A DNA stretch of 33,790 bases, taken from positions 1 through 33,790 of IMG/VR virus record IMGVR_UViG_3300033571_019167; one strand, written 5' to 3'. The notes under the pieces are model-generated. The model was not told the origin of the DNA. It made no database searches and was given only the letters and a program-made list of their open reading frames with translations. The translations under genes and the position numbers were made by a program. This document shows positions 1 to 33,790 of the stretch, one piece after another. Positions within the stretch are counted from its first letter, which is position 1, and the number at the start of each line of letters is the position of its first letter. The DNA comes from a virus.

Positions 1-13
1 ATGAGTCAGACAT
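1..13 (-). CDS. 5' end of a further leftward gene (edge-truncated)
   Basis: Only four codons are visible (Met-Ser-Asp-Ser) before the window ends. On the minus strand an ATG at 13-11 follows a GGAG Shine-Dalgarno-like sequence (complement of 19-22) with normal spacing. The start lies 26 bp downstream of the terminase stop codon, as expected for the next gene of the same leftward operon. Nothing can be said about function; a packaging, portal or capsid gene would be usual after a large terminase, but that is inference. Confidence 0.4.
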
Positions 14-39
14 TGAAACTCCGTCTAGCGAATATTCTA

Positions 40-1620
40 TCACAAATATGTGGTTTTTAACGACCCGCGCGATAATCGAGCCGTAAGTCTTTGAGACCCC
101 GAGCTATGGTTCAACTGGGGCAGTTGGACTCTACTTCCTCCGTGCATTGATTTCGACGACCCCATTATCTCGTCCCTATACACCTTCAGACCCATACAGA
201 ACGAGTCGACAAAGTCGTTGTGTTTGGTAAACGGGAAAGCACAGAGTTCGGTCATGAGTTCGCCGAGTTGCGGAATATCGGTGTAAACAGATACTCTGCC
301 GTCTTCGGCTATCGGAGCCACCTCGTTCGCACGAAGTATCTTGTCCTTGGTCGGTATGACCTCTTTTACCGGGGTCTGCAGCTCCTTACGCAGCATCTGG
401 ATCAGTGGTAGACCGCTCGCCCTACTTTCAACGTAAAGAGCTCGTGACCTCCATGTCTTCAGCCACAGCGGCATGGCCTTGAGGAGGTCGGGAAACTCCA
501 TTTTCTCCTTGTACACATGGACAAGATGAAGATTTCGGGTCTTCTTGACCACGCCGAAGATGCAAATCACCGTGCTGTCATTCATCTCACCTTTCTTCAG
601 CGCAGTGTCTGCGGTTGCGAAGACATATTCGTAGTTGGACAGGTTTCTCTCGTGATGCGAGAACCAGAAGTCTTTGAATATCGCTCCGCTTTCCCCCTGC
701 GGCCTACCCAGATACAGCGTATTAAACGTCTGTTCGTCCTGTTTCTTAATAGACTCGAGTGCATGGACCGGAAAGAACTCGGGCCAATGCGATTCGCCCA
801 GTTTTCTCCCCAACGGATCGTTTTCCTCGTCTAAACACAGAGCCGGAACATTGAGCTCAAGCCATCCTTCCGGGTCACTGGCCAACAATCTGCCGATCAC
901 ATCTTCTTTGTGGAACCGAGTCCCTATGCTCATCACGCAGTTGTTCGGCAGACCGCGGGTCAAGAACTGCGTGGCGGCCCAGCGAAACGTAGACTCCAGA
1001 ACCTGGCTTGAGTTACCGTCTTCGAGTAAGTCGTCGAGTATGCCGATTCCGGGCAGATCGTTTTCGCTGATTACACCGAAACCGAAACCCGTAACCCCGG
1101 ATTCGGCCGAAGCGGACATAATAATCCCGCCCTGTCCGGAGCGAATGGTCTTGAGGTTACACTCCTTTTCGTTAATCGAACACTCCGGGAATATCCACTT
1201 AAACGCTTCGGATGTTACGTAGTTCAGAATGGCCCGGGAGTTTTCATGTGTCAGTTTGAGCGCATAAGATGCCATAATAAACTGAGCACCCGGACTCCGG
1301 CCGAGTTGCCAACTCGGCATCAGCTTGGAGATGAGCATGCTTTTTCCACTACGCGGAGCCAGCGATATAGTCGTACGACGGTAATCCGGATTGCCGTCGC
1401 AAATATCCTGAATGTACTGACAGATAAGCTCGTGTACACGATACGGAGTGAACATCCCGCTATTACTTATCTCTCTCGTAATGTACTTGGCGTACGTAAT
1501 GAACTCGGTTCGACACTTGAGACGTAAAAGCTCTTTCTTGTCCTCTGAACTCAACTTCTCGAGTTGATTGGACATCTCGATGATAATCTGTCTTTCTTTG
1601 ACTAATTCCGATTTATCCAC
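40..1620 (-). CDS. terL: terminase large subunit (packaging ATPase-nuclease)
   Basis: Motor protein that pumps DNA into the prohead at the portal and cuts concatemers. The ATPase half shows a Walker A of the R-S-G-K-S type (residues about 88-94, APRSGKS), hydrophobic residues followed by an acidic pair D196-D197 (Walker B) and a coupling motif near residue 231 (MSIGTR). The nuclease half shows acidic residues at D338 (ATADTA), E398 (YVESRASG) and D469/D472 (NDFVDS), the RNase H-like arrangement of terminase C-terminal domains. At 526 aa the length is normal and the reading frame is intact. The start is GTG and overlaps the stop of the baseplate hub gene by 8 bp, so translation is probably coupled. 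Its position at the end of a baseplate operon, with no small terminase seen nearby, is less usual than a TerS-TerL-portal order. Confidence 0.93.
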   Translation of the reverse strand: MDKSELVKERQIIIEMSNQLEKLSSEDKKELLRLKCRTEFITYAKYITREISNSGMFTPYRVHELICQYIQDICDGNPDYRRTTISLAPRSGKSMLISKLMPSWQLGRSPGAQFIMASYALKLTHENSRAILNYVTSEAFKWIFPECSINEKECNLKTIRSGQGGIIMSASAESGVTGFGFGVISENDLPGIGILDDLLEDGNSSQVLESTFRWAATQFLTRGLPNNCVMSIGTRFHKEDVIGRLLASDPEGWLELNVPALCLDEENDPLGRKLGESHWPEFFPVHALESIKKQDEQTFNTLYLGRPQGESGAIFKDFWFSHHERNLSNYEYVFATADTALKKGEMNDSTVICIFGVVKKTRNLHLVHVYKEKMEFPDLLKAMPLWLKTWRSRALYVESRASGLPLIQMLRKELQTPVKEVIPTKDKILRANEVAPIAEDGRVSVYTDIPQLGELMTELCAFPFTKHNDFVDSFCMGLKVYRDEIMGSSKSMHGGSRVQLPQLNHSSGSQRLTARLSRGSLKTTYL

Positions 1621-4600
1621 AGTTAGTCTGACCTTCCCGGTTCGCTATGGTGTCGTATAACGAGCTTTCACCCGGTCCCGGATTTCTTGGTCTCTCCGTA
1701 CCATCCGACGTGTTATTCAGCACTCCGGATCCCGCTTCGACCGAGCTAAAGTATTCCGATTGCTTCAGCGAATCGAGCTGGTTACGGGACAGCGATTGAT
1801 CGAACACGGACTGATTCAGGTCCAGGTCACCCGTAGAAGCGTTAAAGTCGTCGTCTATCTTCGACTTTGCGGTCTCCGCAATGATTCGGTCCCGGTCGAA
1901 CAACGTCTTTTCACTCGGAAACGGGATAGGTACGGGCGGTGTGAAAGCTCCGAGCGTGGAATTAAAGCCCGGGCCCGGGTCTAATTCTCTCCACTCCTTG
2001 TCTGCCGGTATAATCCCCTGGTTTAAGATCCTCAATGCCTGTTTCTTGTTCAGCGAGGCCAGAGCTCCGAGGTCCGGTATGTTCTGAAAAGCATTGGCTA
2101 TATTCGGTGTAACCCGGACGCCCGCTCTACCTCCGCTTTTTACTTGGTCCAAAGCCTTAACAAAATTGTAAACGTCCTTGATGGCTTCGGAGTTCTGTCT
2201 AACATCTTCGAGTAGATTGGATAGCACCGGGACGTTTCCGTTCTTCCGATTGTTACTGTAGAGTATGGAAGACAGAATATTAAAGACCGAATCGATTAGT
2301 TTTCTTTCTATCGACTCGACACCGGTTATGTTGTTGTCCGCAGCTTTTAAAGCCTTCTCAACCCCTTCAAAGGACTTGGCCATTTCTAAAGCCCTTTCAG
2401 TCATATCGGCAAAACGAGAATCGTAGTTCGTCTTACCTGCGTCGCGTACTCGCTGGACCTTCTGGACCGTCTGGGTCAGGTCTTTACGGTTAGGTGTGGT
2501 TAGCTCTTCGTCTAACTTGGTCGACTCGGTTCCGTTTTCTTTAGAAACCGGGTTGTTATTGTTGTTAAGTGCGTCGCCGGTAGGATTATATGAATTCGAA
2601 CCAGTCGACGTAACCGATCCGCACTGATCTAGCACATTGTTTCCATCACTATCTTCGCCATGTTCGGTCTTACGGCAGCCCGGTCCGCACGGGCACTCCG
2701 ATCCGCCCGATTTACCCGCAAATAGGCCGCCCAGACCTTTCACCCCGGACAGAATAGTAGTGGCCGGATTAAACCCGCCTCCCACCAGCGACCCAAGTGA
2801 GTCGAGTCCGATTCCACCCTGGCCAAGCAGATCGGACATCGCTTTTCCTTGACCAATTAGGCCAAGCGCCGTACTTGCCAACGTCGGGACCGAATTTGCC
2901 GGAGCAGGCAGTTTCTTTATCTGGTCAAGATTGCTGACTGAGCCGAACAGTTTAGGTATAGCTCCGAGCGCACCGTCCAGTACGGCTTTGGATACGGACT
3001 GAACAACCCCCGGGCTAACCAGATTGCTATTGAAAGCCGTACTTATAGTCCCGCTAATCGCATCGGTCAGACCGCCTTTGACCGCGGAGTCAAGTATGTT
3101 TCCCAACGAAGCCGGATATTTCGATTTCAGCAGGTCTGAGGCTATGTTCACGACCGGACTAACATACTTGTTCACTTCAGGAGGGAGCTGGTCTAGCCCG
3201 ATGGCCACCGCGCTGTCCACTGCGCCTATGATCCCGCCGCTAAGCAATCCGGTCATCACCGATCCGGCCCGTGGGTCCAGCGTGTTCACAGCCGCACGTA
3301 GCGTCGCCGTGCCCACCTTGAACAACGCGCCATCGACGTCGCCATCTTTTACGCCATTGACCAGCACATCGGCCGCACTGCCAACGCCGTCCAGAATAGT
3401 TTGCGTGGTCTGACTGACCGACCCGGACTCATTCAGTTCTGATTGGATTACGTCGGTTATCTCTTCGACCGGTATGCCGGTTTTCGCATTCAACGCAACT
3501 CGCGCAATACTTTTCATCGCCCTGGCTCCGTCAAAAGCCGTTTCCGGAATCAACGACGCACCTCGGAGTAAGAGTTTAAGGGCCGGGTCGGTACCTGTAA
3601 GCTCGATCTGTCTAATAGCTTCGTCAAAAGCCACCGATGCAATGGATTTGTCAACCCAATCCATTCCTTTAGGCTTTGCTTGCTTCTCTTCCAGGGCCGG
3701 AATATTTTTCAAACTGCTCATGAACTCTACGCGATTGAGCGGTTTATCCTTGCTGTAGAATTGCTGAGGTATCCGCCTTCCGTGTTTTACCCATCTCATC
3801 AGTTTTTGGTATCTCTGACACACCACGTGTTCCGAGTTATTACCGTCGTCGACTACGGCATCCATTCCATGGATTTTCTCCGTACATTTAGGTAATGCGG
3901 AACGAAAGAATACGGGCGGCGAACCCATGGGTAGCCAGCCGTAATTCTTATTCTCGTCACGTCGACAAACCATGGTCGTGGTACGGAAACCACGGTCTTC
4001 AGTGTATTCGTGAGTCTCACCAAGCAGCGATTCTGTGCATTCCGGAATACCCGGGTTTCTGGTCTGAGCTTGTGTAATAGCCGGCGTGGTTTGGTTACCC
4101 GGGTTCACACCCTTTTCCACCCACAACCCGTTCGTAAGGGATTTCCACGCCCACATGTCCTTCGAACCGACCTGTTTGCTCGTACGACGCATACATACGA
4201 CAAAGTCTTGGTTCATCTCATTACTTAAGATGTAAGCTCGACCCTGATTTCCCTCATTACACTTCATTCCCGGGTCTGTCGAATCGTTCCATACCGCCAT
4301 ACTCTCATCGATTATGGGGAACTGAATCGGGTTACCAGCAATCCCGACTTCGGGGTCGTCACGTACGATTCCGATTACGTGCATATTCTCCGACCTGCCG
4401 TTCGTCTTACCTATTAACACCTTTGCGCCGATATATCTCGAGCTCAACGTCCCCCGGTTAGATCCGGAAACCGGTATCCAGTCCGAAGTCAGGTTGTCAT
4501 TAGTAGTCACTTTGACCCGGCCCAGCTTCTTCGGGTCGTTTGTGTCAGCTATGATCGCTTCTTCGTTGAACGGGTCGGCGTAAGGTACGCCCAGAGTCTC

Positions 4601-4657
4601 AACAATTCGAGTCGTGACCCCGGCCATTGCGGCTATGGGTAAAAACGGGTTATTCAT
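1613..4657 (-). CDS. baseplate hub/spike protein, gp5/VgrG-like OB-fold N-terminus
   Basis: Predicted central hub or spike of the contractile tail. Residues about 35-105 look like the gp5/gpV/VgrG N-terminal OB domain: a 'DPKKLGRVKV' strand, a tryptophan before the 'PVSGS' segment, then 'IGAKVLIG' and 'HVIGIV' strands. Residues 133-293 hold three copies of a Cys-pair repeat (annotated separately). A long Ala/Gly/Ser/Leu-rich, probably helical section spans about 335-650, followed by a Cys/His cluster (C655, C657, C661, H666, C679) and an Asn/Ser-rich linker. No lysozyme domain is recognisable, unlike T4 gp5. At 1014 aa it is much longer than P2 gpV. It starts at ATG overlapping the upstream gene by 4 bp (ATGA) and overlaps terL by 8 bp. 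The OB call is fairly secure; the functions of the middle and C-terminal parts are unknown. Confidence 0.75.
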   Translation of the reverse strand: MNNPFLPIAAMAGVTTRIVETLGVPYADPFNEEAIIADTNDPKKLGRVKVTTNDNLTSDWIPVSGSNRGTLSSRYIGAKVLIGKTNGRSENMHVIGIVRDDPEVGIAGNPIQFPIIDESMAVWNDSTDPGMKCNEGNQGRAYILSNEMNQDFVVCMRRTSKQVGSKDMWAWKSLTNGLWVEKGVNPGNQTTPAITQAQTRNPGIPECTESLLGETHEYTEDRGFRTTTMVCRRDENKNYGWLPMGSPPVFFRSALPKCTEKIHGMDAVVDDGNNSEHVVCQRYQKLMRWVKHGRRIPQQFYSKDKPLNRVEFMSSLKNIPALEEKQAKPKGMDWVDKSIASVAFDEAIRQIELTGTDPALKLLLRGASLIPETAFDGARAMKSIARVALNAKTGIPVEEITDVIQSELNESGSVSQTTQTILDGVGSAADVLVNGVKDGDVDGALFKVGTATLRAAVNTLDPRAGSVMTGLLSGGIIGAVDSAVAIGLDQLPPEVNKYVSPVVNIASDLLKSKYPASLGNILDSAVKGGLTDAISGTISTAFNSNLVSPGVVQSVSKAVLDGALGAIPKLFGSVSNLDQIKKLPAPANSVPTLASTALGLIGQGKAMSDLLGQGGIGLDSLGSLVGGGFNPATTILSGVKGLGGLFAGKSGGSECPCGPGCRKTEHGEDSDGNNVLDQCGSVTSTGSNSYNPTGDALNNNNNPVSKENGTESTKLDEELTTPNRKDLTQTVQKVQRVRDAGKTNYDSRFADMTERALEMAKSFEGVEKALKAADNNITGVESIERKLIDSVFNILSSILYSNNRKNGNVPVLSNLLEDVRQNSEAIKDVYNFVKALDQVKSGGRAGVRVTPNIANAFQNIPDLGALASLNKKQALRILNQGIIPADKEWRELDPGPGFNSTLGAFTPPVPIPFPSEKTLFDRDRIIAETAKSKIDDDFNASTGDLDLNQSVFDQSLSRNQLDSLKQSEYFSSVEAGSGVLNNTSDGTERPRNPGPGESSLYDTIANREGQTNCG
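3779..4261 (-). repeat. three Cys-pair protein repeats inside the hub protein
   Basis: The encoded protein has three tandem units of about 40-50 residues beginning at C133, C207 and C258. Each has a first Cys, an acidic/Gly stretch, then a second Cys in a V-C-x-R context (C155, C231, C280), followed by Trp with basic or aromatic neighbours. Cys-to-Cys spacing is 21, 23 and 21 residues. I infer a small repeated beta-domain, either disulfide-bonded or metal-binding, inserted after the OB domain. Confidence 0.65.
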
Positions 4658-6570
4658 ACTGGCTCGATACTCGGTTCAAAGAAAACGTCGTCGGCGACCG
4701 ACAAGTCCGCCGTACTTATAGCATATTGTAACCTAGTCGTACATGTAACCGGGGCGTAATTTTCCACAATATGCTGCGCAGCATCCCAAGTACGCCCGTT
4801 ACGGTTGTAGTAGAAGGGCATACGCACCACGACTGTGTTAGCCGACAACTCGTCTTGGCACGTACACAAGTCCGCGATCATCTGGTTTGCGAAGTTATTG
4901 ACCTCTGCGTCCGTATCCGTGCCGACCTTGAGCATATCGACCATATACGGCGTATTGATCGGCGAGGTTATTTCTAGCTCTCTAAGTCCGCTACGTACGG
5001 TAAGGTCGAGCGGTTCTCCTTGAAACTCCTCGGCACTATGAGCTTTTATACCAAACACCCAGAGCATAAACATCAGGCTGAGCATGCTGCCGCGTGCGGG
5101 GAGTAAGCCGGTCCAGGCCGAGGCGTCGATGACCAGGTTGCTGAAGTTAACCAGTCCGGTTAAATCGGTTTCAGTATCGTATACTTTTGACGTATACCGG
5201 TAGAAAGTAGATATTCCGCTGACCGGATTGTAAAGGTACTGTTCTATAAAACCTAGGTCTATTTTCCTGAAAGTGTCGGCTTCTGGGTCCGTAGTCCACA
5301 TCGACCCGCTTAGCTTGTTAACATGTGCATTGGTAATCAGAAGCCGCTTAACACGATCCGGCCAACTACTGTTCCACAAGTTCGACGTAAACCCTACATG
5401 CTGAGCTATCCAGTCCAGGTTAGGAGGGTAGCAAGTGTCCGGATTAAGGTAGAGTAGATAGAAGTTATCAAGAAGAGTTTTAGAGCTAGACAAGAAGTCG
5501 TCGGTACCCGAAATCAACCACTTAGCCACTGCGACCGAGTCGTCTTCTTTGTTATACGCTTCCTCTACGCCAGGCAGTCGGCCGTAAACCGGACGCCCTA
5601 TCTGCTCGTCTATCTGTATAGACGAACCCTTTATTCTGCTCAGAGCGGTTTGAATACCAGACTCATAAATCTCTGACAGCTTGTAGTAACAGGAGATCAG
5701 GAAATCGCGGTTGTTCTGGCTGCCTCGGTCTATCCAGACTTCTTCGATTCCGTTTGTCACAACTCCGTGCCAAACCGGGTCGAGCGTCGATTTGATCGTG
5801 TCGACCAATTTGTCATAGATCTGCTCTTCGGCTTCGACAGTGGCCTGACTTCGATACAACAGTCTGCGCAGAAAATCGTCTACCGAGTCGGTTACAGATT
5901 TTATATTTCCTTCGTCCGACAGACGAACTATCACACGACGCGTAAATGTCTCGGATTCGTAGGTTGAAGGCGGTAAATAGACCCGGGCCGGTATGCTAGC
6001 AACTCGGTCAACATTTACGGTCCCCGACCCTGCAGGCAATACGAATTTCCCTCGCACTATGCTGCGTAAGTCGACATACTCAGACCCGTACACGTAATAA
6101 TGTAGGCCGGGGACCGTGAACGAGTCATAGCGCCACTTGTCACCCTCAACCCTACTCAACGCGCCGATCTTACACTTTCCGGCCAAGCATTGCTTATCCG
6201 TTCCGTCTACACAAGAAGCCCGGATAATAGCGCAATTCTCGAATCCGTTCTTTCCTGGCGACCCGTGTGCGAAGATTTCCAACTCCGGGCCGAGCAGAGT
6301 ATCGGGAATATGGACGTGCGAAACCGACTTATACCTGTATCCATCCGCCGTACTATTCTCATAGTTCAGGGTTATCTGTTCGTTTCTACCCGATTCAAGG
6401 TCGTCAGCAAGATTCTTACGGAACGTAATATTGCCAAGACGATAGTTTCCTATCTTTGTCGTAAAACGATTCTCAAACTCGAAGTATACACGAGCTGACC
6501 CGAAAACAAATGCTGGTGACTTCAGCTTTTTGGCTGATTTTCTGTCCCAAGTGCTATTAGAAGATATCAT
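4654..6570 (-). CDS. baseplate wedge protein, P2 gpI-like with large N-terminal extension
   Basis: Residues about 370-425 match the signature of the P2 gpI family (T4 gp7/gp53 functional region): a leucine/tyrosine helix, 'LDWIAQHVGF', Trp, 'WPDRVKRLLI' and then an Asn/His segment. In contractile tails gpI joins gpJ in the wedge that triggers sheath contraction. P2 gpI is about 180 aa and this protein is 638 aa. The first 350 residues are a separate region with Cys residues at 112, 120, 128 and 133 and no family I recognise, and a beta-rich tail follows the gpI segment. Adjacency to the baseplate J gene, with a 14-bp overlap, is the classic J-I order and supports the call. ATG start at 6570. 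Confidence 0.75.
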   Translation of the reverse strand: MISSNSTWDRKSAKKLKSPAFVFGSARVYFEFENRFTTKIGNYRLGNITFRKNLADDLESGRNEQITLNYENSTADGYRYKSVSHVHIPDTLLGPELEIFAHGSPGKNGFENCAIIRASCVDGTDKQCLAGKCKIGALSRVEGDKWRYDSFTVPGLHYYVYGSEYVDLRSIVRGKFVLPAGSGTVNVDRVASIPARVYLPPSTYESETFTRRVIVRLSDEGNIKSVTDSVDDFLRRLLYRSQATVEAEEQIYDKLVDTIKSTLDPVWHGVVTNGIEEVWIDRGSQNNRDFLISCYYKLSEIYESGIQTALSRIKGSSIQIDEQIGRPVYGRLPGVEEAYNKEDDSVAVAKWLISGTDDFLSSSKTLLDNFYLLYLNPDTCYPPNLDWIAQHVGFTSNLWNSSWPDRVKRLLITNAHVNKLSGSMWTTDPEADTFRKIDLGFIEQYLYNPVSGISTFYRYTSKVYDTETDLTGLVNFSNLVIDASAWTGLLPARGSMLSLMFMLWVFGIKAHSAEEFQGEPLDLTVRSGLRELEITSPINTPYMVDMLKVGTDTDAEVNNFANQMIADLCTCQDELSANTVVVRMPFYYNRNGRTWDAAQHIVENYAPVTCTTRLQYAISTADLSVADDVFFEPSIEPV

Positions 6571-7849
6571 AGATATTCTCGTATGTATAGGTCAGTGTGC
6601 TCGAATCGACCACCGAGGTCAGCGAGATAATTGAGCGGTATAGGCGAAACCCGGACACTGTGTCCGGAGAAATCAGCGCTTGCGTGTCGTTTTTAGTAAC
6701 AATCTGGTCGTACGCATACTCACACGTGCCGCTTTGTTCGTCTTCAATGCCTACAAAACGGCCGCAAATAGCATCGGTGCCTCCTACGACATCGGGGTCA
6801 AGTACCATTTTTTTGATATCAAGAATCGGTACTTCAAGCACAGCTTCGTAGTTAATAATCTCTTTCAAGACCGACGAAACTGGCAGATCGACACCCAGAC
6901 CTATTATGTCGGGGTATATCAGATCTAGCAAGATTGACTGTATATCGCTTGCGATCGTATCGGTGAACGTTGTGGTCAATCTGGGATCCCACAACACATT
7001 GACGACAACTTCGACAGGTACGACAGACACCGGGGTCAAGTAGATCTTGACATCGAGCGGGATTCGATCTCTTATCGAAGTAAGCAAAGCCGATTGTGTC
7101 GCCGTACTCAGCGCACTACCGTCCGCTCCACCGGCTACGATAAATATTCCGCGAGAATTGTCACCGTATCTGGATTCGTACGGCAAGATCTTAACCAGCG
7201 CTGCTTCAGGTGCCACGGATGCAATCTCTGTCTCAAAATCAAGTATCGACGTTAAATTTCTACGTCCGAATAAACCGAAAGCCCGCAACTTCATCTGGTC
7301 AATGGTCTCCAGATCCGTACCCCCAACTGCCTCGCTGTTGTTGGTTATGAAATCAAGCCCGAGGAAATTACGATCAATCCGACCGATAGAGCCGGCCGGA
7401 ACGTTGTACACTGAGCCCCACCGGAGCGACTGGGCCACAGCCGTCGCGCTAGACCCGGTCATACTGACTTGCTCGAGTAGTTCGAAGACTTGGCCGCCAT
7501 TCGCATAGACCCGGGTTCCCGAAGGTATCGTAACCGGTCTGCTGTAACCGGCCACTTTGAAAAAACTAATCTCCACGGTTGCTCGTGAACCAATTTTTCT
7601 CTGAATGCCCAGCGTCTTTAGCCATTGAATAGTGACAGCTTCGGGCAAAGAGTTAAGGTAGTACAGTAACTCGGCTTGTGCGAATCCTTGGCCCTCACTC
7701 ATCGCAGCCATTGGCGATGCGGGGGTGAAATCGGTTATTTGACCACCCGACTCAATATTGATCCGGGTCTGAATAGCTTTGACAATACTCTCGATATTGC
7801 GGCTATCGAGCTGCAGGGGCAGTAAGGGTCCGTAAATTTCAGTTGCCAT
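6557..7849 (-). CDS. baseplate J-like protein
   Basis: Matches the Baseplate_J family (P2 gpJ, T4 gp6) that forms the baseplate wedge ring. Visible features are the N-terminal 'DFTPASPMAAMSEGQ' type segment (residues about 40-55), the 'AVTIQWLKTLGI' helix, and the small domain that starts 'VTIPSGTRVYANGGQVFE' and reads on to 'YNVPAGSIGRI' (residues about 100-160). The rest follows the family's pattern of a GTD acidic turn, a mid-domain Arg-rich segment and C-terminal beta strands. At 430 aa the length is typical or slightly long. It overlaps the gpI-like gene by 14 bp and lies 5 bp after the 340-aa gene's stop, so all are co-transcribed. No Shine-Dalgarno is evident before the ATG. Confidence 0.88.
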   Translation of the reverse strand: MATEIYGPLLPLQLDSRNIESIVKAIQTRINIESGGQITDFTPASPMAAMSEGQGFAQAELLYYLNSLPEAVTIQWLKTLGIQRKIGSRATVEISFFKVAGYSRPVTIPSGTRVYANGGQVFELLEQVSMTGSSATAVAQSLRWGSVYNVPAGSIGRIDRNFLGLDFITNNSEAVGGTDLETIDQMKLRAFGLFGRRNLTSILDFETEIASVAPEAALVKILPYESRYGDNSRGIFIVAGGADGSALSTATQSALLTSIRDRIPLDVKIYLTPVSVVPVEVVVNVLWDPRLTTTFTDTIASDIQSILLDLIYPDIIGLGVDLPVSSVLKEIINYEAVLEVPILDIKKMVLDPDVVGGTDAICGRFVGIEDEQSGTCEYAYDQIVTKNDTQALISPDTVSGFRLYRSIISLTSVVDSSTLTYTYENIYDIF

Positions 7850-7854
7850 AGGGT

Positions 7855-8877
7855 TTAGAACGCGTTAGATCGCGTACGAGTGGAGTAGGGTAGTCCGGAC
7901 CCCGGATCAGCATTCTCTGATTCGTATGACGGTACTTTGGTCTGGTCTATGAAATCGCCGTTCGAGTCGGTCTGAGGATCGTATACAGTATAGCCGTTAA
8001 TACCAACCACTATGTCGGTCAAGTCGATGTTGTACATGGCCTGATCGGCTTGACTCAATGCACCCAGTCCGGTCAGATCTTTTAGCGTATCTATTGTTCC
8101 GAGTCCGGCTATAGAACGGGCCAGACCCTTAAGATCTCTTATATCGCTCAAGGACATAAGTGCGGCGAGTCCGGGACGCAACAGGTCGTCAAGTGGCTGT
8201 AGTGTGGGGTAACCGGCATAGCCTTCGGTCAGAGATTTCACGATATTATCGGGCAAATTGTCCCCCGTGTTCCCCATGCCCGGATATGCCACTCCGGTCA
8301 AGTAGTCGTTAGGGGTCAAGTAGCCGGTCGTGAAAGAAATCCCGTTGTGATCAAGGTCTAAGCTGATTCCGGAGTCCAACTCAATCCGCGTACCTGCAGG
8401 TAGTTTGTCCGGTTTAGAGTGCGGAACACTTGCTGCGAGTGTGGAAAACAGTTCGAGGTCGGACACATTGGCAGACAGATATTTCGAAACGTTTTGCGGG
8501 TTTATCGGTATACCCAGTCCAACCGCTGCGTATTCGATCGCATCGCTGAGCGACGACTCGTACGTGCCCATCTCATTAAAGGACTGAACAGTTTGTTCGT
8601 AGACTCTTTTCGCAATTTCTTCAACAGTCTGGCTACCAGATTCCACAAACTTCGTAAACCTAGAATCCTTGTCGTACTCCGACGAAACCGCTGCGGAGAA
8701 GTCGGCCAAGCTCAGCCGATTACTTATGACCTCGGACGGAGGCATTGGGCCGAGAAAGTCAGTAACCGACTGTCTTCTGACCTGGCCAGCAACTTCGGGA
8801 TAACGGGTCGGAGATCCGTATGCCACGGAAGCCAAGCCGGTTATCGTCGACCACGAATCGGTCAGATACGTTGACAC
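7855..8877 (-). CDS. unknown baseplate-operon protein (340 aa)
   Basis: I do not recognise the family. It is soluble-looking, with no signal peptide or membrane segment. Residues about 75-170 alternate helical stretches and end in a 'KLPAGTRIELD' segment that resembles the closing strand of a LysM-like module, but this is weak. The middle and C-terminal parts are rich in Leu/Gly/Asp with the recurring pattern 'L..L..LGL..', and the end is polar and probably flexible. The start is GTG at 8877, exactly 32 bp after the leftward GTTGAAAGC element, which fixes it as first gene of the leftward structural operon. Position directly before gpJ suggests a tail or baseplate component; that is inference from context only. 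Confidence 0.7.
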   Translation of the reverse strand: MSTYLTDSWSTITGLASVAYGSPTRYPEVAGQVRRQSVTDFLGPMPPSEVISNRLSLADFSAAVSSEYDKDSRFTKFVESGSQTVEEIAKRVYEQTVQSFNEMGTYESSLSDAIEYAAVGLGIPINPQNVSKYLSANVSDLELFSTLAASVPHSKPDKLPAGTRIELDSGISLDLDHNGISFTTGYLTPNDYLTGVAYPGMGNTGDNLPDNIVKSLTEGYAGYPTLQPLDDLLRPGLAALMSLSDIRDLKGLARSIAGLGTIDTLKDLTGLGALSQADQAMYNIDLTDIVVGINGYTVYDPQTDSNGDFIDQTKVPSYESENADPGSGLPYSTRTRSNAF

Positions 8878-8893
8878 AGTAAGTTCTAATCCC

Positions 8894-8909
8894 CTACACG
8901 GCTTTCAAC
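8894..8909 (-). promoter_or_regulatory. GTTGAAAGC element, leftward copy (putative late promoter)
   Basis: The minus strand reads GTTGAAAGCCGTGTAG, matching the window-wide consensus GTTGAAAGCnnnKTAG. It lies 32 bp (first base to first base) before the GTG of the 340-aa gene that opens the baseplate-terminase operon. It abuts the rightward copy, and together they make a perfect palindrome. Confidence 0.65.
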
Positions 8910-8925
8910 GTTGAAAGCAACACAG
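8910..8925 (+). promoter_or_regulatory. GTTGAAAGC element, rightward copy (putative late promoter)
   Basis: The plus strand reads GTTGAAAGC followed by AACACAG, 32 bp before the GTG start at 8942. The nine-base core is perfect and the downstream TAG part is degenerate. With the leftward copy it forms the 18-bp palindrome GCTTTCAACGTTGAAAGC at 8901-8918, the only divergent regulatory region in the window. Confidence 0.65.
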
Positions 8926-8941
8926 GTACGTAATTAGTTCT

Positions 8942-9433
8942 GTGGAAGCTACGCTACAGGTTTTGGCAACTTCGCTTCCTGGCGAAGAGCCGTTCATCGG
9001 AGACGGTCTGGAATCCGAGCTGGTCGCAAATACGTCGGACGGTCGGATATGGTCTTTCGATCGCACCGGCACACCGGTCGAACTGGGCGGGGCTTGTGTA
9101 AACAGGCCGATAAACTCTAACCTGTATGCCGGAAACTACTTAGACCTCGATGTAACCAATCCGGATAACCTGCCCATTCCTGTTCCCAACCCGGGCGAAG
9201 TGCCGCCGGGGTTTTACAGAGAAATCCGCATCCTTCTGAAATTCGTAGGCGTGCCGCTTACGTTCACAACGTATTTTGACTACGAGGTCGACTGGGGCGC
9301 GGGCGTGAATCCGTCAACCTACGCAAATACCGGTGCGCTCGTCCTGGTCGAACTGTTCAGTTTCGGTCCGAGCCCGAAATGGATGGGCCGTGTGGTTTGG
9401 TACAGAGAAGGCGATAGCACGCCAGACGAATGA
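8942..9433 (+). CDS. unknown small structural-type protein (163 aa)
   Basis: I do not recognise the family. The sequence looks like an all-beta soluble protein, with alternating hydrophobic residues, many Gly/Pro turns, a Pro-rich loop at about residues 76-92 and a strand-rich C-terminus with several Trp/Tyr. There is no signal peptide or membrane span. The start is GTG, chosen because it lies exactly 32 bp after the rightward GTTGAAAGC element; no good Shine-Dalgarno is visible. Lying first in front of the two fibre genes, it could be a fibre-attachment, adaptor or decoration protein, but only position supports this. Confidence 0.65.
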   Translation: MEATLQVLATSLPGEEPFIGDGLESELVANTSDGRIWSFDRTGTPVELGGACVNRPINSNLYAGNYLDLDVTNPDNLPIPVPNPGEVPPGFYREIRILLKFVGVPLTFTTYFDYEVDWGAGVNPSTYANTGALVLVELFSFGPSPKWMGRVVWYREGDSTPDE

Positions 9434-9439
9434 ATTTTC

Positions 9440-9455
9440 GTTGAAAGCCAGTTAG
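9440..9455 (+). promoter_or_regulatory. GTTGAAAGC element before the large fibre gene
   Basis: Reads GTTGAAAGCCAGTTAG, a perfect match to the consensus. With the preceding C it is identical over 17 bases to the copy at 30051-30067. It begins 7 bp after the upstream stop and 46 bp before the GTG at 9486, the one clear copy with a longer spacing. Confidence 0.6.
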
Positions 9456-9485
9456 TAGAAGACTAGCACTCCCCCTGATCAGTCT

Positions 9486-12400
9486 GTGGACAGAATCACT
9501 TTTAGTAACGGTAGGTCGATAAGCTCGGACTACTTAAACGAGATCCAGAAAGGAAACAAGTTTGACGGGGACACCCGAACCGATTACTACGCTAATCCGT
9601 CTGGTTCGGACGAAGCGGGTTGGGAGATAGGCCAGCGAGACGGCATCAAGGACTGGGAAATCGCGAATCCTCGCGTAAACCCAGAATCCGCGGTCGGACG
9701 CGGCGCACACGACGGTATCGTGCTGGGATGGGACGGTACGAACGTAGTTTCTCCGGGTGTACCGGCTACCCGCCCGACCGGGGCGGGCGGAATCGGCGTA
9801 ACTGTCGAAGCCGGTACGGTCATATCGCGTAATGGCGATCTGATTAGCTGGGAACGTCAGCCTGTTCAGATTCTCAACAGCGGGCCCGGTTCGGTCTCCT
9901 ATATCTATGTCGAAGAAAATAACAACGACCCCGTCATTCTTTCTATCTCCGACAAGTTACCCAGTGTCACCAATCCGCACATTCCGCTTGCGCGTCTGAC
10001 CCTCAACTCGACCGGAGACGGCTTGGCCACCGATCCGACAACTTCGGAAGTTGTGGGTACGGGTTATGTCGATTTACGACCGAATACGTATGCGGGTAAT
10101 CTGAACAACTATCCGTACAACCTTGCCAATACTGAAATCCAGAGTGTCGACTATGTCGCTTCGGTTTGGGACCGGGTCATTGTCGATACAAGCAACGGCA
10201 GCACGATTGTTACGCTGCCCGAGTCTCCTAGCGATTCCGACCGCATCGCAGTTGTTGATATTTCCGGAACATTCGATCGTTTCCCGCTGATTATTCGTAT
10301 AAACCCCGTATCCACCGAGTTACTGAATAACTCGACCGATGACTGGATCGTTAATATCCGCGACGCTCACCTCGAACTCTTCTATCACGCTGATACGGGC
10401 CAATGGAAGTTCGAAGAAGCCCCGGGCTCAGAGTGTACGCCGGTTCTCGGTACTTTCCTGTCCTGCGGTGGTCGTGAATACGTTGGCGACCGCATGGCCA
10501 CAGAGTGCCCGGACGGTGCGTTGATTCCGGCCGATTACCCTAACCCTAGCCCGGGCGCGTATAGCTTCGAACCTTCCCAGTCCGATCCGACTCTGGGTAA
10601 ATGTTACAAGGTGTATAACGACTCCGTCGCACTGTACGCCAATGGTATGGGCGGCCTGATTAACGTTGCGAATACGCCGCGCTGTGATAAGGACAACCAA
10701 GTCGGCGCAATCTCGATCACCCGTAACACAATTTACGTTGACCCGAGCATCGGCGAAGACTCTATAGGCAACTCGGGCGTAGACCCGAACAGACCGTTCC
10801 GTAGCCTGGAGCGTGCGCTGATCGAAGCGGTCAGAGAATCGAAGCGTACGGGGCAGTCCAACGACCGATACGATCGCGTAATGGTCGAGCTGGCCCCGGG
10901 CGACTATTATGTAGATAACTCGGCCGGTTCGCTCAGCACGCCGAGTATAACTGCGAGCACCGGACTGATACAGCGTTCTTCGACCAGCTACACCATCAGT
11001 AGTGTGCAGGATGGTGACAGAGTAAAGCATCTGACCGTCGACGTAGGCAATGTTATTTCCACACAGCCTCCTCGTTCCCTCAACCTCGGCCGTATACTTT
11101 ACAGCGAATCTGGCGGTGTAGGTAACATTGCTCGGATCGAGAAACAGTCTGTCTCCGGGTCTAACTGGATTATTACGCTTGAGTACGTCAACGGATCGTT
11201 TAACCAGGGCGACGAACTGTTCTACGACAATCTTGCCGTAGTCAACCCGCAACAGGGCGGCCTTATTGTCCCTCGCGGCGTATCTATCGACGGTACGGAT
11301 TTACGTAAAGTACGTATCCGACCGATGTATGTGCCCGAGCTTACTCCGGTGCAGAACGATCCGCAGATTGAGCGTACCGCCATACTCAAAGTTACGGGCG
11401 GTAGCTATATCTCACTGATCACTTTTACCGATAACCCGCAGTACGCCCGTACTCACAACACCGTTACTTCGGTCACTTTCGCATCGCAATCCGAGATTAA
11501 CGGTAGCGGCAGTGAGACACCGTATTACACCCGGTTAAACGGCCTGTTCGCTGAGATCGACGGTTGGGGGTCCGAGGGCCTCGAACCGATCCCGGCTGAA
11601 ACGACCATTGTCGCTCCGATTGCTACGTCGAAGGACAACAGGTCGCAAGATATTGAAGAGAACCAGACCGGCTTACTCGCCCCGGGCGGGGATAGCCGCG
11701 CTAACGCGCCGGTCTCTTACCCCGGCGCAACCCGTATCAGAGATACGGACGGCGCTATAATTCCGCTTCCCGATATCAACAGCACGCGTTCTTCGTCTCC
11801 CTACGTCTTTAACTGCAGCGTACGTAGTATTTTCGGCTTGAACGGCCTGTGGACCGAAGGCAGCAGAGTGTCTGGTTTCAAGTCCATGGTTACGGCCAAC
11901 TTTACTCAGGTCAGCCTGCAGACCGACCCGAACTGTTTCGCTCCGACTACGTATTACCAGGATCCTCCTACCAACAAAACTACGGGGTCGGGTAAACAAT
12001 ACAAGACCTGTACGACCGATACGTATAAGTACAGGCATTTCGGCATGCGCGGCTCTAACGACGCAACGATTCAGATCGTTTCGGTGTTCGTTATCGGCAA
12101 CAGCGACCATTTCTTGTCGGAATCCGGCTCCGACTTGTCAATCACCAACTCTTGTTCCGACTTCGGCGATATCAGTCTGCGAAGTGTGGGTTATAAGGCC
12201 AGGTCCTTTAGTCAAGATGAAAAATCTACGTCTTCGGGGTACAAAGGTACACGTATTACGCAGATTATTCCACCCCTGCCGCTGAAATACGGGCCATTGC
12301 CTGACGGCAGACCGGCCACTTTAGAGGATATTGAGATAAACACCGGCCTGACTATCGACTACTTCAAGACTCTGGCCTACACGTATGTAAACAGAACACC

Positions 12401-14873
12401 GGACCTCAAAGCTCCGTCTACGATGCGGATCTATGTTGAAAACTCTAATACCGCTTCGTCGTTTAGCCTGAATAATCCGCCTAGTGCGAGCGATATAGCC
12501 TTTGGTCAGTATACTTACACCAGAAAGGTGGGCCAGACTAATGTCTGGCAACTCAGTGGCGGCCCGTCCAGGCAGATTCGTAAAAGGATCTATGTCACCG
12601 GTTTTGACGAGGCCGGTAACAGCCTTTTATACTCTGGAGACTTAAAACAACCCGACCCTACTACGAATGGGTTTGATAAGCTTGATGATAGTTCTAAAAT
12701 ATTTGTCTGGGACCCCAATCCTCAGACTTATAATGAGGACGGAGTACTTGTCGCCGGACCCGGTGCATGGTACATACCTGTTACGACTGAGAACATCGTC
12801 GAAGAGACAACTGATACGCCCGACCCAGTCAGCGGTTCGAAGGATGGCTATACACTTAAGAGATTTGACTATGCCTTCAGGTTCAAACTAAACCCGAGCT
12901 CTGCTCCCAACTCTGCGGTCAGAGACATAGACTACATCTTCGACCGGTCTGCGGTAAAAATTATACGTACGCAGGACAAGCGAGTAGGGGATCAACGCGT
13001 ATACCGGGTCTTGCTGGAAGGTTACAAGAAAGGCAAAGGCCTTCGTCGTCCGCAACCTTACTATGTCTTGGAAAAACAAGAAGGCGTGGCCGGGTATCCG
13101 CTCAACGGGTCGAACGACCTGTCCACCGACCCGCTAACGTCTACGCTTATACGAACTTACAAAGATGTTTTTGGCTCGTTTAAAGAGGACAGTGAGGATG
13201 ATGGCGCCTTTGTAACATACCTGGTCCAAGGTTCTAAAGCCCGAAGCGTTTTTGATAACACATTCTTCCCAGATCAAGATAGAGACTACCCCGAATCTAC
13301 CGAAGACCCGAGCGATAGCATCACAAAAGTCGCACTCGAGCTGTTTAAAGCGAGACCGGGGGTCTGGCTTAGTTCGGATCTGGCTCCCTCAGTCACCGCG
13401 ATTAACCTGAAGACCTCGAACAGTGTTACGACCGAAGGTATTAGGGTCGGATTACGTCGTCCTTCTGTTATCCGTGCATCTAACCACACCTGGGAATGGA
13501 CGGGATATCTTAACTACGATACGGCTTTCCCGACTTTCCAGGGCGACCCGCTCGAACAAGATTTCGCTCTCGGCAAGATCATTGTTGAGGAAAACGGTGG
13601 CCGAGTCTATGCGACCGGCATGAACGAGGAAGGGAATTACTACTTAGGTACGACCATCTTCGACCTCAGATCGGGTGAGCAGTATGCCATTCCGCTGTCA
13701 GCAGAAGGAGAGCCGGGCAATGTAACCAACCAAGTACTTAACAACGTAATCATAAAAGGTACGCTGTTAATGCAGGAAAAGTCCAGGCTTTTCTTTAACT
13801 CTGGAACTGAAATCTTCTTCAACTCTGATACTAGATTCAAATCCACTACTACGGGGGAAATTACGGCCTCTTCGCAACCTCCTGCTGTCTATGCAACCAC
13901 AGACCGGGCCGGACTGGTTCAGCTAGCCAGTGCCGCACAGATCCGCGGCGCGCGCAATTTGGGTTCGTTGGGTGTCAGCGATAAAGTCGCCGTAACCGCA
14001 TTTGACCTGGCAAATGAGCTGAACGTGCGGTTCACTAATAGCGTGGCTGGTGGCGACAACGTTACGGTCGTTGAATCTAGCTACGAGCTACCTGGCGGAG
14101 ATGTTAATGATACGGCTGACAACATCACTCAGTTTAGTATAAATGTCGGTTTGCCACTGGAATCCAGCATTGTTCCGTTCGCTGGAATTAGACTGGGAGG
14201 ATTAAACCCTGATGTCGATCAAGCTCTGACCAAAGTCATTAAGTCGTCGGTTGGGGTCGACTTAAATAACCCAGCAAATATACTCGACACGAACGTGGTA
14301 ACTGAGAAAACTCTGTTCACTCAGTTCGTTAATAGAGTCACTGATCAGACCATCTCTGGTGCGAAGACTTTCAACAGCACAGTGACCACAAAGGGCCATT
14401 TGGTCTTAGACGGTACGGTGGCCAACTCCGGCAGCATTTATAGCGCAGGTGGAAACGACAGCATTTTCGGCCTCCACAACACCAGTAATAGTGGAGATAT
14501 CCGCCTCGTTGCCAAGAATGCGACCGGTTCGGAAAATGAAACGCTTATCGCTAACCACGGCGGAGTCCAAATTAACGGCGCGTTGAATGTGACCGGCGAC
14601 ATCGCAGCGTTCTTCACACCGTCCGACCGTAACTGGAAAGACAATATCGCTCCGCTAACCGACTCGCTCCGTAAGGTCTGTGCGATTAGCGGCAACCGTT
14701 TCGACTGGAATGAGAAATCAGACTACAGCGGGACCGATGTCGGCCTTATAGCCCAAGAAGTGCGTGACATTCTGCCCGAAGCTGTGGCTGAGCGGGAAGA
14801 CGGACACTTGTCCGTTTCCTACATAAAGATCATACCGCTTCTGGTCGAAGCGATTAAAGAGCTCAGAAATTAA
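9486..14873 (+). CDS. large tail fibre/appendage protein with S74 intramolecular chaperone
   Basis: Predicted trimeric receptor-binding or side fibre. The N-terminal part holds beta-rich domains. Around residues 415-470 a 'IYVDPSIGEDS...RPFRSLERAL' segment followed by 'APGDYYV' has the pattern of the pectate-lyase-like module seen in cyanophage virion proteins. Near the C-terminus come a 'TDRAGLVQLASA' segment and fibre-like beta repeats. The last 83 residues are a Peptidase_S74 chaperone: S1713 begins 'SDRNWKDNI' with Lys five residues later (Ser-Lys dyad), then 'GLIAQEV' and a closing helix. Family knowledge says the chaperone aids trimer folding and cleaves itself off before the Ser. The start is GTG preceded by a GTTGAAAGC element. 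Parts of the second half (about 12600-13300) use more AT-rich codons, suggesting mosaic origin. Confidence 0.85.
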   Translation: MDRITFSNGRSISSDYLNEIQKGNKFDGDTRTDYYANPSGSDEAGWEIGQRDGIKDWEIANPRVNPESAVGRGAHDGIVLGWDGTNVVSPGVPATRPTGAGGIGVTVEAGTVISRNGDLISWERQPVQILNSGPGSVSYIYVEENNNDPVILSISDKLPSVTNPHIPLARLTLNSTGDGLATDPTTSEVVGTGYVDLRPNTYAGNLNNYPYNLANTEIQSVDYVASVWDRVIVDTSNGSTIVTLPESPSDSDRIAVVDISGTFDRFPLIIRINPVSTELLNNSTDDWIVNIRDAHLELFYHADTGQWKFEEAPGSECTPVLGTFLSCGGREYVGDRMATECPDGALIPADYPNPSPGAYSFEPSQSDPTLGKCYKVYNDSVALYANGMGGLINVANTPRCDKDNQVGAISITRNTIYVDPSIGEDSIGNSGVDPNRPFRSLERALIEAVRESKRTGQSNDRYDRVMVELAPGDYYVDNSAGSLSTPSITASTGLIQRSSTSYTISSVQDGDRVKHLTVDVGNVISTQPPRSLNLGRILYSESGGVGNIARIEKQSVSGSNWIITLEYVNGSFNQGDELFYDNLAVVNPQQGGLIVPRGVSIDGTDLRKVRIRPMYVPELTPVQNDPQIERTAILKVTGGSYISLITFTDNPQYARTHNTVTSVTFASQSEINGSGSETPYYTRLNGLFAEIDGWGSEGLEPIPAETTIVAPIATSKDNRSQDIEENQTGLLAPGGDSRANAPVSYPGATRIRDTDGAIIPLPDINSTRSSSPYVFNCSVRSIFGLNGLWTEGSRVSGFKSMVTANFTQVSLQTDPNCFAPTTYYQDPPTNKTTGSGKQYKTCTTDTYKYRHFGMRGSNDATIQIVSVFVIGNSDHFLSESGSDLSITNSCSDFGDISLRSVGYKARSFSQDEKSTSSGYKGTRITQIIPPLPLKYGPLPDGRPATLEDIEINTGLTIDYFKTLAYTYVNRTPDLKAPSTMRIYVENSNTASSFSLNNPPSASDIAFGQYTYTRKVGQTNVWQLSGGPSRQIRKRIYVTGFDEAGNSLLYSGDLKQPDPTTNGFDKLDDSSKIFVWDPNPQTYNEDGVLVAGPGAWYIPVTTENIVEETTDTPDPVSGSKDGYTLKRFDYAFRFKLNPSSAPNSAVRDIDYIFDRSAVKIIRTQDKRVGDQRVYRVLLEGYKKGKGLRRPQPYYVLEKQEGVAGYPLNGSNDLSTDPLTSTLIRTYKDVFGSFKEDSEDDGAFVTYLVQGSKARSVFDNTFFPDQDRDYPESTEDPSDSITKVALELFKARPGVWLSSDLAPSVTAINLKTSNSVTTEGIRVGLRRPSVIRASNHTWEWTGYLNYDTAFPTFQGDPLEQDFALGKIIVEENGGRVYATGMNEEGNYYLGTTIFDLRSGEQYAIPLSAEGEPGNVTNQVLNNVIIKGTLLMQEKSRLFFNSGTEIFFNSDTRFKSTTTGEITASSQPPAVYATTDRAGLVQLASAAQIRGARNLGSLGVSDKVAVTAFDLANELNVRFTNSVAGGDNVTVVESSYELPGGDVNDTADNITQFSINVGLPLESSIVPFAGIRLGGLNPDVDQALTKVIKSSVGVDLNNPANILDTNVVTEKTLFTQFVNRVTDQTISGAKTFNSTVTTKGHLVLDGTVANSGSIYSAGGNDSIFGLHNTSNSGDIRLVAKNATGSENETLIANHGGVQINGALNVTGDIAAFFTPSDRNWKDNIAPLTDSLRKVCAISGNRFDWNEKSDYSGTDVGLIAQEVRDILPEAVAEREDGHLSVSYIKIIPLLVEAIKELRN

Positions 14874-14889
14874 GTTGAAAATCTGAAGA
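14874..14889 (+). promoter_or_regulatory. degenerate GTTGAAA element before the adhesin gene
   Basis: Begins immediately after the fibre stop codon with GTTGAAA, then diverges (ATCTGAAGA). It is 31 bp before the ATG at 14905, matching the spacing of the other copies. A GGAG Shine-Dalgarno lies between it and the ATG. It is a weaker match than the others. Confidence 0.4.
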
Positions 14890-14904
14890 AATCGGAGTGA
14901 TCTG

Positions 14905-17067
14905 ATGACTACGCCTACTGGACAAATCAGTTTTTCGAATATTTCCGCGGAGTTTGGGCAACCGCCCGGTAAAAACCTCGGAGCGTACCGGGTCAATCAG
15001 GTTATAGGGGATAGAAACTGGATACTGGACACCGGCGTACCCACTTCCGGTACGATCCGGTTCTCTGATTTGCGTGGAAAAACCTGCAACGTCGTGGTTG
15101 ATTACACCGGAGGATCTATACTATCTTCCGCTTCCTCTGGCTCTAATAATCTGTTCTCAGATGTTAACCATGTTTTTAATGACGATACAAACACCGTTAT
15201 ATCTCTGACTACTACGGCTTCTGACAGAATCACTGTGTCCACTCAGGGAGATGCGGACCCTAATCTACCTGACGGAGTTCCGGACGAGTCTATTCCATTC
15301 ACCGTGTCAAGAAGTTCTACGGTCGGGTCACTTTCTGCTTCCACTTTCATCTCTCATTCTTTTAACGACACCACGAATGTAGATATTAGTCTGACCAGTA
15401 CCAACCCATCCGTAACCATAGTATCTGAATCTAAAACAGATGCAGACGGACTTACCCCATTTGACACGACTGACAGAAAGCATTACACTGTTACGTTTAG
15501 CGACGGAGCGTTACTCGGAGATAGTACGGCTTCTGGCGTAACGGTCAGCAATATAGTTCAAACAACCGGGTCGGGTAATAACCGAGTTATGGTGCTCAGT
15601 AAGAAGGAAAAGATCAGTCCTACTCAGATTAAATTGTGGTTTCAAAATACTACGGGAACACCGCTCGGTAACAGCTACGTCTCCGGGTTCGATTTATCTT
15701 GGGATTTACCTACTCCGACTTTGAGTACGAATACGGTTACAATGTCAAATTTGTCTCAACCCCCTATTTCTTTCTCTAGAGACTCTAACGGAACTGAAAC
15801 TGTATCGAAAACTATAAAACCTAACATTTCGTACGTTGTTACATCACCGAGTCCAGGAGCAGCGTTAAGGGTAACTAACGGCGGTTCACGACTGGAGTTA
15901 GATGACGCCGATGCAGACTCAAATTACAACGACTTGATTATAGACGCCTCTCAAGGAACGTTTTATAGTCTGTCGTTCACCGATGGTAGTACAGAATTCA
16001 GGTACGTAAAAACCACAAGCGGTACTTTTAATACTCTCAGCAATAAACACTACATATTTTCATTTACAGACGGCACGGTTGTTTTAGATCAAAATGTCAG
16101 CAACATAGATATATTCAATGTGAGTAATTTGACTGCCAGCGGCGTATCAAGAGATGCTATTTCTGTATCCAAAAAGGAAAAAATAAACAACAACTCTTTC
16201 AGAGTTTGGTTTGCAAACCAGAGTCTAATCACGTATGTCACGCCTCCTGGCGCATCTACTTATCAAACCGGCAGTAATACTTTCGCCAGAGGGTTTGTGA
16301 TTAACTGGACCGCACCGGCCTCTACGAGTGGTTCGCTGGGCTCAGCAAGAGAGTCTTATGACCTAAATGGAGTTGTAGTCGGAGGGTTTAGATCAAGGCC
16401 CGGACCCGGTGCGACGAAAAAGGTGTACCACCTCATACGTAGAGCCATAGGTAACGGGTTCTCTTCAGGGACATGGGAAAATACAACGACGTCGCTGAAT
16501 TTTATTATAGCCGGATCCGGTGCTATCTACGGATATGGCGGAGAGGGGGGTAGAGGTGCGGATATTGACAAACCCGGAGGAGACGGAATTAGCGGAGGAA
16601 ATGCGCTTATCTTGAGCTACAACAGCTCAGTTACCGTAGAAAGTGGCGGAATTCTGGCCGGAGGCGGTGGCGGAGGCAGTGGCGGAGGTTACAAGTACAA
16701 TGGAGGTCCGGATGCTAGAGGAGCTGGCGGCGGCGGTGGCGGCGGAGCTGGATTTCCGGCCGGAGGTGCCGGCGGAGCTGGATTTGTAAATAATGGCGGA
16801 AGAAATAACAACGTATGCCAAGGAGTACCGGGTAACCCTGGTTCTCTTACTTCGGGCGGACAGGGAGGTTTAGTAAACTGCGACCTGACAGGGGGCGGAA
16901 GAGGTGGAGATGGGGGTAACGGTGGAAACCTCGGATTAGGCGGGGCTGATGGGGAGAACGAAAACACATCGTCAGGCAACCCGGGTAGCCCGGGCGCCGC
17001 AATTTCCAAAGCCCCGGGCGTAGTAGTATCATTGTCGAATAACGGATCTGTTCTCGGACCCACTTAA
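14905..17067 (+). CDS. glycine-rich tail adhesin/fibre protein (720 aa)
   Basis: Probable receptor-binding tip protein. The N-terminal 'ISFSNISAEFG' followed by 'TGVPTSGTIRFSDLRGK' (residues about 8-60) is a module I know from many phage fibre and virion proteins. The middle is Ser/Thr-rich beta sequence with an imperfect internal duplication: a 'SKKEKI...F/W' unit occurs near residues 232-275 and again near 425-475. An acidic 'LDDADADSNYNDLI' loop, possibly Ca-binding, lies near residue 335. Residues about 536-700 are strongly Gly-rich (see separate entry), like T4-type gp38 adhesins that fold as polyglycine-II layers. The start is ATG with GGAG upstream. Codon use is more AT-rich than in neighbouring replication genes, as is common for exchanged adhesins. 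Confidence 0.75.
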   Translation: MTTPTGQISFSNISAEFGQPPGKNLGAYRVNQVIGDRNWILDTGVPTSGTIRFSDLRGKTCNVVVDYTGGSILSSASSGSNNLFSDVNHVFNDDTNTVISLTTTASDRITVSTQGDADPNLPDGVPDESIPFTVSRSSTVGSLSASTFISHSFNDTTNVDISLTSTNPSVTIVSESKTDADGLTPFDTTDRKHYTVTFSDGALLGDSTASGVTVSNIVQTTGSGNNRVMVLSKKEKISPTQIKLWFQNTTGTPLGNSYVSGFDLSWDLPTPTLSTNTVTMSNLSQPPISFSRDSNGTETVSKTIKPNISYVVTSPSPGAALRVTNGGSRLELDDADADSNYNDLIIDASQGTFYSLSFTDGSTEFRYVKTTSGTFNTLSNKHYIFSFTDGTVVLDQNVSNIDIFNVSNLTASGVSRDAISVSKKEKINNNSFRVWFANQSLITYVTPPGASTYQTGSNTFARGFVINWTAPASTSGSLGSARESYDLNGVVVGGFRSRPGPGATKKVYHLIRRAIGNGFSSGTWENTTTSLNFIIAGSGAIYGYGGEGGRGADIDKPGGDGISGGNALILSYNSSVTVESGGILAGGGGGGSGGGYKYNGGPDARGAGGGGGGGAGFPAGGAGGAGFVNNGGRNNNVCQGVPGNPGSLTSGGQGGLVNCDLTGGGRGGDGGNGGNLGLGGADGENENTSSGNPGSPGAAISKAPGVVVSLSNNGSVLGPT
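16510..17010 (+). repeat. glycine-rich repetitive coding segment of the adhesin
   Basis: GGN-rich DNA encodes runs such as AGGGGGGSGGG and GAGGGGGGGAGFPAGGAGG with GxGG/GGxG periodicity, broken by an Asn/Cys-containing loop and ending in a 'GNPGSPGAA' stretch. Such tracts recombine readily and in gp38-type adhesins carry the variable receptor-binding loops. That role is inferred by analogy. Confidence 0.75.
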
Positions 17068-17077
17068 CACTACGGCC

Positions 17078-17380
17078 ATGTTGTCCACCAGATCGGCTTC
17101 AGGTAAAAAGGCCCGAGCCCCCCGGTGGTGGGGTGTTTTCTCACAAAATCTTCCAAAGTTCTACGCACCCGGTCTCACTCCAAAGACCTGGACTCCCGAA
17201 CTAGCCCGGAAATGGGTCGAATCGATTCCGTCCAAGTGCCCGTTTGAGCGCCAACTGTGGTGGAAAGATAAATTGATTCTGTATATTCCGCCCCTTTGCC
17301 CGTTTAACCCGCTCAGCACGCAACTCTACGCCATACGGATTTCCGCACAACAGTACTTGGCCGACCTCGACGTGCTATGA
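17078..17380 (+). CDS. Mo-dependent nitrogenase C-terminal (Mo-nitro_C)-like protein
   Basis: Residues about 40-97 carry the cyanobacterial Mo-nitro_C family pattern: 'ARKWVESIP..CPFER', then a Leu/Tyr stretch, 'IPPLC.FNPL..QL', an Arg, and a closing 'AQQYLADL'. The family is essentially restricted to cyanobacteria and, despite its name, occurs as free-standing small proteins in organisms without nitrogenase; its biochemical role is not established. The 40-residue N-terminus is basic with a Trp pair and could bind nucleic acid or protein partners. It sits 10 bp after the adhesin stop and 49 bp before the predicted single-strand DNA-binding protein. I judge the gene real from length, family match and lack of competing frames. 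Confidence 0.72.
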   Translation: MLSTRSASGKKARAPRWWGVFSQNLPKFYAPGLTPKTWTPELARKWVESIPSKCPFERQLWWKDKLILYIPPLCPFNPLSTQLYAIRISAQQYLADLDVL

Positions 17381-17420
17381 TTCTGGCTGAGGGACCAGAT
17401 GTCCCATTACTCAGTGAGAA
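17381..17420 (+). promoter_or_regulatory. leader hairpin before the putative ssDNA-binding protein gene
   Basis: Directly after the upstream stop codon the RNA can fold into an extended imperfect hairpin. TTCT pairs with AGAA (17381-17384/17417-17420), CTGA with TCAG (17387-17390/17411-17414) and GGGAC with GTCCC (17391-17395/17401-17405). There is a 5-nt CAGAT loop and a 5-nt bulge. It ends 9 nt before the ATG at 17430. It has no T-tract, so it is not a normal terminator. A translational operator is possible, as T4 gp32 represses its own mRNA through a structured leader, but this is inference. Confidence 0.45.
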
Positions 17421-17429
17421 CCAACCCAA

Positions 17430-18383
17430 ATGTCCGCAACCGCAACATTTACTGTCAAGACCATTCACGTCGGTACGGGTTCACCCGAACTCGCTCCGCT
17501 TGGGGGTCGTGAGTACACGAATCAGTACACCTCGTTGCCCAACGCAAACCTGCCCAAGGCTATGCGTCACGACCTTGACAAGGTCTTCAGCGCACTGACT
17601 GGCGAAGAGCTGCCGCTCGAAGAGAACACGTTTCTCATCAAGGCAGAAGAAGGTGTTTACACCCGCCTCTTCGGACCAATCTTGAAGGTCGGTGTCGATG
17701 GTGTCGAGAACACCAAAACCGGTGCGGCTTACATCCAATGGGGTAACCGTCTCATCCCTATCACGCTGGGCAAAGAAGGTGTGACCGTCCAAATCAACGG
17801 TCAGCCCGTGTCCTTTGAAGCCGAATTCTCCGAGTTCGACTTCAGCGGTCGTGGCAAGGACATCGGCCTCATGGTCTCGTTCGACGAGGAAGACGGTAAC
17901 GGCCAGGTCATCATGCCCGTGGCCGTACGCTTCACCGACTGGCAGAACTCTCCGGAAATCAAGACGCTCAACGCGTTGATGAAGAAGGGCAAGGAGGCCG
18001 ACGTTCTGTCCGACGTCCAAGAAGTCGCCGCGCGTAGCACCGGTTCGCGTCAGCGTGCCGATCACGACGTCGAGTTCCGTGACCTCGAAGAGGGTCAGAC
18101 CTACTCGGTGACCAGCTACCGCGAGGTCAAGACTCAGTACGGTAATAGCTACCGTATCGTTCTGGCCGACTACCCGGTGACCGGGGAAACCGGTGAGACT
18201 TGGGCTCATACCTCGCTCCGTCCGCTTCTGGCTACGCAGCCGGAGATCTCGGAAGACAAGCCTGCGACTCTTCATATCAAAGAGCGCAAGGTCCTGGATG
18301 ACGGAAAGATCCGGATTCGCTGCTCACTGCTGCTGACCCAGCAGGCCGAAGTCACCGAAGACGATCTCGATCTCAACTTCTGA
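17430..18383 (+). CDS. putative OB-fold single-stranded DNA-binding protein
   Basis: No confident family by eye, but three features point to a phage SSB. The protein ends in a strongly acidic tail closing with a hydrophobic residue (TEDDLDLNF), the hallmark of SSB, T7 gp2.5 and similar tails that recruit partners. Residues about 205-300 have an OB-like strand pattern: 'LEEGQTYSVTSYREV', then 'YGNSYRIVLAD', a Gly-rich turn, 'WAHTSLRPLL' and 'ATLHIKERKVL'. The gene looks highly expressed, with a uniform C/G-ending codon choice and its own strong terminator. A structured leader precedes the ATG. Alternatives are an abundant structural protein or a replication accessory factor. ATG start; no Shine-Dalgarno. 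Confidence 0.55.
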   Translation: MSATATFTVKTIHVGTGSPELAPLGGREYTNQYTSLPNANLPKAMRHDLDKVFSALTGEELPLEENTFLIKAEEGVYTRLFGPILKVGVDGVENTKTGAAYIQWGNRLIPITLGKEGVTVQINGQPVSFEAEFSEFDFSGRGKDIGLMVSFDEEDGNGQVIMPVAVRFTDWQNSPEIKTLNALMKKGKEADVLSDVQEVAARSTGSRQRADHDVEFRDLEEGQTYSVTSYREVKTQYGNSYRIVLADYPVTGETGETWAHTSLRPLLATQPEISEDKPATLHIKERKVLDDGKIRIRCSLLLTQQAEVTEDDLDLNF

Positions 18384-18390
18384 TCTACGG

Positions 18391-18418
18391 GCCGGGGCTA
18401 ACACCCCGGCTTTTTTTT
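18391..18418 (+). terminator. rho-independent terminator
   Basis: A perfect 7-bp GC-rich stem, GCCGGGG (18391-18397) and CCCCGGC (18404-18410), encloses a CTAACA loop and is followed directly by eight T. It lies 7 bp after the stop of the putative SSB gene and ends that transcription unit before the next GTTGAAAGC element. It is the only convincing intrinsic terminator in the window. Confidence 0.95.
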
Positions 18419-18436
18419 ACCCTTTGCTCGTCACGA

Positions 18437-18452
18437 GTTGAAAGCTACGTAG
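18437..18452 (+). promoter_or_regulatory. GTTGAAAGC element before the 178-aa gene
   Basis: Reads GTTGAAAGCTACGTAG, a perfect match to GTTGAAAGCnnnKTAG. It lies just downstream of the intrinsic terminator and exactly 32 bp before the ATG at 18469. Its position straight after a terminator argues that it starts transcription rather than processing a read-through RNA. Confidence 0.7.
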
Positions 18453-18468
18453 ATGAGATAATTACCCG

Positions 18469-19005
18469 ATGTCCGAAACTGTTTATGTTCCGTACGGCTG
18501 GACTTCACCCGATCCGTCTGAAATCAGTTACGAGTTCGGTGAAGCTAAGTACGGCAAGGCGCCTAACGAGATAGAAGCAAATCCGAAAGGTGGTGAAGAC
18601 GACTACCACAGCGCGGATGTGGACCCCGATAGCAAGTTCGGTGCGACCACGGTGAAAGGTGGAGCGAATTATGGTGGCACGGAAGACTACAAGCCGGAGT
18701 CTTCGGGTAAATCGCCCGGCGATGTCGGCGTAATCAATCTTCCTATCGGCCACGTAGTAACAGAAAGTGGTCAGCAGCAGGGTCGTAACTATTACTTGGT
18801 CAAGGACATTAAGTCGGAAAAGTACTACGCTGTGATCCCGAACTTCAAGGAGAGCGAGGAGTACAGATCGCCCATGAAGACCACGAGAACCGAAGCGCTT
18901 GGCGAAGCCTACCGCGTGCTCGGAGCCTCGCTGCCCGACTCCGCGATGGCTCAACTGCGCGAAAGGTTCCCGGAAAAGACTGCGCTCAGCAACGTCTACG
19001 ACTGA
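18469..19005 (+). CDS. unknown protein (178 aa), putative late gene
   Basis: I do not recognise the family. The N-terminal 90 residues are polar, Gly/Asp/Glu/Pro-rich and probably disordered. A more ordered part follows (about 88-178): beta-like 'GVINLPIGHVVTES', then 'NYYLVKDIKSEKYYAVIP', then an Ala/Leu helix pair. There is no membrane span or signal peptide. A GTTGAAAGC element 32 bp upstream groups it with the structural genes, so a virion, assembly or lysis-stage role is likelier than a replication role. A terminator precedes it and a separate -10-like box follows it, so it may be monocistronic. Confidence 0.7.
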   Translation: MSETVYVPYGWTSPDPSEISYEFGEAKYGKAPNEIEANPKGGEDDYHSADVDPDSKFGATTVKGGANYGGTEDYKPESSGKSPGDVGVINLPIGHVVTESGQQQGRNYYLVKDIKSEKYYAVIPNFKESEEYRSPMKTTRTEALGEAYRVLGASLPDSAMAQLRERFPEKTALSNVYD

Positions 19006-19052
19006 GAACCTTAAGTTTTCCTGATCCGCTGTCCAAACCCCATCAGCCCGGC

Positions 19053-19058
19053 TAATGT
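19053..19058 (+). promoter_or_regulatory. possible -10 box (TAATGT) for nrdB
   Basis: The 74-bp gap 19006-19079 holds GCTAATGTAG, which fits the cyanobacterial/sigma-70 TANNNT -10 pattern and lies 27 bp before the nrdB ATG. The gap has no GTTGAAAGC element. The similar string GCTAAAGTAA precedes the dUTPase gene. No clear -35 is visible, so the evidence is weak. Confidence 0.3.
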
Positions 19059-19079
19059 AGGTTTACTCAAAATCCTCTC

Positions 19080-20081
19080 ATGTCCTTGCTCTCCCATCCA
19101 CCAATGGTTTACAAGAAGGACGACGGATTCGACTATCCGTCTTTCTTCGAGTACTACAGAAAAGCGGTCGGATCGGTGTGGAGACCGGAAGAAGTCTCGA
19201 TGAGGTCGGATATAACGGATTGGCAGCAAAATACGACGCAGTCGGAACGCGATCTTATCGCCGGAGTTCTGCGTGGGTTCACTTCGGCCGAATTAGGGAT
19301 CGGCTGTTACTGGGGAGACCGGGTCACCCGTATTTTCCCGAAACCTGAGATCCAAGCCATGGCTCGGGCTTTTAGTTTCTTCGAGCAAATCCATGCCGAA
19401 GCCTATAACTACTTGTCCGACACGCTCAATCTCAATGAATTCGAGCAGTTCATGAGCGACCCGGTAGCTCAGCGTAAGGTCGAAAAGTTCTTTGATAACT
19501 GCGGTTCGGACAAAGTAAGCCTGGCCGTGTTCAGCGGAGCTGGTGAAGGCGTATCGCTCTACAGCTCTTTTGCAATCCTACTGGCCTTCAATAAAGACGG
19601 CAGATTCAAAGGACTAACCCAGATAATTTCATGGTCTTGTCTGGACGAAGCTCAGCACAGCGAAGGCGGTAGCGAACTCTTCCGCGAACTGGTCAAAGAG
19701 ACCGGAATTACGGCCGAAGAGATCAAAGAAATTGCTGACGGATTTGATTCAATAATTGAAAACGAATTCTCGTTTCTGGACAACACTTTTAGTCGTATAG
19801 ACCCGTCCGTCGTTCCGATCTCGCTGGCCGAACTTAAGTCGTACATATTGTTACGGGCCAATAATCGTCTGTCCAATCTGTCTCTTGACATCCGCATACC
19901 AATGACAGGACAGGAAACCGATCTGGCCATGAAATTATCTAGCTGGTTCGAACCTGTTATACGCGGACAAGTCAATCACGACGCCTTTGCTCGAGCTAAA
20001 GCCGGAGACAGTTACACCTCCAAACCCTCACAAGACTTCAACAGTGTCGATCTCAGCTCACTCGACTTAACACTGGTATAA
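19080..20081 (+). CDS. nrdB: class I ribonucleotide reductase beta subunit
   Basis: Builds the di-metal/tyrosyl radical that NrdA uses to reduce ribonucleotides. All expected ligands are visible by pattern: D47 (DITDW), E102 and H105 in the E-x2-H-x3-Y motif (FEQIHAEAY) with radical Tyr Y109, E156 (GAGEG), and E190/H193 in 'DEAQH'. The C-terminal 'VDLSSLDL' resembles the NrdB tail peptide that docks on NrdA. The length of 333 aa is near the phage/cyanobacterial norm. The presence of Y109 argues for a Tyr-radical enzyme rather than a class Ic Phe variant. It is separated from nrdA by two small ORFs and an HNH nuclease gene. ATG start. Confidence 0.95.
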   Translation: MSLLSHPPMVYKKDDGFDYPSFFEYYRKAVGSVWRPEEVSMRSDITDWQQNTTQSERDLIAGVLRGFTSAELGIGCYWGDRVTRIFPKPEIQAMARAFSFFEQIHAEAYNYLSDTLNLNEFEQFMSDPVAQRKVEKFFDNCGSDKVSLAVFSGAGEGVSLYSSFAILLAFNKDGRFKGLTQIISWSCLDEAQHSEGGSELFRELVKETGITAEEIKEIADGFDSIIENEFSFLDNTFSRIDPSVVPISLAELKSYILLRANNRLSNLSLDIRIPMTGQETDLAMKLSSWFEPVIRGQVNHDAFARAKAGDSYTSKPSQDFNSVDLSSLDLTLV

Positions 20082-20084
20082 GTC

Positions 20085-20261
20085 GTGACCCCTTACCCTT
20101 TTCCCAAGCCTTATCAACTAAAGACCGAAGGGCCTTGGATTGTTCAGACAGAGAAAGGGGTAAAAACGTTCTTCGACACCGAACTAGCCTGGTCAACCTA
20201 TCAATTCGCCAAATTTAAGTATGAAAGAGACTACGACAAAAACTCACAAACAGGTCGATAA
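20085..20261 (+). CDS. small unknown protein (58 aa)
   Basis: An open frame starting with GTG 3 bp after the nrdB stop encodes a compact aromatic/basic protein (VTPYPFPKPYQLKTEGPWIV...; 3 Trp/5 Tyr/5 Phe region, basic end ...KNSQTGR). The composition is protein-like, including a 'GPWIVQTEKGVKTFFDTELAW' type strand-helix pattern. The tight junction with nrdB suggests co-translation. Function unknown. I favour it over the overlapping alternative start at 20221 in another frame. Confidence 0.5.
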   Translation: MTPYPFPKPYQLKTEGPWIVQTEKGVKTFFDTELAWSTYQFAKFKYERDYDKNSQTGR

Positions 20262-20274
20262 AGACACGAACCAC

Positions 20275-20409
20275 ATGCGCGTCGTGTTCGGCACATCTTG
20301 CCTGATTACGGAAGCCGGTCGAGCTGACAAGCTACTCGATCTGGCCCATAAGCGCCGTGTGAATCGGGAGAAATTCATCGATCAGCCCATAGATGCTTGG
20401 GATATCTGA
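20275..20409 (+). CDS. small unknown protein (44 aa)
   Basis: ATG at 20275, 13 bp after the previous small ORF. The TGA stop overlaps the ATG of the HNH gene by one base (TGATG), a translational-coupling junction. The peptide (MRVVFGTSCLITEAGRADKL...) is basic and amphipathic in its second half. An in-frame ATG at 20221 would add 18 Lys/Thr-rich residues but would overlap the upstream ORF. Function unknown. Confidence 0.45.
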   Translation: MRVVFGTSCLITEAGRADKLLDLAHKRRVNREKFIDQPIDAWDI

Positions 20410-20891
20410 TGGAAATAAATATCAACATACCGGAAGGATGGGGCGTAGACGACGAAGTCGAAAGCTTCGAAGAAGTCCCGGAACTCGACCCAAACGACGC
20501 GCGTGAAGAGGTCTGGAAACGCTGGAAAGATTCGCCGTTCCAGGTGTCCAACATGGGCAGGGTCAGACGGATCAAGTCGGACGGTTCGGTGAAGATGCGT
20601 AAACCACGGTCCGATGACCGTGGCAAGTATCGGATGAATGCGACATGGGTACGGAACGGTGTGCCGTATCGCGAAGAGTTTTTTATCCACCAGGCTGTCA
20701 TGGCCTTGTTCGGACCGGAAAAACCAGAAGGCGAACACATCGTTGTGTGCCATAAACGACCGACCGGCGAAGACGGTAAGCCGAATAACCGGCTGTCCAA
20801 TCTCTACTGGTGCGACCGTAGCCGGAACGTCGAAGATGCTTGGGACGACGGACTGATGGACACCGGGGCTAAATGGAAAAACGACGGATAA
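20409..20891 (+). CDS. NUMOD4/HNH homing-type endonuclease
   Basis: The protein has an acidic N-terminus, then a NUMOD4-like segment (W36 through 'FQVSNMGRVRRIK', residues 44-56), then an HNH_3-type core: 'IHQAVMALFG' (residues 93-102), 'VVCHKRPTGEDGKPNNRLSN' and 'LYW' (112-134). H94, H115 and the Asn residues of NNRLSN are the candidate catalytic/metal positions. The family includes intron-encoded and free-standing homing endonucleases such as I-HmuI. The start is ATG at 20409, overlapping the stop before it; an upstream in-frame TTG at 20397 is less likely. Its placement between nrdB and nrdA resembles the repeated invasion of phage nrd genes by homing endonucleases. No intron boundary is evident. 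Confidence 0.82.
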   Translation: MEININIPEGWGVDDEVESFEEVPELDPNDAREEVWKRWKDSPFQVSNMGRVRRIKSDGSVKMRKPRSDDRGKYRMNATWVRNGVPYREEFFIHQAVMALFGPEKPEGEHIVVCHKRPTGEDGKPNNRLSNLYWCDRSRNVEDAWDDGLMDTGAKWKNDG

Positions 20892-20979
20892 TACGTCAAG
20901 ACCGGGCCAATCTACTTACTTCTACACATCCTTCGGCGTAAGTTCGGACGGATTTTTGCACTCTATTTCTCCTACTCCA

Positions 20980-22929
20980 ATGCCTGATTTCGACATCAAC
21001 ACGCTGCCCACTCGCCCGACCTGGCTGACCGACGAAGCGCAGAAGACCTTGTCAGCAGGTTATCTGATGCCTGGCGAAACTCCGCGCGACATGTGGAAGC
21101 GTTGCGCCATGACTGCGGAGCGATACTTGAACTACGAGGGAATTGGCTCGGACATCATGGAGATGTTCTGGCGCGGGTACATGGGCGGTGCAACGCCGGT
21201 CCTGAGCAACTACGGAACTGCGCGTGGTCTGCCAATCTCTTGTTTTACGTGTCACCCCAGCGACTCGGTCAACAGTATCTACAGCCACCTCAAAGAAGTC
21301 GCCGCACTAAGCAAAAACGGAGGCGGTGTGGGCGTATATTTCGGCGATATACGGCCCAGTGGCGCACCGATCAGCGGGGGTGGCAAATCGACCGGCATTG
21401 TGCCCTGGATGCGCCAGTACGACCTCGCTGCGAGCGTGGTGTCTCAAGGTAACACGCGGCGCGGATCGTTCGCTCTTTACTTACCAATCGACCACCCCGA
21501 TCTACCCGAAGCTCTGAGGTCGAAAGACCATAGTCAAGGCGACCCACGACAGTTCATCGATAGCAACTTGGCCGTGACTGTGACGGACGAGTGGATCGAG
21601 TCGATGATGGCGGGAGACAAGAAAAAACAAGACCTGTTCGGCGAAGTACTGAAGTGTCGGATGATCTCGGGATCTCCGTACATCGTGTTTATCGACAACG
21701 CGAACAAGCAGCGCCCGGACTGTTTCAAGCAAAGAAACCTGGAAATCTTTACGAGTAATCTGTGCTCGGAGATTTTCTTACCGACCGACGAAAACCACAC
21801 GTTTGTGTGTGTGCTTAGCTCGCTGAACCTGGCCAAGTACGACGAATGGCGCCACTGGACCGGTCAGAACACCGGTAAAACTGCGCCGGAGCTGGGAATC
21901 TACTTCCTCGACGCTGTGGTCGAAGAGTTCATTCACAAGGCCGAGCGTATCACGTCGATGGGCAGGTCGGTCCGATTCGCTAAGAAGTCTCGTGCGCTCG
22001 GTCTGGGCACAATGGGCCTGCACGCACTGTATCAATCCCGAGGTCTGCCTTTCTCCTCATCGGCCTCACGAACCTTAAACGTCGAAGTCCATGGCTGGAT
22101 CGACGACATGACGCTAAAGGCGTCGCAGGATATGGCCAGAGAGTATGGCGAACCGGAGTGGTGCGAGGGCAACGGGGTCAGACATGCCACACGCACGGCC
22201 ATCGCACCGACCAAGACGAACTCGGTGATCTGCGGCGCAGTCAGTGAAGGTGTTGACCCGTTGACTGCGAATCTGTTCGTGGCCGGTAACGCGAAGGGCA
22301 CGTTTGTCCGTAGAAACCCTTACCTCGAGTCGCACCTGACGGCTATAGGTAAAAATACTCAGGAGGTATGGGACAGCATTCTGGACGAGCGCGGTTCGGT
22401 TCAGCATCTTAATTTTCTCAGCCGAGGGGCCAAAGAAATATTCAAGACGGCCAGAGAAATCGACCAGCTTGAGATCATTAAACAAGCTGCGGATCGTCAG
22501 AACTACGTTTGCCAGGGTCAGTCAGTCAATCTATACGTTGACCCGGAAATCTCCGCACACGATCTGTTCCGTATCCACTTGTCGGCTTGGAAGAGCGGAA
22601 TGAAGTCGCTCTACTATCTCAAATCGAGCTCGTTGCAGGTCAAGAAAACCAAAAAAGAGTCGGTTCAGTCCAAGGTCTCCATGGTCGTTACTAAGCCCGG
22701 TTGCCCGTGGTGCGTGAAGGTCAAGGAACTACTGAAATCACATGGCTATGTGGTCCAAGAGACCGATCGGTCCGGTATTCCTGACTCCGACTGGCCGTAT
22801 CAGACTGTTCCGCAGGTCTGGATAAATGGCGTCCATGTCGAAGGAGGGTATGAAGGAACACGAAGAGTTCTGGAACCCGAACTCGACGAATCGGAGAAAT
22901 ACACGGAATGCGCAGCCTGTTCGGGCTGA
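20980..22929 (+). CDS. nrdA: ribonucleotide reductase alpha subunit with inserted glutaredoxin domain
   Basis: Reduces NDPs to dNDPs with NrdB. Numbered from the ATG at 20980 (649 aa), the catalytic set is present: C88 in 'ISCFTC' and C277 in 'FVCVLSSLNL' (active-site disulfide pair), N260-C262-E264 in 'SNLCSEI' (thiyl radical site), and Y545-Y546 in 'SLYYLKSSS' (radical transfer). There is no N-terminal ATP cone, so dATP shut-off is probably lost. After the YY segment a full glutaredoxin domain follows: CPWC at 575-578, cis-Pro 'TVPQVW' at about 609-614 and 'GGYEG' at 622-626. The protein then ends in CAAC (644-647), the redox tail that normally follows the barrel directly. An in-frame TTG at 20956 is a less likely start. 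The upstream gap 20892-20979 holds nothing I can identify. Confidence 0.93.
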   Translation: MPDFDINTLPTRPTWLTDEAQKTLSAGYLMPGETPRDMWKRCAMTAERYLNYEGIGSDIMEMFWRGYMGGATPVLSNYGTARGLPISCFTCHPSDSVNSIYSHLKEVAALSKNGGGVGVYFGDIRPSGAPISGGGKSTGIVPWMRQYDLAASVVSQGNTRRGSFALYLPIDHPDLPEALRSKDHSQGDPRQFIDSNLAVTVTDEWIESMMAGDKKKQDLFGEVLKCRMISGSPYIVFIDNANKQRPDCFKQRNLEIFTSNLCSEIFLPTDENHTFVCVLSSLNLAKYDEWRHWTGQNTGKTAPELGIYFLDAVVEEFIHKAERITSMGRSVRFAKKSRALGLGTMGLHALYQSRGLPFSSSASRTLNVEVHGWIDDMTLKASQDMAREYGEPEWCEGNGVRHATRTAIAPTKTNSVICGAVSEGVDPLTANLFVAGNAKGTFVRRNPYLESHLTAIGKNTQEVWDSILDERGSVQHLNFLSRGAKEIFKTAREIDQLEIIKQAADRQNYVCQGQSVNLYVDPEISAHDLFRIHLSAWKSGMKSLYYLKSSSLQVKKTKKESVQSKVSMVVTKPGCPWCVKVKELLKSHGYVVQETDRSGIPDSDWPYQTVPQVWINGVHVEGGYEGTRRVLEPELDESEKYTECAACSG

Positions 22930-22935
22930 ACATGC

Positions 22936-22941
22936 TAAAGT
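22936..22941 (+). promoter_or_regulatory. possible -10 box (TAAAGT) before the dUTPase gene
   Basis: GCTAAAGTAA at 22934-22943, in the 39-bp gap after nrdA, fits TANNNT and resembles the GCTAATGTAG before nrdB. It lies 33 bp before the ATG. No -35 is convincing and no GTTGAAAGC element is present. Confidence 0.3.
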
Positions 22942-22968
22942 AACACTGAGAACCGACCCCGTAGTTCC

Positions 22969-23604
22969 ATGATCTCTCCGGTCTTTTACACCGAGCCAGG
23001 CAACGAAATGTTCGTACCCCAGGTCGCCCATCCGGGCGAAGACGCTGGCGCTGACATCCGGGCCAATGTGTTTTGGGGCGAAGAGTATGAGGTTGTCGGG
23101 TTTTTCCTTAGATGGAGAGACTCGGACTGCGCCAGACTGTTCGTGGACGGGGTTGAGTATACGTGCGATGCCGGAGTATCCGCGCGATTCGTCTCCGATT
23201 CTTTCATGTCTCAATACGACGGAGCCGTGCTACTCGAGCCGAATCAGCGTGTTCTAGTAGATAGCGGCTTCAAGATCATCCTGCCCAACCTGAAAAACCT
23301 CGGAGCCCCGTGGAACTCGCTGGTCTGTGTGTACAAAATCGTTTCACGAAGCGGATTGGCCGCTAAACACGGCGTGGTTGTGACCAATTCGCCCGGCATA
23401 ATCGACTCGGGTTACCAAGACTTCGTGAAAGTCTCACTCCACAACACAAGCGAAAACTACCACGTATTTACGCGCGGTGCGCGAATAGCACAGGGCTTGT
23501 GCGAAATGGTGATCGACCAGTCAAAAGCCGAATCAACTACTAATTCCAACGTATTCAATGTCACAGCTCGATCGACTGGCGGTCTGGGTTCGACCAGAAT
23601 ATGA
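22969..23604 (+). CDS. dut: dUTP pyrophosphatase with insertion
   Basis: Hydrolyses dUTP to dUMP, keeping uracil out of DNA and feeding dTMP synthesis. The trimeric-dUTPase motifs are visible in order: I 'HPGEDAGADIRA' (21-32), II 'RSGLAAKHGV' (127-136), III 'SPGIIDSGYQDF' (141-152), IV 'RGARIAQG' (169-176) and V 'RSTGGLGSTR' (201-210). Two deviations stand out. About 60 extra residues lie between motifs I and II (about 34-90), giving 211 aa against a usual 150. Motif III has DF where GE is usual. It belongs with the adjacent nrd genes. The stop overlaps the next ATG by 4 bp (ATGA). ATG start, no Shine-Dalgarno. Confidence 0.88.
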   Translation: MISPVFYTEPGNEMFVPQVAHPGEDAGADIRANVFWGEEYEVVGFFLRWRDSDCARLFVDGVEYTCDAGVSARFVSDSFMSQYDGAVLLEPNQRVLVDSGFKIILPNLKNLGAPWNSLVCVYKIVSRSGLAAKHGVVVTNSPGIIDSGYQDFVKVSLHNTSENYHVFTRGARIAQGLCEMVIDQSKAESTTNSNVFNVTARSTGGLGSTRI

Positions 23605-23792
23605 CCAGAAAGATCCAAGCACTTTACCCCGACCGTAAATACCTTTCCTGCCCGTATTGCGACGGGCGCGGATTCGTTCTGGTCGAACAATTTGATAACC
23701 GTAACCCCGACAAACAGATCGGGCCGCTTCATGCCGAAGAGTGCAAGTTTTGTGCCGGACTAGGACAGCGAGATGCTAGTAAACCCAATTGA
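23601..23792 (+). CDS. small CxxCxGxG zinc-finger protein (63 aa)
   Basis: The protein has two DnaJ-type zinc-knuckle halves, 'CPYCDGRG' and 'CKFCAGLG', separated by about 27 residues, so the four Cys can bind one zinc as in a single DnaJ/RNR-type finger. It has no J-domain. The gene overlaps dut by 4 bp and the HNH gene by 20 bp, so all three are probably co-translated. Such free-standing fingers are common in phages and have no fixed function; protein-holding or nucleic-acid-binding roles are possible. Confidence 0.72.
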   Translation: MTRKIQALYPDRKYLSCPYCDGRGFVLVEQFDNRNPDKQIGPLHAEECKFCAGLGQRDASKPN

Positions 23793-24243
23793 CTACATTT
23801 TAGTTCTTAATTTCGACTACACTCCGCTCAATATTGTGGCCGGTAGGCGTGCGATCGTGCTGTTGTTGAAAGATCGGGCGCAGTGGATCTCGGACCGAGT
23901 AATCAGGCTTCGGTCGTACGTCTTTATGCCGATCAGCCGGACGGCTAAGGAGAAACCGACCAAATCGGCTATCTATCGCCGAGACAATAACACTTGCCAG
24001 TACTGCGGCTCGACTCGTAACTTAACAGTCGACCATTTAGTTCCGCGCTGCAGGGGCGGTATGGACACATGGGACAACCTTTTAATCGCCTGTTCGCGCT
24101 GCAATACGATGAAAGGACACAAGACGCTAGAGCAATCCGGCCTGCGGCTGAAGCGTAAGCCACGTCCACCTCTGCCCAAGGTGATCGAAATTGTCCAGAA
24201 GTCGTCGGACCCGGAATGGTCGAGATATGCGTACGGAAATTAG
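23773..24243 (+). CDS. HNH endonuclease
   Basis: The N-terminal 'VLNFDYTPLNIV' and basic segment match the widespread HNH protein type that begins 'VLN.dy.PL'. The HNH core lies at about residues 66-118: zinc Cys C75/C78 (CQYCG) and C107/C110 (CSRC), catalytic 'VDHLVP' (D87, H88), 'WDNLL' (N102) and a closing 'CNTMKGHKT'. It could be a free-standing nicking or homing enzyme, or a repair or packaging nuclease; the family does not settle which. It is complete at 156 aa. ATG start within the preceding zinc-finger gene. Confidence 0.88.
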   Translation: MLVNPIDYILVLNFDYTPLNIVAGRRAIVLLLKDRAQWISDRVIRLRSYVFMPISRTAKEKPTKSAIYRRDNNTCQYCGSTRNLTVDHLVPRCRGGMDTWDNLLIACSRCNTMKGHKTLEQSGLRLKRKPRPPLPKVIEIVQKSSDPEWSRYAYGN

Positions 24244-24258
24244 GTGAAAGCTGAGTAG
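24243..24258 (+). promoter_or_regulatory. GTTGAAAGC-like element before the 168-aa gene
   Basis: Reads GGTGAAAGCTGAGTAG, with one mismatch to the nine-base core (G for T) and a perfect downstream TAG part. It overlaps the last base of the HNH gene's stop and begins 29 bp before the ATG at 24272. It starts the three-gene unknown block 24272-25441. Confidence 0.5.
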
Positions 24259-24271
24259 GACAGGTGTCTGT

Positions 24272-24778
24272 ATGAGTGAGTTTTCGATCAATCTGCTCGA
24301 TCGACTCGGACTTTTTGACCGGGTCTATACGGTCTTGGCCAACATTGTCAACAAGTACGTACTGAAGCGTAATACGCTCAACAACGAGCTGATCTACCAA
24401 GCTTTCAAGGCCGTCGATGAGTTCTGGAACAAGTACGGTACTACGCGGAGTTATTCTGATTCTCAGGTCAGAGTGGTCGTTGGCACGCTGATCGAGTCGT
24501 TAAGGGATAACAACCTTAGCGCAGACGAAATAAAGACGCTGGTCAGCTACGTTACGACGAAATGGGATGTCAACATAGCTAAGTCCCGTTCTCAGTCCAA
24601 GCCCGAATTGCCCGTGACAGCCGAATATGCCGCTCTGCGGGCCGTAGAGATCTACGAAAAACTTCCGAAAAATGTCGTGGACGAGTCGGAGTTTGTGGCC
24701 TTTGGCGCCCAGGCCATCAGCGAGAATCTGCCCGACAGCTCGGTGCTCAGCCGTATTCTTCACCAAATCAAATTCTAA
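24272..24778 (+). CDS. unknown helical protein (168 aa), putative late gene
   Basis: I do not recognise the family. The sequence is almost entirely helix-forming, with heptad-like Leu/Val spacing in residues 5-60 and 120-165, and no Cys, signal peptide or membrane span. The upstream GTTGAAAGC-like element suggests expression with structural genes. An assembly chaperone, scaffold or tail-completion role is conceivable but not shown. The stop is 1 bp from the next ATG. Confidence 0.65.
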   Translation: MSEFSINLLDRLGLFDRVYTVLANIVNKYVLKRNTLNNELIYQAFKAVDEFWNKYGTTRSYSDSQVRVVVGTLIESLRDNNLSADEIKTLVSYVTTKWDVNIAKSRSQSKPELPVTAEYAALRAVEIYEKLPKNVVDESEFVAFGAQAISENLPDSSVLSRILHQIKF

Positions 24779-24779
24779 A

Positions 24780-25214
24780 ATGCCTGCTGATTTCTTCGAA
24801 AAACCTAAAGACTGGAACGTAGCTCCGAAGTCGGATTGGGTGTCCGGCACCCCTATCGGGTCGGGTGATATAAAAATGCCTAGCCTTGGAAACCCCGGGT
24901 ACCACAAAGACGCATCGAAGCCCGTGTCGTTTGGCGACGACATGCCTTCGCTTTGGCAAGGTAGACCGGTCTCCCAGTGCCCGGCCGGTACGACATCGGA
25001 AAACGGCATCTGCACTCCGAGCATGAAATCTCAGGCCAGTGCGAAGACAAAAATGAGAGCTATCCAGAAGCAGTTTGTGCCGGAAGAAGAGGGTGGTAAG
25101 TCGGGCAAAGAAGCCGCCAGTTCGCTTGATCGCGAGCTTCCCGAAGCTCCGAGACAGGCTGATCCGCAGATCCAGCGTCTTGTGAAAGAAGGTGTGAAAG
25201 GCAGAGAGCAATGA
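24780..25214 (+). CDS. unknown polar protein (144 aa)
   Basis: ATG at 24780 is chosen because it follows the upstream stop by one base; longer in-frame starts would run inside the 168-aa gene. The protein is Pro/Gly/Ser/Lys-rich and probably largely disordered. It has one small 'CPAGTTSENGIC' loop (Cys spacing 11) in the middle and a charged C-terminal helix. No family recognised. It overlaps the next gene by 4 bp (ATGA). Confidence 0.62.
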   Translation: MPADFFEKPKDWNVAPKSDWVSGTPIGSGDIKMPSLGNPGYHKDASKPVSFGDDMPSLWQGRPVSQCPAGTTSENGICTPSMKSQASAKTKMRAIQKQFVPEEEGGKSGKEAASSLDRELPEAPRQADPQIQRLVKEGVKGREQ

Positions 25215-25441
25215 TTGAGAAACTTACCCGGCCTATCCGGTTCGATAAAGACGTCGACGTGCTCGTTGTGGCCAGAGACGGCGAGAAGTTCTATGTGTCC
25301 GACTCCGAAGCTTCGCTCGATCTGCCTTTGACCGAAATGAAGCCAAGACCGCTACTGGAATGGGCCATGATCAGCAACTACCCGATCCGGAAGTTCGTAC
25401 GAGCTCAGCGCGTATTGAGTGCAAAATTCTTCGGAGCTTGA
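25211..25441 (+). CDS. unknown small protein (76 aa)
   Basis: The protein shows a beta-rich start ('DVDVLVVARDGEKFYVSD') followed by a helix-forming, basic C-terminus. No family recognised. ATG overlaps the previous stop. The stop codon is followed immediately by TATAAT, so this is the last gene of its unit. Probably cytoplasmic, with no membrane segment. Confidence 0.6.
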   Translation: MIEKLTRPIRFDKDVDVLVVARDGEKFYVSDSEASLDLPLTEMKPRPLLEWAMISNYPIRKFVRAQRVLSAKFFGA

Positions 25442-25447
25442 TATAAT
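25442..25447 (+). promoter_or_regulatory. consensus -10 box (TATAAT) for the replication cassette
   Basis: A perfect TATAAT lies directly after the stop of the 76-aa gene and 26 bp before the ATG of the exonuclease gene, which heads the replication cassette. The best -35-like string, TTGAGT, is 21 bp upstream, too far for a standard promoter. This may be a -35-independent host-type or an activator-dependent middle promoter. Confidence 0.5.
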
Positions 25448-25467
25448 ACGGGCATACAACGACCTCT

Positions 25468-26676
25468 ATGCCCTCCGAACTTAAAGACCAATGGTTATCC
25501 GAAACGCTCCGTTCTGAGCCGATCCTGCCCCTCGTTGTGATTGACTTCCGGGTCTACGCACACCAGGTCCATTCATTCACCGAGTCTGCGACCGATCTGG
25601 TCGGTAACGATGAAGCCAAGCTTCGGTCCATAGTCCGAGCACTCTGGGCTTACCGACTAAATCGAGGTATAGACTCGATCGAGGCTCGCGACTTCACCGC
25701 GGTAGTTGTCGATGACAACAAAAGCAAATTTGAAGGGACCGAAATCACCGGGTATTGGAGGCATCTGGAGGCCCATAAGCTCGGTATGCCGGAATACAAA
25801 GGGGGTAGACCGGATAAACCCAGCCTATTTCCTATCATCCTAGAAGAAGGTTACAAGTATATTAAATCGCCCGGGTCTACGTTCCATTTCTTCGATAAAC
25901 CGTACTACGAAGCCGATGACATAGCGGGCAAAATCGCCCGAATCCAGCGGGAAAGTCAGAACCCCGAGCGATACATACTGTTGTCTACGCTAGACGGAGA
26001 CTGGCAAGGCTTGGTATCCGACGAGCATAAGATTGTCTGGTGCAACACCGGGCCATGGCTCCCTCGGATCCGGACCGAGACAGAAGTCTGTGACTACTAC
26101 TTACGCAAAGAGAAACTCCGGATCAATACGGCCAGAGAGACGTATACCGTAAAAGTCGAGGTCGGAGACAAAGGAGACAACCTGATGCCCGGCACTCCGC
26201 TCCGGTTCTTCGACCTGTACGAGGAAGACGAGGAATGGGGCTGGACTGACGCAGAGACAGCCGAGCTAAAGTCGATCATGGCGGACCGACGGGTGTCGAA
26301 CCGTCCCGACCACCTCGAACGCTCAGCCAAGTTCTTGCGGTCCATCGGAATGTTCTTGCCGGAGATCCCGCCCCCCACTCCGCACGATGTCGCGACGTTC
26401 GCCGAACGCGCCGTGCTGGAGCGGCGCGAAGCGTTGTGGCCCGGTCTGCGCGGCCTGAACAAGAAGTATTGTATTAACATTTCAGACCCTGCGCAGTTCG
26501 GGAAATGCGCTAAGATCGCTACAGATGATAACCTGGCTTTGGAGAAGATCAAGTCGCTTGAAGAAAAACGAAAGACCGACCCGGAAAACTTCGAGCCAGG
26601 TTTGCTGAAAGCTCTGAAAGAGTCGAGGAAGGATTACAAAGCGTCGCTGATTCGTTTTGCGGAGGCCGCACAGTGA
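25468..26676 (+). CDS. 5'-3' exonuclease / FEN-like nuclease
   Basis: Probably removes primers or flaps during replication, like T4 RNase H. FEN/PIN signatures are D26 in 'PLVVIDFR', 'YYEADDIAGKIAR' (D150, D151), 'LLSTLDGDWQGLV' (D176, D178) and the helix-three-turn-helix glycine loop 'VGDKGDNLMPG' (residues 232-242). At 402 aa it is longer than T4 RNase H (about 305 aa), owing to a charged helical C-terminus (about 280-402) without a recognised domain. It lies directly upstream of the oxygenase (4-bp overlap), helicase and primase genes. ATG start, no Shine-Dalgarno. Confidence 0.82.
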   Translation: MPSELKDQWLSETLRSEPILPLVVIDFRVYAHQVHSFTESATDLVGNDEAKLRSIVRALWAYRLNRGIDSIEARDFTAVVVDDNKSKFEGTEITGYWRHLEAHKLGMPEYKGGRPDKPSLFPIILEEGYKYIKSPGSTFHFFDKPYYEADDIAGKIARIQRESQNPERYILLSTLDGDWQGLVSDEHKIVWCNTGPWLPRIRTETEVCDYYLRKEKLRINTARETYTVKVEVGDKGDNLMPGTPLRFFDLYEEDEEWGWTDAETAELKSIMADRRVSNRPDHLERSAKFLRSIGMFLPEIPPPTPHDVATFAERAVLERREALWPGLRGLNKKYCINISDPAQFGKCAKIATDDNLALEKIKSLEEKRKTDPENFEPGLLKALKESRKDYKASLIRFAEAAQ

Positions 26677-27218
26677 CCGTAGAAAGCATGTTTCAGGTCC
26701 CCATTCTTCACCTTGCGGTTCAGGACTGGGAGAACAAAAAACAGATGCTCCGGAGTATCTCGGAAAAAGTTAACATGCAGAGCCATGATACGGTCTGGAC
26801 TAACTATTACGACGACCGTGAATCTCTGAATCAAGATGTCGTAGACGTGTTGACCGACGAAATACTCGAGTTTCACTCCGAATTTGGGTTTATAGAAACT
26901 CAAGTGACCTCGTCCTGGTTTGAGAGGTCGACGAGGAACGGTTCGCACTGTCCGCATACCCATGGAGCCACAGGTTACAGTTCCGTGTGCTATGTGGACT
27001 ATGACAAATCGTGTCACACTCCGACACAGTTTATTTCTCCGTTTCTCAACTTCTTGGACGGCAATGCTATTCACTACGCCCCGAACGTAGATGAAGGGTC
27101 TATTATCTTTTTCCCCTCGTCTATAATTCACCGTACCTCTCCGAATTTCTCTGACAAAGAACGCTTGGTTTTATCGTTCAATATTCTGGTAAAAAAGCTT
27201 AATACGGAAGGGGTCTAA
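26673..27218 (+). CDS. 2-oxoglutarate/Fe(II)-dependent oxygenase-like protein
   Basis: Resembles the 2OG-Fe(II) oxygenase type common in cyanophages: an Fe-binding 'HTHGATGYSSVCYVDYD' segment (H95, H97; residues 95-111), later 'EGSIIFFPSSIIHRTSP' with the distal H153, and an Arg (R164) before 'LVLSFNI', the expected 2OG-binding position. The length of 181 aa is typical of the group. The substrate is unknown; a base, nucleotide or protein hydroxylase are all possible. It starts at GTG overlapping the exonuclease stop by 4 bp, although an in-frame ATG at 26688 could also serve. It lies 6 bp before the helicase gene, so it is expressed with replication proteins. Confidence 0.75.
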   Translation: MTVESMFQVPILHLAVQDWENKKQMLRSISEKVNMQSHDTVWTNYYDDRESLNQDVVDVLTDEILEFHSEFGFIETQVTSSWFERSTRNGSHCPHTHGATGYSSVCYVDYDKSCHTPTQFISPFLNFLDGNAIHYAPNVDEGSIIFFPSSIIHRTSPNFSDKERLVLSFNILVKKLNTEGV

Positions 27219-27224
27219 CTCACC

Positions 27225-29060
27225 ATGTCAACTAATTCCTCAGACAGCGATCTAAAGAATAAAGGTCCGGCGTGTAAATACGCTCAGATCATTTCGTCGC
27301 TAGAGAACAGCGGGTACTACTTAAAGATCAACCTGGACTCGCGGCTAACCTCGTTTCACGACCTGTACGAGAAATACACACCGTCCGGCATCAATTCGCA
27401 CCTGGCCCCGAAGGGTATAAACTACCCGGACTGGTTTGAGTTCCTCGTCCCGGCTTCCGAGACTACGCTTGAGACTATTCAAAACGAAGTGTTGAACGGC
27501 GACATGCTACAGGATGTCGATGCGGATACGCGCGAGTTCTCGTTGCCGTTGTTCATCTACCGGTCCGGCCGAGCTAGCGAAGTGACCGACTACATTCTCG
27601 GGGTTGAGAACTTGAAAGCTCTGAGACACAAAAAGATGGGCGGTGGAACATACCGGCTAGGCATAGCGCATTCACCCGGCTCGATTAGCGACCTGATCAG
27701 AGCGGGTGCGGTGAACAACGTGTTCAGTTATGTGCCCGAAGTTGACTGGTTCAGCAAGCCGGTTCAGAAATTGAAATTCGAGGACATAGTCACCATATTT
27801 CCGCCAGCCGAAGCCGAGATGTTCAAGCTGATTATCGGCCGGGCATGTGTAGGTCGGACCGGCTCGATCCATCCGGGGATGGATAAGCCTTTGAACCACG
27901 GATTCCGTAAAGCCGGTGTCATTGTCGGCGAGCCGGGCATAGGTAAGACGACCATTTTGAACGGTATAATGAAAGCCATGCAGTACTGTGGTTACAATGT
28001 CGTGAACATGGGCGATTTCGGTTCACGATTCAACCAAGGCGCAGTGATCAGTTCGCATCTGGCCTACAACGACGACTTGACCATGGAATCGCTTGAGAAA
28101 ATGCTCAAGGCGCACAGCTTTAAGTCCGTTGTGACCGGCGGAACAGAGAAAGTGGAGAACAAGGGAACCGACGCGATCGAAGTGGTGTCGAACACAGTGA
28201 TAATTGCTAACTGCAACGAGATAAGGTCGGAGATCTCGTACAGCTTGGATTCCGGAGCTATAAGCCGACTCGCCCTTATTTCTACGTATCGTGTGTTCGA
28301 GCAGGAAGAAAGCAGTAAGACGGCTGGTCGAGATATACACCCGGTCTCGAATATCAAATATCTGTGCAAAAAATACGACGTAGACGAGATCACTTTGTTC
28401 ATGAGAGTTATGCGCGAATGCACAGACTTTTTCCTTGACAAGGTCAACAGCGGGACCGATGTTCACTTCCACAGCGAACAGTTACTGCCGTATCTGCGGA
28501 TCCAGATTCACAAAAACGCACTGGAGTGTTTTATACGGTTCTGTTTTCTTGCCTTCGCCATAAGGGACCAGAAGGGCAAAGGCACATATCTGCCCGAACT
28601 CACACTAGGGTCGTTGGCCACGATTCTCGAATCGACTCGGTTTCTCATGATCGACATGAAGGCGAATAACTTGCGTAAGAACATGAAAGAGCATTGGGAG
28701 AAAGCTAAACGTGACCAGAATCACCCGTACTGGGCTCAGCGTAAGATGTTGATCACCAGTATAGACAAGGCGTATGAGATATTTAACAACTACAGGTCGG
28801 ATAAAGACCTCGCGCTGGCCACGGAAAACGTATTCAGCGCGTTGACTCTGCGTGACGGGTTCTCTATGTCAAAAAAGATGTCGCACATTGTTCGGACATG
28901 GGAGATGGTAAGAGGAGAGAGAAACAAAATCTACGCAACTGCGAACGAACTGCTCGGATCGATTACCGATCCGACCGAGGTCACGTATATTACTAACAAA
29001 TCAAACCGCTGCGGCTCGGATTGGGTTTACAGCGCAGACTACGACCCCAGCAAGCTCTGA
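27225..29060 (+). CDS. SF3/D5-like replicative helicase
   Basis: ATPase with SF3-type motif order: Walker A 'GEPGIGKTT' (235-243), acidic 'AYNDDLT' as Walker B (280-286), and 'TVIIANCNE' with the sensor Asn (motif C, about 324-332). The candidate Arg finger is R348 in 'SGAISRLA'. The N-terminal 200 residues are not a primase I can recognise, and the C-terminal 200 are helical and basic. Phage D5/P4-type proteins usually carry primase and helicase in one chain; here the primase-like protein is the next gene. Expected role: hexameric fork helicase. ATG start, 6 bp after the oxygenase stop; 2 bp separate it from the primase gene. Confidence 0.75.
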   Translation: MSTNSSDSDLKNKGPACKYAQIISSLENSGYYLKINLDSRLTSFHDLYEKYTPSGINSHLAPKGINYPDWFEFLVPASETTLETIQNEVLNGDMLQDVDADTREFSLPLFIYRSGRASEVTDYILGVENLKALRHKKMGGGTYRLGIAHSPGSISDLIRAGAVNNVFSYVPEVDWFSKPVQKLKFEDIVTIFPPAEAEMFKLIIGRACVGRTGSIHPGMDKPLNHGFRKAGVIVGEPGIGKTTILNGIMKAMQYCGYNVVNMGDFGSRFNQGAVISSHLAYNDDLTMESLEKMLKAHSFKSVVTGGTEKVENKGTDAIEVVSNTVIIANCNEIRSEISYSLDSGAISRLALISTYRVFEQEESSKTAGRDIHPVSNIKYLCKKYDVDEITLFMRVMRECTDFFLDKVNSGTDVHFHSEQLLPYLRIQIHKNALECFIRFCFLAFAIRDQKGKGTYLPELTLGSLATILESTRFLMIDMKANNLRKNMKEHWEKAKRDQNHPYWAQRKMLITSIDKAYEIFNNYRSDKDLALATENVFSALTLRDGFSMSKKMSHIVRTWEMVRGERNKIYATANELLGSITDPTEVTYITNKSNRCGSDWVYSADYDPSKL

Positions 29061-29062
29061 TC

Positions 29063-30049
29063 ATGACCGCAATCGCCACTATTTCGCTTGACCATGAAAG
29101 CTGGGACCACAAACCCAGTACGGTTCTGCAGTACGGTTCGGAAAAGGACAAGTACGGTAAACCGAAGACCGAGACCAGAGTGTTAGGAGCTCGGGTCGGA
29201 GTCGATGTGTCCGAGGTCAACCCGAAACAACTGGCCCGAGCCATACTGCGCGGTCAGACCTGGTCACCTTTTGTGTTCAATGTGTGCGCGGACTGGAAAC
29301 GTCGGCGTAGAGTCGAAGGTCTGTTCCTTAGCTGCCAAGTTCTCGGTGTTGATTTCGACTCGGGGGACAGTGTGGACGACATAATGACCCGGGCCGAGCA
29401 ACTGGGTGTGAAGTTTAACATTCTTCACCATTCGTTCAGTAGTACGGCTGAGCATCCGAAACTACGCGGCATAGTCTTTCTTGAAGAAGTAGTCGAGAAC
29501 ATTGAGACGGCGAAACTGTTAGCCACCGGCCTGGCCTACGCGCTGGATGGTGATAAATCCTGTATCGATGTGGCCCGGATGTATTACGGCTCGACACCCG
29601 AATCGCTTATACATCTGGATAACGATACGGTCACTCCGATCGAATTGCTCAGCCGTATTGCGAAGTCGGCCGATGCGGATAAATACGTCGTGTCGAAGGA
29701 CACGGTACCCCGTGAGTATGATGAGAATTGGGGCACATTGGCCGATCAAAGACAGCTCTGGATGAATCTGGCCCCGGCGAAAAGAGAGTTTGTGAAAAGG
29801 AAGGTCAAAGGCATACTTGATGAGATCGAGGCGTTTAATGGTGCGAGAGGGGCGAGCCGGTACGAGTGTGTGTGGAGGCGGACAAGCCGTATAGCCCGTA
29901 TGCCCGAGATGGTAGGCACGGTGACAAAGGATTGGGTGATGGAGAGAATACGGAAGAACCCGTATTTTGATGATTGGGATAAAGATGCCGAGGCCATTGT
30001 GTCCAATGCCATAGCATGGAGCTTTGAACATTCCGAGCCACCGGTCTGA
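29063..30049 (+). CDS. archaeo-eukaryotic-type (PrimPol/AEP) primase-like protein
   Basis: Probable primer synthesis enzyme. Residues 93-100 read 'QVLGVDFDS', a hydrophobic strand ending in D97-x-D99, the AEP metal motif. A 'HHSFSST' segment (122-128) and 'PKLRGIVFL' (132-140) follow, as in phage and plasmid AEP proteins. 'DVARMYYGS' near 169-177 matches the third acidic/Arg motif region ('D..R..Y') of D5-type primases. ATG at 29063, 2 bp after the helicase stop, is preferred over upstream in-frame starts inside the helicase gene. The C-terminal 120 residues are basic and helical. No zinc finger is visible. It is separate from, and downstream of, its helicase partner, the reverse of the fused order. 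Confidence 0.68.
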   Translation: MTAIATISLDHESWDHKPSTVLQYGSEKDKYGKPKTETRVLGARVGVDVSEVNPKQLARAILRGQTWSPFVFNVCADWKRRRRVEGLFLSCQVLGVDFDSGDSVDDIMTRAEQLGVKFNILHHSFSSTAEHPKLRGIVFLEEVVENIETAKLLATGLAYALDGDKSCIDVARMYYGSTPESLIHLDNDTVTPIELLSRIAKSADADKYVVSKDTVPREYDENWGTLADQRQLWMNLAPAKREFVKRKVKGILDEIEAFNGARGASRYECVWRRTSRIARMPEMVGTVTKDWVMERIRKNPYFDDWDKDAEAIVSNAIAWSFEHSEPPV

Positions 30050-30051
30050 GC

Positions 30052-30067
30052 GTTGAAAGCCAGTTAG
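30052..30067 (+). promoter_or_regulatory. GTTGAAAGC element before the tail-tube/baseplate gene
   Basis: Reads GTTGAAAGCCAGTTAG, identical (17 bases with the preceding C) to the copy before the large fibre gene. It starts 2 bp after the primase stop and lies 32 bp before the GTG at 30084. It marks the switch from replication genes back to tail genes. Confidence 0.68.
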
Positions 30068-30083
30068 AACGACAGAATTGGCA

Positions 30084-31985
30084 GTGCGTAGTAAGGAAAT
30101 ACCGGTGATCAGCGGACCCCTCCCTGTCGGGGTCAATAGTAACTATTGGACCAACGACTCGCTTAAAGACGTCGGATTCGAGGCCGGAAAAGGCAACTTT
30201 ACCGCATCTCCCTCGGCATTTGATACCGATCCGGTATTCCAAACACAAGACGGCAAACCTCTTGCTCAGAAGCAAGAAGACAAACCGAAAGAAAAAGAGC
30301 CGTCTTACACTTTCGCCACCCGTAAGGGCGAAGCTAATTCCGTAGCCGATCGGCTGGACACGATAAGTTTTGTCCCCGGATCTTACGGTGCTATGTCAGC
30401 CAGCATAGCCTATATCCGGTACTGGTCACGTAAACCTGCAGCACAGAAAACTCCGGTATCTTCGGAGACTTTACAAGGGGGTCCTGCGGACAGCAAGGAT
30501 GAAGTAACCAGTGCGCTTAATAGAATATCTTCTAATAACATAGCGTTCAGTCAGCAGAGCGAATCATTCTATACATCAAATATACCTACTCCTTCCGTAG
30601 TCCTTGAAACCAATTCAAGTCCTTTGAGAAATGCGTCTTACCAGTACTCCGCACCGGCTCCGGAACCTCCAGCCGATACTCCAAAATCTCCGACCTTCTT
30701 CGACAGAGTCGGATCGTTATTCAGCGCGAACCCGAGCGGCTCGGCCTCTCTACCCGGTGCGCCTTCACCGACCGGCCCGACTAAATACGCGTCCAACGAC
30801 GCCCCTAACCCCGAAAGCGCCGTCTGGCAGTTCTTGTTCAACCCCGAAGAGCTTCAGCTCAGCTCAGGGCCCGACTACAACCGTGCGGAGACATGGGGCG
30901 TATCGGACGCTGCGAATCACGGTCAACCGGTGTCCTGGCGCGCTCACAAGAACAGAAAGCTGACTTTTAGTAAGGTTTTGCTGCATGGCTATGCGTTTGG
31001 CCGCCGTGTCGACAAACTCGAGATCGGTCTGCAGGACTTGTTCATGGCCCGGAGCGGAGAAGGAATGGATAGCCCGCCCGTACTCGAGTTTGTATGGGGG
31101 AGTCGGACATTCGGGCCATGTGTTATACAGAACATCCAGGTTCGGGAGAAAGCTTGGGACAAAGGGCTACTGGTGAACGCCGAAGTATCGTTCGAACTCG
31201 AACAGATCCCGGAGTGGACGGTGAACGACGGATTTGTTGATGTTCTGCGTCCGGGCCGTCAGCCTGTGCTGAATGATCAGAGCTTGGAGGCAAAGGGGTA
31301 TGATGACCAGAACGCCGGTCCTCCTGAGACAAAACCACCAGCCACGGAGCCAGGTGGAGGTGGTGGTAGGCCGACTGGGGCAAGAATTCAGCAACTCAAA
31401 GCTCAGGAGGATAAGTGCAAGAAGGCTGAGGAGGTGGCTAGGGGGTTTAGAGAACTAATTAAATCTGCTAGAGAATTTAAACCTGTTCTTATATCGCTAA
31501 TCGATAACAGAAGGATCTCTGTAAAATACACAGAGAACCTCTTAAAAACTTATGAAAAAAACTACAATAAGTTTCAGAATTATATTACAGGAAGTTCAAA
31601 ACTTCCTCTAATTTATACTCCGGAGCAGGTAAAAATATCTGTTCAAAACTATGCAGCCGATTGGTCTAAAAATAAGATAGATACGGCCACCTATCGGGAG
31701 AAAGTAGGTCAACTGTTTATGGACGCTTCTGCATCTTCTGAAGCTTTCGCAAAAGGTATTTATCTTAGTGCTACGTGCAAAGATGCGCCACGTAATAGAC
31801 AGGAAGCAGAGAGAGCTCGTGAGACAAAAAACGAAAGAGATTTTTACTGCAGAAATGTAGTACAAGATAGAGAGTGTGGGGTAGGAGCTGGAGAAGTAAG
31901 ACAAGGTTGTGAAAAAGCTAAAACTCTATACAGATGCGAATATGTGAGAGGCAAGAGAAACCCGGTTTACAGAAAGGTTAAGTAA
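30084..31985 (+). CDS. contractile-tail tube/LysM-type baseplate protein with Cys-rich C-terminal extension
   Basis: Residues about 245-390 match the contractile injection system tube/LysM-adaptor pattern: 'FLFNPEELQLSS', Trp, 'RKLTFSKVLLHG', then 'PPVLEFVWGSRTFGPCVIQ', and 'VNAEVSFELEQIPEW'. Such proteins link tube initiator and baseplate hub. The N-terminal 230 residues are Pro/Ser-rich and probably disordered. After a Gly/Pro linker at about 430 comes a charged helical, Cys-bearing region (six Cys) coded by strikingly AT-rich DNA. GTG at 30084 is preferred because it is 32 bp after the GTTGAAAGC element; TTG at 30078 is in frame two codons earlier. The stop overlaps the next ATG (TAATG). 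Confidence 0.7.
   Translation: MRSKEIPVISGPLPVGVNSNYWTNDSLKDVGFEAGKGNFTASPSAFDTDPVFQTQDGKPLAQKQEDKPKEKEPSYTFATRKGEANSVADRLDTISFVPGSYGAMSASIAYIRYWSRKPAAQKTPVSSETLQGGPADSKDEVTSALNRISSNNIAFSQQSESFYTSNIPTPSVVLETNSSPLRNASYQYSAPAPEPPADTPKSPTFFDRVGSLFSANPSGSASLPGAPSPTGPTKYASNDAPNPESAVWQFLFNPEELQLSSGPDYNRAETWGVSDAANHGQPVSWRAHKNRKLTFSKVLLHGYAFGRRVDKLEIGLQDLFMARSGEGMDSPPVLEFVWGSRTFGPCVIQNIQVREKAWDKGLLVNAEVSFELEQIPEWTVNDGFVDVLRPGRQPVLNDQSLEAKGYDDQNAGPPETKPPATEPGGGGGRPTGARIQQLKAQEDKCKKAEEVARGFRELIKSAREFKPVLISLIDNRRISVKYTENLLKTYEKNYNKFQNYITGSSKLPLIYTPEQVKISVQNYAADWSKNKIDTATYREKVGQLFMDASASSEAFAKGIYLSATCKDAPRNRQEAERARETKNERDFYCRNVVQDRECGVGAGEVRQGCEKAKTLYRCEYVRGKRNPVYRKVK
31430..31985 (+). other. AT-rich coding island (C-terminal extension of the tube/LysM protein)
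   Basis: From about 31430 the codon choice changes abruptly. Arg becomes mostly AGA, Leu mostly CTA/CTT/TTA, and runs such as AAAAA and TTTAAA appear. The sequence before 31400 and after 31985 returns to GC-ending codons. The frame is unbroken. The island encodes the Lys/Glu/Arg-rich, Cys-containing C-terminus. It looks like a recently acquired domain. Confidence 0.6.
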
Positions 31986-33790
31986 TGGCAATATCTAACT
32001 TCAAACTTAACGTAACCGCCAATACGGCCAGAGCGTTATCCGACTTCAACAAATTCAGTCGATCTTTAGACAACAAATTCCTGATCAGCGGCCTCAAGCT
32101 CGATGTGGTCCGGAGTTCGTTAAACCAGATCACTCAGGAGTTTCAGCGTGCTATTGGCGAGCAAGGTCTGGCCAGTGCGTCTTCGTTCCGAGCCGCACAA
32201 AACCAAGCCGCATTGCTGACTCAAACCTTCAAAGGGTTTGCGGCCGAATCGGCGTTGTCTATCACTCAGAACATCGGAACCGCGCTGAATAGCGTGGCCG
32301 TGAAGGCGGGCGGCACGATGAAAGACGTGCAGAAGACTCTGGCTGCCACGCCGTTTATCAGCACGAGAATAGGCGATGAGATGAGAGACAGTCTGACCAA
32401 AGGGATCATGGCTGCTCAGGTCAACATGCGCCGAGCTGGTTTGGGTGAAAACTTTGGCGGCGTGGCCCAGCAATTCCTGCGCGGCAATGCTACCGGAATG
32501 CAGATGGTCAACAGCGCCGATGCGTCTGAGTCGTTCCTGGGCGCTGAGATCTTAAAACGGGTTGGCGGAGAGGGCAAGATTTACAGCCCGGAGATGCGCA
32601 GCAAGATTCTCAATGAGATTGTTAACGACCCGAAGATACAAGAGCAACTTAACATCGCGGCGAAAAGAGCTAGCGGGTTCAAGATTATTCTTGAAGACCT
32701 AAATACCAAACTGTTCAACCCTGAATTCGGTGTGTTCGGCGCTTTACGGAAAATCGTAGATGCTTCGGGCAAGACTACGACGATGTTCGACGAGGTTGAA
32801 TACCTAATCGACCAGGTATTCGGTCCGAACGGAATGTTCGCAACTCTGGTAAAGAGTATAGGATCAGTATTCGGACAAGGCGATGCTATGCGCCCGCTAA
32901 TCGACCTGGTCCAGTTCACTACGCGAACCTTTAAAAGTATAACCGAGTTCCTGAACTCTCCGGCATTTAAAGGAATCTTGTTCGTAGTAAAAGACGCGTT
33001 CTCCGGTATTTCCGATACGTTCAGCAGTATTTACGACGAAGTAAAAAGTGGTAATTTCACCACCGACGACGTAGTTCCGATGATCAGAGATATCGGTACG
33101 GCGATCAGAGACTATATCCAAAAAATCGGTCGGTTTATAAGGGGGACGGATATGACAAATGAGCAGTCAAACTTTGTTACCGAGGTCGGTGCAACTCTGG
33201 TCGAAGAGCTGGGCCGGACTGCTTTGACCCTGATAAGAGAAGTATTTGCCACGTTAATAGATAAAGCCCCGGAAATCTCCGGAGCCGTATTACCCGCACT
33301 GAACAAGGGTATTAACACTTTACTTGAGGAGACTTTTGGAGGGTTAAGCAAGATAATCAAGCCATTAGCGGCTACGATGCCCGGTCCGATCGGTGCGGTA
33401 GCCCGAGCTTCGCTGATAACCGATGTTACGGGCGGCAAAGGGGGTCTCGGACTACTCGGCGCAGTCGCACCTTTTCTTTTAGCCGGAGGCGGCGGCCTGC
33501 GCGGCGCGGGGTCAAGGTTGTTAACTGGTACGGGGGTCGGAGCAACAGCGTTTAGAACGCTAGGACTGGGCTTGGCCGGATTAGACCCGTTCGCAGCTTT
33601 GCTTGGTGGCTATGGTCCGCAGATTCTTGGTAACCTGAGAGGAGCGGGGAGCGGGATTTTTAATTACGGTGGTAGCGCAATTAACCTGGCCAGATCGGCC
33701 GGATTCGGCGCATTCAATCTGGCCAGATCGGCTGTTGGCGGTTTATCCTCCTTTCTGGCGAACCGCGCTGCTACGTTGTCCGGATATCTC
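31985..33790 (+). CDS. tape-measure-like tail protein (3'-truncated by window)
   Basis: A continuous open frame of 602 codons from ATG 31985 reaches the window edge without a stop. The start reads 'MAISNFKLNVTANTARAL', a beginning common among tape-measure and tail-assembly proteins. Long amphipathic helices follow (residues about 1-110 and 230-470). Then come hydrophobic Gly/Ala/Leu-rich segments (about 490-600, such as 'GLLGAVAPFLLAGGGGL') that could be membrane-penetrating, as in tape measures ejected with DNA. A short duplication, 'NLARSAGFGAFNLARSAVGG' (about 563-582), lies near the edge. It overlaps the tube/LysM gene by one base. The final length, and so tail length, cannot be judged. 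Confidence 0.65.
   Translation, partial: MAISNFKLNVTANTARALSDFNKFSRSLDNKFLISGLKLDVVRSSLNQITQEFQRAIGEQGLASASSFRAAQNQAALLTQTFKGFAAESALSITQNIGTALNSVAVKAGGTMKDVQKTLAATPFISTRIGDEMRDSLTKGIMAAQVNMRRAGLGENFGGVAQQFLRGNATGMQMVNSADASESFLGAEILKRVGGEGKIYSPEMRSKILNEIVNDPKIQEQLNIAAKRASGFKIILEDLNTKLFNPEFGVFGALRKIVDASGKTTTMFDEVEYLIDQVFGPNGMFATLVKSIGSVFGQGDAMRPLIDLVQFTTRTFKSITEFLNSPAFKGILFVVKDAFSGISDTFSSIYDEVKSGNFTTDDVVPMIRDIGTAIRDYIQKIGRFIRGTDMTNEQSNFVTEVGATLVEELGRTALTLIREVFATLIDKAPEISGAVLPALNKGINTLLEETFGGLSKIIKPLAATMPGPIGAVARASLITDVTGGKGGLGLLGAVAPFLLAGGGGLRGAGSRLLTGTGVGATAFRTLGLGLAGLDPFAALLGGYGPQILGNLRGAGSGIFNYGGSAINLARSAGFGAFNLARSAVGGLSSFLANRAATLSGYL

Follow-up and report, generated by a model that had tools for sequence, protein, structure and literature searches.

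The nrdB–nrdA Locus

The window analyzed here is a 33,790-nucleotide stretch of viral DNA (the IMG/VR record IMGVR_UViG_3300033571_019167), and the parts of the nrdB–nrdA locus described below are encoded on its plus strand. It contains the genes for both subunits of a class I ribonucleotide reductase (RNR). The radical-generating subunit is encoded by nrdB (19080..20081; 333 aa), which was identified by PF00268 and by alignments. The catalytic subunit is encoded by nrdA (20980..22929, stop codon included), a single open reading frame (ORF) of 649 aa with zero internal stops in which a NrdA core, a glutaredoxin (Grx) domain and a CxxC tail are fused in one protein. Between the two genes, and outside the fusion, Pfam identifies an ORF for a NUMOD4/HNH-type endonuclease (20397..20891); an HNH gene is also found in the nrdB–nrdA gap of the cyanophage S-TIM5, and hence a homing element beside nrdA is suggested.

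The NrdA core (residues 1–549; 20980..22626) was defined by Pfam, by invariant alignment columns and by fold matches. Pfam matches Ribonuc_red_lgC in this protein (E=7e-101) but no ATP cone, and the hallmarks of a class I NrdA are all present: the active-site Cys, the finger-loop Asn/Cys/Glu, the YY pair and the CxxC tail, with C88, N260, C262, E264, C277 and Y545-Y546 of the core all located in invariant columns of the alignment. Just as the first-pass annotation of this DNA had proposed, the core ends at the YY radical-transfer motif and a complete glutaredoxin precedes the redox tail; a short linker joins the core to the glutaredoxin. The linker (residues 550–565; 22627..22674) was delimited by the AlphaFold2 model and by the range of its length among fused sequences, and the glutaredoxin domain (residues 566–631; 22675..22872) by PF00462 and its predicted fold. 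The PF00462 match itself covers residues 568–620 (E=2.5e-10; 40.8 bits, with a curated cut-off of 22.9). Within this domain are a CPWC dithiol active site (C575 and C578; 22702..22713), assigned from residue positions and conserved in the fused sequences; a TVPQ motif (residues 609–612; 22804..22815), predicted to form the cis-proline loop of the fold; and a GG glutathione-site motif (residues 622–623; 22843..22848), shared with E. coli Grx3 in an alignment, the last two motifs being invariant across the fused sequences. The protein terminates with a spacer and the C-terminal redox tail, PELDESEKYTECAACSG (residues 632–649; 22873..22926), in which disorder is predicted from residue 637. The CAAC tail cysteines are C644 and C647 (22909..22920), and this CxxC is conserved in the fused sequences.

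The proposal that the domain is a glutaredoxin of the glutathione type draws support from Pfam, from a profile match (the family Grx profile to E. coli Grx3, E=9e-16) and from the predicted fold. In NCBIfam, the window protein matched glutaredoxin models only, and no NrdH model at E<=0.001. An AlphaFold2 model of NrdA, made with 42 window and locus sequences, has a mean pLDDT of 89; by block, the pLDDT is ~85–94 in the Grx, falls to 59–72 in the linker, where it is lowest between the domains, and is <50 for residues 637–649. In this model the pTM and pLDDT leave the position of the Grx relative to the NrdA core unfixed. When modelled alone (pLDDT 78), the Grx–tail piece matches glutaredoxins (Z 8.3–8.9), for example those of T4, Francisella (Grx1) and E. 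coli (Grx3, Z=8.8). The score above the cut-off, the CPxC, TVP and GG motifs and the predicted thioredoxin-type fold all argue for a glutaredoxin.

One criterion for class Id (NrdAi/NrdBi) is a Mn(III)Mn(IV) cofactor. In alignments, the window NrdB carries the Tyr/Glu pair typical of this class (E71 and Y109, with an ExxHxxxY context), a pair that serves as the definition of class Id (PMC8463856). The window NrdA is closest by sequence to the class Id alpha chains 6DQW (E=2e-141) and 6DQX (E=9e-136), which are also the best fold matches of the core (TM-score on target 0.97 and 0.96, respectively), and the RNR of S-TIM5 has been assigned to class Id (PMC6370689). From these alignments and predicted folds we consider the window RNR to be class Id-like, a label preferred because the metal-site Lys71 of F. 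johnsoniae NrdB is replaced in the pairwise alignment by Gly75 of the window NrdB.

The window phage and S-TIM5 have in common the gene order nrdB-HNH-nrdA and identities of 58% in the terminase, 54% in the primase, ~64% in NrdA and 60% in NrdB; on these grounds the record most likely represents part of the genome of an S-TIM5-like cyanomyovirus, and from this kinship alone we infer a Synechococcus host. Two other genes of the window deserve mention. A dUTPase of 211 residues is encoded at 22969-23604; its Pfam match is limited to residues 123-209, and its N-terminal half may contain an insertion. At 26673-27218, adjoining replication genes, there is a predicted 2OG-Fe(II) oxygenase (PF13759, E=2.5e-11).

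Position of the Glutaredoxin Domain

In some phages nrdA and grx are neighbors, and a sequencing or assembly error that merged two such genes could in principle have generated this reading frame. Such an origin is nevertheless vanishingly improbable. A separate contig (L002/L024) that is 99% identical over residues 1-645 spans the same junction, ~40 other fused loci read through it, and more than 40 sequences, isolated phages among them, carry the same fusion; the read error that the first-pass annotation had named as fatal to its proposal is thereby ruled out. The order of the domains is also contrary to that expected from a lost stop codon. Had the stop codon that separates nrdA from a grx behind it simply been lost, the tail would be in the middle of the protein, before the Grx. 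The tail is C-terminal, and this order indicates an insertion and not a stop loss.

Relatives that have no Grx domain indicate which of the two cysteine pairs belongs to the NrdA tail. In these proteins a [D/E]CxxC[E/Q][G/A] tail is found at the very end, directly after the linker (DECAACEG in Mx1 and DECLMCEG in phi14:2), and because they end in the same tail, the terminal CAAC of the window protein is the authentic NrdA tail. MAFFT sometimes places the tail of the Grx-less proteins on the CPxC of the Grx; the homology of the tails rests on the [D/E]CxxC[E/Q/S/H][G/A]-stop context. The native linker is recognisable in the unfused L096 (RTETSNRAENVAQKIERERLKD...DECTACHA) and it still precedes the Grx in C48C1 (RTEAKSRAETVSDKVERVALQD-Grx-GGDECRACEG). 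As judged from such comparisons, the Grx is inserted between the NrdA core with its linker and the tail. The figure of about 95 residues originally given for the displacement is adequate as the distance from YY to the tail (97 residues), but not as the size of the insertion; this is a net ~70 residues, since even in phage NrdAs that lack the Grx a median of 26 residues (range 13-38) separates YY from the tail.

Distribution and Sequence Constraint

A search for other NrdA–Grx architectures, suggested when the sequence was first read, revealed a widespread arrangement. Three scans, two viral and one genomic, gave at least 43 non-identical fused NrdA sequences with a usable core, and the fused layout is common to the 42 that reach the end, which come from both IMG/VR contigs and cyanophages. 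Among them are the isolated phages S-TIM5, S-TIM54, S-TIM61, S-TIM66 and S-CBWM1, as well as the phage record C48C1. By this sequence survey the fusion is a family trait of mostly uncultured ocean phages and not the singleton that the first-pass annotation had taken it for. In cellular genomes, one fused locus was found among the 80 GTDB loci listed (L104, 399-2297); it is located on a 6.4 kb contig in an Opitutales MAG bin, has CPSC instead of CPWC, and the contig is probably phage DNA. Large intein-like insertions occur in the fused nrdA of L004, L005, L006, L012 and S-CBWM1 (L015, 3775-4800) at two sites, after GLPVSC and after SNLC; that of S-CBWM1 is annotated as an intein, and the window copy has none.

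The cysteine chemistry of the fused proteins has been strictly maintained. CP[WYFS]C is present in 43/43 fused sequences and the CxxC tail in 42/42 that reach the end, all 42 of which thus retain both cysteine pairs; nearly all of the fused sequences have exactly four cysteines after YY. The spacing is more flexible, with 21-45 residues (median 26) from YY to CPxC and 17-42 residues (median 18) from GG to the tail. The pooled pN/pS values (15 pairs) are 0.14 for the core, 0.24 for the linker, 0.21 for the Grx and 0.15 for the tail, and they are rough because the synonymous sites are often saturated; they nonetheless indicate that purifying selection acts on the Grx domain. Its somewhat faster evolution than that of the core (0.14) and tail (0.15) could be taken as the sign of a redox-dead spacer or assembly element, but such a role seems very improbable given that CPxC, TVP and GG are retained in every fused sequence, even along branches on which the synonymous sites are saturated.

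In 25/25 fused phage records, among which those of S-TIM5, S-CBWM1 and C48C1 are complete genomes, PF00462 matches nothing but the fused domain. Their non-fused relatives have either no PF00462 gene or separate ones, and where the NrdA lacks a Grx, a separate grx is often located just downstream of nrdA. A thioredoxin-like gene scores above the cut-off in S-TIM5 and four of its relatives, with weaker matches in five more, and such a thioredoxin-like protein might serve the RNR. In S-TIM5 this gene (JQ245707.2, 111127-111396) is beside the large terminase; the equivalent site would be just past the left edge of the window.

Phylogeny of the Fused Proteins

In a tree of the NrdA core (80 rows, in “quick” mode for the full set), the fused rows are found in three places: a main clade of 37 sequences (36 and one truncated), C48C1 with L059, and L061. 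A single clade of all the fused rows was rejected by the AU test on this tree (p=8e-41), and the monophyly of C48C1/L059 with L061 was rejected as well (full tree, p=1e-4; careful subtree, p=5.5e-7). Yet in the Grx tree, which has 74 columns only, the Grx domains of C48C1/L059 and L061 group together with a support of 99/98. This second tree also contains L033, L044 and L048, fused proteins on short contigs that are outside the full-length core set. Since the core tree rejects one clade, and the Grx domains of the two small lineages nonetheless group together, these phylogenies point to at least two Grx acquisitions, and the same fused layout would have been reached more than once in evolution. 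The third placement may represent either a transferred cassette or an old shared fusion that was undone in the sister lineages; the change counts on the tree do not distinguish gain from loss. The sisters of both small fused lineages (L096 and L073) have a separate grx directly downstream of nrdA, and in L073 the grx ATG is within a few bases of the nrdA stop.

A Plausible Thiol Relay

In class I RNRs, the disulfide formed in the active site is handed to a flexible C-terminal tail. By analogy with this chemistry, turnover of the window enzyme would generate a C88-C277 disulfide in the active site, and the flexible CAAC tail would enter the site and take over the disulfide. The oxidised tail would then be reduced, through C575, by the CPWC of the Grx to which it is tethered (a tether of ~12 residues), or by that of the partner subunit, and the glutaredoxin would in turn be re-reduced by host glutathione. 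The point of insertion keeps the tail at a free C-terminus, as needed if it is to swing between the two sites. From the sequence and the predicted folds, we believe it quite probable that the window protein is a class Id-like NrdA that carries its own glutathione-dependent reductant of its tail.

Reduction of the NrdA tail in cis appears to be the most economical function for the Grx domain. The tails of class I RNRs can, however, act on the neighboring monomer, as work in yeast and E. coli revealed, and the Grx could similarly act mainly in trans, either on the partner tail of an alpha2 dimer or, as a general Grx, on host or phage proteins; as the sole Grx of these phages, the fused domain would have to assume any other Grx duties. 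We view a mainly trans role as the less probable alternative, though a serious one, because the recurrent placement of the Grx beside a tail that is still terminal favors a role on NrdA itself.

The glutathione-driven reduction of the tail is supported by the Facklamia ignava enzyme, a class Id Grx::NrdB in which, according to PMC6187632, the fused CPWC Grx drives GSH-dependent RNR turnover. Independence from host thioredoxin is a plausible consequence of such a system; reliance on the fused Grx would move the dependence to host glutathione and its reductase. The gshB Pfam family is uninformative as an indicator of host glutathione, since it also matches genomes in which glutathione would not be expected. 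What the phage might gain is a high local concentration of reductant, matched to the class I enzyme that it brings into class II RNR hosts. The Synechococcus and Prochlorococcus cells infected by S-TIM5 and by other cyanophages have RNRs of class II (PMC6370689), which provides a reason for the phage to bring a matched reductant, and more generally phages that import a foreign class of RNR may bring along a matched electron donor.

Taken to its full extent, this interpretation holds that a self-recharging RNR has evolved repeatedly in phages through placement of a Grx at one exact position, after the NrdA linker and before the CxxC tail, and that the active site, the tail and the glutathione-coupled reductant thereby constitute an intramolecular thiol relay that replaces the stand-alone phage Grx, with at least two acquisitions and three placements in the tree; we regard the chances of this complete scenario as evenly balanced. 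How class I RNR tails are recharged, which redoxin is responsible and whether the reaction proceeds in cis or in trans are difficult to study, since the contact between tail and redoxin is brief. With the reductant and the tail in one chain, this contact could be captured, and the choice between cis and trans made approachable.

Comparison with Known Systems

The class Id alpha subunits of Flavobacterium johnsoniae (6DQW) and Actinobacillus ureae (6DQX) resemble the window protein in core fold and sequence, but their matched chains (585 and 574 residues) have no Grx domain. In Agrobacterium phage Atu_ph07, Sinorhizobium phage Phosso, Vibrio phage 1.193.O and the IMG/VR loci L073-L100, nrdA is followed by a downstream grx; the two proteins are separate and NrdA retains its CxxC tail. 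Among the closest known systems is the NrdA of the Aurunvirus S-TIM5 (and of S-TIM54/61/66), which has the same core-Grx-CxxC order, a whole-protein identity of 64% and the same nrdB-HNH-nrdA neighborhood. The S-TIM5 record annotates NrdA alone and leaves the glutaredoxin unnamed, and our literature search found no functional work on this protein.

Grx domains covalently linked to a class I RNR are known from the Grx::NrdB proteins of F. ignava and Francisella (PMC6187632), and the first-pass annotation had correctly cited the beta-subunit fusion of the former. In these, as described in that paper, the Grx is N-terminal on NrdB (in F. ignava beside an ATP cone) and acts, within the complex, on NrdA; in the window protein, by contrast, it is within the catalytic subunit, beside the tail and without an ATP cone. 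The same 2018 paper mentions a Grx fused to the NrdA of two viruses, without identifying them in its text or stating where in the protein the domain is located. With a Grx score of 44 bits, above the cut-off, S-TIM5 may be one of these viruses. The fusion of a Grx to an alpha subunit as such thus has a precedent, and the distinction drawn by the first-pass annotation holds, as far as our search extends, for the internal position between core and tail. That literature search, with subscription journals mostly outside its scope, found no account of the internal layout, its breadth, its recurrence or the one-Grx complement. What is new here, in comparison with these systems, is the insertion point, the breadth and recurrence of the fusion, and its replacement of the stand-alone grx gene.
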